The notes under the pieces were generated by a model. That model did not search any database, was not told where the DNA came from, and saw only the letters and a program-made list of their open reading frames with translations. A program made the translations under genes and the position numbers. 53,987 bases of DNA from Actinomycetes bacterium. GTDB taxonomy: Bacteria > Actinomycetota > Acidimicrobiia > Acidimicrobiales > Ilumatobacteraceae. Positions 1 to 53,987 of the stretch are shown here, in pieces. The stretch lies in contig JANYDH010000141.1 in the NCBI GenBank assembly GCA_025359865.1, forward strand, positions 1 to 53,987. Reading direction: 5' to 3'. Position 1 is the first letter of the stretch. Each line of letters begins with the position of its first letter.

Positions 1-341
1 GGTGGGCTGTCAGTCGCCGATGTTGAGCCGACTTGTGCGGCACAACCACGAGTTCAGCAACAACCATGACACCGTTGCCGATAACACGACCAGACGTCCA
101 ACCTCACCCGCCACACCACCACACAGCATTGTGCGACAGCCAGTCACTGACAGCCCAACGCCAAAGGTCAGATGATTTCGCCTCACCCGCCCCCTCGTTG
201 CGGCGGTGCTCACCACCAAACAGCATTTTGCGACCGTCCTGCCGAGGGGGCTCTACCTACCAAGCGCTGTATTGGGGTGGCCGAGCCAGCCGGTGAGGAA
301 GCTTGCCCGACCCGTCGCCGGCCGACACGCGGTGGGACCAG
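1..341. other. Window edge without a recognisable gene
   Basis: I see no convincing gene in this stretch, which lies downstream of the minus-strand secreted protein gene. Short open frames exist on both strands but show no family resemblance. The only structure noticed is an imperfect duplication: CCTCACCCGCC occurs at 102-112 and 180-190, and a 24-base segment at 114-137 recurs at 211-234 with two mismatches. No clear terminator hairpin was found. Confidence 0.5.
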
Positions 342-2438
342 TTACGCCAGGGTGGTGGAGTCGGCTGTCGTTGTCGGCGGCGGCGTCGTCGTCGGCGGCG
401 TTGTCGTCGGCCGCGTTGTCGTTGTCGTCGGCGGCGGCGTCGTGATCGACGTGGTGGTGGTGGCGGCGGTTGTTGTGGTGGTGGTGGTGGTGGTGGTGGT
501 GGTTGTCGTGGTTGTGGTGGTTGTTGCCGCAGTGGTCGTGGTCGTGGTTGATGTTGATGTTGATGGCGTGGTCGTCGCCGTAACCAGTGGTGCGGGCGGT
601 GGCGTGCCGGGTGGTGGCGATGGTGGTGGCGACGGCAGGGTCGTGGCGGGCAGAGTCGTGGGCGTCGGGGACGTGGGTGGAGCAGCGGGGTGTGCGGCGA
701 TGCTCACCGTTGTTGAGGTAGCAGCGGCAGCTGCGGTTGTGGATGGTGGTGGGGTGCTGATGGTGGTGTTGGTGGTGGGGTTGGAGGTGGTGGTCTCATC
801 GGGCGGGGGCGGGGGCGGAAGTGGAGGGGGCGGAAGTGGAGGGGGTGGAGGCACCAACGCTGCGGCGAAGAATCCTGGTCGGTAGCGGGCCGGTTGGGGA
901 TACGCGTCACGGGTCATGTCGCGGGCATTCTGCGAGATGCTCACGACGAGCGCCCCGCCGCTCAACCAGGGCAAGAGATGAGCGTGGTAGGTGTTCATCT
1001 TCGGATCGTTTCCGCGCGGTGATATGCCGCGGAGTTCGACGGTGGTCCACGGACCCCACGGGTCAGTAGCTACATCGACTGCCAGTTGTTCCCCCCAGTA
1101 CCCGTCGACCTTGGTGACCGCCACCCACTGCCCGCTCAAGAACCGTGGTTGCATCGGGTTCTCTGCCCAATATCGCTGCATGAACGGCATTGCGGCGGTG
1201 GGGTCGGCCGTCCACCCATCAGCGGTGCGATATTCCGGCGCTGAGCCGAACTGGCCGGCCGGCACTCGTGCAAGCCAGATCCGTGTGCCGGAATGCGGGG
1301 CGCTGGTCAGCCCGCCCTCGCGGAACATGTTCTGCTCGAAACTATTGCCGAACAGGTACGTGTAGTTGCCCTGCGTGGCCACGGCGTAGCCGTAGATCGG
1401 GGCGACGCCGGAATTAGCCGCAGGCTGAAACGTGAGTCGTTCCAGGGTCGTGGCTCGGTACACCGCCAGCCAGGTTTGCTCCGGATGCCAGCCGAGGCCC
1501 TCGTTGGGTCCAGGCTCGTAGCCGTCTTTACGCATCTCGGCCCAATAGACGTACACCTGGCCATTGACCGTTTCACCACCCATTGGCCAGAACCACGTGG
1601 CGAGTGGTCGTTCACCGTTGCCCGGCTCGAACGACGTTGGTGTCAGCGGCTGGCCGCGGTGAAACAGGGTGAAGCAGTTGCCATCTTGAACAACTGCAAC
1701 GTTGTGGGCGAATCGGCCTTGATCGAGACTGGTCGCGGTGCCAGTCCGGTCGAGGAACGTGTCCTGGAAAAGCCATAGATACCTCGCGCCGCCAAGTGCC
1801 ACGACGTGTTGATAGTCCTCGCCGATCATTGGGCCGACGCGTTCGCGGAAGAACACATCGAGCGCAGCGGATGAGGTGCCCGTCGCACAGCCGAGTTCGG
1901 TGGTGACAAATCCGGCGAGAGTAGTGCGGGTTCCGGCATCCCACGGGCCAACGGCATCGACTGGCGGCAGACTGGCAACTTGCTCATCGGGGATGTCGCG
2001 TGCCACTCCCTGAACGCCGGTTGGTGGCCCCGAACTTGTCGCAGTCGGTTCGTTGAACACAGGCCTGGCAGCGTCACTCGTCGAGATCGTGTTCGCGTCA
2101 GCGACTGCGCTGTCGGGGGTGGCTGGTGGCGGTGCCTGGTCGCCCTGGTTGCTCACGGCCGCTCCTGGCATGAACGCAACGTGGGTCGGCGACGAAGCCG
2201 ACGATGTAGACCCTGACGTCGCAGCGGGCGGCACCGGCGAATCGTCGCCGACCAGCAACACTTCCGCCGAGGTTCGCACAGTCCCAGCCCGGTTCCCGGG
2301 TGTTGTGGACGTGACAGATCCCTGCGAGGAAAGTAGGAAAGCCCCAACGATCGCCAGCCCGGTCAACAGATTCATTCCGGCGCTTCTTGCGACCGCCGTG
2401 TGGTCAAGCCTGGTGGCATCGTCACCCAGTTCGCTCAC
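342..2438 (-). CDS. Secreted or surface protein with a DUF4185-like domain and Pro/Thr-rich tail
   Basis: A 698-residue protein. The start is GTG at 2438; an internal ATG at 2375 (Met22) sits directly before the hydrophobic stretch MNLLTGLAIVGAFLLSS and is an alternative start. The N-terminal hydrophobic segment looks like a signal peptide or anchor. It is followed by about 130 residues of Ser/Thr/Pro-rich linker, then a globular region (about residues 165-520) rich in Trp, Tyr and Gly. Motifs such as LWLFQDTFLDR and YWAENPMQPRF recall DUF4185/beta-propeller glycosidase-like proteins; that assignment is tentative. The last 170 residues are poly-Pro and then nearly pure Thr/Pro, as in cell-wall-spanning or O-glycosylated stalks. 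The gene is last in a minus-strand series after radA. The function is unknown; an extracellular carbohydrate-related role is only inferred. Confidence 0.72.
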   Translation of the reverse strand: MSELGDDATRLDHTAVARSAGMNLLTGLAIVGAFLLSSQGSVTSTTPGNRAGTVRTSAEVLLVGDDSPVPPAATSGSTSSASSPTHVAFMPGAAVSNQGDQAPPPATPDSAVADANTISTSDAARPVFNEPTATSSGPPTGVQGVARDIPDEQVASLPPVDAVGPWDAGTRTTLAGFVTTELGCATGTSSAALDVFFRERVGPMIGEDYQHVVALGGARYLWLFQDTFLDRTGTATSLDQGRFAHNVAVVQDGNCFTLFHRGQPLTPTSFEPGNGERPLATWFWPMGGETVNGQVYVYWAEMRKDGYEPGPNEGLGWHPEQTWLAVYRATTLERLTFQPAANSGVAPIYGYAVATQGNYTYLFGNSFEQNMFREGGLTSAPHSGTRIWLARVPAGQFGSAPEYRTADGWTADPTAAMPFMQRYWAENPMQPRFLSGQWVAVTKVDGYWGEQLAVDVATDPWGPWTTVELRGISPRGNDPKMNTYHAHLLPWLSGGALVVSISQNARDMTRDAYPQPARYRPGFFAAALVPPPPPLPPPPLPPPPPPDETTTSNPTTNTTISTPPPSTTAAAAATSTTVSIAAHPAAPPTSPTPTTLPATTLPSPPPSPPPGTPPPAPLVTATTTPSTSTSTTTTTTAATTTTTTTTTTTTTTTTTTTAATTTTSITTPPPTTTTTRPTTTPPTTTPPPTTTADSTTLA
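450..565. repeat. GTG/GTT trinucleotide low-complexity tract
   Basis: Runs of GTG, GTT and GTC triplets on the plus strand encode the poly-Thr tail of the minus-strand secreted protein. The tract is a likely site of replication slippage and therefore of length variation between strains. Confidence 0.8.
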
Positions 2439-2454
2439 GACAGTTCGCTCACGA
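2427..2454. repeat. 14-bp tandem duplication over a start codon
   Basis: CAGTTCGCTCACGA occurs twice in a row (2427-2440 and 2441-2454). Read on the minus strand it duplicates the GTGAGCGAACTG start region of the secreted protein gene. The upstream copy makes a five-codon frame whose TGA overlaps the true GTG. Confidence 0.85.
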
Positions 2455-2552
2455 CAGCGACCTCATCATTGCAGTGTAGAGGCGAAGGCAATTGGGTGGG
2501 CGCGGGCAACCGGACACCCGGTGAGGTGGAGTTCAACCTGGGAGGTCAACGA

Positions 2553-3905
2553 TCAAGCGATCACCCCACCCGCAGCGAGTGCTTCGCCAATGGTGGCCAC
2601 TCGGAGCAGCTTGATGCCTTCGACCCCGTTCGGCGAGTTGGCCGGGACGATCGCGGTGCGGAATCCGAGCCTGGCGGCCTCGGTGAGCCGTCGTTGAGCG
2701 TGCGACACCTGTCGAATCTCGCCCGCCAAACCGACCTCGCCGAACACCACACAATCTGGTGCGAGCGGCTGGTTGGTGATGGCGCTGACCAGAGCCAGAC
2801 AGACGGCGAGGTCGGCGCCCGGCTCTGCCAGGCGTACCCCGCCGACGGCGGAGGCGAACACCTCGAGGCTGCTCATGGGTACTTGGGCCCGACGTTCGAG
2901 TACGGCGAGTAGCAGAGCGAGACGTCCTGGATCGAGGCCCTGCGCACTGCGCCGCGGTGGGGCGTTGCTGCCGCTGACATTGGTGAGGGCCTGTACCTCG
3001 ACCAACAGCGGGCGCTGGCCCTCGAGTGTGGGAAGCACCGCCGACCCAGGCACGCCAGTGCGCCGGTCGGTGAGGAACAGGCTGCTGGCGTCAGGTACCC
3101 CGACGAGACCATCGCCGACCATTTCGAAGAGGCCGAGTTCGTTGGTAGGGCCGAACCGGTTCTTCACGGCACGGAGCAGCCGAAGGGCATGATGGCGGTC
3201 GCCTTCGAAGCTGAGCACAACGTCGACAACGTGCTCGAGGGTGCGCGGCCCGGCGAGCCCGCCGTCTTTGGTGACGTGACCGACCAAGACCATTGGAACG
3301 TTGCGGCTCTTGGCCTCGTGCACCAGCCGCCCGGCGCAGCCGCGGACCTGCACCACACTGCCGGGCGACGACCCCAGATCGGGGTCGGCGACGGTTTGGA
3401 TACTGTCGATGACCACGAGGGTGGGCTGCACCTCGTCGATCGCAGCGATGATGTAGGGGAGCGCAGTTTCGGCGAGCAGCCACAGGTTGGGGTGGACGGC
3501 ACCGAGTCGTTCGGCACGCAGGCGTACCTGCTGGGCGCTCTCTTCGGCGCTGACGTAGAGCGTGCGCCCCGGCCACGACGCCAGCAGCTGCAGGAGCAAG
3601 GTGGACTTGCCGATGCCCGGTTCACCACCGAGCAACGTGACCGAGCCCGGCACGAGACCGTCGCCGAGCACGCGGTCGAGTTCGCCGATACCGGTGGGAC
3701 TCGGCCCGCCGGTAAAGGCGATTACCTCGGAGATCGGCTGAGCAACCGATGCTGGCCCAAACGACGACAGGGTGCGCACGAGCGCAGGCCCCTCGGCGTC
3801 TTCGATGAGGGTGTTCCAGGCCTGGCACGACGTGCACTGCCCGGCCCACTTGGAGTGCGGCGCACCACAATCGGAACAACGATAGACGAGACGCAGTTTG
3901 GCCAT
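2553..3905 (-). CDS. radA: DNA repair protein RadA (Sms)
   Basis: A RecA-like ATPase that acts in recombination, promoting branch migration and processing of recombination intermediates in the cytoplasm. The 450-residue length is typical. The N-terminal zinc finger is visible as C10-x2-C13 and C24-x2-C27. The Walker A motif GEPGIGKST lies at about residues 94-102. The RadA-specific KNRFG motif is present near residue 250, followed by the C-terminal Lon-protease-like domain containing PANSPNGVEGI. The ATG at 3905 immediately precedes the conserved start of the zinc-finger domain. The gene lies 73 bp downstream of a lipoprotein gene on the same strand and upstream of the secreted protein gene. 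Confidence 0.97.
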   Translation of the reverse strand: MAKLRLVYRCSDCGAPHSKWAGQCTSCQAWNTLIEDAEGPALVRTLSSFGPASVAQPISEVIAFTGGPSPTGIGELDRVLGDGLVPGSVTLLGGEPGIGKSTLLLQLLASWPGRTLYVSAEESAQQVRLRAERLGAVHPNLWLLAETALPYIIAAIDEVQPTLVVIDSIQTVADPDLGSSPGSVVQVRGCAGRLVHEAKSRNVPMVLVGHVTKDGGLAGPRTLEHVVDVVLSFEGDRHHALRLLRAVKNRFGPTNELGLFEMVGDGLVGVPDASSLFLTDRRTGVPGSAVLPTLEGQRPLLVEVQALTNVSGSNAPPRRSAQGLDPGRLALLLAVLERRAQVPMSSLEVFASAVGGVRLAEPGADLAVCLALVSAITNQPLAPDCVVFGEVGLAGEIRQVSHAQRRLTEAARLGFRTAIVPANSPNGVEGIKLLRVATIGEALAAGGVIA

Positions 3906-3978
3906 GAGTCCACGCTACGACAGGGGTGTGACAGCCAGGATGTGATCACCAGGATGCGAGTCGAGAGTCTCCGGGCGG

Positions 3979-4983
3979 TCAGGCGTCGAAGGCATCGAAC
4001 TCGTCCGATGACTGGGCTTGATGAGGCGACTGGGTTGGATTCGGAGCTGAGGTGCGGCGACGCTTGCGGTGGCTGCGCCGCCGACGACCGGCGAGGACAG
4101 CGGTGATGAAGATCACGCAAAAACTCACCCATCCGAAAAAGGCGATACGCACAACAGCGGCGACCGTCGGCCACGCCCCACCCCGCTCGAGCGACACGAT
4201 GGACGTAGTGCCAAGGTCGACTTGGCGGCCGTCCAACGGAACCGTCCAGGTGATGGCCTGGGCCATGTCGGCATCGTTACGGGTGTCGCTGCTGTCGGCA
4301 GTCGTGTCGAGGATGGTGTCGGCTGTCGTGTCGGCTGTCGTGTCGGCTGTCGTGTCGAGGATGGTGTCGGCTGTCGTGTCGGCTGTCGTGCGAGTACTCG
4401 TGTCGCCGTCGGACTGTGAGCCGGTGGTGCTGATGATGCTGCCCGGCAGCTTCACTCGAAACGTGACCGACACAGCCTGGTCCAATGACAGATCGGCGTT
4501 GGCAATGTCGTTGGTGTAGGGCGCGCTTGCGATGAGGTTCATCAGATCGGTGTCGGCAAAGGCCCCCATCCCGCCATCCACTCGGCCCGCCCCGCTGACC
4601 GTAAAGGTGATCTGCTTCGGCGTCTTGAAGCGGGTGAACAGCACGCTCTTGAATGGTCCCTGCGGCCCATTCAATGAAGCGATGAGTGCCGTTGCCTCCT
4701 CCGGGCTGGCGAACGGATGTGAGAGCACCACGCTGAGGGTGCCTTCCTCACCGATCGTCGGCCCGTCGATCGTCCAGCCGACCCGTTGGACGTCGGAAAA
4801 TCGAAGGTCATCAACAAGACCGGGTGCCTGTTCGACCACCTCGCGATCGGCAGCGAGAGTCACGGTGACCGTCCCAGTTCCGTTCTCGCCTATCGTCACG
4901 TCGACGGTCACGTCGACGCGGCAGGAGGAAAGCGCGAGCGCCGCAGCCAGGAGAATCACGAGGGTGCGAACACGACGAATCAC
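3979..4983 (-). CDS. Putative lipoprotein with C-terminal membrane anchor and TTAD repeats
   Basis: A 334-residue protein of unknown function. The GTG start at 4983 gives a basic N-terminus (MIRRVR), a hydrophobic core and a lipobox-like LSSC, so Cys21 is the probable lipidation site. The exported part has a beta-rich region (DVTVDVTIGENGTGTVTV) resembling bacterial lipoproteins of the LppM/DUF3153 type; that assignment is tentative. A low-complexity linker of TTAD/TILD repeats follows, encoded by 12-bp tandem repeats. Near the C-terminus there is one transmembrane helix (around FFGWVSFCVIFITAVLAG), an Arg/Lys-rich stop-transfer segment and an acidic tail. It lies 57 bp downstream of clpC on the same strand and may share its transcript. 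Confidence 0.75.
   Translation of the reverse strand: MIRRVRTLVILLAAALALSSCRVDVTVDVTIGENGTGTVTVTLAADREVVEQAPGLVDDLRFSDVQRVGWTIDGPTIGEEGTLSVVLSHPFASPEEATALIASLNGPQGPFKSVLFTRFKTPKQITFTVSGAGRVDGGMGAFADTDLMNLIASAPYTNDIANADLSLDQAVSVTFRVKLPGSIISTTGSQSDGDTSTRTTADTTADTILDTTADTTADTTADTILDTTADSSDTRNDADMAQAITWTVPLDGRQVDLGTTSIVSLERGGAWPTVAAVVRIAFFGWVSFCVIFITAVLAGRRRRSHRKRRRTSAPNPTQSPHQAQSSDEFDAFDA
4285..4400. repeat. 12-bp coding tandem repeats (GTGTCGGCTGTC)
   Basis: Units close to GTGTCGGCTGTC, mixed with GTGTCGAGGATG, repeat about nine times. On the minus strand they encode the TTAD and TILD repeats of the lipoprotein linker. Multiples of three keep the frame open, so copy number can change without breaking the gene. 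Confidence 0.85.
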
Positions 4984-5040
4984 AGCACCCCGATTGTGTC
5001 ACCTGTGGGCTCAAACGCCGGGCTTTGCGAGACCCGATGG

Positions 5041-7602
<2,562 letters not shown>

Positions 7603-7617
7603 TTCCCGCCCCTTTCC
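7603..7617 (-). promoter_or_regulatory. clpC ribosome binding site
   Basis: The minus strand reads GGAAAGGGGCGGGAA directly before the TTG at 7602. The AAAGGGG core is six bases from the start codon, which supports TTG over the upstream ATG. Confidence 0.7.
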
Positions 7618-7716
7618 GAGTGGTCCCATGGGCCGGTGGATACGTGAGATGATTGTAGATGAGTGTATCGGTGTACACCCGCCGCAACGTGTCGGTGGGA
7701 GGGTAGCGATGACAGT

Positions 7717-7749
7717 CCGTTGTCACATGCCGTTGTCACATGCCGTTGG
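7717..7749. repeat. 13-bp direct repeats between clpC and the polyprenyl synthase gene
   Basis: CCGTTGTCACATG occurs at 7717-7729 and 7730-7742, followed by the partial copy CCGTTGG at 7743-7749. The repeats lie in the divergent intergenic region and could be an operator or a slippage product. No known regulator box is recognised with confidence. Confidence 0.75.
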
Positions 7750-7806
7750 TCAAGAATCCGTGCTGACGATGGACCGTTACCCAGACGGTGACCTAGCCTT
7801 GCGAGG

Positions 7807-8781
7807 ATGGCTCAGCTGCCGTTCTTCTCGCTCCCCGGCATGGTCGCCGATGTAGAGCGCATCGAGGCGGCGCTCGTGGCGTCTGTCCGCACACACGACG
7901 CCTACCTCAGCGAGATCGCATCACACCTCATCGTCGCAGGTGGTAAGCGGCTACGCCCGGTGCTGGCCCTGGTCGCCGCCCAGGTGGCAGGCGGTGCTGC
8001 TACGGACGACGCGGTGCAGGGAGGCATTGCGTGCGAGCTCGTGCAGACAGGGTCGTTGTATCATGACGACGTCATGGACGAGGCACCGACCCGACGTGGG
8101 GTCGAGACCGTCAACGCCAAGTGGGGCAACCTCCAGGCGATCCTCGCTGGCGATTTCTTGCTCTCCCGGGCATCGGAGATCGCTGCGTCGCTCGGTACCG
8201 AGGTGGCCGCCCTGCTCGCGCGCACCATCGGCCGACTGTGCGAAGGCCAGATCGAAGAGCTTCGCCACACGTACAACGCAGCCCGGCCCGAGTCGTCCTA
8301 CCTTGCGTCGATTGCCGGAAAGACCGCCTCGTTGTACGCCACGTCGGCGCGCATCGGCGGCATTGTTGCCGGACTCGACCGAGGGCTCATCGACGCACTC
8401 ACGAGCTACGGCGAGAGCTTCGGGATGGTGTTCCAGATCGTCGATGACTTGCTCGATATCAGCGCCACAGATGATCAGCTCGGCAAACCTGCCGGCCACG
8501 ACATGGTCGAAGGTGTGTACACGCTGCCGGTGCTGCGAACGCTGCAGGCAGGCGGCATCGCTGCGGCATCGCTGCTTGGCATCCTCGGCAGCCCGCTCGA
8601 GGTGGCCGGGCGCGAAAAGGCGCTCGAGATCGTTCGGGCTAATGCCGGTGTGCCGTCGGCCATGGCCACTGCTCGCGAGTGGGCCGCACGGGCGGTCGCA
8701 GCGTGCGATCCGCTGCCCCCCAGCGATGCGACCGATGCATTGCGCTCGGCGCCCGACGCGCTGCTGGCCTCAGTCGTCTGA
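7807..8781 (+). CDS. Polyprenyl diphosphate synthase (long-chain, menaquinone tail type)
   Basis: A trans-prenyltransferase that condenses isopentenyl diphosphate onto allylic diphosphates to make the menaquinone side chain. The 324-residue protein has the first aspartate-rich motif DDVMD at 87-91, the second DDLLD at 213-217, and the GGKRLRPVL substrate-binding motif near residue 40. The ATG at 7807 has only a GAGG directly against it, so translation may start on a leaderless or near-leaderless transcript; TAGCCT at 7794-7799 is a possible -10 box. It converges on a geranylgeranyl-reductase-family gene, which fits a quinone-tail function. The exact chain length cannot be read from the sequence. 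Confidence 0.93.
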   Translation: MAQLPFFSLPGMVADVERIEAALVASVRTHDAYLSEIASHLIVAGGKRLRPVLALVAAQVAGGAATDDAVQGGIACELVQTGSLYHDDVMDEAPTRRGVETVNAKWGNLQAILAGDFLLSRASEIAASLGTEVAALLARTIGRLCEGQIEELRHTYNAARPESSYLASIAGKTASLYATSARIGGIVAGLDRGLIDALTSYGESFGMVFQIVDDLLDISATDDQLGKPAGHDMVEGVYTLPVLRTLQAGGIAAASLLGILGSPLEVAGREKALEIVRANAGVPSAMATAREWAARAVAACDPLPPSDATDALRSAPDALLASVV

Positions 8782-8830
8782 GTTTCGTGTCGCTCACCTC
8801 ATAGCGGTTCTCATAATCGACCTGTGGGGG

Positions 8831-10087
8831 TCAGACTCCGGGGGCGACGCGAGCGATCAGGCTGATCGCCCGGTACGCAGCCTCGGCGGGGCCGAGTTCG
8901 TCGGGACGGAGCATTCCAGTGGTGATCCTTAGCGACCACTCCATGAGCGAACGGGAATGTACGACGATTCGTGTGAGTTCACGAGCGAGTGCTGGGCGGC
9001 CGACGACGCGGGCGAAGAGTCGGCCCGCTGCCTGCTGGTCGCCGTACTGCTCGTCGATCAGTTTGGGATACCGTTGGAGCACGGTCGCATCGTCACTCGT
9101 GAGCGCCTCGTGCAACACGTCAGCCGCGATACGGGCTGTCTCGAATGCAGCACCAATACCGTCGCCGCTGAACGGACTGGCGGCCGCTGCGGCATCGCCG
9201 ATCACTAGGAACGTCGGCCCCGCACATGGCGCCACTGAACCGCCCAGAGGAATCCGACCGGTGGCTATGGAGCCGACCGGGTGGCTGGGGTCGAGATCCC
9301 AACGCTCGGCGACGCGGCGAGCAAAGTTGTCGAGTACGTGTGTTGGATTGATGCTCTTGAACTCTCGTGCAGTGCTGAGCACGCCGACGCCCACATTCGC
9401 AGTGCCATCGCCGAGGGGGAACAACCATCCGTATCCAGGCACGACGTTGCCGTTGCGGTCGTGAAGATCGAGGCCCAACTCGAGGTGGTCATCACAGTCG
9501 CGAGGGGTCTCCCAATATGACCGTGCTCCGAGGGCGTAGGGCCAATCTGCTCGCCGGATTGTTCCGAGCATTCGCCCGAACCGGCTATTGCCCCCATCGG
9601 CGACCAGCACGTAGCGGGCCCTGATCGCGAACCGCCCGCCAGGCGACTGCACCATCGCGCCGCGAACGAAGCCGCGCTCTGCGATTGGTTCCTTGGCCTC
9701 GTGTTGTTCCAACAGTTGAGCGCCCGCCGCTACTGCGTGATTGGCTACCATCTGATCGAATTGACGGCGCCGCACAACATGGCCGTGCGGTGGGAACACC
9801 GGATGGGTCGGCCAGTTAAGTTGGACGGGCCGTTCGTTCGCCGCCACGGTGATGCCCACGTGACGGTGCCATGTGTCGAGTGAAGGACCGAGACCCATGT
9901 CGATCAGCTGGTGTGTCGCCCGCGGTGTGAGCGCCCCGCCACATGCCTTGCCACGTGGCAGGCTCCGCCGATCGATCATGACGACGTGATGACCGGCGTG
10001 TGCAAGCCAGTAGCCAGCAGCTGCACCAGCCGGACCAGCCCCGATGATGAGCACGTCGGGCTGATCGGAAGGAGTCGACGCAGACAC
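8831..10087 (-). CDS. Geranylgeranyl reductase family FAD-dependent oxidoreductase (MenJ-like)
   Basis: A 418-residue flavoprotein with an N-terminal dinucleotide-binding motif (IIGAGPAGAAAG, about residues 14-25), the CGGALTPRA motif typical of the family, and a C-terminal FAD motif (FLVIGDAAAAASPFSGDGI). Members saturate isoprenoid chains. In actinobacteria MenJ reduces one unit of the menaquinone tail, and the neighbouring polyprenyl synthase and respiratory genes suggest that role here. Archaeal-type lipid or chlorophyll substrates are the alternatives and seem unlikely. The start is GTG at 10087, 33 bp downstream of the cytochrome c gene on the same strand, so the two are probably cotranscribed. 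Confidence 0.88.
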   Translation of the reverse strand: MSASTPSDQPDVLIIGAGPAGAAAGYWLAHAGHHVVMIDRRSLPRGKACGGALTPRATHQLIDMGLGPSLDTWHRHVGITVAANERPVQLNWPTHPVFPPHGHVVRRRQFDQMVANHAVAAGAQLLEQHEAKEPIAERGFVRGAMVQSPGGRFAIRARYVLVADGGNSRFGRMLGTIRRADWPYALGARSYWETPRDCDDHLELGLDLHDRNGNVVPGYGWLFPLGDGTANVGVGVLSTAREFKSINPTHVLDNFARRVAERWDLDPSHPVGSIATGRIPLGGSVAPCAGPTFLVIGDAAAAASPFSGDGIGAAFETARIAADVLHEALTSDDATVLQRYPKLIDEQYGDQQAAGRLFARVVGRPALARELTRIVVHSRSLMEWSLRITTGMLRPDELGPAEAAYRAISLIARVAPGV

Positions 10088-10120
10088 GGTTGCGAATCTG
10101 CCGAGTGGCCGGCAGCCGGG

Positions 10121-10960
10121 TCAGGGCTTGTCGTCGGGCGAGTGGCCGACTGCGGGCTTCGTGCCGACCGGGAAGGTGTCCTTCAGCGTCGTACCGATGT
10201 TGTCGAACGTGAGCGAGCCGTCTTTTAGGCCGAGGTACGCGGGTGCCTCTGCAGCACACCACTTCTCGAACTCTTCCTTGTTGTCGGCAGTCGGATTGGC
10301 TCCGCCGAGCGTGTAACGCTCGTGGCACACCACTTCGAGGATTTCGAGTTCGGACAGGCCGCCACCGAAACCGGCACCTTGGCTCGGCATGATGCCCCTC
10401 GCGCCAGTGGCGTGAACCGGTTCACGCTTGGGATTTCCATAGATGCTGACATTGGCCGCCGAGTAGCCGCCGGTACCCGCGTAGACCCAGCGAAGCTGAT
10501 CTTCGATGTGTGGAAAGGTCTTCAACACTTCACCCCCGGCAAATGCATAGCCGGAACCACCTTCGCCATTGCCGCCATGGCACCCTGAGCAACCGGCCTT
10601 GTACAGGCCGGCACCCGCACCGAGCGGACCGCGCACCTTGACCGCCGATGGAGAAAGTGACCGGGCGTACATAAACACCCACAACGGTAAAATGCTGAGC
10701 GTCGCCATTGCCCAGAACGGGATCTTCTTTCGCTCTTTCGCTGCGGCGACGTACGGCGGGTCGGGCCTTTTCGGAGGAGGCGTAGGCGGGGCGGCCGCCT
10801 TGGCGGGTAGCGCCTTGGCAGTAACGGCAGGCGGCGCAGCGTCGGTCTTCGCGACCGCAGCGGTAGGCGTGGTACCACCCTCGGCGGGCTCGGTCGCGCC
10901 ACTGGCCTTGGCCTTGGCGGACTGGCTTCGCTTGAGGAGATGCTCGGGGATCTCGGTCAC
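10121..10960 (-). CDS. Membrane-anchored monohaem cytochrome c with an N-terminal TEIPEHLLKR motif
   Basis: A 279-residue protein with one haem c site, CSGCH at residues 124-128, and a probable Met ligand in GIMPSQGAGF. One transmembrane helix (IPFWAMATLSILPLWVFMYA, about 81-100) anchors it, so the haem domain would face outside and the Ala/Pro-rich N-terminus would lie in the cytoplasm. I chose the GTG at 10960 because it gives the N-terminus TEIPEHLLKRSQ, which matches the subunit IV-like protein encoded at 12959. No clear ribosome site precedes it, so a leaderless start is possible. It is divergent from the bc operon and probably carries electrons from that complex. The gene runs into the MenJ-like gene. 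Confidence 0.9.
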   Translation of the reverse strand: MTEIPEHLLKRSQSAKAKASGATEPAEGGTTPTAAVAKTDAAPPAVTAKALPAKAAAPPTPPPKRPDPPYVAAAKERKKIPFWAMATLSILPLWVFMYARSLSPSAVKVRGPLGAGAGLYKAGCSGCHGGNGEGGSGYAFAGGEVLKTFPHIEDQLRWVYAGTGGYSAANVSIYGNPKREPVHATGARGIMPSQGAGFGGGLSELEILEVVCHERYTLGGANPTADNKEEFEKWCAAEAPAYLGLKDGSLTFDNIGTTLKDTFPVGTKPAVGHSPDDKP

Positions 10961-11199
10961 GCTGCTGCACGATAGGCGTCCCGGAACCGGAAAGTGGAAT
11001 CTGAGCAGATACGACTTGACGCGCAGGATCACACAACGCCGTGGCGAGGCCCGAACTGCGCGTGCTGAACGGGCCCTGTCGGCGTATGTCACACCTAGAC
11101 GGACGATCTTCAAGCGGACGAAATGGTGTTGCGCCACGGTCGCACGGCTATGGTTCGTTCAGCGTTTCACGTGGCCGTACAAGGAAGGGACGCCCCGCA
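10961..11199. promoter_or_regulatory. Divergent control region of cytochrome c and the bc/nuo operon
   Basis: These 239 non-coding bases separate the minus-strand cytochrome c gene from the large plus-strand respiratory operon, so both promoters should lie here. A weak plus-strand -10 candidate is TATGGT at 11149-11154, with TTGCGC upstream at a short spacing. On the minus strand TATCGT lies about 10 bases before the GTG at 10960. These boxes are suggestions only. Confidence 0.45.
11181..11190 (+). promoter_or_regulatory. Ribosome binding site of the first bc operon gene
   Basis: AAGGAAGGGA lies ten bases before the GTG at 11200 and selects this start over upstream in-frame codons. Confidence 0.65.
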
Positions 11200-11679
11200 G
11201 TGCAACTTGCAATCAACGTTCTGAAATGGCCCGGCATGAACGTCGCGTTCATCTTCTCGTTCGTGCTCTCCAACGTGCTCGCCTTTGCCGCCATCCCGTA
11301 CGCCAAGCGCAGGCCCAAGGGCACGGCCACCACCTGGGGTGAAGCGATGCTCGCATCGGTGTACGTCTTCGGCACGTTCTTCATCGCATTCGGCGTGGTG
11401 CCGCACCAGTTCATCGATCACGCTGACAAGAACCTGCATTGGAACAAGGCCAAGATCCTGTACGGCCCGTTCGGCATCTTGAAGCCCACTGCGCTCGGGG
11501 GCAGCTTTCCGATGACCATCCCCTACGAGGCCGTTCGCGACATCGTGGTGGTACTCCTCCACGTCTACTACTTCGCTCTCGTGATGTTCTTGTGGAGCTA
11601 CTGGCAAAAGCGCGGAACGAAGAAGACCTCTGAGGTGGCAATGAGCACCTACGGCCGCCCCCTGGTGAAGCAGGCATAG
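11200..11679 (+). CDS. Three-helix membrane protein of the bc operon
   Basis: A 159-residue protein of unknown function and the first gene of the respiratory operon. The GTG start at 11200 has a strong ribosome site. Three hydrophobic helices are visible: MNVAFIFSFVLSNVLAFAAI, LASVYVFGTFFIAFGVV and DIVVVLLHVYYFALVMFLW. Between the second and third is a loop with several His and Lys residues (HQFIDHADKNLHWNK). It carries no cofactor motif that I recognise. Its position three bases before the ferredoxin-like gene suggests a structural subunit that may anchor that protein to the membrane complex. Confidence 0.8.
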   Translation: MQLAINVLKWPGMNVAFIFSFVLSNVLAFAAIPYAKRRPKGTATTWGEAMLASVYVFGTFFIAFGVVPHQFIDHADKNLHWNKAKILYGPFGILKPTALGGSFPMTIPYEAVRDIVVVLLHVYYFALVMFLWSYWQKRGTKKTSEVAMSTYGRPLVKQA

Positions 11680-11682
11680 CCG

Positions 11683-12096
11683 ATGGCTCGTACCGACGCG
11701 AACCCCCCGATGATGCCGTTCACCGACGAGTATCAACTCGTCGAGGTCGATGCCGACTACCTGTCCAAGGCGGTCAAGCCCAAGCAGTTCATCCACATCG
11801 ACCAGACCGAGTGCATCATGTGCGAAGGCTGCGTCGATATCTGCCCGTGGAAATGCATCCACATGGTCTCTACCGAGGCGATCGTTCGAGCCGACGGCAC
11901 CGAGCAGCCAGGTGCCGACCCCAGCGATCACGTTCTCTTCATCATCGACGACGACATCTGCACCCGGTGTGCATTGTGCGTCGATCGCTGCCCTACGGGT
12001 GTCATCATCTTGGGCAAGGTCGGCTCGCCGGATTCCTCCGGCGACTACCACGCCCGTACCAACAACCACGGCTACGGCTACGGCATGCGGCTGTAA
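11683..12096 (+). CDS. Ferredoxin-like 2[4Fe-4S] subunit encoded in the bc operon
   Basis: A 137-residue protein with two full [4Fe-4S] motifs, CIMCEGCVDICPWKC and, about 40 residues later, CTRCALCVDRCP. It has no signal peptide or membrane helix, so it should be cytoplasmic. The sequence around the first motif resembles NuoI, but the protein lacks the NuoI N-terminus and C-terminus. It sits between a three-helix membrane protein and cytochrome b6. Canonical bc1 and b6f complexes have no such subunit. I infer that it either brings low-potential electrons to the quinone pool at this complex or serves as a soluble carrier for complex I. Confidence 0.9.
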   Translation: MARTDANPPMMPFTDEYQLVEVDADYLSKAVKPKQFIHIDQTECIMCEGCVDICPWKCIHMVSTEAIVRADGTEQPGADPSDHVLFIIDDDICTRCALCVDRCPTGVIILGKVGSPDSSGDYHARTNNHGYGYGMRL

Positions 12097-12108
12097 AGGA
12101 ACATTCCA

Positions 12109-12894
12109 GTGGCAAAGATCATCGACGAGACACCGCGCCCCACAGCGAAGGACCGCATCACTAAGACGGTCAACGATGTGCAGGGCAGCCAGGTCTGGAC
12201 CAGCATCTTCCGACCGGGCTCAATCTTCCGTAAGGGGTACACCGACAGCCCGCGCAACCGCAGTTACGTGGTGATGAACTCGGTGCTGTACCACCTGCAT
12301 CCGGTCAAGGTGAAGCGCCACGCAGTCAAGGTCAGCTACACGCTGTGCCTGGGGGGGCTCAGTTTCTTTCTGTTCATCCTGCTCACCGTGACCGGCATTT
12401 TCTTGATGTTCTTCTATCGGCCCACCGATGTCGCAGCGTGGAACGACATCTCCAACTTGCAGACGTCGGTCACGTTCGGCTTACTTGTGCGCAACATGCA
12501 CCGCTGGGGCGCTCACCTCATGGTGCTCAGTGTGTTCTTGCACATGGCACGCGTTTTTTATCACGGTGCCTACAAGTCGCCACGCGAGTTCAACTGGGTG
12601 ATCGGTGTGGTGCTGTTGATGCTCACCTTGCTGCTCAGCTTCACCGGGTACCTGTTGCCGTGGGATCAGTTGGCGTTGTGGGCCGTCACCGTGGGTACCA
12701 ACATGATGGGGTACACCCCGGTGTTCGGTACACAGGTCAGATTCGTGCTGCTGGGCGGCAAAGAGATCGGTTCCGAAACATTGCTGCGGTGGTATGTACT
12801 GCACGTGTTGCTGCTCCCGTTCGTCATCGTGATCTTCATGGCGATCCACTTCTGGCGGGTCCGTAAAGACGGCGGAATCTCGGGGCCACTGTGA
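12109..12894 (+). CDS. Cytochrome b6-type subunit (N-terminal half of cytochrome b)
   Basis: The 261-residue dihaem core of a quinol:cytochrome c reductase. The GTG start at 12109 follows AAAGGA. Haem b ligands are visible as H-x13-H (in MHRW and FLHMAR) and H-x14-H (in VLHV and AIHFW). The protein has four helices and ends in GISGPL, exactly like plant and cyanobacterial cytochrome b6. Cys80, in TLCLGG, aligns with the b6 cysteine that covalently holds the extra haem c_n. The C-terminal half is encoded separately downstream, as in b6f and Firmicutes complexes. It probably oxidises menaquinol in the cytoplasmic membrane. Confidence 0.93.
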   Translation: MAKIIDETPRPTAKDRITKTVNDVQGSQVWTSIFRPGSIFRKGYTDSPRNRSYVVMNSVLYHLHPVKVKRHAVKVSYTLCLGGLSFFLFILLTVTGIFLMFFYRPTDVAAWNDISNLQTSVTFGLLVRNMHRWGAHLMVLSVFLHMARVFYHGAYKSPREFNWVIGVVLLMLTLLLSFTGYLLPWDQLALWAVTVGTNMMGYTPVFGTQVRFVLLGGKEIGSETLLRWYVLHVLLLPFVIVIFMAIHFWRVRKDGGISGPL

Positions 12895-12962
12895 TGTCAA
12901 CGACGGTGACTCCAACGACGGTGACTCCAACGACGGTGAGTTTGAAAGGGAGCGATGCATGA
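12894..12962 (+). CDS. Candidate 22-codon micro-ORF between the cytochrome b halves
   Basis: ATG at 12894 overlaps the upstream stop as TGATG, and its own TGA overlaps the ATG of the next gene as ATGA. The frame is open through the three 15-bp repeats and would give a 22-residue peptide, MSTTVTPTTVTPTTVS and six more residues. The tight overlaps at both ends match the other junctions of this operon and suggest translational coupling. It may be translated mainly to carry ribosomes to the next gene. Chance remains possible, because the gap is short and a repeat of 15 bp preserves frame. Confidence 0.4.
   Translation: MSTTVTPTTVTPTTVSLKGSDA
12896..12940. repeat. Three 15-bp tandem repeats
   Basis: The unit TCCAACGACGGTGAC is repeated three times with minor changes (12896-12910, 12911-12925, 12926-12940), between the cytochrome b6 stop and the ribosome site of the next gene. 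Confidence 0.9.
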
Positions 12963-13726
12963 CTGAGATCCCCGAGCACCTGCTCAAGCGGGCCCAGGCG
13001 GCGCGAGAAAAGGCTGCAGCCGACGTGCCGAGTGAGGTACCGGCTGCTGCGGCCGCCAGCGAACCGGCTGCCGATCCCCGGATCCCTGCACATCTCCTCG
13101 AGCGCAGCAAGGCTGCGAAGTCGAAGGCCTCGGGCGAAAGTTCGGGTGCCGTTGCCCTGCAGGAAAAAGTCGCCAGCGTGGTCGCGGCCGCTCCAACAGG
13201 AGGCGGGCTCCCGGTCGGTGCTGGCCCAGGGGGCCACACTCAGCGGCTCCTCACGGTGATCAAGAGCGGCTCGATCCAAGATGTGAAAGCCACACCCGTC
13301 GACAAAGTACATACGTGGCCGCACCTGTTGGCCGCCGAGTTCGTCGCCGCACTGGCGTGTACCGCTTTCACGTTCTTCTTTTCGATATTCGTCAACGCAC
13401 CGCTGTTGCAGTTGGCCAACATCAACCGCACACCGAACCCGTCGAAAGCCCCGTGGTACTTCCTGGGTCTGCAGGAACTGCTGACGATGTTCCACCCAAT
13501 GGTCGCAGGCGTCACCATTCCGGGCGTCGGGATGATCATTCTGATTTTTGCGCCGTTCATCGACAAGAACCCGTCGAACAAGCCCGAGGATCGCAAGTTC
13601 GCCATCTCGATCATGACCGTCCACATCATGTTCTGGGCGGTCCTCGTGATCATCGGTTCGTTCTTCCGTGGGCCGGGCTTCAACTTCGTGCTGCCATGGC
13701 GCGACGGCCTCTTCTTCGACCTATGA
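12959..13726 (+). CDS. Subunit IV-like C-terminal half of cytochrome b with an IPEHLL leader domain
   Basis: A 255-residue protein. The first 120 residues are a soluble Ala-rich region with two copies of a short motif: TEIPEHLLKRAQ at 2-13 and RIPAHLLERSKAAKSKASG at 41-59. A helix (LLAAEFVAALACTAFTFFF) and three more hydrophobic segments follow, as in b6f subunit IV. The quinol-oxidation-site motif reads APWY (SKAPWYFLGLQELL) rather than PEWY, so the usual glutamate is missing. The ATG at 12959 has GAAAGGGAG upstream. It pairs with the cytochrome b6 gene just before it. The role of the leader is unknown; the divergent cytochrome c has the same motif. Confidence 0.9.
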   Translation: MTEIPEHLLKRAQAAREKAAADVPSEVPAAAAASEPAADPRIPAHLLERSKAAKSKASGESSGAVALQEKVASVVAAAPTGGGLPVGAGPGGHTQRLLTVIKSGSIQDVKATPVDKVHTWPHLLAAEFVAALACTAFTFFFSIFVNAPLLQLANINRTPNPSKAPWYFLGLQELLTMFHPMVAGVTIPGVGMIILIFAPFIDKNPSNKPEDRKFAISIMTVHIMFWAVLVIIGSFFRGPGFNFVLPWRDGLFFDL

Positions 13727-13733
13727 GGATCCA

Positions 13734-14585
13734 ATGAGTGCAGCAGTCGTCATCGTCATCGTCGTCGCGGCAGCTGTGGTGCTGGGCGCGATCGGCTTCA
13801 TCACCGCGGCCAAGCGCAGCGATGTTCGCGGTGCCGGCGCATTGAGCCGCGAGACTCGCCACCGCGACAAGGACTCAGCGGTCGACCTTCCTGCCGCAGC
13901 AACCGGCCGCCAGGTCGAGCGTGCCGCGGCCGAAGCTCGTTCAGCATCGCTCGTCAAAGTCGATGCGCGACCCCCGGTGCTGTGGGTTCCCCCCGATCCC
14001 GAAGCCATCGGAGTCAGCCGTCGCCAGTTCTTCAATCGGGCCACGATCGGGCTCATGGGCCTCAGCATCACCACGTTTGCTGCCGCCAGTTTCGTAGCCT
14101 TCCTGTGGCCCGTCGCTAAGGGCGGATTCGGTGGAAAAGTCGGTCTCGGCAAGCACGACGAGATCGTCCAGAGCATCCGCAGCAGCGGCGGCTTCTTCTA
14201 CTCGTCCGAGGCCCGGTCGTGGATCACCGAGTATCCGGCCGACGCACTCCCGAAGGCCAAGGGCATCTACCAGACAGCGATCGTGACGGGGATGGAAAGT
14301 GGGCTCGTCGCCCTCTATCAGAAGTGCCCGCACCTCGGCTGCCGGGTACCAGAATGCAAGAGCAGCCAATGGTTCGAGTGCCCATGTCATGGCTCGCAGT
14401 ACAACCGAGTTGGCGAAAAAAAGGCCGGACCTGCGCCACGCGGCATGGACCGGTTTGCGCTCAGCATCTCGGCCGGTGGTGACGTGGTGGTCGATACCGG
14501 CACGCCGTTCACCGGACCGGCGATCGGTACCAACACAACAGGGCAGGAGGCGGAAGGTCCGCACTGCATCACGGGAGGCCACTAG
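13734..14585 (+). CDS. Rieske iron-sulfur protein of the bc complex
   Basis: A 283-residue protein that carries electrons from menaquinol to cytochrome c. The [2Fe-2S] motifs are CPHLGC at 198-203 and CPCHG at 216-220. A twin-arginine signal, SRRQFFNRA with Arg96-Arg97, precedes a hydrophobic helix, so the folded Rieske domain should be exported by Tat. An extra N-terminal helix (VVIVIVVAAAVVLGAIGF) and a charged linker precede this, as in actinobacterial QcrA-type proteins with additional helices. The ATG at 13734 follows GAGGA. An extra cysteine pair between the two motifs (CRVPEC) is worth noting. The gene lies seven bases after the subunit IV-like gene. Confidence 0.94.
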   Translation: MSAAVVIVIVVAAAVVLGAIGFITAAKRSDVRGAGALSRETRHRDKDSAVDLPAAATGRQVERAAAEARSASLVKVDARPPVLWVPPDPEAIGVSRRQFFNRATIGLMGLSITTFAAASFVAFLWPVAKGGFGGKVGLGKHDEIVQSIRSSGGFFYSSEARSWITEYPADALPKAKGIYQTAIVTGMESGLVALYQKCPHLGCRVPECKSSQWFECPCHGSQYNRVGEKKAGPAPRGMDRFALSISAGGDVVVDTGTPFTGPAIGTNTTGQEAEGPHCITGGH

Positions 14586-14588
14586 TTC

Positions 14589-15671
14589 ATGTTCGCACTC
14601 GCTACCACCGCGATCGCATGGGTGATCTTTGTCGTCACGTTGATTGGCTGGATCGTCTACTACTTCGCGAACCGCAACTCGGCACGCAACGAACTCGGTT
14701 CCGAGATCGAACTCGCCGCTAACCGTACGCCGTACTACGACGACGAAATTCTCGAAGGCAAGCGCCTCGAGCGGGTCCAGTTCATCGGCTTGTTGTTCTT
14801 GGTGTCGATCACCATCGGTCTCCCGTTGTACTGGGTCTTCGAACCCAGCCGGATGGCCGGAGCCACAACCGACCAGCACGACAAGTTCGTCAATTACGGC
14901 AAGGCTCTGTTCGCAACCACCGCCGAGGGCGGCTTCAACTGTGCCGGCTGTCATGGTGCCAGCGGCGGTGGTGGTCAGGCTGCCTACACGATCACCGACG
15001 CCAAGACCCGTGAGATCAAAGCGGTCAACTGGAACGCACCTGCGGTCAACTCGGTCTTCTACCGTTACGACGAGAGCGAGGTGAGATTCATCCTCGTCTA
15101 TGGCCGCCCGTTCTCGCCGATGTCGCCGTGGGGCCTCGCCGGAGGCGGGCCGATGAACGATCAACAGATCCAAACCCTGATCGAATACCTAAAGAGTCTT
15201 CAGATCACGCGGGTTGGGTGCGCACCGAATGAAACGGATCCCAAGACCTGTCCCACCGGCATCCTGCCCGATACGGAACAGAAACGAATTTCCGATGCAG
15301 CGGGCCTCGCTGCCCAGAAACTGGTCGATGCCGGCAGGTATGCCACTACCGGCGCGGCGATGGGCGAGGCGTTGTTCAACCTGAATATCAACAGTGGTGC
15401 CTATTCGTGCGCCCGGTGCCACACTACTGGTTGGAGTTGGGGCGATCCCGGCGTGCCCGGGCAGGGCGCATTCGGGTGGAACCTCACCGGCGGATCAACC
15501 GCCGCACACTTCCCCGTGCAGCAGGATCAGATCAACTTCATCAAGGCCGGATCGGAAAACGGCAAGAAGTATGGCCTCCAGGGTCAGGGAAGCGGGCGGA
15601 TGCCCGGGTTTGGGAATCTGCTCACTGACGAGCAGATCAAGTCCATCGTCGAATACACGCGGAGTCTGTAG
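14589..15671 (+). CDS. Dihaem cytochrome c with two N-terminal membrane helices
   Basis: A 360-residue protein with two haem c sites, CAGCH at 118-122 and CARCH at 274-278. Two transmembrane helices at the N-terminus (about residues 5-26 and 63-84) form a hairpin, so both haem domains face outside. This is probably the cytochrome c1-equivalent of the complex, similar in plan to actinobacterial dihaem QcrC but with the anchor at the N-terminus as a hairpin. A Cys pair in the linker (GCAPNETDPKTC) may form a disulfide. The start is ATG 14589, three bases after the Rieske stop. The next gene overlaps its stop by one base. Confidence 0.9.
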   Translation: MFALATTAIAWVIFVVTLIGWIVYYFANRNSARNELGSEIELAANRTPYYDDEILEGKRLERVQFIGLLFLVSITIGLPLYWVFEPSRMAGATTDQHDKFVNYGKALFATTAEGGFNCAGCHGASGGGGQAAYTITDAKTREIKAVNWNAPAVNSVFYRYDESEVRFILVYGRPFSPMSPWGLAGGGPMNDQQIQTLIEYLKSLQITRVGCAPNETDPKTCPTGILPDTEQKRISDAAGLAAQKLVDAGRYATTGAAMGEALFNLNINSGAYSCARCHTTGWSWGDPGVPGQGAFGWNLTGGSTAAHFPVQQDQINFIKAGSENGKKYGLQGQGSGRMPGFGNLLTDEQIKSIVEYTRSL

Positions 15672-16489
15672 TGAGCATCCTCGCCATTGGTTGGCAGCCA
15701 GAACTACGCGGCATTCTCACGGTCATCATCGTGGTGACCGTGCTGTGCGGTAGCACCTATCTCGTCCTTGCCACCAACCTGGGCGCGCGACTCGGTTTCC
15801 TAGTCACGTTCTCGGCCCTTGCTGGCTGGTTCTTCGTGATGGGGGCAATCTGGTGGTCGTACGGCATCGGTCTGAAGGGACCGGAATCCACATGGAATTC
15901 CATAGCCGGACGAACGGTGCTGGAGGATGCCGCGGCGCTCAATCAGTCGGGAGCGCTCGACGCGCCGATCATGGTCGACCGATCAACGTCATTCACCGAG
16001 CAGGCGCACGTCATCCAGGGACAGTTCGTCAACGAAGGCTGGAAGCAGCTGCCCGACTCCGCCCCCACGTTCGGGCAGGCCGGATCGTCGGCAGCCGGGT
16101 TCTTGGAGGGCACTGGTTCATTTGCGGCTGGCGAGTTCAAGGTGGTCAACGTGTTCGACAAGGGCGGCGAGCGCTACCCGCGCTACGCCGACGGCAAGCT
16201 CGACTTCCTTGCGTTCTGGCACAAACCGCACTACGTGCTCGTCGAGGTTGCACCGCTGCTGGCGCAACGCTCCGAGCCGGGTCGTGCGCCCGCCGCGGCA
16301 CGTATCGACGAGAGCCGTCCACATGCGTACGTATACATGATTCGTGACATGGGTGCCAAGCGCGAACCGGCGGCGTTCATCACCGGTGGCTCATTGTTGC
16401 TGTTCCTGTCGTGCTGTTGGTTGCTCCATCGACGTGACAAGCGGGTCATGTTCAACCGCAGCCAACTCGCTCTGCCGGCCAAGGCCTGA
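15671..16489 (+). CDS. Membrane protein of the bc operon, unknown function
   Basis: A 272-residue protein. The GTG at 15671 overlaps the preceding TAG by one base. Two N-terminal helices (ILTVIIVVTVLCGSTYLVLA and GFLVTFSALAGWFFVMGAIWW) are followed by about 170 exported residues without cofactor motifs, then one helix (FITGGSLLLFLSCCWLL) and a short basic tail. I do not recognise the family. Its place as the last bc gene, two bases before nuoA, suggests an accessory subunit or assembly factor of the bc complex or of a bc-complex I assembly. Confidence 0.78.
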   Translation: MSILAIGWQPELRGILTVIIVVTVLCGSTYLVLATNLGARLGFLVTFSALAGWFFVMGAIWWSYGIGLKGPESTWNSIAGRTVLEDAAALNQSGALDAPIMVDRSTSFTEQAHVIQGQFVNEGWKQLPDSAPTFGQAGSSAAGFLEGTGSFAAGEFKVVNVFDKGGERYPRYADGKLDFLAFWHKPHYVLVEVAPLLAQRSEPGRAPAAARIDESRPHAYVYMIRDMGAKREPAAFITGGSLLLFLSCCWLLHRRDKRVMFNRSQLALPAKA

Positions 16490-16491
16490 GC

Positions 16492-16953
16492 ATGGGGCAA
16501 TATCTTCCGGTCGTCGCGTTGCTGGTGCTTGCTAGTCTTTTCGGCGCGGTCAGTTTCTTCGCGTCGAGACTGCTGGCGCCGCGTCGGCCATCGTCGGCGA
16601 AGGAGGCTCCGTACGAGTGTGGCATCGTGCCGAGCCGTGAGCCGCCCGAGCGGTTCCCCGTCACGTTCTACGTCGTGGCGATGCTGTTCATTATGTTCGA
16701 CATCGAGATCATTTTCATCTACCCGTACGCAGTCGATCGCCGGTTTCTGGGCAGTTACGCATTTTGGGAGATGATCGCGTTCAGCGCAGTGTTCTTCCTC
16801 GCCTTCGTGTACGTCGTGGCCCGAGGCGCGCTCGATTGGGGTCCAGTACAGCGTGCCCGCCGTCTCGACCCCGTGGTCTCGGCTGACCGCACGGCAACAA
16901 GCACCATCCGTCGGGTGGGTACCGAGGGCCGGATCGAAGAAGAGGCTGCCTGA
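16492..16953 (+). CDS. nuoA: NADH-quinone oxidoreductase subunit A (copy 1)
   Basis: A small membrane subunit at the junction of the two arms of complex I, with three helices and 153 residues. The conserved YECG motif and the [12 protein letters not shown] segment are present. It has a longer charged C-terminal tail than usual (from about residue 120). The ATG at 16492 lies two bases after the last bc gene, so the bc and nuo genes look like one operon. It overlaps nuoB as TGATG. Confidence 0.95.
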
Positions 16954-17540
16954 TGGGAATCGTGCAGGATGTCAAAGATCACGGTCTCGGTGGGCTCGAT
17001 CACAACTTCATCACGGGCAAGGTGGAAGACCTGATCAACTGGTCGCGCAGCCGCAGTAGCTGGCCAGCCTCATTCGGCTTGGCGTGCTGCGCAATCGAGA
17101 TGATGGCCACGGGTGCGGCGCACTACGACATCAGTCGCTTCGGGATGGAGGTCTTTCGGGCTTCGCCGCGCCAAGCCGACATCATGATCGTTGCAGGACG
17201 GGTGAGCCAGAAGATGGCCCCGGTACTGCGTCAGGTGTACGACCAGATGATGGAACCGAAGTGGGTCATCTCGATGGGCGTGTGCGCCAGTAGTGGCGGC
17301 ATGTTCAACAACTACGCGATCGTGCAAGGTGTTGATCAGATCGTGCCCGTCGACGTGTACGCGCCAGGGTGTCCGCCCACGCCCGAGACGCTGATCCATG
17401 CGATCGAAACGCTCCACGGCCTGATCGAGACCGGTGAGATCACCCGCCGCCGTCGCCAGACCGGTGTTGGTGCCAACGTGCACGTCACCGAGATTCCCGC
17501 TACACCGGCATCGGTGCCGGTGCTGCTCGCCGTCCGATGA
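16953..17540 (+). CDS. nuoB: NADH-quinone oxidoreductase subunit B (copy 1)
   Basis: A 195-residue peripheral-arm subunit that holds cluster N2, the electron donor to quinone. The tandem cysteines in GLACCAIEM and the later cysteines in [10 protein letters not shown] and APGCPPTPE are all present. The length is typical, with a short C-terminal extension. Translation is coupled to nuoA through a one-base overlap. Confidence 0.97.
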
Positions 17541-17574
17541 TCAGTTCCGACGAGAACAGGTGCGAGGAGACGTC

Positions 17575-18084
17575 ATGAGCGAATCCGAACTGCATGGCTG
17601 CCCAGTGGTCGACCGCCTCGGTCAACAGGTGCTGTTCGCCCCGCGAGCCAGATACCAGAGCGTGATCAAGTCGTTGCTGGCCGACGGGTACGAAATGTGC
17701 ATCGATCTCACTGCCGTCGACTACCTCATCCATCCGGGTCGCTCGCTACCCGCCGGCGTTCAGCCTGAGCGGTTCGAGGTTGTCATCAACTTGTTGTCGA
17801 TCGCCGCACGGGCCCGGTTGCGTGTTCGCGTGCAGGTTCCCGAAGCCGACTCCGCCATAGCTACGTTGTTCGATCTGTATCCGGGTACCGAGGCAATGGA
17901 GCGAGAGGTCTACGACATGTTCGGCATCGTGTTCACCGACCATCCTGATCTCACACGGATTCTGATGCCGGAAGATTGGGATGGCCATCCGCTGCGCAAG
18001 GACTACGAGATCGGTCGCATACCCGTGCAGTTCACAGTTGCGCAGGCATCAGCTGCGCAAGCAACGCTGGGGGCGACACCGTGA
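17575..18084 (+). CDS. nuoC: NADH-quinone oxidoreductase subunit C (copy 1)
   Basis: A 169-residue 30-kDa subunit of the quinone-reducing module, with the signature motifs EREVYDMFGI and GHPLRKDYE. I chose ATG 17575 because GAGGAGA lies just upstream. The 34-base gap after nuoB is one of the larger gaps in this operon. The stop overlaps the GTG of nuoD as GTGA. Confidence 0.95.
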   Translation: MSESELHGCPVVDRLGQQVLFAPRARYQSVIKSLLADGYEMCIDLTAVDYLIHPGRSLPAGVQPERFEVVINLLSIAARARLRVRVQVPEADSAIATLFDLYPGTEAMEREVYDMFGIVFTDHPDLTRILMPEDWDGHPLRKDYEIGRIPVQFTVAQASAAQATLGATP

Positions 18085-19415
18085 GCATTCTCGACACGAT
18101 CGAGCAGGGCAACGAACCCGAGCAGGGGTTGAAGCCGCGTAGCGAACTGACCGCGCGAGAGTTGTTGCGCGACGTCGGGTCGGTCTTACGGATGAGCGAG
18201 GCCGACGTGGCCAAGCTCGGTCAGCTTCCGCAGGACGCGTCAGAAGACCAGACGATGATTATCAACATGGGCCCGCAGCACCCGAGCACGCATGGTGTGC
18301 TCAGGCTGATGCTCGAACTTCAGGGTGAAACCGTGCTGCGTTGCAAGCCGATCATTGGCTACTTGCACACAGGCATGGAAAAGACCGGCGAGGCGCTCAC
18401 GTATCTCCAAGGTGGCACCAACGTCACTCGAATGGACTACGTCAGCCCGTTCAACAATGAACTCGTGTTCAGTCTGACCGTCGAGAAACTGCTGGGAATC
18501 GACACCGACATCCCAGAACGCGCAGTATGGATGCGGATGCTGCTCAGCGAGCTGAACCGGATGAGCAGCCACCTGTTGTTCATGGCCACCAACGGCATGG
18601 ATCTGGGCGCGGTGTCGATGATGATCTACGGCTGGCGTGAACGCGAAGAGGTGCTGCGGTTCTTCCAAAAGGTCACGGGACTGCGGATGAACCACAACTT
18701 CATCCGCCCGGGTGGCGTGGCGGCCGATTTGCCTGCCGGTTGGCGTGACGATGTGCTCCACCTGCTTGAACTGATCGAGCCCCGCCTCGATGAGTACGAC
18801 GTGTTGATGACCGGCCAGCCGATCTGGCGCGAACGGCTGCAAGGCGTCGGCATCATCACCGCGCAAGAGGCGCTTGCGCTCGGCGCGACGGGGCCGATCC
18901 TGCGGAGTACGGGTGTGGCATGGGACCTGCGCCGCGACCAGCCGTACCTGCACTACGGACAACTCGACTTCGATGTCATCGTCGGGTCATATGGGGATGC
19001 ATTCGATCGCTACGCAATCCGGCTCAATGAGATCCGTGAGAGCATGAAACTCGTCCGCCAGATCCTCGACCGCATGCCGAGCGGTGATTACCGCATCCAG
19101 AACAAGAAGGTCACACCGCCGCCCCGGGCGCGTATCGACGAATCGATGGAGGCGTTGATCCATCACTTCAAGATCTTCACCGAAGGATTTAAGGTCCCGG
19201 AAGGTGAGGTCTACATGGCGATCGAAAGCCCGCGTGGCGAGATCGGCTGTTACATCGCCAGCGATGGCTCGGCCACCCCGTACCGAATGCACATTCGCGC
19301 TCCATCGTTCGTCAACATCCAGTGCTTGCCGCACATGATGCGTGGCGGTCTCGTCGCCGATGCGGTCGCCATCATCTCAAGCGTCGATCCAGTGCTCGGA
19401 GAAGTAGACCGATGA
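18081..19415 (+). CDS. nuoD: NADH-quinone oxidoreductase subunit D (copy 1)
   Basis: The 444-residue 49-kDa subunit lining the quinone-binding site. His71 (in STHG) and Tyr120 (in RMDY) correspond to Thermus Nqo4 His38 and Tyr87, which bind the quinone headgroup, so the site is canonical. The GTG start at 18081 overlaps nuoC. The first 60 residues before the conserved MGPQHP are longer than in copy 2. Confidence 0.97.
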   Translation: MSILDTIEQGNEPEQGLKPRSELTARELLRDVGSVLRMSEADVAKLGQLPQDASEDQTMIINMGPQHPSTHGVLRLMLELQGETVLRCKPIIGYLHTGMEKTGEALTYLQGGTNVTRMDYVSPFNNELVFSLTVEKLLGIDTDIPERAVWMRMLLSELNRMSSHLLFMATNGMDLGAVSMMIYGWREREEVLRFFQKVTGLRMNHNFIRPGGVAADLPAGWRDDVLHLLELIEPRLDEYDVLMTGQPIWRERLQGVGIITAQEALALGATGPILRSTGVAWDLRRDQPYLHYGQLDFDVIVGSYGDAFDRYAIRLNEIRESMKLVRQILDRMPSGDYRIQNKKVTPPPRARIDESMEALIHHFKIFTEGFKVPEGEVYMAIESPRGEIGCYIASDGSATPYRMHIRAPSFVNIQCLPHMMRGGLVADAVAIISSVDPVLGEVDR

Positions 19416-20044
19416 GCCGTCTCACCGATGCCAATATCAAACTCGCCAAAGAGATCATCGGGCGCTACCCACGTGCCCGCTCGGCCATCATCCCGCTTCT
19501 GCACCTCGCCCAAGAACAACACGGACACATCACCAACGCTGCGATCGCCCACATCGGCGAACTCGTCGGGGCCACGTCGGCCGAGGTGCTCGGCACGTGC
19601 ACGTTCTACGAGATGTTCAAGATGGAACCGGTCGGCAAGTATCTCGTCAACATTTGCGGCACGATGTCGTGTGCGTTGCTGGGCTCCGACGAATTGATGC
19701 ACCGCGCCGAGCACACCCTTGGCATCAAGGCGGGCAGTACTACGGCTGATGGTCTGTTCACGCTTGAACACGCGGAGTGCCAGGCGGCGTGCACCGAGGC
19801 CCCGTGCCTGCAGGTCAACTATCGCCACCGCTACCGGGTCACCCCCGACCAACTCGATGCGCTCATCGTCGACCTCCGTGCGGGCAACCTCGATGGTGAG
19901 ATTCCGCCGCACGGCACGGTTGCTCGCGTACGCCAGCACATTCCGGCTGGTCGCGCCGTCGGAGCAGTGGCACCCGAAGATGCCACCGATCCGCCCGTCT
20001 GGCTCTCGACTGGCCCGTCCATCAACGCGAAGACACCGAAGTGA
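19412..20044 (+). CDS. nuoE: NADH-quinone oxidoreductase subunit E
   Basis: The 210-residue 24-kDa subunit of the NADH module carrying the [2Fe-2S] cluster N1a. The four ligands are seen as CGTMSC and ECQAAC. About 45 extra C-terminal residues, rich in Pro and Ala, go beyond the usual domain. The ATG at 19412 overlaps the nuoD stop. There is no counterpart in the second nuo operon. Confidence 0.96.
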   Translation: MSRLTDANIKLAKEIIGRYPRARSAIIPLLHLAQEQHGHITNAAIAHIGELVGATSAEVLGTCTFYEMFKMEPVGKYLVNICGTMSCALLGSDELMHRAEHTLGIKAGSTTADGLFTLEHAECQAACTEAPCLQVNYRHRYRVTPDQLDALIVDLRAGNLDGEIPPHGTVARVRQHIPAGRAVGAVAPEDATDPPVWLSTGPSINAKTPK

Positions 20045-21480
20045 GCGAATCACTGACCGGCACGATCATGCCGCACGCTCCCGGGTTCATCGCCGGCGAC
20101 CGCCCGCGAATCGTGACGTCGCGGTTCGAGTATGAAGATTCGTACACGCTCGAGCGGTATCTGGCCACCGATGGGTACTCGGGTTTGCGAGCTTGCCTCA
20201 CGCGAGCGGCCGCCGACGTGCACAACGAGGTCAAGACCGCCACGGTCCTCGGTCGTGGTGGTGCTGGCTTCCCGGCCGGCGTCAAGTGGGGCCTCACCCC
20301 GCAGGGTAAGTTTCCGCGCTACCTGGTGGTGAATGGTGATGAAAGCGAGCCGGGTACCTACAAGGACCGGCTCCTCATGGAACGTGATCCTCACCAGTTG
20401 ATCGAAGGCTGTCTCATCGCCTGCTACGCAGCGGGGTTGTCGCAGTGCTTCCTCTACATCCGTGGCGAGATGGCGCTGGCCCAAGAGCGCGTCGCAACCG
20501 CACTCAACGATGCGTATGCCGCCGGCTATGTCGGCACCAACATCTTGGGGTCGAACTTCTCGGTCGACATCGTGCTCCACTGGGGTGCGGGCGCCTACGT
20601 CGTCGGCGAAGAGACAGCCCTCATCGAGAGCCTCGAAGGCAATCGCGGTATGCCCCGATTGAAGCCGCCGTTCTTCCCAGCAGCGATCGGCCTGTATGGG
20701 CAGCCGACCATCGTCAACAACGTCGAGACGCTTGCCAACCTGCCATGGCTGTTAGTCAACGGTGCAGCGGCCTACACCGCAATCGGTACCGAATCATCAC
20801 CCGGTACCCGGATGGTTGCTGTCTCTGGCCATGTCAGGCGTCCCGGCGTGTACGAGATCGTCAATGGCACCACCACGTTCCGCGATCTGGTGTACGGCAA
20901 CGAGTTCTGCGGTGGCATCCGCAACGGCAACGAGTTGAAGGCATTCGTACCCGGCGGAGGTTCCGCACCGTGGTTCCTCCCCGATCAACTCGACCTGCCA
21001 TTCGAAGGTAAGCTTGTCGGAGCGGCTGGTTCGATGCTCGGTTCAGGGGCGATCATGGTGATGGACGACACCACCGATATCCCTGCTGCAGCGCTCACGC
21101 TCACTCGGTTCTACGCCCACGAATCGTGCGGTAAATGCACGCCGTGCCGGGAGGGCGGTACGTGGCTCGAGCGGATCCTCAGCCGGATCGTGGCGGGCAA
21201 CGGAACCGACGCCGACCTCGACCAACTGTTAGAAGTCGGTGAGTCAATCTGTCCTGGATCGTTCCCGCATGCTGCCAGCGAACGGTTGGGGCTCACCGCA
21301 GTGCCATTCCCGTACAAGATGACCACTATCTGCTTCGTCGGCCCATCGGCGTTTGCTCCTATCCATTCCGCGCTCACGTTGTTCCGCGACGAGTTCATTG
21401 CCAAGATCGTGAAACGGACACTCATCCCAGTGACAGCCGCACCCATCGCGGCCGCGTCTGCAGCCGGAGGCGGCCAGTGA
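20041..21480 (+). CDS. nuoF: NADH-quinone oxidoreductase subunit F
   Basis: The 479-residue 51-kDa subunit that binds NADH and FMN and carries cluster N3. The FMN/NADH glycine-rich motifs GRGGAGFPAG and GAGAYVVGEETAL are present. The N3 ligands are C-x2-C-x2-C in ESCGKCTPCREG plus Cys in GESICPGSF about 40 residues later. The residues after that last Cys (PGSFPHA) differ from the more usual ALGDAAA. The GTG at 20041 overlaps nuoE, and the stop overlaps nuoG. Confidence 0.97.
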   Translation: MSESLTGTIMPHAPGFIAGDRPRIVTSRFEYEDSYTLERYLATDGYSGLRACLTRAAADVHNEVKTATVLGRGGAGFPAGVKWGLTPQGKFPRYLVVNGDESEPGTYKDRLLMERDPHQLIEGCLIACYAAGLSQCFLYIRGEMALAQERVATALNDAYAAGYVGTNILGSNFSVDIVLHWGAGAYVVGEETALIESLEGNRGMPRLKPPFFPAAIGLYGQPTIVNNVETLANLPWLLVNGAAAYTAIGTESSPGTRMVAVSGHVRRPGVYEIVNGTTTFRDLVYGNEFCGGIRNGNELKAFVPGGGSAPWFLPDQLDLPFEGKLVGAAGSMLGSGAIMVMDDTTDIPAAALTLTRFYAHESCGKCTPCREGGTWLERILSRIVAGNGTDADLDQLLEVGESICPGSFPHAASERLGLTAVPFPYKMTTICFVGPSAFAPIHSALTLFRDEFIAKIVKRTLIPVTAAPIAAASAAGGGQ

Positions 21481-23885
21481 CACTTTCTGACACCGCTACC
21501 GAATCAGCTGCCGAATCACCAGCCGACGACGCTCCGCCGCCCGACCCGAATGCGGTTAGTGTCACGCTCAACGGTACGACGATCATCGCCCGCAAAGGCG
21601 AACTCGTCATCGCTGCTGCCGAGCGCCATGGCGAATACATCCCGCGGTTCTGTTACCACGACCGGATGAATCCGGTCGGCATGTGTCGGATGTGTCTCGT
21701 CGAGGTTGATTCCGGCCGTGGCCCGCAGATCACCGTGTCGTGCATGGTCACGGTTGCGCCCGACATGAAGATCGACACGGAGTCGGCCACCGTGAAGCGG
21801 ATGCAAGAAGGTGTGCTCGAACTGCTGCTCGCCAACCACCCGCTCGACTGCCCGGTCTGCGACAAGGGCGGTGAATGCCCGCTCCAAGATCAAACGCTCG
21901 CGTACGGCCCTGGTGAGAGCCGATTCGTCGAAGAAAAGCGCCACTACGAAAAGCCGGTCCCCATCAGTGATCTCGTGTTCCTCGACCGTGAGCGGTGCAT
22001 TCTCTGCGATCGTTGCACCCGATTCGCCGACGAGGTCGCCGGCGATGCGATGATTCAGTTCACGAGCCGCGGCAACAACACCCAGATCGCGACGTTTCCG
22101 AACGAGCCGTTCTCCAGCTACTTCAGCGGCAACACCGTCCAGATTTGTCCGGTGGGGGCGCTCACCGCACAGCCGTACCGCTTCAAGGCTCGCCCATGGG
22201 ACCTCGAGCAGACCGAGAGCACATGCACCACGTGTGCGGTCGGCTGCCGCACCGTGGTGCAATCGAGCCGAAACGAATTGTTGCGCTACCAGGGGGTCGA
22301 TAGCGATCCGGTCAACTGGGGTTGGTTGTGCGACCGCGGCCGGTTCAATTTCGAGGCCATCAACAGCGACAGCCGGCTCGCCGAGCCCCTCGTGCGCACC
22401 GCCGACGGCCTCGTGCCCACCAGCTGGAACGCCGCGTTGTCTGCTGCTGCCACGTTGATCACCGATGCCCTGGCCGCAGGTGGCGCAGAACGGATCGGAG
22501 TGTTAGGCGGCGCACGCGGCACCAACGAAGACGCGTTCGCTTGGGCCCGACTCGCTCACGACGTCATCGGATCCCCCAACGTGTACGCCCAGCTCGGCGA
22601 TGGACTTCCGGCGGGTGTGCTCGGATTGAACCGGGCCACCATCGACGATGTGGCTTCGGCCACCACGATCGTGTTGTTGGCACCCGATCTGAAAGAAGAG
22701 CTGCCGGTGCTCTACCTGCGCGTACGCGACGCAGTGCAGAACAAGCGCAGCAAAGTGATCGAGTTCACGCCGAAGCCCGGCGGGCTCACAGGCCAAGCCT
22801 GGCGGTCGTTCGGGTACGAACCCGGTACGCAAGTCGGCACCGTGCAGCAGGCGCTCGCCGATCCAGTTATCGCCGCCCAGTTGGCCAAGGGAACCGTCGC
22901 GATCGTCGCTGGAAGGGCCAACCTGGCCGAGACAACGGCGGCCACCGTTCAGGCGTTACAAGCCCTGCTGGCAGCGTTGCCCGATGCAAAGGTGCTGCCG
23001 GCGTTCCGCCGCGGCAACGTCGTCGGTGCGCTACAACTCGGGATGCGACCGCGCCCCGGCGGGCTCGATTCGCGGAGCACGCTCATGGCCGCGGCGGACG
23101 GCAAGATCGAGTGTCTGATCCTGGTCGGCTGCGACCCGCTCGCCGACTTTCCCGATACCGACCTTGCCCGGCGCGCGCTTGCCGGCGCTCGCCGAATTGT
23201 GGCGGTCGATACGTTCCTGACGGAAAGTTCCAAGCACGCCCATGTGGTGCTCGCTGCGGCGGCCTACGGTGAAAAGTCCGGAACGACAACCAATCTCGAG
23301 GGTCGGGTCACGACGGTCTCTCAACAAGTAACGCCACACGGCACCAGCCGGCCAGACTGGATGATCGCCACGGCATTGTCCAAGTTGTTGGGCAGTGACC
23401 TCGGTTTCACCTCGGTGGGCGAGGTCACCTCCGCAGCCGCCCGAACCGTCGCGACGTACGCCGGAATCACCACCGAGGCGCTCGCACAATCGCCTGACGG
23501 CATCGTGGCCGAGGTACCGGCCGGCATCGACCCGATCAACGCCGTTTCGTCCGCAGTGGGTCGTAACAGCTATGACTTCCGACTCGTGGCGAGCCGCAAA
23601 CTGTACGACCAGGCCGTCGGTACCGCGATGAGTCCGTCGTTGGCGCACCTGGCCGTTGCTGCCACCGCACACGTCCACCCGCTCGATATCGAGCGCGCGG
23701 GAGTGCACGTCGGCAGCGACGTCAAGCTGTCAAGCCCGAAGGGCAGCATCATCATTCGGGTCGAAGCCGACGAAACGGTCGTACGTGGAACAGTCTGGGT
23801 GCCGTTCAATCAAGCCGGTGCCAATGTCGGCGAACTGATCGACTGCACCGCAGTGGTCACCGACCTGCGGATCGAGAACCTGTGA
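21477..23885 (+). CDS. nuoG: NADH-quinone oxidoreductase subunit G
   Basis: The 802-residue 75-kDa subunit. All expected cluster motifs are visible: N1b (RFCYHDRMNPVGMCRMC and a later SC), N5 (HPLDCPVCDKGGEC), N4 (CILCDRCTRF with a later QICPVG), and also the optional N7 motif C-x2-C-x3-C-x27-C starting at CTTCAVGC. A degenerate molybdopterin-oxidoreductase-like domain follows. The presence of N7 is shared with E. coli and Thermus but not with mitochondria. The GTG start overlaps nuoF. Confidence 0.96.
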   Translation: MTLSDTATESAAESPADDAPPPDPNAVSVTLNGTTIIARKGELVIAAAERHGEYIPRFCYHDRMNPVGMCRMCLVEVDSGRGPQITVSCMVTVAPDMKIDTESATVKRMQEGVLELLLANHPLDCPVCDKGGECPLQDQTLAYGPGESRFVEEKRHYEKPVPISDLVFLDRERCILCDRCTRFADEVAGDAMIQFTSRGNNTQIATFPNEPFSSYFSGNTVQICPVGALTAQPYRFKARPWDLEQTESTCTTCAVGCRTVVQSSRNELLRYQGVDSDPVNWGWLCDRGRFNFEAINSDSRLAEPLVRTADGLVPTSWNAALSAAATLITDALAAGGAERIGVLGGARGTNEDAFAWARLAHDVIGSPNVYAQLGDGLPAGVLGLNRATIDDVASATTIVLLAPDLKEELPVLYLRVRDAVQNKRSKVIEFTPKPGGLTGQAWRSFGYEPGTQVGTVQQALADPVIAAQLAKGTVAIVAGRANLAETTAATVQALQALLAALPDAKVLPAFRRGNVVGALQLGMRPRPGGLDSRSTLMAAADGKIECLILVGCDPLADFPDTDLARRALAGARRIVAVDTFLTESSKHAHVVLAAAAYGEKSGTTTNLEGRVTTVSQQVTPHGTSRPDWMIATALSKLLGSDLGFTSVGEVTSAAARTVATYAGITTEALAQSPDGIVAEVPAGIDPINAVSSAVGRNSYDFRLVASRKLYDQAVGTAMSPSLAHLAVAATAHVHPLDIERAGVHVGSDVKLSSPKGSIIIRVEADETVVRGTVWVPFNQAGANVGELIDCTAVVTDLRIENL

Positions 23886-25093
23886 TAGCGCTCGATCCTC
23901 TGCTCATCGGCGACCTCGACCTCGGCGATGTGCTCGTTGTTCTGCTCAAGGTGGTCGTGGTGTTCGTCGTTGGTCTGGTGGCCACGATGCTGATGGTCTG
24001 GTTCGAGCGCAAAGCCATTGCCGGCATGCAGAACCGCATCGGGCCGAACAAGGCCGGACCATTCGGAATTCTGCAAACCCTGGCCGACGGCATCAAGCTG
24101 TTCTTCAAAGAAGATCTCATTCCAGCGCAGGCCAACCGGTTCGTGTTCAAACTTGCGCCGTACCTCGCGTTCGTACCTGCGTTCCTGGTGTGGTCGGTCA
24201 TCCCGCTGGGCGGCGATTTCTCCAACGGCAAAGATGGCACGGTCAAAATCTTTGGCCGTGTCACCCGGCTACAGCTTGCTGACCCGCAGATCGGGCTGTT
24301 GCTTTTGCTGGCGCTCAGCTCCGTCGCCGTGTACGGGATCATGCTGGCCGGTTGGTCGTCGGGCTCGAAGTACCCGCTGCTCGGCTCGGTCCGCGCATCT
24401 GCCCAGATGGTCAGCTACGAAGCAGCACTCGGGCTCAGCATCGCGGCGGTGCTCCTCATCTCTGGCACGCTCAGCACCAGCGGTATCGTCTTTGCCCAAC
24501 CCAGCTTCACCCGTTGGCATGTGGTGGCGACGGGTCTGTTGCCATTCGTGATCTTCCTCATCGCCGCCACGGCCGAGCTCAATCGTCCGCCGTTCGATCT
24601 CGTCGAAGCCGAACAAGAATTGGTCGGGGGATTCAACACCGAGTACTCCAGCATCCGCTTCGCACTGTTCTTCCTGGCGGAGTTCATGAACACCATCACC
24701 ATGAGCGGGGTGATCGTGACGCTGTTCTTCGGTGGCCCACAGCCCGTCAAGATCGGTGACACCACACTCAACTTGCATCTCGGGCCGCTCAACGGCACGG
24801 TCTGGTTCTTGCTGAAGCTGCTCGTGTTTCTCTACATTTACGTCTGGTTCCGTGCGACGTTGCCCCGGCTGCGTTACGACCAATTGATGAACCTCGGTTG
24901 GAAGGTGCTCATCCCCATCTCGCTCGGCTGGTTCATGCTCCTCGCATCGTTCCGTCTTGCACAAGACAACGGCTGGAACCGTTGGCTGGTCGGGGCGGTG
25001 GCACTCAGCGTGCTCACCGCCGCCGCAGGGCTGCTGCTTGCAGCAACTCGGGTGAGCGCACGTAACCGTCAACGAGAAGGGACCATGTTCTGA
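23882..25093 (+). CDS. nuoH: NADH-quinone oxidoreductase subunit H (copy 1)
   Basis: A 403-residue membrane subunit that forms the quinone chamber entrance and the start of the proton path. The canonical loop [20 protein letters not shown] and the following EYSS are intact. It is longer than copy 2, with an extra C-terminal helix. The GTG start overlaps nuoG and the stop overlaps nuoI as TGATG. Confidence 0.97.
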
Positions 25094-25803
25094 TGGGCTA
25101 CCTCGAAGGATTCGGCATCACACTTCGTCAACACCGTCTGTTCGGTGGCAAGCGGGTGACGACCTCGTATTCCGGTGGACGCGTGGCCAAACAGGGCAAG
25201 CCGGTGGAGGGCCGCGACGAAAAGATTGAAAAGCCCGAGCGCATGCACGGCCGCCACGTGCTCAACCGGTACGAAGACGGCATGGAAAAGTGCATCGGGT
25301 GCGAGTTGTGCGCCGGAGTCTGCCCTGCCAAGTGCATCTATGTCCGCGGTGCCGACAACGATCCCGAGAGTCCCACCTCACCCGGCGAGCGATTCGGGTT
25401 CGTCTACGAGATCAACTACTTGCGCTGCATCCACTGCGACCTGTGCGTCGAAGCGTGCCCCACCGAGGCAATCACCGAGAGCAAGTTGTTCGAGTTCAGC
25501 TTTACCGGTCGCAAGGACGCGATCTACACCAAGGCCGAACTCGTCGTCGACGATCAAGGCAAGCCACGCCAGTTGCCGTGGGAAGACTGGCGCGACGGCG
25601 AGGACACCAACACCAGCGGATGGATGCGTGCAACGTCGCCATCGGGCAGCGCAGCGTTCGTCGGCGAAGTTGGCTGGAGCAGCGAGCTCGGCCACGGCGT
25701 GCGCGCCCCAGAGCCGAAGCAGGCCGACGCGGACCGGCCGACCACGGTCCGGGTGATTGCCCGGGGCGGGGCCACTCGCCCTCCCCAGACCGGCGGACAC
25801 TGA
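25093..25803 (+). CDS. nuoI: NADH-quinone oxidoreductase subunit I (copy 1)
   Basis: A 236-residue subunit carrying clusters N6a and N6b, with motifs [12 protein letters not shown] and [14 protein letters not shown]-terminal extension of about 60 residues with no cofactor motifs exceeds the usual length. The start overlaps nuoH, and nuoJ follows one base after the stop. Confidence 0.96.
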
Positions 25804-25804
25804 C

Positions 25805-26350
25805 ATGGCCTTCTTCGTTTTCGTCTGCGCCGCGCTGATGATCCTTGGCGGTGCCGTCGGCGTGATCATCTCGCAGCACCCGGTACATGCTGCGCTCAGC
25901 TTGATCCTCACGCTGTTCGGCGTGGCCGTGTTGTACGTCGCTCAAGATGCCCACTTCCTGGCGGCAGTTCAGGTGATCGTGTATGCAGGCGCCATCGTTG
26001 TGCTGTTCTTGTTCGTGATCATGTTGCTCGGTGTCGACAGTGCCGAAGATCTGCAGATCGAACCGATCCCGGTCCAACGGCCACTCGCGGCCATCGTTGC
26101 GCTCGGGATCGTTGGCGTCATTTCCGCCGCAATCGTGCAGGCCAGAAGCACGATCGCATCCGGTACGCGCAGCGGGATCGATATCCCAACCGTCTCGGGC
26201 GATGCAGATGGCAACATCCGCCAACTTGCGCGCGACTTGTTCAGCGACCATGTGTTCGCATTCGAGCTCACCTCGGTGCTGCTCGTGGTGGCCGTCGTCG
26301 GTACCGTGCTCCTCGCCCGTCGCCCCGACAAATCCGGAGCCGCGTCATGA
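25805..26350 (+). CDS. nuoJ: NADH-quinone oxidoreductase subunit J (copy 1)
   Basis: A 181-residue five-helix membrane subunit. The conserved helix 3 motif [19 protein letters not shown] is visible. ATG 25805 is one base after the nuoI stop. A hydrophilic loop between the fourth and fifth helices (around residues 115-150) is longer than in copy 2. Confidence 0.94.
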
Positions 26351-26676
26351 CGGCGACGGTTGCACTCGCGTTGGAGCCCACACCGGTCTGGTACCTGCTG
26401 TTGGCAGCGCTGCTCTTCGGCGTCGGTGCGTTCGGTGTGATGATCCGACGTAACCCGCTGATCATGTTCATGTGCGTCGAGCTGATGCTCAACGCCGTCA
26501 ACCTCAGCTTCGTTGCGCTGGCCCGGTCGCTCGGCGACATTGGTGGCCAGACCACAGTGTTTTTCGTCATGGTCGTCGCCGCTGCTGAAGTGGTTGTGGG
26601 CCTCGGCATCATCGTCGCCATCCTGCGCCGTCGTCCGAATACCACGGCCGACGACATGGTAGAGCTGAAGGGTTAA
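26347..26676 (+). CDS. nuoK: NADH-quinone oxidoreductase subunit K (copy 1)
   Basis: A 109-residue three-helix membrane subunit with the conserved glutamates in [11 protein letters not shown] and AAAEVVVGL, which form part of the proton path. The start overlaps nuoJ as ATGA, and nuoL begins three bases after the stop. Confidence 0.96.
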
Positions 26677-26679
26677 TCC

Positions 26680-28593
26680 ATGCTCGACGTCGTCTGGCTC
26701 ATTCCCGCGCTCCCGCTTATCGGCTTCCTCACCATCATGGTGTTCGGTCGCCGTCTCGGAGAACCGCGGGCCGGATACTTCGCGACCGCAATGGTGGGCG
26801 CCGCGTTCTTCGTCACGGTCGGGGTGTTCATCGACCTCATGTCGAAGTCCGCCGAGCAACGTGAGCACGTCAAGAGGATCTTCACATGGGTGCCGGTCGG
26901 TTCGCTGCACATCGATCTTGCGTTCCTGGCCGATCCGCTGAGCATCACGATGTGCTTGTTCGTGACGGGCATCGGATCATTGATCCATCTTTATGCCGTC
27001 GGGTACATGCACGGCGACCCTCGGTTCTCGAAGTTCTTCTTGTACCTCAACCTGTTTGCGTTCAGCATGCTGATGTTGGTACTTGGCGAAAACCTGCTCG
27101 TCACGTTCCTCGGGTGGGAAGGCGTCGGCACGTGCTCGTACTTCCTCATTTCCTTCTGGCACGAACGTGAGAGTGCTGCTACCGCCGGGAAAAAGGCGTT
27201 CATCACGAACCGTGTCGGTGACTGGGGTGTGATGATCGCAATGTTCCTCGCCTTTCAGGCGGTCGGAACCGTCAGCTACCACGGCATCAACACCGCCGCC
27301 GCCTCTGGCGCGCTCAGTACCAGCACCGCCACTGCCATAGCGGTGATGTTGTTCATCGGGGCCTGCGGCAAGAGCGCTCAACTGCCGCTGTATCTGTGGC
27401 TGCCTGACGCCATGGAAGGTCCGACGCCCGTCAGCGCATTGATCCACGCAGCAACGATGGTCACCGCCGGCGTGTTCTTGATGACCCGGATCAATCCGGT
27501 GTTGCACGCCGCTGCCACATGGGTGCCAACGATGATCGCGATTGTTGGTTGTGCCACGGCGTTGTTTGCCGCCACCATCGCGGTCGCCCAGAACGACATT
27601 AAGAAAGTGCTCGCCTATTCGACGGTCAGCCAACTCGGGTACATGTTCCTGGCCGTTGGCTCGGGTGCATATGTTGCCGCGATTTTTCACATGGTGACGC
27701 ACGCGTTCTTCAAGGCACTGCTGTTCCTCGGATCCGGCTCGGTGATTCATGGCATGCACCACGAACAGGACATGCGCAAGATGGGAGCACTGCGCAAGCT
27801 GATGCCGATCACGGCATTCACGTTCATCATCGGCTGGCTTGCCATCGCCGGCGTGCCGCCGTTCGCCGGGTTCTGGAGCAAGGACGAGATTTTGCTGTTC
27901 GCGTTCGCCAAGAGCCCTGTGCTGTACGTGGTCGGTCTGGTCACTGCGCTGCTCACCGCCTACTACATGACCCGGCAAGTGATCATGGTGTTCTACGGCA
28001 AGGCGCGTTGGCACGACCACAGCGCTGAGCACGGCGCGCATGGCGACTTCACCCCACACGAGAGCCCAAAGACGATGCTGCTGCCACTCGTCGTCCTCGC
28101 CGGACTCTCGGTGGTCGGCGGGGCGTTGCAGCTCCCGTTCTCGCGCGACACGAAGTTCCTCGAGAAGTGGCTCGAGCCGGTCGTGGCGATCGGCGAGAGG
28201 AACATCACCGGCTCCTGGGCCGACGACAACAAGTACATCCTGCTGGCCGTTGCTGTCGTCGTTGCGCTCGCCGGCATTGCCGGGTCGATCCTGGTCTACG
28301 GCAAGCAGAAGGCAAAGGCGATCGAGCCGACGATCCTGGCCGAGGGCTGGTATTACGATCAGGGCGTCAGCAAGTTCATGGGTGGTCCGGGCCGTCGTGG
28401 CTTCGTCGGCCTCGCGTGGTTCGACAAGCACATCATCGATGGTGCCGTTGACGGCGTCGGCAAGCTGGTACGCGGCTCCGCCGGCCAGATCCGCAAGACC
28501 CAGAGCGGCTTTGTCCGCCAGTATGCGTCGGCGATAGGTGTCGGCGTCGTGCTGTTACTTGTCTGGTTCGTCGTGATCCGGGGGATCCTCTGA
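26680..28593 (+). CDS. nuoL: NADH-quinone oxidoreductase subunit L (copy 1)
   Basis: A 637-residue antiporter-like proton-pumping subunit. Key motifs are the glutamate in LGWEGVGTCSY, the lysine in CGKSAQLPLYLWLPDAMEG and KKVLAYSTVSQLGYM. The C-terminal lateral helix region is present. A moderately His-rich loop (WHDHSAEHGAHGDFTPHE) follows the MTRQVIMVFYGKAR helix. The stop overlaps nuoM as TGATG. Confidence 0.97.
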   Translation: MLDVVWLIPALPLIGFLTIMVFGRRLGEPRAGYFATAMVGAAFFVTVGVFIDLMSKSAEQREHVKRIFTWVPVGSLHIDLAFLADPLSITMCLFVTGIGSLIHLYAVGYMHGDPRFSKFFLYLNLFAFSMLMLVLGENLLVTFLGWEGVGTCSYFLISFWHERESAATAGKKAFITNRVGDWGVMIAMFLAFQAVGTVSYHGINTAAASGALSTSTATAIAVMLFIGACGKSAQLPLYLWLPDAMEGPTPVSALIHAATMVTAGVFLMTRINPVLHAAATWVPTMIAIVGCATALFAATIAVAQNDIKKVLAYSTVSQLGYMFLAVGSGAYVAAIFHMVTHAFFKALLFLGSGSVIHGMHHEQDMRKMGALRKLMPITAFTFIIGWLAIAGVPPFAGFWSKDEILLFAFAKSPVLYVVGLVTALLTAYYMTRQVIMVFYGKARWHDHSAEHGAHGDFTPHESPKTMLLPLVVLAGLSVVGGALQLPFSRDTKFLEKWLEPVVAIGERNITGSWADDNKYILLAVAVVVALAGIAGSILVYGKQKAKAIEPTILAEGWYYDQGVSKFMGGPGRRGFVGLAWFDKHIIDGAVDGVGKLVRGSAGQIRKTQSGFVRQYASAIGVGVVLLLVWFVVIRGIL

Positions 28594-30131
28594 TGCAGTT
28601 CCCGATCCTCGCCACACTCGTCTTCGCTCCGGCTCTTGGCGCGGTCGCGATTTCTGTGCTCTCGAACCGTCGCCCTGAATGGATCAAGCTCGCCGCGATC
28701 CTCATCAGCGTGTTCACCGGTGGTCTCTCGATCTGGGTGCTGAGCGCGTTCAGCACCGCCGACAGCGGATTCCAGTTCGTCAGCAAGCACACCTGGATTC
28801 GACCCTGGGGCATCTCATGGCACCTTGGTGTCGATGGCATCTCGCTGTTCCTCGTGGTGCTCACCGGCGTGCTGTTCCCGCTCGTGATTCTCGGTATCGA
28901 TCCGCACCGTGACCACAAGCGTTACCTGGCCTGGTTGTTGCTACTCGAGGCGGGCATGATGGGTAGCTTCCTCAGCCTCGACCTGTTCTTGTTCTTCGTG
29001 TTCTTCGAGATCGTGCTCGTGCCGATGTACTTCCTCATCGGTGGCTGGGGATACGACGACCGTGTCTACGCGGCCACGAAGTTCTTCCTCTACACCATGG
29101 TCGGCTCGGCGTTCATGCTGGTCGGCATCATCTCCACTGCGGTGCTTGCCAAGACCAACGGCGCCGGTCACATCACGTTCGATCTGGTCGAACTCGCCGA
29201 CAAGGTCTCGTTCGCAGCCTCAACCGGGCGGTGGTTGTTCTTCGCCATCGCCATCGGGTTTGCAGTCAAAGTGCCAATGTTCCCATTGCATACCTGGCTG
29301 CCCGACGCACACACCCAGGCACCGACGGGTGGGTCGATCATCCTCGCCGGAGTGATGCTGAAGCTTGGTACCTATGGGCTGTTGCGATTCGGCGTCTACC
29401 TGTTCCCCGAAGCCGCACACTACGCGAGGCCGTTGTTTCTGACGCTGGCCGTGATTGGCATCATCTACGGCGCCATTGCGGCCACCATGCAGACAGACTT
29501 GAAGCGGCTCGTTGCGTATTCATCGGTCGCTCACCTCGGCTTCATCGTGCTCGGCACGTTCGCGATCACCACCCAATCCATCAGTGGTGCCGTGATGCAG
29601 AACATCAACCACGGCGTCAGCACTGGCGCGTTGTTCCTCCTCGTTGGCATGATCTACGAGCGGCGCCACACCCGTCAGATCGCCGAACTGAACGGCATCC
29701 AGAAAGCGGCACCGATCTTCGCCGCCGGGTTCATGATCGTGATGCTTTCATCGATCGGGGTGCCAGGGTTGAACGGGTTCATCGGCGAATACCTGGTGCT
29801 CACCGGTTCGTTCCTTACCGCGCGGTGGTGGACGGTCGTCGCTGCTGCCGGTGTCATTCTGGCGGCGCTGTATCTGCTGTGGGCATACCAACGTGTGTTC
29901 CATGGTGAGCCCGACGAGAACAATCGTACGTTCCCCGAGTTGAAGCTGAAGGAAGCCGCCGTACTGCTGCCGTTCATCGGCATCATCGTGTTCACCGGTG
30001 TCTACCCGAAACCGATGCTCGACCGCATCGAGCCAAGTGTGAAGGCCCTCATCGCCCATGTCAGCGACAAGACCGGCTATGTCGAACCCACGGTGCCCAC
30101 TCCGGTCACCGGCGATGAGGTGACACCATGA
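28593..30131 (+). CDS. nuoM: NADH-quinone oxidoreductase subunit M (copy 1)
   Basis: A 512-residue antiporter-like subunit. The conserved glutamate in FFEIVLVPMYFLIGGWG and the lysine and proline motif KVPMFPLHTWLPDAHTQAP are present. It overlaps nuoL by one base and nuoN as ATGA. Confidence 0.97.
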   Translation: MQFPILATLVFAPALGAVAISVLSNRRPEWIKLAAILISVFTGGLSIWVLSAFSTADSGFQFVSKHTWIRPWGISWHLGVDGISLFLVVLTGVLFPLVILGIDPHRDHKRYLAWLLLLEAGMMGSFLSLDLFLFFVFFEIVLVPMYFLIGGWGYDDRVYAATKFFLYTMVGSAFMLVGIISTAVLAKTNGAGHITFDLVELADKVSFAASTGRWLFFAIAIGFAVKVPMFPLHTWLPDAHTQAPTGGSIILAGVMLKLGTYGLLRFGVYLFPEAAHYARPLFLTLAVIGIIYGAIAATMQTDLKRLVAYSSVAHLGFIVLGTFAITTQSISGAVMQNINHGVSTGALFLLVGMIYERRHTRQIAELNGIQKAAPIFAAGFMIVMLSSIGVPGLNGFIGEYLVLTGSFLTARWWTVVAAAGVILAALYLLWAYQRVFHGEPDENNRTFPELKLKEAAVLLPFIGIIVFTGVYPKPMLDRIEPSVKALIAHVSDKTGYVEPTVPTPVTGDEVTP

Positions 30132-31657
30132 ACACACTGCCCGGCGAGACCCTGCAAGGGCCGCACATCGACTGGTTCGCCATCAGCCCACTCCTCGTGC
30201 TGCTCGGTGGCGGGATGTTTCTGCTCGTCGCTGCAGCGCTCACTCCACGCTGGCCGAAGGGAATGTACGCCACGTTCTGCGCCACTGTCGCCGCCGCAGC
30301 TACCGCTGTGTCGATGGTGCTCTGGCACAAGGTTTCGATACATGGCCCGCGGCTGTTGGTCGGCAATGCCTTGTCGCTCGACCACTTCACGCTGTTCATC
30401 ACGATCATCATCTGTGTGGCGGTGCTGCTCGTGAGCCTGGTCACCGACGACTACCTCCGTCGCGAGAAACTAGACGGTCCCGAGGTGTACGGGTTGTTCC
30501 TCATGGCGGCCATCGGCGGTGTCGTGATGGCGGGCGCAAACGATCTCATCGTGTTGTTCCTTGGCCTCGAAGTGCTGTCGATCTCGTTGTATGTCCTCGC
30601 CGCCAGCCATCGCCGACGCAGCGAAAGCCAAGAAAGTGGCATCAAGTACTTCGTGCTTGGCGGCTTCTCGTCGGCGTTCTTCCTCTATGGCATCGCCCTG
30701 CTCTATGGCGCGACGGGCAGTACCAACTACACCCGCATTCTGGCCACGTTCAACGACACCGTGCCAGTGGTCCGCAAGGATGCGCTCGTGTTGGCAGGTG
30801 TCGCCTTGCTGATCGTCGGGCTGGCATTCAAGGTCGGCGCCGTACCGTTCCACTTCTGGACCCCCGACGTGTATCAAGGGGCCCCGACACCGGTCACCGC
30901 GTTCATGGCGTCGATCGGCAAGGTTGCGGCGTTTGCTGCGCTGCTGCGGGTGTTGCTGTTCGTCCTGCCGCATTGGCGAGACGACTGGCGTCCGGCGATC
31001 TGGGTGCTTGCTGTCATCACGTTGGTCGTCGGATCCACATTGGCGGTGGTGCAGACCAACGTCAAGCGGATGCTGGCGTACTCATCGATCAGTCACGCCG
31101 GATTCATCCTCATCGGGGTCGAGGCCGCCGGGCATCGCGCCGGTAACCCTTCCGCCGGGACCGGGTTGTCGTCAGCAATGCTGTACCTCCCGCTGTACGC
31201 GGTGATGGTCATCGGGACGTTCGCTGTCGTGACGGTTGTGTCCCGAACGGGCGACGATGCCACCGACCTCGGTGCATTTCGTGGCCTGGGAAGGAGTAAG
31301 CCAGCGCTCGCTCTCGGCATGACGGTTCTACTGCTCGCCCAGGCGGGCGTGCCGCTCACGTCCGGGTTCATCGCCAAGTTCGGCGTCCTCGAGGCGGCGC
31401 TCGACGAGCACAGCTACGCGATCACGGTCATCGCGATGCTGTCGGCAGTGATCGCTGCGTTCTTGTACCTGAGGATCATGATCAGCATGTGGGTCGCAGA
31501 TCCCGAGGTCGGCGACGAGCAGCGCGAAGCAGTCCGTGTCCCCGTCGGGTCTGCCATCACGATCATGGCCGCGGTCGGATTCACCCTGTTCGTCGGCGTG
31601 GTGCCCGGCTGGGTCATTTCTGTGTCGAAGCACGCAAGCCAGGTGCTGCAGAAGTAA
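30128..31657 (+). CDS. nuoN: NADH-quinone oxidoreductase subunit N (copy 1)
   Basis: A 509-residue antiporter-like subunit and the last gene of the first respiratory operon. Conserved parts include GLEVLSISLYVLAA, KVGAVPFHFWTPDVYQGAP and VKRMLAYSSISHAGF. It is followed by 14-bp tandem repeats and a convergent PuuD-like gene; no hairpin terminator is evident. Confidence 0.97.
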   Translation: MNTLPGETLQGPHIDWFAISPLLVLLGGGMFLLVAAALTPRWPKGMYATFCATVAAAATAVSMVLWHKVSIHGPRLLVGNALSLDHFTLFITIIICVAVLLVSLVTDDYLRREKLDGPEVYGLFLMAAIGGVVMAGANDLIVLFLGLEVLSISLYVLAASHRRRSESQESGIKYFVLGGFSSAFFLYGIALLYGATGSTNYTRILATFNDTVPVVRKDALVLAGVALLIVGLAFKVGAVPFHFWTPDVYQGAPTPVTAFMASIGKVAAFAALLRVLLFVLPHWRDDWRPAIWVLAVITLVVGSTLAVVQTNVKRMLAYSSISHAGFILIGVEAAGHRAGNPSAGTGLSSAMLYLPLYAVMVIGTFAVVTVVSRTGDDATDLGAFRGLGRSKPALALGMTVLLLAQAGVPLTSGFIAKFGVLEAALDEHSYAITVIAMLSAVIAAFLYLRIMISMWVADPEVGDEQREAVRVPVGSAITIMAAVGFTLFVGVVPGWVISVSKHASQVLQK

Positions 31658-31670
31658 CCGCAGTTGGTGT

Positions 31671-31740
31671 GCAGTGGTCAGTGAGCAGTGAGCAGTGGTC
31701 AGTGAGCAGTGGTCAGTGAGCAGCGGTCAGTGAGCAGCGG
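31671..31740. repeat. 14-bp tandem repeats between convergent genes
   Basis: The unit GCAGTGGTCAGTGA occurs four times, with one 7-bp half unit after the first copy and a partial copy at the end. The repeat spans the end of the nuoN intergenic gap and runs into the minus-strand PuuD-like gene, so its stop codon and last codons are repeat sequence. Confidence 0.9.
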
Positions 31741-32434
31741 CGCGTTGGACGAAGGTGTCGAAGATCTTCTGCTGGGGCGGCTCGACCGAGGTGGTGTCCT
31801 CCGGGTGCCATTGCAGACCAACGATCCACGTCGCTTCAGACAGTTGCACGGCTTCGATCAGCCCATCGTGGTCAAAACCGATCGGTTCGATGCCGTCGCC
31901 AAGCCGTCCCAGACCCTGATGGTGGACCGAGTAGCAGTGGTGGAGTTCGGTGGTGCCGGTTGCCTCGCTGAGTAGCGAGCCGGGCTCGAGTCGTACCGGG
32001 TGTTCGCACATCCAGTGGCCCGCAGTTTGGAGGTCCTGGATGAGTGTGCCGCCGCGGGCCACATTGAGCACCTGCATGCCCCGGCAGATCGCCAGTACCG
32101 GCATGTCGCGGCCGATGGCCGCTTCGATGAGCGCCAGATCGAACTCGTCGTGCAGGCCGAGCATGCCGTACAACGCGTCGGTCTCGGCGCGTTCGCCATA
32201 CCGGTAGGGCTCGACGTCGCCGCCGCCGGGTAGGAGCAGGCCGTCGAGCTTGTCGAGATAGCGGTCGACCATCCGGGGCGCAGTGGCAAGCGGCGGCAGC
32301 AGCACCGGCAAACCGCCGGAGTGGGCGATGGCCCGGCTGTACGGCTGGCTGCTGGAGAAAGCATCGCGGCGACCCTCGTCGGAGAACGACAGCACACGAC
32401 CACAGATGCCGATCAGCGGTGGTTGCGAGGTCAT
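31727..32434 (-). CDS. PuuD-like gamma-glutamyl hydrolase (class I glutamine amidotransferase fold), copy A
   Basis: A 235-residue peptidase C26 family protein, predicted to hydrolyse gamma-glutamyl amides such as gamma-glutamyl-GABA. The catalytic Cys117 is in AICRGMQVLNV; His210 and Glu212 are in QWHPED. The ATG at 32434 overlaps the stop of copy B as ATGA, so the pair is an operon with B first. The C-terminal residues (RAAAH) are encoded inside a tandem repeat. Substrate specificity cannot be read from the sequence. Confidence 0.88.
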   Translation of the reverse strand: MTSQPPLIGICGRVLSFSDEGRRDAFSSSQPYSRAIAHSGGLPVLLPPLATAPRMVDRYLDKLDGLLLPGGGDVEPYRYGERAETDALYGMLGLHDEFDLALIEAAIGRDMPVLAICRGMQVLNVARGGTLIQDLQTAGHWMCEHPVRLEPGSLLSEATGTTELHHCYSVHHQGLGRLGDGIEPIGFDHDGLIEAVQLSEATWIVGLQWHPEDTTSVEPPQQKIFDTFVQRAAAH

Positions 32435-33135
32435 CGCGCCTGCCGCACCAACTCGTCGAACAGGGCCTGTTGCTGACCGTCGTCGCCAGCTGAATCCTCG
32501 GGGTGCCATTGCACCGCCACCGCCCAGCGGGCTGCATCGACCTCGGCCGCTTCGGGCATCCCGTCGGTGCCCGTACCGACTAGGCTGAGTCCATCGCCCA
32601 GGCGTCCGACGGACTGATGATGAACGCTATGGCATCGCAATGCCGTCACATCGCCGATGGCGGCAGCAATGCGACTGCCGGGCTGCAACTCGACGGTGTG
32701 GTACTGGAACCAGTGGTCCTCGCGGTCGATGTCTTGCACCAGGCTGCCACCGAGCGCCACATTGAGCACCTGCATGCCGCGACACACCGCCAGCAGCGGA
32801 AGATCGGCGGCGAGCGCGGCGCGGACCACCGCCAACTCCACGTCATCGTGTTCTTCCACGATGCCGTACACCTTTTCCGATGACGGCGTTTCGCCGTAGC
32901 GGCGAGGGTCGACGTCGCCGCCACCGTGCAAGACCAACGCATCGACACGCTCGATGAGCTGATCGATGCGATCCGCGAACGCTGGGATCGGTGGCAGCAT
33001 CAACGGTATGCCCCCTGCGCGTTCGACTGCCTTGAAATAGCCCTGGCCCGCGGCGAACGCTGCGCCCCTCACGCTCTTGGCCTCCGAGCTCAGCCGACCC
33101 ACAATGAGAACAATAGGAGCGCGAGGTGCAGTCAT
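32431..33135 (-). CDS. PuuD-like gamma-glutamyl hydrolase (class I glutamine amidotransferase fold), copy B
   Basis: A 234-residue peptidase C26 family protein, clearly a paralogue of the next gene. The catalytic Cys118 is in AVCRGMQVLNVALGG, with His211 and Glu213 in QWHPED. I chose ATG 33135, which gives MTAPRAPIVLIVG; the frame stays open upstream into repeat sequence, and I regard that part as non-coding. No clear ribosome site is visible. Together with the amino-acid permease further along, a role in polyamine, GABA or gamma-glutamyl compound use is possible but inferred. Confidence 0.88.
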   Translation of the reverse strand: MTAPRAPIVLIVGRLSSEAKSVRGAAFAAGQGYFKAVERAGGIPLMLPPIPAFADRIDQLIERVDALVLHGGGDVDPRRYGETPSSEKVYGIVEEHDDVELAVVRAALAADLPLLAVCRGMQVLNVALGGSLVQDIDREDHWFQYHTVELQPGSRIAAAIGDVTALRCHSVHHQSVGRLGDGLSLVGTGTDGMPEAAEVDAARWAVAVQWHPEDSAGDDGQQQALFDELVRQAR

Positions 33136-33193
33136 CGGCACAGTCTGTCGCCGCCGCCGACGTTTCCCCACCACCGACGTTCCCCCACCCACC

Positions 33194-33283
33194 AAGTCGC
33201 GTCGACTTATCCTGACCGACTCGATCGGGCCCAAGTCGCGTCGACCTACCGGTCCTCAGCGACGATAAGTCGACGCGACGAGC
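33194..33283. repeat. Palindromic repeat family, copies at the 3' side of the DUF559 gene
   Basis: A half unit AAGTCGCGTCGACTTATC (33194-33211) is followed 39 bases later by a complete unit (33233-33281). The complete unit consists of arms AAGTCGCGTCGAC and GTCGACGCGAC in inverted orientation around a 24-base centre that contains TCAGCGACGATAA. The right arm and part of the centre encode the last residues and stop codon of the minus-strand DUF559 gene. The same unit recurs at 34197-34364. Confidence 0.9.
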
Positions 33284-34158
33284 GCCCGGCGGACCTGGTC
33301 GACCACTCGAGCCGGGTGGTTGCACTGGCGAGCCGTGAAGTTGAGGATCTTCCAACCGGCGATCTCGAGCTCGTTGCGGCGTAACCGGTCGCCATCGAAT
33401 GCTGCGCTGGAGCGAAGATGAACGCCGTACCCGTCCATCTCGAGGCCGACGCGCGCATCGGGGTACGACCAGTCGAGTTCGAACGTGCGGCCTGATTGAG
33501 TGGTGACGAGAACGTGAAGGATGGGAGCAATGCCCGCGCGGATGAGGATCTGCCCGAGCCGGGCCTCTGCGACGCTGTCCGCGCCTTCAATCACGTCGGA
33601 GAGATGTCGCTGGAGGCGGTGGGCACCACGATGGTTTCCAGCTCGATTGAGTGACAGGTCAAGATCCTCCAAGCGAAGCAGCCGCTTCGCCATCCATTCC
33701 TGCGCATAGCGGGCGACGAGCTCTGGTGACATCACCGCCGCCGAGTCGATCAGCGTCCGGGCGGGCGAAGTTGTCCACACGCCCGTGTGTAGTTGCATGT
33801 CCGGCCCACCCACGACCCGGCTGCGGTGCACGACGATTCCGTCACGAAGCGGAAGGGCGAGCGAGCGGTGCGTTACCTCGACGAGTTGGCAGTCGAAGCC
33901 GTACACGCCATGACGGGCCAACGCTGATCGGTGCGACAAGACGCCTGCCGGGCCTACGGCCAGCAAGGCGGCGCGGATTCGCTGTTCCAACGTGATGGGT
34001 GCCGCCGCGTGGCGATAGACGCCCCGGTGAACGCGAATCAGATCGCCGCGCGCCTCCATTCCGGCGAGGGCAGACTGGGTGATCCCGAGCCTGCGTGCAG
34101 CAGAGAAACTCACCAAGCCATGCTCGGCGGACAAGAAGGCAGCGAAATTCGGATCCAT
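33256..34158 (-). CDS. AbiEi-like winged-helix / DUF559 (Vsr-like) nuclease-domain protein
   Basis: A 300-residue protein. The N-terminal 60 residues look like the AbiEi-type winged helix (HGLVSFSAARRLGITQSAL and IRVHRGVYRH), as found in type IV toxin-antitoxin regulators. The C-terminal 110 residues match DUF559, a PD-(D/E)XK/Vsr-like endonuclease fold, with FELDWSYPD, GLEMDGYGVH, a following D-x2-R, and GWKILNFTARQ; the likely catalytic acidic residues are intact. No AbiEii-type toxin is adjacent. The gene is flanked on both sides by one palindromic repeat family, and its final residues VASTYRR and stop are encoded by a repeat unit. DNA binding or cleavage is inferred; a link to the repeats is a hypothesis. 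Confidence 0.82.
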   Translation of the reverse strand: MDPNFAAFLSAEHGLVSFSAARRLGITQSALAGMEARGDLIRVHRGVYRHAAAPITLEQRIRAALLAVGPAGVLSHRSALARHGVYGFDCQLVEVTHRSLALPLRDGIVVHRSRVVGGPDMQLHTGVWTTSPARTLIDSAAVMSPELVARYAQEWMAKRLLRLEDLDLSLNRAGNHRGAHRLQRHLSDVIEGADSVAEARLGQILIRAGIAPILHVLVTTQSGRTFELDWSYPDARVGLEMDGYGVHLRSSAAFDGDRLRRNELEIAGWKILNFTARQCNHPARVVDQVRRALVASTYRR

Positions 34159-34196
34159 GCCAAGATGAGGGACACCGAACTCCCCGAAGTGGAAGT

Positions 34197-34380
34197 CTCC
34201 GCGTCGAGCTACCCGTTGTCAGCGACGATAAGTCGACGCGACGGTTGAGGCGAGGAGAGTCGCGTCGAGATACCGGTCGTCAGCGACGACAAGTCGACGC
34301 GACTGTTGAGTGGGGAGAGTCGCGCCGAGATACCTGTTGTCACCGACGACAAGTCGACGCGACTGTTGACGGGGGTGGGG
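34197..34380. repeat. Three tandem ~60-bp palindromic repeat units upstream of the DUF559 gene
   Basis: Three units of 60-61 bp start at 34201, 34262 and 34322. Each contains inverted arms (CGCGTCGAG or AGTCGCGTCGAG, and AAGTCGACGCGACT) around TACC-GT-GTCAGCGACGA, followed by GTTGAG and a GGGGAGAG-like spacer. The stretch TCAGCGACGATAAGTCGACG and its continuation (34219-34243) is identical over 25 bases to 33256-33280, which is the coding end of the DUF559 gene. No spacers of CRISPR type are present. Confidence 0.9.
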
Positions 34381-34381
34381 C

Positions 34382-35593
34382 TTAGATGCGGGTGACGGGG
34401 TGCACGTCGTAGCCAGCCGTGCGAGCCGCCGTGAGGACTTGCTGGGCGTGTTCTGGACCCTTGACCTCGAGTACAGCCTGTACGCCGGTCTCGCGCACCT
34501 GGAGGTCGACGCCGTCGCGGACGTGCTCGACCTCGATCAGGTTTGCGCCCTGCTCGGCGAACAGGGTGAGCAGCCGTGCGAGGCCGCCAGGCCGGTCGCT
34601 GATGCGGGCGAAAAGCGTCAATCGACGACCGGCGTGGGTCTCGTGTCGCCGGATCAAGCCGGGCAGTACGCCGAGGTCGACATTGCCGCCGCTGATGATG
34701 ATGCACGTGGCCCCTGTTCGGGCCGGAGCGACGCGTTCAGACATTAGCGCAGCAACGCCAACGGCTCCGGCGCCCTCGGTGAGTAGTTTGGACCGCTCGA
34801 GCAGCAGCACCATCGCCTCGGCGACCGACTCCTCGTCGACTACCACGATGTCGTCGAGCCACCGCTCGATCAACGGCCTGGTGATGTCGCCCGGGCGCTT
34901 CACCGCGATGCCGTCGGCGAGGGTGACGATCGGTCCTCCGGCCGCCGGTTGGTTTGCATACGGAGCGCACGCCGCGACCTGTACCCCAATCACCTGGATC
35001 AATGGGTCGTGGAGTTTCAGCGCGATCGCGATGCCGGCCGCCAGTCCGCCGCCGCCGAGTGGCACGATGACCCGGCGGAGGTCAGCAACGTCGCCCAGGA
35101 GCTCTCGGCCGATCGTGGCCTGACCGGCAACCACCGACAGGTCATCGAACGGATGACAGAACGCCATCCCGGCCTCAAGTGCGCGGACATGTGCGGCAGC
35201 TACGGCTTCGTCGAGCGAGTCGCCGCCCTCGACGATCGAGGCGCCGTATCCGCGGCAGGCCGCAATCTTGGAGATCGAAGCGCCCGCAGGCACGAAAATC
35301 TCGCAGGGCACGCCCGAGTGGCGCGCTGCGAACGCAAGCGCCTGGGCGTGGTTGCCGGCGCTGCCAGCGGTGACACCCGGGCGAGCCACATCGCCCAGCG
35401 CGGACAGTTTGCTCATTGCCCCACGGATCTTGAAGCTGCCGGTCCGTTGTAGATTCTCTGCCTTCAACACGACCTGTCCCCCTGCACGCTCGCTGAGCGC
35501 CGCCGATGACATGACGGGCGTGTGCTTGACGACACCACGGCCGGCAAGCGCTGCCTGTTCGATATCGGCGGGGAGGATCTGTGGAACGGGCAT
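34382..35593 (-). CDS. ilvA: Threonine ammonia-lyase with C-terminal ACT domain
   Basis: A PLP enzyme that converts threonine to 2-oxobutanoate, the first step of isoleucine synthesis, or acts in threonine catabolism. The 403-residue protein has the PLP lysine Lys55 in RTGSFKIRGA, the phosphate-binding AGSAGNHAQALA and a glycine-rich loop (VPLGGGGLAAG). A C-terminal ACT domain (from ARISDRPGGLARLL) suggests allosteric control. The ATG at 35593 lies only 21 bases from the divergent amidotransferase start; the frame is open upstream, but that region lacks homology. The gene ends at the repeat array. Confidence 0.93.
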   Translation of the reverse strand: MPVPQILPADIEQAALAGRGVVKHTPVMSSAALSERAGGQVVLKAENLQRTGSFKIRGAMSKLSALGDVARPGVTAGSAGNHAQALAFAARHSGVPCEIFVPAGASISKIAACRGYGASIVEGGDSLDEAVAAAHVRALEAGMAFCHPFDDLSVVAGQATIGRELLGDVADLRRVIVPLGGGGLAAGIAIALKLHDPLIQVIGVQVAACAPYANQPAAGGPIVTLADGIAVKRPGDITRPLIERWLDDIVVVDEESVAEAMVLLLERSKLLTEGAGAVGVAALMSERVAPARTGATCIIISGGNVDLGVLPGLIRRHETHAGRRLTLFARISDRPGGLARLLTLFAEQGANLIEVEHVRDGVDLQVRETGVQAVLEVKGPEHAQQVLTAARTAGYDVHPVTRI

Positions 35594-35614
35594 ACGTGAC
35601 GTACCGTACAGCCG
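35594..35614. promoter_or_regulatory. 21-bp divergent gap between ilvA and an amidotransferase gene
   Basis: Only 21 bases, containing ACGTGACGTACCGTAC, separate two divergent start codons. Promoters must therefore extend into the opposite coding regions, and there is no room for usual leader sequences, so leaderless transcripts are likely. Confidence 0.4.
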
Positions 35615-36295
35615 ATGCGCGCATTGCTGATCGCCAACTCCATCGATGCCGACCCGGGGTTCGTCGGCGAACGATTTCGTCACCACGGGTTTGCATTCGC
35701 CGAGTGCCATCGTGAATGGCCGGGAGAGTGGCCGACGCTCGACGCGATCGATCTCGTTGTGCTGCTCGGCAGCGAATGGAGCGTCTACTGGCCCGAGGTT
35801 GCTGAAAGCGTGCAAGCGGAGGCCGATCTCATCCGTGCAGCGCATGAGTGTAACGTCCCGATGTTCGGTATCTGTTTCGGCAATCAGACGATGGCCCACG
35901 CGTTGGGTGGGACCGTGCAACGCTCCGACGTCGCCGAGGTTGGCTGGCACGACGTGGTCACCGATGCTCCCGATTGGATTGCCTCGGGCCCATGGTTGCA
36001 GTGGCACTATGACGTCGTGACGGTGCCCTCCGGCGCGAGCGAACTGGCTCATAGCGCGGTTGGACCGCAAGCCTGGCGCTGGGGGAACAGCTTCGCAACG
36101 CAGTTCCATCCGGAAGCGACCGAGACGATGCTTGCGCGATGGACCAACGGCCCCGGTGCCGATGAACTTGCCAGAATCGGTTCCTCGGCCGAACAGGTGA
36201 TGGGTCAGACCCGTTCGAATGTGCTGGTCAGCCGCGGGAACGCAGACCGCCTCGTCGACGGGTTTCTTGAACGGTCGTCAGGTCGCCCCTCGTAA
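35615..36295 (+). CDS. Class I glutamine amidotransferase domain protein
   Basis: A 226-residue stand-alone amidotransferase of the GMP-synthase-like type. The nucleophile Cys87 lies in GICFGNQTMAHALGG and the catalytic His-Glu pair in QFHPEA. It lacks a synthetase domain, so it either serves another enzyme or hydrolyses a gamma-glutamyl substrate. The nearby gamma-glutamyl hydrolases and permease make the second option attractive. The ATG at 35615 is divergent from ilvA. Confidence 0.87.
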   Translation: MRALLIANSIDADPGFVGERFRHHGFAFAECHREWPGEWPTLDAIDLVVLLGSEWSVYWPEVAESVQAEADLIRAAHECNVPMFGICFGNQTMAHALGGTVQRSDVAEVGWHDVVTDAPDWIASGPWLQWHYDVVTVPSGASELAHSAVGPQAWRWGNSFATQFHPEATETMLARWTNGPGADELARIGSSAEQVMGQTRSNVLVSRGNADRLVDGFLERSSGRPS

Positions 36296-36386
36296 CCGTG
36301 GTAAACATCGCTGATCCGGCGACGCTCACGTGTCGCGTCGAACGTGTTCGTCTCGCCGGCTCGCCTACACGGAACAAGGGGATTCC

Positions 36387-38033
36387 ATGACAAACGAAGT
36401 GGACGAGGATCGCGCCCATCTGCACGAAATGGGCTACGCCCAGGAGCTGCATCGCGGACTCGGCACATTCAGCAACTTCGCCATCAGCTTCTCGATCATC
36501 TCGATCCTGGCCGGTGGTATGACGAGCTTCTGGCTCGGGATGGTCACGAGCGGGCCACGGGTGATCACCATTGGATGGGTGGTAGTTGGGTTCTTCGCCC
36601 TACTTGTCGGCATGGCGATGGGCGAGATCTGCTCGTCGTACCCGACAGCTGGCGGCCTGTACTACTGGTCGGCCAAACTGGCGCGCAAGAACGCACCACG
36701 GTGGGCATGGTTCACCGGGTACTTCAACCTGCTCGGACAGATCGGCGTCATCGCCTCCGTGGATTACGCGCTTGCGATCTTCACGGGCTATTTCATTCGC
36801 ATGTTCGACGACACGTTCAAGCTCACCGCGTGGACGGTCTTCGGCATCTTCCTGCTGATCCTGATCGCACACGGACTGTTGAACACGTTCAGCGTGAACG
36901 TCGTCAAAATCCTCGGCGACGTAAGTGTGTGGTGGCACGTCGTCGGCGTGGCAATCATCGCCGGTGTGCTGTTCATCGCTCCGACAAACACTCGCGGCAT
37001 CGGTGCGGCGTTCGACGCTGCTCCCCCCGGATTGACCGGCTGGACAGGCGGCTTCTTCGTGACGTGTTATCTGTTTGCTCTCGGGCTGCTGCTGGCGCAG
37101 TACACGATCACCGGGTTCGACGCCTCGGCCCACGTCAGCGAAGAGACCAAGGGGGCAAGAACGGAAGCACCGAAGGCGATCGTCCGGTCGATCTACATCT
37201 CGGCCATCGCCGCCCTCATCTTGAACCTGGCGATGATTTCGGCGTTGCCGAAGGACGATGCGAGTTACACCGCGATTGCGTTCGGTGGCGGCAACGACAC
37301 TTTCCTCGTGAATGCTGCACCTCGGCTGATCTCGAGCGCGGTTGGTTCCGGAATGGCGAAGTTCTTGGTGTTCATCTCGATTGTCGGACAATTCTTCTGC
37401 GGGATGGCCTCGGTCACTGCGAACAGCAGGATGATCTACGCCTTCAGCCGTGACAACGCACTGCCTGGGTCCAAGTACTGGCACAAGATCAACAAGAAGA
37501 CCCGCACTCCAACGAACTCGGTGTGGCTCGGCGTCGTGCTCGCAGCGATCACCGGATCACTGTCGCTCTACCAAAAGGGTGGGTACTCCACAGCGTTCTT
37601 CGCGTTGACCGGAATCTGCGTCATCGGCTTGTACATCTCGTATGCAATCCCGATCTACCTCCGCCTGACCAACCCCGATTTCGTTGTCGGGCCCTGGAAC
37701 CTGAAGGGGAGGCACAAGATCGTCGGCTGGGTGTCTCTGGCATGGATCGCGTTCATCACGGTCTTGTTCTTCTCGCCGCTGTTCTGGCCGTTCTGGCCGA
37801 TCTGGGGCAACGACAACACCATCTTCAACGCAGATGGCACACCGAGCGGGTTCTTCAAACAGAACAACTTCAACTTCACTGGTCCACTGATCGCCCTCGC
37901 TGCTATCGCGATCTTCGCGTACTGGGGTCTCAGCGGTCGGAAGTGGTTCAAAGGCCCGATGGTGCAGGGTACGCCCGAAGAGTTGGCGGCGATCGAGCAC
38001 GAACTCGATGCGCTGGAGCACGGCACACTCTGA
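36387..38033 (+). CDS. APC-family amino acid permease
   Basis: A 548-residue integral membrane transporter with about 12 hydrophobic helices. The N-terminal LHRGLGTFSNFAISFSIISI and the ITGFDASAHVSEETKGA motif are typical of the amino acid/GABA/choline branch of the APC superfamily. ATG 36387 has AAGGGG upstream. The substrate cannot be decided; GABA or another amine-type amino acid would fit with the PuuD-like genes. A strong hairpin terminator follows. Confidence 0.9.
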   Translation: MTNEVDEDRAHLHEMGYAQELHRGLGTFSNFAISFSIISILAGGMTSFWLGMVTSGPRVITIGWVVVGFFALLVGMAMGEICSSYPTAGGLYYWSAKLARKNAPRWAWFTGYFNLLGQIGVIASVDYALAIFTGYFIRMFDDTFKLTAWTVFGIFLLILIAHGLLNTFSVNVVKILGDVSVWWHVVGVAIIAGVLFIAPTNTRGIGAAFDAAPPGLTGWTGGFFVTCYLFALGLLLAQYTITGFDASAHVSEETKGARTEAPKAIVRSIYISAIAALILNLAMISALPKDDASYTAIAFGGGNDTFLVNAAPRLISSAVGSGMAKFLVFISIVGQFFCGMASVTANSRMIYAFSRDNALPGSKYWHKINKKTRTPTNSVWLGVVLAAITGSLSLYQKGGYSTAFFALTGICVIGLYISYAIPIYLRLTNPDFVVGPWNLKGRHKIVGWVSLAWIAFITVLFFSPLFWPFWPIWGNDNTIFNADGTPSGFFKQNNFNFTGPLIALAAIAIFAYWGLSGRKWFKGPMVQGTPEELAAIEHELDALEHGTL

Positions 38034-38057
38034 CAGCGCCCGAACCCTGATCGATGT

Positions 38058-38096
38058 CAACGAACGAGCCGGCCTTCGGGCCGGCTCAGTTCGTTG
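38058..38096. terminator. Bidirectional intrinsic terminator
   Basis: A near-perfect hairpin: an outer stem CAACGAAC/GTTCGTTG, an inner stem GAGCCGGCC/GGCCGGCTC with a TTCG tetraloop, and one bulged A. It lies between the convergent permease and phosphotransferase genes, and the minus-strand stop codon falls inside the stem. Confidence 0.85.
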
Positions 38097-39009
38097 GGAG
38101 GGGAGACTTGCGGGCGTCGTTCAGCCAGGTCTCAAACAGCGGCACTGATGCGAGGCGCTCGCAGTTTTCCAACCGTTCGTCCGCATAGGCGACAAAGTCG
38201 GTGTCGAGCGTGCTGATTGCCTGCTGCACGACGGCCCACATGCCCTCACGGAACTCGCTCATGACCTTCATCAACTGCAGCCGCGCCCAGCCTGAGGTAG
38301 TGATCGAGCCGAAGTAGTGCCGCAGAAGGCTTTCGTCCGACGAGGTTGTGAAGGACGAGTTCACGCTCAGGTTGGCGAGGTCGAAGAACACGTCGTTCAT
38401 GCCGGCGTATTCGAAGTCGAGAAGCCACACTCGGTCGTCTTCGAATAGCACGTTGGCCGGTAGCAAATCGTTGTGGCACGGAATCGGTGGAATCGGAGAG
38501 ATCGCGAATGCTCGTTCGATGCGACGACTCTGTTGGTGCAACCGCTCATAGCTCGATGGTGCGATGACGCCGTGGGCCCCGGCGTCGCGCGCGTGCCACT
38601 CGACCACACGGTGAATCGGGAAGGCGCCCGCCACGGGGCCGCTGCCGTGAAAGCGGCGTAGCAACTGAGTCACGTCGGCCAGGTGCTCGACGAACTGTTC
38701 CGGTGTGGCGTGATGGCCCGGCACGAGTTTGGTGATGAGCGTGCCGATTCCGGGAAGCTTGCCGACCACTGGTGGGCCGATACCGAGCGTCGCCGCCCGC
38801 GCTGCCGCTTCGGCTTCGTTGGCTCGGTCGATGCCCAACAGTGCGGTGCGCTCGCCTGGCAATCGAACGACGTACTCGGTGTCATCGACGGAGACGACGT
38901 AGTTGTGATTCGTGATGCCACCCTGCAGAGGACGAATGTCAAGTTGTGCGGTTGCCCACGCTGGCACGCGCCGAACCACCTGTTCGACCATGTCCAACTC
39001 GTCGCTCAC
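38086..39009 (-). CDS. Choline kinase/LicA-like phosphotransferase
   Basis: A 307-residue protein of the aminoglycoside/choline kinase fold. The Brenner motif HNDLLPAN and the metal-binding LLDFEYAGMND are present, with a nucleotide-binding N-lobe (LQGGITNHNY). The LDFEYA form favours choline or ethanolamine kinase-like enzymes over antibiotic kinases. The GTG at 39009 overlaps the stop of the glycosyltransferase gene as GTGA, so the two are cotranscribed. A role in decorating glycoconjugates or in choline use is inferred. Confidence 0.85.
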   Translation of the reverse strand: MSDELDMVEQVVRRVPAWATAQLDIRPLQGGITNHNYVVSVDDTEYVVRLPGERTALLGIDRANEAEAAARAATLGIGPPVVGKLPGIGTLITKLVPGHHATPEQFVEHLADVTQLLRRFHGSGPVAGAFPIHRVVEWHARDAGAHGVIAPSSYERLHQQSRRIERAFAISPIPPIPCHNDLLPANVLFEDDRVWLLDFEYAGMNDVFFDLANLSVNSSFTTSSDESLLRHYFGSITTSGWARLQLMKVMSEFREGMWAVVQQAISTLDTDFVAYADERLENCERLASVPLFETWLNDARKSPLPTN

Positions 39010-40094
39010 GACGTCACCATCGCGTATGCGGCTTCAACGCCGTCGACCAAGGTGTCCACATCGAACACAGTCTGGCCTATCCGGTGGCCTGCAGCGCCGA
39101 TGCTCGCAGCGAGGGCCGGATCGTGGAGTAGCTCGGCGATCGCCTCGGCCAGAGCGCGGTGATCGCCGACGGGTACGAGTCGCGCATCGACCCGGTCGGT
39201 GAGATGGCGAGTGACGGTGCCGACAGCCGTGGTGACAAGTGGCTTTCCGACCGCCAGATACTCGGCGATCACGAGCGGCGAGCCCTCCCATCGTGACGAC
39301 AGGGCGACCACATCGGCTGCGTTCATCTCGTCGACCGGATTTGCGCGATGGCCGGCGAACGTGACGACGCGCTGGAGGCCTAGGCCGTGTGATTGGGTAA
39401 CGAGATGATCGTGCTCGGGGCCGTCACCGACGATGATTGCCCGGGTTGAAGGCACCAGACGCTCGACCTCGGCCAGGGCGCGGAGGAACATCCCGAGATC
39501 TTTTTGTGGGTGAAGTCGTGCGACAACGACGACAAGTGGGGCATCCGGATCGATTCCGAACTCGTTGCGCACCTCGGCGCGAGAACGACCGACGGTCCGT
39601 GTGGGCGATACCGGAAGTACGAACGATCGGCGTGACGACGGGGTGAGGTCGCGAAGGCGGACCTCGATCTCGTCGGAGATGACGATGACGTAATCGACTC
39701 GGACAATGATTGCCGCCTCAATCCGACGCAGAATCCGTGCAACAGGCCCGGCGTGCGTACCCGTGACCAGATTGTGGATGGTGAGTACCAGCGGGGGATG
39801 ACGTCGAATCGTGAGTACCACCAATGCAGCCTTCAGACCGTGTGCATGCACCAGATCGGGCGAAGCTGTCAGCACTGACAGCAGTTGCCCGCGGGCACGG
39901 ACCAAGGCGATCGGGTTCCAACCGGCAGGCACTTGAACGATCGCATCCTGATCGCCGACGCCGTCCATCACGCCCGCCGGACCGGCCGTCGTGACCGCCC
40001 AACCGCGCTCGCGCAGGTGACGGCTCAGCGCGCTGACATGGGCACGAATGCCGCCCGCGGACGGACCGAGAAGCTCTACGACCGCGCCCGACAT
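39006..40094 (-). CDS. GT4-family glycosyltransferase
   Basis: A 362-residue GT-B fold glycosyltransferase. The N-terminal [16 protein letters not shown] acceptor-side loop and the C-terminal donor-site motif EGSPLVIAE (E-x7-E) are typical of family GT4. The [19 protein letters not shown] segment is also characteristic. ATG 40094 gives [10 protein letters not shown]. It is cotranscribed with the choline-kinase-like gene and divergent from the second nuo operon. Sugar donor and acceptor are unknown. Confidence 0.9.
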
Positions 40095-40219
40095 GCAAAA
40101 AGGTGTAGCACGCGAATGCTCGGTTCGCCGTGTTCCGCCTCAGAAGTTGGCGTCGCGGCTGCCTGCCCCACGCAGCGAAGTTGTGAGACGATTCAGGGGT
40201 CGTAGTAGCGTCATTGCCG

Positions 40220-40585
40220 ATGTCTCAGTTCCTTCGCGACTACCTGACCGTGGTCTGGTTCGCCGCCATCGCCCTTCTGCTCGCAGGTCTCCTCCTCGGC
40301 ATCTCGGCGTTGGTGCGGCCGAACAAGCCCACGCCGCAGAAACTCATTGCATACGAAAGCGGTGTCGACCCCGTCGGCGATGGCTGGTCGCAGAGCCAGA
40401 TCCGCTATTACATTTTTGCTCTGCTGTTCGTCGTGTTCGATGTCGAAGCAGTGTTCATCTTCCCCTGGGCCACTCAGCTCGAGCGATACGCCGGATTCGG
40501 CCTCGTCGAAATGGGTGTGTTCGTCTTCGTCTTGCTCCTTGGCCTCGTGTATGCGTGGCGCAAGGGCGTTCTGCGTTGGGTGTAA
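40220..40585 (+). CDS. nuoA: NADH-quinone oxidoreductase-type subunit A (copy 2)
   Basis: A 121-residue three-helix subunit, first of the second complex I operon. The motif YESG replaces the YECG of copy 1, so the conserved cysteine of the TMH1-2 loop is Ser here. The [15 protein letters not shown] segment is typical. ATG 40220 lies 125 bases from the divergent glycosyltransferase start; no obvious ribosome site precedes it. Confidence 0.95.
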
Positions 40586-40590
40586 TCAAC

Positions 40591-41130
40591 ATGGGTCTTG
40601 TCGACAAGGGGCGGATGCCCAAACCACTCACGCACCTGTTCAACCTGGGGCGTTCGTACAGTCTGTGGGTGTACCAATGGGGCCTCGCGTGCTGTGCCAT
40701 CGAGATGGGCGCGGCGTTCGGGTCGCCGCGCTACGACGTGATGCGCCTCGGCGTCATCCCCTTGCCGGCCAGTCCCCGTCAAGCCGACCTCGTGGTCGTC
40801 AGTGGCACCGTCACTGACAAGATGGCGCCCGCGATCAAGCGCCTCTACGAGCAGATGCCCGAGCCGAAGTACGTGATCTCGATGGGGTCATGCGCCAATT
40901 GCGGGGGCCCGTACTGGGACAGCTATTCCGTCACGAAGGGCGTCGACCAGATCATTCCCGTCGATGTCTACGTGCCTGGCTGCCCGCCCCGCCCCGAGGC
41001 GCTCCTCGAAGGTGTTGTGTTGTTGCAACAGCGAATCAAGAACGAAGACATGGGCGCCCGGTGGCGTGGCGAGGGTACGAAGAACCTCGTCAAGCACCCG
41101 ATCGTCGTGGGCGGTGGTCCAGTTGAGTGA
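40591..41130 (+). CDS. nuoB: NADH-quinone oxidoreductase-type subunit B (copy 2)
   Basis: A 179-residue subunit holding cluster N2. All four ligands are visible: CC in [10 protein letters not shown] and cysteines in [10 protein letters not shown] and VPGCPPRPE. An extra Cys in CANCGG is a common variant. The start is ATG 40591, five bases after nuoA. The stop region overlaps the nuoC start. Confidence 0.96.
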
Positions 41131-41848
41131 CGCAGTCGCCACCGCTAGCACGCCCGAGCCATTAGCGCTGCCAGGCGATGGACTACGTGAGCGCGTCGTC
41201 CAGCAACTTCGTGACGTGCTTGGCGAGGGTCTCGTCGACAGTCTTGTCAAGCCCGGCGACGACGTTTGGGTACGGGTTCGTCCCGAAGCCTGGCGCGCGG
41301 CCGGCTTTGCGCTGCGCGACGTGGTTGGCTGCCAGCATTTCAGCTTTCTGTCGGCAATCGACTGGATGCCCAGTCCGTTCGGCCGTGGCGAAGACGACCC
41401 GACTGCGCCGCCGCCAGAACGCAGTACCGAGGTCCGGCATGGCTACACCGGCGGCGATGCTCGGTTTCAGGTGTTCGCGCGTGTCACCAACCTGGTCGAA
41501 CATTTCGGTGTCACGATCAAGGCCGACGTACCGGCGGGAGAGAACGGTGACCTGGTCGTCGACAGCTGGCTGAGCGTGTATGCCGGAGCAAACTGGCATG
41601 AGCGCGAGGCACATGAAATGTTCGGCATTCGCTTTGCCGGGCATCCAGACCTGCGCAACATGTACCTGCCGACCGAGTTCGAAGGTCATCCGCTGCGCAA
41701 GGATTTCCCACTGCTCGCACGGATGGTGAAACCGTGGCCGGGCATCGTCGATGTCGAGCCGCTCCCCGGTGGAGACGATCCGAATGACGGCACGACAAGC
41801 GGTACGACAAGCGGTACGACAGGCGATACGGAAGAAGGTGGCGAGTGA
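41123..41848 (+). CDS. nuoC: NADH-quinone oxidoreductase-type subunit C (copy 2)
   Basis: A 30-kDa-type subunit of about 241 residues with [13 protein letters not shown] and GHPLRKDFP. The start is uncertain: TTG 41123 overlaps the nuoB stop by eight bases and has GGTGG upstream, while in-frame GTG 41114 is an alternative; no ATG is suitable. The C-terminus ends in a low-complexity tail of TTSG repeats encoded by 12-bp tandem repeats. It is about 70 residues longer than copy 1. Confidence 0.92.
41789..41830. repeat. 12-bp tandem repeats in the nuoC copy 2 tail
   Basis: The unit GGTACGACAAGC is repeated about three times with small changes and encodes the TTSG repeats at the C-terminus of NuoC copy 2. 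Confidence 0.8.
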
Positions 41849-43017
41849 CTGATCTTGTCGACCGTCAAAAGCTCAGCTACATCGCTGCGCAGGCAGCCGA
41901 TGCGCGTCTGAACGTCGAACTCGAGACCGAAGGGATGACCCTCAACATCGGGCCGCAGCACCCTGCCACGCACGGAACGCTGCGGATCATCGTCCGCCTC
42001 GATGGCGAGCAAGTGGTATGGGCCGATCCGTCGGCGGGCTACATGCACCGCGGCTATGAAAAACTCACCGAGGTGCGCACGTTCCCACAGGTCACTTCGT
42101 TGATCAACCGCATCGACTGGCTGGGCAGCTTCGCCAACGAGGTGCCCTTCATCTTGGCCGCCGAGAAGTTGATGGGTGTCGAGGCGCCGCCTCGCGCACA
42201 GTGGATTCGCACGATCTTGTTCGAGCTCAGCCGCATCGCCAACGTCTCGCTGTTCCTCGGCGATCTCGGCGTTCAGCTCGGTGCGATCACCCCGGTGTTC
42301 ATGGCGTTTCGTGACCGCGAATACGTGCTCAACCTCATCGAGAGTGCCACCGGTGGCCGGTTCCATCCGAACTTCGATCGCATCGGCGGTCTCAAGGATG
42401 ACCTGCCGAAGGGTTGGATCCTCGAGACCCGCCAGGTGATGAAGAAGCTGCGCAACTTCTGCGATGAGATCGAGAACTTGTTGTTCGGCAATGCGATTTT
42501 CCAGATCCGCACCCGCGGTATCGGGATCATCCCCAAAGAGGTCGCCCTGCAATACGGTCTCAGTGGTGCCAACCTGCGTGCTAGCGGCGTTGATTGGGAC
42601 CTGCGCCGCGACCAGAAGATTCCGCTCGCCTACGACAAGATCGACTTCAAGGTGTGGACGCATCCGGATGGCGACAGCTTCGCCAGGTGCTGGATCCGGT
42701 TGCAGGAGACCCGCGAAGCCACCCTCATCGTCGACAAACTGCTCGACGGGCTGCCCGCCGGACCGGTCATGGCCAAGGTGCCGCGAATCATCAAGGTGCC
42801 AGAGGGCGAGGCGTACGTCAGTACCGAGAACCCACTCGGCGAGATGGGCTACTACGTGGTCAGCCAAGGCGATCTTGGCCCGTTCCGGGTCAAGATCCGC
42901 ACGGCGAGCTTCAACAACATCTCGATCGTGCCGTGGGTACTGCGCGGTGTGTTCGTCCCCGACGTCATCACCATCCTCGCCTCGTTGTACTTCATCCTCG
43001 GAGATATCGACAAGTGA
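41845..43017 (+). CDS. nuoD: NADH-quinone oxidoreductase-type subunit D (copy 2), altered quinone site
   Basis: A 390-residue 49-kDa-type subunit. His43 (in ATHG) matches Thermus Nqo4 His38, but the position of the quinone-binding Tyr87 is Trp92 (in NRIDWLGSF). The spacing of 49 residues from the His is the same as in copy 1 and Thermus, so the alignment is secure. The rest is typical (GYYVVSQGD; the last residues are LGDIDK). GTG 41845 overlaps the nuoC stop, and the stop overlaps nuoH as TGATG. Confidence 0.95.
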   Translation: MTDLVDRQKLSYIAAQAADARLNVELETEGMTLNIGPQHPATHGTLRIIVRLDGEQVVWADPSAGYMHRGYEKLTEVRTFPQVTSLINRIDWLGSFANEVPFILAAEKLMGVEAPPRAQWIRTILFELSRIANVSLFLGDLGVQLGAITPVFMAFRDREYVLNLIESATGGRFHPNFDRIGGLKDDLPKGWILETRQVMKKLRNFCDEIENLLFGNAIFQIRTRGIGIIPKEVALQYGLSGANLRASGVDWDLRRDQKIPLAYDKIDFKVWTHPDGDSFARCWIRLQETREATLIVDKLLDGLPAGPVMAKVPRIIKVPEGEAYVSTENPLGEMGYYVVSQGDLGPFRVKIRTASFNNISIVPWVLRGVFVPDVITILASLYFILGDIDK

Positions 43018-44063
43018 TGGTCGCCGCAGATCTTCCCTATTGGGCGCAATCGTTGTTGCGGGTGCTCGGTGGCACCGTCGCAGTGTTGCTGCCTGCCGGC
43101 ACCATCGTGTACCTGTTCTTGTTCAAGATGATGTCGTTCATGCAGAGCCGGCTCGGCCCGATGGAAGCAGGGCCGTACGGCTCGATGCAGCTGTTCGCCG
43201 AGGTCGGCAAGTGGCTGCAGAAGGAAGACATCCAGCCGGAACTGGCCGACAAGCGGATCTTCAAGATCGCCCCGCTGATCGTCTTGGTCAGTACGTTCAT
43301 CCTGGTTGCGGTGGTTCCATTCGGTCCCGACGCGTGGTTCACCAACTTCGAAACGGGTGTGTTCTATGCGTTGGCGGTCAGCTCCGTCAGCGTGCTCGGC
43401 ATCCTCATTGCGGGTTGGTCGAGCGCCAACAAGTACTCACTGCTCGGCGGGTTGCGTGCTGCCGGCCAGCTCATCGCGTACGAGCTGCCGATGGTGCTCG
43501 CCGTGATCGGCGTCGTCATTCAGGCTGGCACGCTGAACTTGCAGGGCATCGTCGTCAGCCAGAACGCCGGCTCGATGTTCGGATGGGACGGCCTCGGTAA
43601 CCCCTACATCCTCACCCAGTTCGTCGGGTTCTTGGTGTTCATGATCTCGGTGCAGGCCGAGCTCACGCAGACCCCGTTCGACATGCCGATCGCCGAGAGC
43701 GAACTCGTCTCTGGCTACATGACCGAGTACTCGGGCTTCCGGTTCTTGATCTTCTTCATCGCCGAGTTCGCGAATGTCGGGGTGTTCACGCTCATCGCCA
43801 GCATCTTGTTCCTCGGCGGATGGGGCATCCCGTTCAGCTGGTTCGGGTGGACATCGGTTGATTCGATCGACAACTGGATGAACGTCGTCGGGCCGTTGAT
43901 CATGGTCACCAAGATGATCGTGTTGTCGTTCATCGTGATGTGGGTCCGGTTCAGCTACCCACGCTTGCGCGAGGACCAACTGCAGCGGTTCGCGTGGAAA
44001 GTGCTGATCCCCGTGTCCCTAGTCAACATCATGATTACGGCCGTCTTGAAGGTGATGTTCTGA
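43017..44063 (+). CDS. nuoH: NADH-quinone oxidoreductase-type subunit H (copy 2)
   Basis: A 348-residue membrane subunit. Copy 1 has the canonical [16 protein letters not shown]; this copy has [17 protein letters not shown], so the arginine and the first glutamate of the EAE set in the quinone-chamber loop are absent. The following MTEYSG is conserved. ATG 43017 overlaps nuoD by one base. Its stop lies within a 14-bp tandem duplication that moves the nuoI start away. Confidence 0.95.
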
Positions 44064-44078
44064 TGGTGATGTTCTGAT
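44051..44078. repeat. 14-bp tandem duplication at the nuoH-nuoI junction
   Basis: GGTGATGTTCTGAT occurs at 44051-44064 and 44065-44078. The first copy contains the nuoH stop and the second contains an identical TGATG that now forms the nuoI start. Without the duplication, nuoH and nuoI would overlap by one base, as at other junctions here. Confidence 0.92.
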
Positions 44079-44595
44079 GGGTGTCGCGAAAGACTTCAAG
44101 AACGGGTATCTGAAGGGCCTCGGGGTCACGCTCAACACGTTCGTGCAGACCGTCAAGCCGAAGAAGTTCGGTGGTGGCGCGGCCACCGTGCAGTACCCGC
44201 ACGAAAAAGAAGCACCGCCGATCCGCGCCCGTGGGGTGATTGCGCTCCGTGAGGACAACTGCACCTCGTGCATGCTCTGTGCTCGTAGCTGCCCCGATTG
44301 GTGCATCTACATCGAAGGCCACAAGGAGTTGGCCCCGCCGCGACGCGCTGGTGGTGCACCACGCAAGGTCAACAAACTCGACCGGTTCGACATTGACTAT
44401 GCGCTGTGCATGTACTGCGGTATCTGTGTCGAGGTGTGCCCGTTCGACGCGTTGTTCTGGAGTCCCGAGTACGAGTACAGCGAGCCGCGCATTGCCGACT
44501 TGTTGCATGACAAGACCAAGCTCGGCGAATGGATGGAAACCGTTCCGGAGGCTCCCGAACTCGAAGTCGGCGCCGACAGCAAGGGCAAGAAGTGA
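44077..44595 (+). CDS. nuoI: NADH-quinone oxidoreductase-type subunit I (copy 2)
   Basis: A 172-residue subunit with two [4Fe-4S] motifs, [15 protein letters not shown] and [12 protein letters not shown], equivalent to clusters N6a and N6b. In an operon without nuoG this subunit would be the outermost iron-sulfur entry point, exposed to a donor such as ferredoxin. Its basic linker between the clusters ([14 protein letters not shown]) could help dock an acidic partner; that is inference. Confidence 0.95.
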
Positions 44596-45107
44596 TGCTC
44601 GCCCAGAACGTACAGGTCGCGCAGAACATCGGTTTCGGCATCATCGCCGCCGTGATGATCGCCAGCGCGCTCAAGGTGGTCACGAGCAGCAACGTGGTGC
44701 ATGCGGCTCTGGCCTTGGTGGCCGTGTTGGCCGGCGCGGCTGCGCAGTATCTGTTGCTGGCCGCCGAGTTCGTTGCGGTCACCCAGATTCTGGTGTATGT
44801 CGGCGCAGTGATGGTGCTGTTCCTGTTCGGGGTGATGCTCACCCGGGCCAAGCTCGGCCGCGACGCCGACCTCAACAACAAGAACGCAAAAGTGGGTATA
44901 CCGGTCGCGCTGCTCATGCTTGGCGTGATGGTCTACGTGCTGATCGACGGATGGCACGCGACGAAGTTGCCGCAAGATGGTGGCCAGGTCGAGTTGAAGA
45001 ACGTGAGCGACAGCATCTTCGTGCCCTATCTGCTGCCGTTCTGGGCGCTGTCGTTCGTCTTGCTCGCCGCCGTCATCGGCGCAATTGTCCTGGCCCGTAA
45101 AGACTGA
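44595..45107 (+). CDS. nuoJ: NADH-quinone oxidoreductase-type subunit J (copy 2)
   Basis: A 170-residue five-helix membrane subunit with the helix 3 motif ILVYVGAVMVLFLFGVML. ATG 44595 overlaps the nuoI stop by one base. No unusual loop is present. Confidence 0.93.
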   Translation: MLAQNVQVAQNIGFGIIAAVMIASALKVVTSSNVVHAALALVAVLAGAAAQYLLLAAEFVAVTQILVYVGAVMVLFLFGVMLTRAKLGRDADLNNKNAKVGIPVALLMLGVMVYVLIDGWHATKLPQDGGQVELKNVSDSIFVPYLLPFWALSFVLLAAVIGAIVLARKD

Positions 45108-45128
45108 TGGACGAGGACTGAGGCTTCC

Positions 45129-45443
45129 ATGTTGGTCAACAACTTCCTTTTGCTCGGTGCGGTGTTGTTCTGTATCGGCGTCTATGGCGTGATCGCCCGC
45201 AAGAACGCGGTGATGGTGCTGATGTCGATCGAGTTGATCCTCAACTCGGTCAACCTCAATCTGCTGGCGTTCAACCAACTCTGGGCCAAGGACAATCCGG
45301 GCCACGTCGATGGCAACACGTTTGCGTTGTACATCATCGCGATTGCTGCGGCCGAGGTGGGCGTTGGTTTGGCGATGGTGCTGCTGATCTTCAGGAACCG
45401 CAAGAGCATCTCGCTCGACGAACTTTCGGAAATGAAGGGCTGA
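45129..45443 (+). CDS. nuoK: NADH-quinone oxidoreductase-type subunit K (copy 2)
   Basis: A 104-residue three-helix subunit with conserved glutamates in SIELILNSVNL and AAAEVGVGL. It begins 21 bases after nuoJ with GGACTGAGG upstream, and nuoL follows three bases after its stop. Confidence 0.95.
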   Translation: MLVNNFLLLGAVLFCIGVYGVIARKNAVMVLMSIELILNSVNLNLLAFNQLWAKDNPGHVDGNTFALYIIAIAAAEVGVGLAMVLLIFRNRKSISLDELSEMKG

Positions 45444-45446
45444 GGC

Positions 45447-47651
45447 ATGTTCCTGGCTGAAGAAGCAGGCGCAACGGTTGCCGCTGGATGGTTCCTCGAG
45501 CACGCGTGGCTCATCCCGGTCATTCCTGCGGTCTCGTTCGCGATCATCATCTTGTTCGGTAAGAAGTTGCCGATGAAGGGTGCCGAGGTGGGCATCGCCA
45601 GCATGATGGCCGGCTTGGTGCTGGCCACTGGCCTCACGTACCAGTGGATCGTGCACGTGCGTGGCGCGGCCGAAGCCGAGCCGGTGATCAAGAGTTGGGT
45701 CTGGTGGCAAAGCGGTGGGATGAAGTTCGGCCTTGGCCAGCACATCGACGGGCTGGCCGTCATGGCACTGCTCCTGGTCACGTTCATCTCCACCCTGGTG
45801 CAGATCTATTCGGTCGAATACGTCCGCGACGATCGTCGCTACACGCACTTCTTTGCTGCGATGACCCTGTTCAGCGCAGGGATGTTGGCGATGGTGTCGG
45901 CCGAGAACATGGTGCAGTTCATTCTCGGCTGGGAGATCATGGGCCTGTGCTCATTCCTGCTCATCGGTCACTGGTGGGAGGAGCGGGCTAACAGCGAGGC
46001 GGCGCTCAAGGCGTTCCTCACGGTCCGCGTCGGCGATATTGGCCTGCTCGTCGGTGTGGCCATCTTGTTCGGTGCATCGGGCACGTTCTCCATCTCGGGC
46101 ATCAACGCGTGGGCCGTCAGCGGCCAACCGAGCCACAGCGTGTTGTTGTGGGCGGCCATCGCGCTGTTCATCGCCTGCATCGGCAAGAGTGGTCAGTTCC
46201 CGTTGCACACCTGGCTACCCGACGCCATGGCCGGCCCGACGCCGGTCAGTTCACTCCTGCACTCGAGCACGATGGTGGTTGCCGGTGTCTTCTTGGTGGC
46301 GCGGCTGTATCCCGTGTTCCATACCGGGCTCGACATCAACGTTGCCGGACAGCAGGTCAACCTCATTGCGGTGATCGGTGGCATCACCATCCTCATCGCG
46401 GCCGCACTTGCGTTCGTGCAGAACGACATCAAGAAGGTGCTCGCCTACTCCACAGTCAGTCAACTCGGCTACATGATGATGGGCCTCGGCGTCGGCGCGT
46501 GGGTGCCGGCGGTGTTCCACATCTTCACCCATGCGTTCTTTAAGTGCTGCCTGTTCCTGTGTGCCGGATCGGTTGCCCATACCGGTTCGCACCACAGCTT
46601 CGACATGAAGAACGACATGGGCGGACTTCGCAAGAAGATGCCGATCACATTCGGCACCTGGATGGTGTCGACCGCAGCCCTATGCGGCCTGCCGCTCGTC
46701 AGCGGGTTCTTTTCCAAAGACGAGATCATCGACGGTGCGAAGCACAACAACTACACGGTGTTCTTCGTCATCGGTCTGATCGGCGCGTTCATGACCACCG
46801 CCTACATGACCAGGGCGACGTACCTCACGTTCTTCGGTAAGGCTCGCGGCGCTGCCGCAGGCGAGCACGCTCATGCAGACGACCACGCTCACGCCGCCGA
46901 CGCCGCCCCGCACCGTGTCGAGGGAAGCGCCAGCGACGAGGCACAAAGGGTGAGCGGCCAAAGCGAAGCGGAGGCTAGTCACCCCCGGCAACAGGGGTTC
47001 GGATGGGCGACCGAGTCACCGTTGCTCATCGTCGGGCCGCTCCTGATCCTGGCGACGCTCGCGATCTTCTCCGGTTATCTCAATGCTGCGCCGTTCCACA
47101 TCGAAAAGTTCCACCATTGGATCGAATCGTCGATCGGAGTGTCGTTGCCCGAGGCAGCCGAGTTCGAATGGATCAACGCGATCCCATCGATCACTCTCGT
47201 GGCAGCAGGATTCCTCGTCAGTCTGTTTCTTTGTAGGGCCGTGTTCGGTGAGGCCGATTCCAAGCTGAAGGGCCTCACCGAGCGCAGTCGCCTGCTGGGC
47301 GCGGGGCACAGGTTCCTGGTCAACAAGTACTACCTCGACGACCTGTACGAAAAGGTCATCGTTCATGGCGTCGCCCACCCGATTGCCCAGGCGGCCTACT
47401 GGGTCAACCAGCACGTGATCGACGCCACCGTCGATGCCTTCGGTAGGGGTGGTAAGCGCACCGGCGACTGGGTGTACAAGAACATCGACCAGCGCGTCGT
47501 CGACGGCGCAGTCAACGGCACTGGTGCCGCAGCACGTGGAACGGGCGGCGCGCTACGCCCAATCCAATCCGGCAAGGTCAATCAGTACGGCGCATTGCTG
47601 TTCAGTGCCGCAGCAATCGGCGCGCTCGTACTCGTCATCGTCAACACCTGA
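45447..47651 (+). CDS. nuoL: NADH-quinone oxidoreductase-type subunit L (copy 2) with His-rich insert
   Basis: A 734-residue antiporter-like subunit, about 100 residues longer than copy 1. The core motifs are intact: LGWEIMGLCSFLL, GKSGQFPLHTWLPDAMAG and KKVLAYSTVSQLGYM. After MTRATYLTFFGKAR there is an insert of about 50 residues, first His/Ala-rich (GEHAHADDHAHAADAAPHR) and then Ser/Glu-rich. Part of the insert is encoded by an imperfect DNA palindrome at 46948-46984. The C-terminal lateral-helix region is present. The ATG at 45447 follows nuoK closely. Confidence 0.95.
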   Translation: MFLAEEAGATVAAGWFLEHAWLIPVIPAVSFAIIILFGKKLPMKGAEVGIASMMAGLVLATGLTYQWIVHVRGAAEAEPVIKSWVWWQSGGMKFGLGQHIDGLAVMALLLVTFISTLVQIYSVEYVRDDRRYTHFFAAMTLFSAGMLAMVSAENMVQFILGWEIMGLCSFLLIGHWWEERANSEAALKAFLTVRVGDIGLLVGVAILFGASGTFSISGINAWAVSGQPSHSVLLWAAIALFIACIGKSGQFPLHTWLPDAMAGPTPVSSLLHSSTMVVAGVFLVARLYPVFHTGLDINVAGQQVNLIAVIGGITILIAAALAFVQNDIKKVLAYSTVSQLGYMMMGLGVGAWVPAVFHIFTHAFFKCCLFLCAGSVAHTGSHHSFDMKNDMGGLRKKMPITFGTWMVSTAALCGLPLVSGFFSKDEIIDGAKHNNYTVFFVIGLIGAFMTTAYMTRATYLTFFGKARGAAAGEHAHADDHAHAADAAPHRVEGSASDEAQRVSGQSEAEASHPRQQGFGWATESPLLIVGPLLILATLAIFSGYLNAAPFHIEKFHHWIESSIGVSLPEAAEFEWINAIPSITLVAAGFLVSLFLCRAVFGEADSKLKGLTERSRLLGAGHRFLVNKYYLDDLYEKVIVHGVAHPIAQAAYWVNQHVIDATVDAFGRGGKRTGDWVYKNIDQRVVDGAVNGTGAAARGTGGALRPIQSGKVNQYGALLFSAAAIGALVLVIVNT
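46948..46984. repeat. Imperfect palindrome inside the nuoL copy 2 insert
   Basis: GGGTGA at the left end pairs with TCACCC at the right end, and inner GCC pairs with GGC, around AAAGCGAAGCGGA. It is in frame and encodes part of the VSGQSEAEASH segment. It resembles small palindromic elements that insert into genes without breaking frame. Only one copy is seen in this window. Confidence 0.55.
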
Positions 47652-47665
47652 GGAAAGCTTCGACC

Positions 47666-49252
47666 ATGGAATTCATCCGCGATCAGAACTGGTTGCTCAG
47701 CCTCGGCACGTTCCTGCCGTTGGCCGGCGTGCTGTTCATGCTGTTCATCCCGAAGAAGAACGAACTGCTGCAGAAGCAGATTGCGCTCGGCACCGCGCTT
47801 GCCACGCTCGGAGTGGGTATCTACACGCTCACGCAGTTCGACTACGGCAAGTCGGCGAAGCTGCAGTTCTTCGCCAGCACCGAGTGGATCCCGGTGATCA
47901 AGAGCGGCTACACGATCGGCCTCGACGGCATCAGCCTGCCGATGTACGTCCTGTCGATGATCATCACTGTGCTGGTGATGATCTACTCGTGGCAGCACAT
48001 CCCGTCCCCCGGCAATCCGAAGGCGTTCTTCATCTTGATGCTGGTGCTTCAAGTGGGCATGGCTGGCACCTTCGTTGCCCAAGACCTGATTCTGTTCTTC
48101 GTCTTCTTCGAGATCGTGCTGCTGCCGATGTACTTCATGATCGGCGTGTGGGGTGGCGAGAACCGCCAGTACGCCTCGCTGAAGTTCTTCCTGTACACCA
48201 TGTTCGGTTCCGCGCTCATGCTTGTCGCGTTCTTGGCGTTGTTCTACAAGACCGGTGCGCAGAGCTTCTCGATCCCGTACCTCATCGAGCACGGTGGATC
48301 CATCGCCAAGAACACGGCGATCTGGATCTTCGCGGGCATGTTCGTCGGCTTTGCCGTGAAGGTGCCGATGTTCCCGTTCCACACGTGGCTGCCCGATGCT
48401 CATACCCAGGCGCCAACAGCGGGTTCGGTCTTGCTGGCCGCGATCTTGCTGAAGCTCGGCACGTACGGATTCATCCGCATCGCGATTCCGATCTTGCCGC
48501 AGGCCGCGTTGAAGTGGGCACCTGCCATCGGCATCCTTGCGGTGATCGGCATCATCTATGGCGCTCTCGGCTGCCTCGCCCAGACCGACATGAAGCGGCT
48601 GATTGCGTTCAGTTCGGTGGCGCACATGGGTTTCGTGATGCTCGGCATCTCCACGCTGACGGCCACCGGCATCAATGCCGCATTGTTCGGGATGGTGGCC
48701 CACGGTCTCATCACCGGCATGTTGTTCTTCGTCGCCGGATCGGTGAAGGAGCGCTACCACACGCTCGAGATCAAGCGGCTCAGTGGGATGTTATTGCAGA
48801 TGCCGAAGATGGGCTGGATCCTCGGGTTCTGCGCGATGGCGTCGCTCGGCCTGCCAGGTCTTGCCGGGTTCTGGGGCGAGTTCCCTGCGATCCTGGCTAC
48901 GTATAGTCCCGCGCCGGGCCTGAGCGTCGAACTGTTCCGCACGTTGATGGTCATCGCGGCCATTGGCACGGTGCTCGCTGCCGGCTATCTGTTGTGGCTC
49001 TTTCAGCGCACCGCGTTCGGCAACGTCAGTCCCGAGTTCGCCGGCAACGGTAACGGCCATGCCCATAGCGTGGGTGCAGCAGCGAATGATGAGCACCACG
49101 GCACTGACGACATCCACGACGTCAACATCTTCGAATGGCTCGCATGGACGCCACTGCTCGTCGCCATCGTCGTGTTCGGCATCTACCCGCAACTGATGTT
49201 CAAGGTGTTCGATCCCGCTGTCACCGAGATGGTCAAGGTCTTCGGGAAGTGA
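47666..49252 (+). CDS. nuoM: NADH-quinone oxidoreductase-type subunit M (copy 2)
   Basis: A 528-residue antiporter-like subunit with FFEIVLLPMYFMIGVWG and KVPMFPFHTWLPDAHTQAP intact. A His-rich loop near the C-terminus (GNGNGHAHSVGAAANDEHHG) precedes the last helix and has no match in copy 1. ATG 47666 follows GAGGAAAG. Confidence 0.95.
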   Translation: MEFIRDQNWLLSLGTFLPLAGVLFMLFIPKKNELLQKQIALGTALATLGVGIYTLTQFDYGKSAKLQFFASTEWIPVIKSGYTIGLDGISLPMYVLSMIITVLVMIYSWQHIPSPGNPKAFFILMLVLQVGMAGTFVAQDLILFFVFFEIVLLPMYFMIGVWGGENRQYASLKFFLYTMFGSALMLVAFLALFYKTGAQSFSIPYLIEHGGSIAKNTAIWIFAGMFVGFAVKVPMFPFHTWLPDAHTQAPTAGSVLLAAILLKLGTYGFIRIAIPILPQAALKWAPAIGILAVIGIIYGALGCLAQTDMKRLIAFSSVAHMGFVMLGISTLTATGINAALFGMVAHGLITGMLFFVAGSVKERYHTLEIKRLSGMLLQMPKMGWILGFCAMASLGLPGLAGFWGEFPAILATYSPAPGLSVELFRTLMVIAAIGTVLAAGYLLWLFQRTAFGNVSPEFAGNGNGHAHSVGAAANDEHHGTDDIHDVNIFEWLAWTPLLVAIVVFGIYPQLMFKVFDPAVTEMVKVFGK

Positions 49253-49256
49253 TCCG

Positions 49257-50792
49257 GTGATCGCTGCTGTTTCGCATCTCGGCACCGTGCTCGCTGCCGG
49301 CGATTTCACGTCGCCACGCGTCGACTATCACGCGCTTGCTCCGGAGATCGTGCTTGCCGCGGGTATCTGTGCGGTGTTGCTGATCGATCTGTTCGTCGGC
49401 GAGGGTCGGCGCTGGATCACTTCGACTGTGGCTGGATTCGTACTGCTCGGCGCTGTCATTCCCGTGTTCACGCTCGGAGTCATCGGGAGCGACATCCGCT
49501 CGATGTTCGATGGCCGCTACGTCGTCGACCAGTTCTCGCTCGTGCTGAAGGCCCTGTTCTTACTCGTCGGCTACGTGGTTGTGCTGCTCAGCACGAACGA
49601 GATCGAAGAGGGCGGTTACTACCAGGGCGAATACTACGTTCTGCTGCTCAGCAGTGTGCTCGGTATGGTGATGATGTCGTCCGCGCGAGATCTCGTCAGC
49701 ATCTTCGTTGCGCTCGAATTCCTGTCGATTCCTGCCTACATGCTGGCCGCCTGGCGAAAGCGCGATGCCAAGAGCAACGAAGCCGGCGTGAAGTACTACC
49801 TCCTCGGCGTGTTCGCGAGCGCGATCATGCTGTACGGCATGAGCTTGTTGTACGGCATCACCGGTACGACCAAGCTCACCGAACTCGGTGCCAAGATCAC
49901 CGCGACTGGCCACTTCCGCGGGGCCGAGGCGTTGGCAGTTGTGTTCGTGCTGGTCGGTTTCGCGTTCAAGGTCAGCGCCGTACCGTTTCATACCTGGGCG
50001 CCCGACACGTACGAAGGTGCACCGACTCCGATCACTGCGTTCTTGAGTGTCGCGTCGAAGGCGGCTGGTTTCGTCGCGCTGGTCACGTTGATCTACGTCG
50101 CGTTCCCGCAGGCGAAAGATGTGTACCAGCCGTTCGTGTGGGTCATCTCGGTGGCGTCGATGACCGTCGGAAACCTGTTGGCCTTGCGCCAGACCAACAT
50201 CGTGAGAATGCTCGCCTACTCGGGCATCAGCCAAGCCGGGTTCATCCTCATGCCGCTTGCGGTCGCCGGTACCGGCGACAGCGCGGAGTCATCGTTGCGC
50301 GCGGTCGTCGTGTACCTCATCATCTACGCAGCGATGAACCTTGGCGCTTTCGCTGTGGTCATCGCTGTCAGCCGCAAGACCCGCAGCGGCGAGATCACCA
50401 GCTTCGGCGGGTTGTTTTCGTATGCACCGGGTCTCGGCGTGTTGATGACGATCTTCATGGCATCGCTGGCCGGCATCCCGCCGCTCGGCGGGTGGTTCGC
50501 CAAGTTCGGTGCCTTCAAAGCAGTGCTCGAGGCGGGCAACGGTTGGGGTTACAGCATCGCCATCATCGGCGCGGTCAACGCTGTCATCGCCACCGCGTAC
50601 TACATCACGGTGATGCGCGAGATCTGGATGAAGCCGGTTCCGGATGGTGATATCACTCCAATCCGTACCCCAGGGGCCGTGCAAGCCGCTCTTGTGATCA
50701 CGGCGGCGGCCACCATCGTGTTCGGTGTGCTGCCGGGACTGGTCAGCCGGTACGGCAATCTGACCGACCTCACCGGTGCCTTCGGACGCTGA
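49257..50792 (+). CDS. nuoN: NADH-quinone oxidoreductase-type subunit N (copy 2)
   Basis: A 511-residue antiporter-like subunit with ALEFLSIPAYMLAAW, KVSAVPFHTWAPDTYEGAP and VRMLAYSGISQAGF. The start is GTG 49257, four bases after nuoM. Its 3' end overlaps the methyltransferase gene by 17 bases. Confidence 0.96.
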   Translation: MIAAVSHLGTVLAAGDFTSPRVDYHALAPEIVLAAGICAVLLIDLFVGEGRRWITSTVAGFVLLGAVIPVFTLGVIGSDIRSMFDGRYVVDQFSLVLKALFLLVGYVVVLLSTNEIEEGGYYQGEYYVLLLSSVLGMVMMSSARDLVSIFVALEFLSIPAYMLAAWRKRDAKSNEAGVKYYLLGVFASAIMLYGMSLLYGITGTTKLTELGAKITATGHFRGAEALAVVFVLVGFAFKVSAVPFHTWAPDTYEGAPTPITAFLSVASKAAGFVALVTLIYVAFPQAKDVYQPFVWVISVASMTVGNLLALRQTNIVRMLAYSGISQAGFILMPLAVAGTGDSAESSLRAVVVYLIIYAAMNLGAFAVVIAVSRKTRSGEITSFGGLFSYAPGLGVLMTIFMASLAGIPPLGGWFAKFGAFKAVLEAGNGWGYSIAIIGAVNAVIATAYYITVMREIWMKPVPDGDITPIRTPGAVQAALVITAAATIVFGVLPGLVSRYGNLTDLTGAFGR

Positions 50793-51909
50793 CGCTGACG
50801 CGGTCGTCTCGACCCCGACGCCGACCGCTGCAACGACCATAGCTGCGGCGATCGCGGCCGAGGGTCCGCTGCGGTTCGATCAGGTGATGGAGTTCGCTCT
50901 CTACGGCCCAGGTGGCTTCTACACATCAGGCGGCAAAGCAGGTCGTCGCGGGGGAGACTTCATCACCTCGCCCGAGGTCGGCCCGTTGTTCGGAGACGTG
51001 GTGGCGCGCTGGATCGAAGCCGAATATCGACGAGTGGGCGAGCCGGACGGTTTCACCGTGATCGAAATCGGTGCTGGGCCCGGCACGCTGGCCCGGACGG
51101 TGCGGGCATCGGGTCGTCTCGACTTCGGCGCTGACGATCGGCAGCACATGACAGGTCGCCAGTCCATGCGCTACGTCGCGGTCGAACTGTCGGCGACACA
51201 GCGAGCAGCGCATCCCGACTGGGTGATCTCCGTCGGGTCGTTGTCCGACGCGGTCACCGGTGGATCGTTGCCGGATGGACCTCTCGTGGGCGTGATCATC
51301 GCCAACGAGCTCCTCGACAACCTGCCGGTTCGGCTGCTGGTGTTCGACGGGGCCTGGCGCGAAGCATGGGCAGACCTGGGTCGCGACGGTCGCGTCGTCG
51401 AGGTGCTGTCCGCGCCGATTGACCCACACCCGCTCTGGCTTCCACGTGGTGCCCCACACGGTGCCCGCGTGCCGTGGCAGCAGGCCGCGGCCGTTTGGGT
51501 TACCGAGGCAGTGGGCTGTTTGTGCGACGGTGCGGTGCTCGCGTTCGACTACGTCACCCCGACGACTGCAGAGCTTGCGACGATGCCGTGGCGCTCGTGG
51601 TTGCGCACCTACCGGGACCACGCGCGCGGGGCCCACTACCTCAGCGATTTGGGTTTGCAGGACATCACCACGCAAGTGGCGCTCGACCAGTTACCGCCTC
51701 CGTCTGCGGTGAGGTCCCAGTCGCAGTTTCTGCAACGCTGGGGCATCACTGACCTCGTCGAGGAGGGACGAGTCGCGTGGGCCGCCGCCGCCGGTGCCCC
51801 GACCCTCGCGGCGATGAAGATGCGTAGCCGGATCAGCGAGGCCGATGCCCTACTCGACCCCGCCGGTCTGGGTGCGTTCAGCGTGCTGGAGTGGCGAGCC
51901 GCGAGCTAG
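50776..51909 (+). CDS. midA: MidA/NDUFAF7-family SAM-dependent methyltransferase
   Basis: A 377-residue protein of the DUF185 (Methyltransf_28) family. The N-terminal family signature is clear (GPLRFDQVMEFALYGPGGFY and GDFITSPEVGPLFGDVVA), followed by the SAM-binding motif VIEIGAGPGTLARTV and the ANELLDNLPVRLLVFDG motif. The eukaryotic member NDUFAF7 (MidA) dimethylates an arginine of the complex I 49-kDa subunit (the NuoD homologue) and is needed for assembly. This gene starts within nuoN copy 2 (GTG 50776, 17-base overlap), so it is probably cotranslated with that operon. I infer a maturation role for NuoD of one or both complexes. Confidence 0.9.
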   Translation: MPSDADADAVVSTPTPTAATTIAAAIAAEGPLRFDQVMEFALYGPGGFYTSGGKAGRRGGDFITSPEVGPLFGDVVARWIEAEYRRVGEPDGFTVIEIGAGPGTLARTVRASGRLDFGADDRQHMTGRQSMRYVAVELSATQRAAHPDWVISVGSLSDAVTGGSLPDGPLVGVIIANELLDNLPVRLLVFDGAWREAWADLGRDGRVVEVLSAPIDPHPLWLPRGAPHGARVPWQQAAAVWVTEAVGCLCDGAVLAFDYVTPTTAELATMPWRSWLRTYRDHARGAHYLSDLGLQDITTQVALDQLPPPSAVRSQSQFLQRWGITDLVEEGRVAWAAAAGAPTLAAMKMRSRISEADALLDPAGLGAFSVLEWRAAS

Positions 51910-51978
51910 CAGCTAGCCCGCACGTGAGCGTGCCATTTGGATAGTGTCGGCGCGGTACGCGAACAAGGGGGCTGAACG

Positions 51979-53928
51979 ATGACCGAGTCGAACGCGATCG
52001 ATGCGCTGCAGTGGGAAAACCGCCGGTTCCCGCCGTCCGAGGCGTTCAAGACCGACACGCTGGTAGCCGGTACGTTCATGTACGACGAGGCTGACGCCGA
52101 CTTCGAGGGATTCTGGGCGCGCCAAGCTGCTGAGCTGCTGGACTGGTCGACGCCATGGCAGCAGGTCCTCGACTGGGACCTGCCGTTCGCGAAATGGTTC
52201 GTCGGCGGCCAACTCAATGTCAGCTACAACTGTCTCGACCGTCACGTACTTGCCGGTCGGGGCGACAAGGTGGCCATCTTGTGGGAGGGCGAACCTGGCG
52301 ACACACGCGCCGTCACCTACGCGGAACTGCTCGACGAAACTCAACGGTTCGCCAACGTGTTGAAGTCGCTCGGGGTCGGCAAGGGCGACCGGGTGAACAT
52401 CTACCTACCGATGATTCCCGAGGCGGCAATCGCGATGCTGGCCTGCGCCCGCATCGGTGCCGTGCATTCCGTGGTGTTCGGTGGCTTCGCCGCGCACTCG
52501 CTGCGTGACCGGATCAACGACGCCGAGGCCAAGGTGCTCATCACCGCCGATGGTGGCCACCGACGTGGCGATGTGTTTGCGCTCAAGCCCGTCGCCGACG
52601 AAGCCGTCGCGTCGACACCCGGGGTCACCTCAGTGGTTGTCGTGCGCCGTGGCGGTAACGACGTCAAGATGGTCGACGGTCGAGATCATTGGTATCACGA
52701 CCTCATGGCGGCGGCTGATCCCATCTGCCCACCAGACCCGATGGACGCCGAGCAACTGCTGTTCCTGCTGTACACATCGGGCACCACGGGCAAGCCGAAA
52801 GGGATCATGCATACGAGTGGCGGCTACCTCACCCAGGTGGCATTCACCCACAAGTACGTCTTCGACCTCCATCCCGAGACCGACATCTTCTGGTGCACCG
52901 CCGACGTTGGATGGATCACCGGGCATAGCTACATCGTGTACGGTCCCCTCGCGAATGGGGCGACCCAGGTGATGTACGAAGGGGTCCCGAACTATCCCGA
53001 CAACGACCGGATGTGGTCGATCATCGAGAAGTACAAGGTCACGCTGTTCTACACAGCACCTACGGCTATCCGCACGTTCATGAAGTGGGGCCGGCAAGAA
53101 CCCGACAAGCACGACCTGTCCTCGCTGCGCCTGCTCGGGTCGGTCGGTGAGCCGATCAACCCCGAAGCGTGGATGTGGTATCACGAACACATCGGTGGCG
53201 GTCGATGCCCCATCGTCGACACGTGGTGGCAAACCGAGACCGGCGCGATCATGATCAGCCCCTTGCCGGGTGCCACCACGACCAAACCGGGTTCGGCCAC
53301 GTTCGCCTTGCCTGGCATCGGTACCGAACTCGTCGATGAAGAGGGCCGAGCAGTCGCGCGAGGCGGCGGTTACCTCACGCTCACTCGGCCATGGCCGGCC
53401 ATGCTGCGCGGTATCTGGGGTGACCCTGAGCGGTATCGCGACACGTACTGGAGCCGATTTGAAGGCCGCTACTTCGCAGGCGACGGAGCAAAGTTGGACG
53501 ACGACGGTTACCTGTGGCTTCTCGGCCGGGTGGACGACGTGATGAACGTCAGCGGCCACCGCATCTCGACCACCGAGGTGGAGTCTGCGCTCGTGGCGCA
53601 CCCGGCGGTCGCGGAGGCGGCCGTCGTCGGCGCGAACGACCCCACTACCGGCCAGGCGATTATCGCATACGTCACGCTGCGCAGCGGCGCCGAGGTCGAC
53701 GAACAAGATCTGCGAACCTTCGTCGGTAACGAGATCGGCAGCATTGCCAAGCCGAAGATGATCTACTTCACGCCCGATCTACCGAAGACGCGGAGCGGCA
53801 AGATCATGCGCCGATTGCTGCGCGACGTCGCCGAAGGTCGCAACCTCGGTGACACCAGCACACTCGCCGATGCGAGCGTCGTGAGCGAACTCCAGCGCCG
53901 CGCCGCCGATGCCCCGCACGACGACTGA
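51979..53928 (+). CDS. acs: Acetyl-CoA synthetase
   Basis: An AMP-forming acetate:CoA ligase of 649 residues that makes acetyl-CoA from acetate, ATP and CoA. The ATP-binding motif [15 protein letters not shown], the DTWWQTETG motif and the C-terminal [11 protein letters not shown], which carries the lysine acetylated in the Pat/CobB system, are all present. ATG 51979 has AAGGGGG upstream. It lies 69 bases after the methyltransferase gene and probably has its own promoter. Confidence 0.96.
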
Positions 53929-53960
53929 CGGCCCGTGCCGGTGCCTTTTCGACCTTTGGT

Positions 53961-53977
53961 GGGGGGGGGGGGGGGGG
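53961..53977. repeat. Run of 17 G residues
   Basis: An uninterrupted G tract 32 bases after the acs stop, close to the window edge and just before a possible start (GTCATGGCAAA). It could be a phase-variable tract or a sequencing artefact. Confidence 0.9.
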
Positions 53978-53987
53978 TCATGGCAAA

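Follow-up and report, generated by a model that had tools for sequence, protein, structure and literature searches.

Palindromes bracketing AbiEi-Vsr/DUF559 nuclease genes of Actinobacteria: a probable enzyme-and-repeat system

The window, that is, the whole stretch of 53,987 nucleotides that was analysed, carries on its minus strand a gene (33256-34158) for an AbiEi-Vsr/DUF559 nuclease of 300 aa, around which units of one palindromic family are grouped. On the 3' side of the gene lie one complete unit (unit 1, 33233-33280, core 33235-33279) and a half unit (33194-33211; direct repeat D3, inverted repeats I4/I5), which consists of one arm with a degenerate inner part. The 5' side holds three complete units: unit 2 (34196-34243), whose left arm is partly decayed, unit 3 (34257-34304) and unit 4 (34317-34364). 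All of these features read on the plus strand, and the four complete units share a single orientation and align without gaps, each with a 45-bp core. When folded as single-stranded DNA, the units reached z-scores between -1.7 and -4.1 relative to shuffled sequences (-2.9, -1.7, -4.1 and -2.8 for units 1 to 4). Unit 1 overlaps the final 7 codons and the stop codon of the nuclease gene. In two close relatives (loci L081 and L082) the protein has nearly the same end point but other residues there, indicating that the tail of the window nuclease is encoded by the repeat. Nine matches to the arm with at most 2 mismatches were found in the window, compared to 3.9 expected, and nine were reached in 2 of 100 shuffles. 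A PWM scan at a score of 18 revealed no unit in the window beyond the known ones. The statement of the earlier note that complete units were not noticed elsewhere in the window therefore holds, but it does not extend to the genome, in which copies are scattered.

The earlier note had read the gene as AbiEi/DUF559 nuclease-like and its product as a Vsr-like DUF559 protein with a DNA-binding winged helix. The AbiEi-like part covers residues 11-181 (33616-34128, minus strand) and was recognized by PADLOC (AbiEi, 2.3e-28). In Pfam, AbiEi_4 matched with 7e-8, while the matches to MTES_1575 (9.5e-5) and DUF559 (0.046) were both below the cut-off. An AlphaFold2 model built from 70 sequences had a mean pLDDT of 93.5. 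Its top Foldseek match was the AbiEi antitoxin 6y8q (5.4e-7, 199 columns), followed by Rv2827c and then by the catalytic domain of I-Bth0305I (3r3p; target TM 0.76, 1.4e-3). About residues 195-295 (33274-33576, minus strand) form a nuclease domain of the Vsr / I-Bth0305I type, with sequence-profile matches to 3hrl (5e-10, residues 192-295), 1cw0 (4e-4, residues 191-248) and 3r3p (6e-4, residues 195-289); the Vsr structure 1vsr was matched as well. Residues conserved at 90% or more among 70 proteins include S195, E198, D229, E240, H247, D257 and R260; conserved residues of the catalytic type are present. The gene is flanked by a gene for a PALP/ACT enzyme, which we read as ilvA-like, and by two Peptidase_C26 genes. 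The latter, a tandem pair of glutamine amidotransferase-like genes (31727-33144), adjoin the cassette. No AbiEii-like toxin gene was present among the two neighbours of the window gene.

The window comes from a 4.99-Mb assembly that is 96.6% complete (G000). In this genome, the 10-mer arm GTCGCGTCGA occurs in 253 exact copies, compared to 17 for the reversed control, which places the reported arrangement of four complete units and a half unit around the nuclease gene far above chance. When the two-armed pattern was searched with a free gap of 20-30 bp, it was found at 12 places, all exactly 45 bp long, and the control gave none. The centres of these 12 exact units differ at constant length. 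In stretches read around arm matches and AbiEi genes, a part of the genome totalling 328,882 bases, we counted 60 window-type units at 44 sites. Several contigs (C6, C11, C46, C72, C83, C93 and C95) end in or near units, so that this count is probably too low. According to a simple gene caller, 56 of the 60 units are intergenic, and the genes next to them are arranged convergently, divergently or co-directionally. Units that are close neighbours always share their orientation (16/16), with a spacing of 60, 61 or 72 bp. The invariance of the arms in this family is partly a consequence of how the units were found. Columns 11/35 pair in 16 of 28 units and columns 12/34 in 15 of 28, compared to 14.9 and 14.8 expected for independent columns; a folded form of the unit is thus not supported by covariation. 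A reading of the units as terminators only was abandoned in view of the mixed gene orientation and the matched pairs described below.

More than half of the window-type units (32/60, assigned by their centre and not by inspection of each element) have a type of centre that was located within a MITE-like element at the loci compared. This element (L106:7787-8398, L002:1299-1705, L104:12187-12590, and L012 in the own genome) is about 0.5-0.6 kb long, has terminal inverted repeats (TTTGGCGTTGGGCTGTC...) and is present in many of the loci compared. Within it lies a single variant unit or a pair at a spacing of 72 bp, and the element can account for part of the spread of the window-type unit.

The earlier note had asked whether copies of the unit cluster beside DUF559 genes, and this was not the case. 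The unit is dispersed in its own genome, where the surroundings of seven further AbiEi/DUF559 genes, as far as they were read, do not contain it. Sixty relatives lack the exact unit, and in a sample of the phylum it matched in 3 of 396 genomes, the own genome included; the other two had one match each, of 50 and 44 bp. An exact arm was absent from the vicinity of the gene at 33 homologue loci; at L071, one lies about 0.7 kb from the gene. With neither unit nor exact arm at these genes, the link between nuclease and unit first looked coincidental, and the data from the own genome, taken by themselves, would refute the link suggested in the earlier note. This view was overturned by scans for inverted repeats around the homologues, which revealed that inverted repeats adjoin most of them. 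The nearest homologue (L081, 47% identical) is bracketed by a palindrome as well, but by a different one.

To compare the two sides of each gene, the 400 bp before it were aligned with the 300 bp after it, and the best local alignment in either orientation was scored. The threshold, 17.0, is the 99% point of a null made of 1500 flank pairs mismatched across genomes of the first sample; this null contains sister species sharing a palindrome and reaches a maximum of 44.0. In relatives and the own genome, 112 AbiEi-DUF559 loci were compared, after 3 of 115 had been dropped for a short flank or a short protein, and at 72 of them the flanks matched above this threshold. In a second sample from another class, that of G184, 50 of 70 loci exceeded 17.0 (none were dropped), as did 20 of 1500 mismatched pairs; at the 99% point of this sample, 17.5, 48 of 70 loci remained. 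Both samples consist of high-scoring matches rather than random draws, and the second combines 30 loci from the search with 40 selected from its results, with one or two for most genomes. In the second class, the nuclease family was matched in 132 of 148 genomes, with a maximum of 17 matches per genome. At 68 of 112 and 44 of 70 loci, the matched pair went along with an inverted repeat on one or both sides of the gene. At 40 of 112 and 20 of 70 loci no pair scored above 17.0, and some of these have a strong one-sided palindrome.

No matched pair was detected around control genes, neither at 45 other genes of the window, as called by a simple gene caller, nor at 20 ilvA-like loci. One-sided hairpins were present at 6 of these 20 loci, indicating that the signal is the matched pair and not the hairpin. 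In an earlier ilvA-like control, a one-sided hairpin with a score of at least 11 was found at 7 of 23 loci, compared to 19 of 30 in the nuclease family. Both ilvA-like sets (23, then 20 loci) were drawn from 30, own included, with short or cut loci omitted. The bracketing repeat is usually an imperfect palindrome of 36-66 nt. Its 3' copy begins within 10 bp of the stop codon in 47 of 72 and 32 of 50 cases, and the 5' match usually ends 43-193 bp ahead of the start (10-90% range, both samples), a distance that is approximate since the ATG or GTG nearest the match was taken as the gene start. The bracket in the window scored only 17.5 in this test, as unit 1 overlaps the gene end, and 21.5 when pieces of the flanks were compared.

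The palindrome is specific to the gene and not to the genome, since mismatched pairs of paralogues from the same genome rarely exceeded 17 (7/318 in the first sample, 1/26 in the second). In the genome of the window, the C11 paralogue lies between two copies of a palindrome of its own, the flanks of those at C119 and C217 match above the threshold, and the paralogue at C152 has an inverted repeat on a single side. None of the three AbiEi genes of this genome that lack the nuclease part is flanked by an inverted repeat at a score of 9. The association between nuclease genes and adjacent palindromes proposed in the earlier note is thus absent when the same unit is looked for at other DUF559 genes, and strong when each gene is compared with a matching pair of its own. 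In this recast form, the note's picture of a nuclease gene between palindromes, as in REP/RAYT, applies to most of the family members tested. Similar arms also recur: six loci in five genomes (L238, L206, L074, L075, L239 and L215) have palindromes whose arms are of the TGGGCGCG or CGCGCCCA type, perhaps a specificity preferred by one branch of these nucleases.

We searched for 13 such palindromes in their nine genomes, scoring up to 40 first-look candidates per genome, so that all counts are lower bounds. Copies away from the gene were found for at least 10 of the 13. Scattered places numbered at least 27 in G022, at least 32 in the genome of the window for the C11 palindrome (besides those of the window's own), at least 7 in G002, at least 5 in G039 and at least 5 for one of the three palindromes of G038; the remaining five palindromes with scattered copies had from at least 1 to at least 3 places each. 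Among the matches listed, the palindromes of L065 (G016), L249 (G038) and L222 (G047) were found only at the gene, and no palindrome was found when paired with a foreign genome. Six scattered sites were read in G002, and each contains two units, 50-52 bp apart, one of them degenerate. By eye, doublets of a 41-nt palindrome lie soon after stop codons in loci of G002 and the closely related G001 (L266-L276). The units of these two genomes have one length in 25 of 26 cases. Near-perfect hairpins occur among other families. In this palindrome, columns 9/33 can pair in the standard way in no more than 4 of 25 units, and the mismatch lends it a direction.

Close relatives allowed us to follow the bracket over shorter distances. 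At L081 and L082, loci of two species, the nuclease gene occupies the same slot (upstream DNA 92% and downstream DNA 83% identical). Within each locus the two sides of the bracket match (22.0 and 27.0), but between the two loci the score drops to background (9.0-11.5), indicating that the bracket was rewritten on either side of a gene that kept its position. L082 and L083 have a common palindrome (24.5). The window locus and L084 adjoin the same Peptidase_C26 gene (61% identical). In L084, the same slot holds an apparently broken copy of the nuclease (4666-5285, genome G024), in which only a 106-aa frame was found. No strong palindrome pair was seen there, and L084 is a possible case of units decaying after loss of the gene. 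Across loci, the similarity of palindromes correlates weakly with that of the proteins (Mantel r 0.18, reached in 0 of 2000 permutations), and below 50% protein identity r is 0.05. This fits fast rewriting without proving it.

The closely related species G001 and G002 (90-92% DNA identity in two loci) were compared in search of a site that is empty in one of them. Six sites were tried, of which one ran off a contig end and one had a flank without a good match. The four comparable sites were all occupied in both species; L271 has two units and L273 one, and for L269/L275 only the left flank aligns well. The idea of a repeat-spreading or repeat-maintaining system, put forward in the earlier note, gained nothing from this comparison, in which no insertion was caught.

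Taken together, we consider it probable that the window locus is a member of a widespread actinobacterial enzyme-and-repeat system, in which a nuclease gene has a private palindrome bracket and often scattered copies of it. Counting against this reading are the loci without a matched pair, the palindromes listed only at their gene, the weak correlation of palindrome with protein similarity, the MITE-like element as another vehicle of spread, the low score of the window's own bracket and the occupied sites in both G001 and G002. With its AbiEi winged helix, the protein, probably a dimer, would read the conserved outer arm at either end of its own palindrome, and the nuclease would lie over the central segment. 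The window unit, with its conserved arms, constant length and variable centre, fits a dimer that reads the outer arms and works at the centre, and so does the fixed unit length of the second family (G001/G002). AbiEi proteins are described as binding inverted repeats in promoters (PMC7319586), and the dimer of I-Bth0305I as having a target of nearly 60 bp (PMC3943268). By binding the 5' copies, the protein might regulate its own gene. Rare cutting or nicking at units could trigger repair in which one site serves as the template for another; such copying would keep both sides of the bracket alike and seed or maintain the scattered copies. As free cutting at more than 100 chromosomal sites would be lethal, nicking, repression or protection must be assumed. 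Whether these genes amount to a new repeat-spreading class is a more tentative proposal, to which we give somewhat less than an even chance: AbiEi-fused homing-type nucleases, each copying a private and rapidly re-specified palindrome to the two flanks of its gene and to other places in the genome, with several pairs per genome and throughout the phylum.

The control of the nuclease gene by its own product could also be the whole function of the palindromes. The 5' copies would then be operators and the 3' copies terminators or insulators, bound by the AbiEi winged helix, and the scattered copies would be a regulon or would have spread otherwise, with no spreading function of the nuclease. The binding of AbiEi antitoxins to inverted repeats of promoters (PMC7319586) agrees with this, as does the usual position of the matches, 43-193 bp before the start and at the stop. 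However, operators need neither an identical downstream repeat nor tens of copies among genes of mixed orientation, and matched pairs were absent from control genes (0/20 ilvA-like loci) although one-sided hairpins were present at 6 of the 20. We therefore regard pure autoregulation as unlikely.

Lower still we place a homing-type selfish gene that lodged in pre-existing host palindromes, its target, so that the bracket is merely an insertion site and the repeats spread by other means. The match of the nuclease domain to the homing endonuclease I-Bth0305I speaks for it, and a palindrome length of 36-66 nt is comparable to that of the long dimeric target of this enzyme (PMC3943268). However, the slot is kept, both at L081/L082 and beside the Peptidase_C26 gene that the window locus has in common with L084 and its broken copy, and simple insertion would not lead one to expect the two flanks to be replaced in step around a gene that has not moved. 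A defence or toxin module, in which the AbiEi-nuclease fusion acts on invaders or on the cell and the palindromes are protective or sensing sites, is very improbable: PADLOC AbiEi models do match residues 11-181, but the neighbours are PALP/ACT and Peptidase_C26 genes and not AbiEii-like, and several paralogues per genome, each with private repeats, would be unusual for defence genes. Mere coincidence, with ordinary terminators or insertion hot spots placing hairpins around any small gene, can practically be dismissed, since single hairpins are indeed common in the intergenic DNA of the genomes studied (6/20 ilvA-like loci), but matched pairs were found at 122 of 182 loci of the two samples and at 0 of 65 control genes, which already contradicts it.

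The preferred reading, a nuclease paired with its own palindrome, can be set beside several known systems. Scattered palindromes are common in bacterial genomes, and to our knowledge the RAYT transposase is the only known dedicated enzyme for them. The tandem-doublet form known from REPINs resembles the scattered doublets of G002. As in the REPtron of REP and RAYT (TnpAREP; PMC8266576, PMC3733652), the gene is bordered by palindromes of one family; the palindromes are scattered in intergenic DNA and usually imperfect, with near-perfect hairpins in some families, and enzyme and repeat are apparently paired. In contrast, an AbiEi part and a Vsr-type nuclease are found here instead of an HUH Y1 transposase, and one genome can hold several such genes, each with a palindrome of its own. 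No match to Y1_Tnp (PF01797) was found in the 96.6% complete genome of the window, and a RAYT-driven spread of its unit was rejected on this ground; on reading the 15 bp beside each window-type unit, no GTAG or CGTC tag was seen in this family. The layout is thus that of a REPtron, but the enzyme and, in the window family, the missing tag set the system apart. The CGTC-tagged REPs are likewise short scattered palindromes; they are reported from five phyla, with Actinobacteria not among them, and without a dedicated transposase (PMC3733652), whereas here there is a candidate enzyme for each palindrome. Searches of the open-licence PMC literature yielded no account of DUF559/AbiEi nucleases with palindromes, and the system is apparently undescribed, although a description in a subscription journal is possible.

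The two parts of the protein have relatives of their own. With I-Bth0305I, an EDxHD homing endonuclease, the nuclease shares a homologous catalytic domain (3r3p) and plausibly a long target with dyad symmetry, but it carries an AbiEi part and has copies of the repeat on both sides. The AbiEi of type IV toxin-antitoxin systems resembles it in residues 11-181, with 6y8q as the best fold match, and is described as binding inverted repeats (PMC7319586); the part seen here is fused to a nuclease and has no toxin partner next door. The Vsr nuclease of very-short-patch repair is homologous to the nuclease domain (1cw0, 1vsr), and differs in that the enzymes described here have an AbiEi part and paired palindromes. 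If a nuclease family unrelated to the RAYT transposases is indeed bracketed by its own palindromes, the pairing of enzyme and repeat arose more than once, and the family offers a ready set of natural pairs of protein and DNA specificity as well as a direct way to test the function of such repeats.
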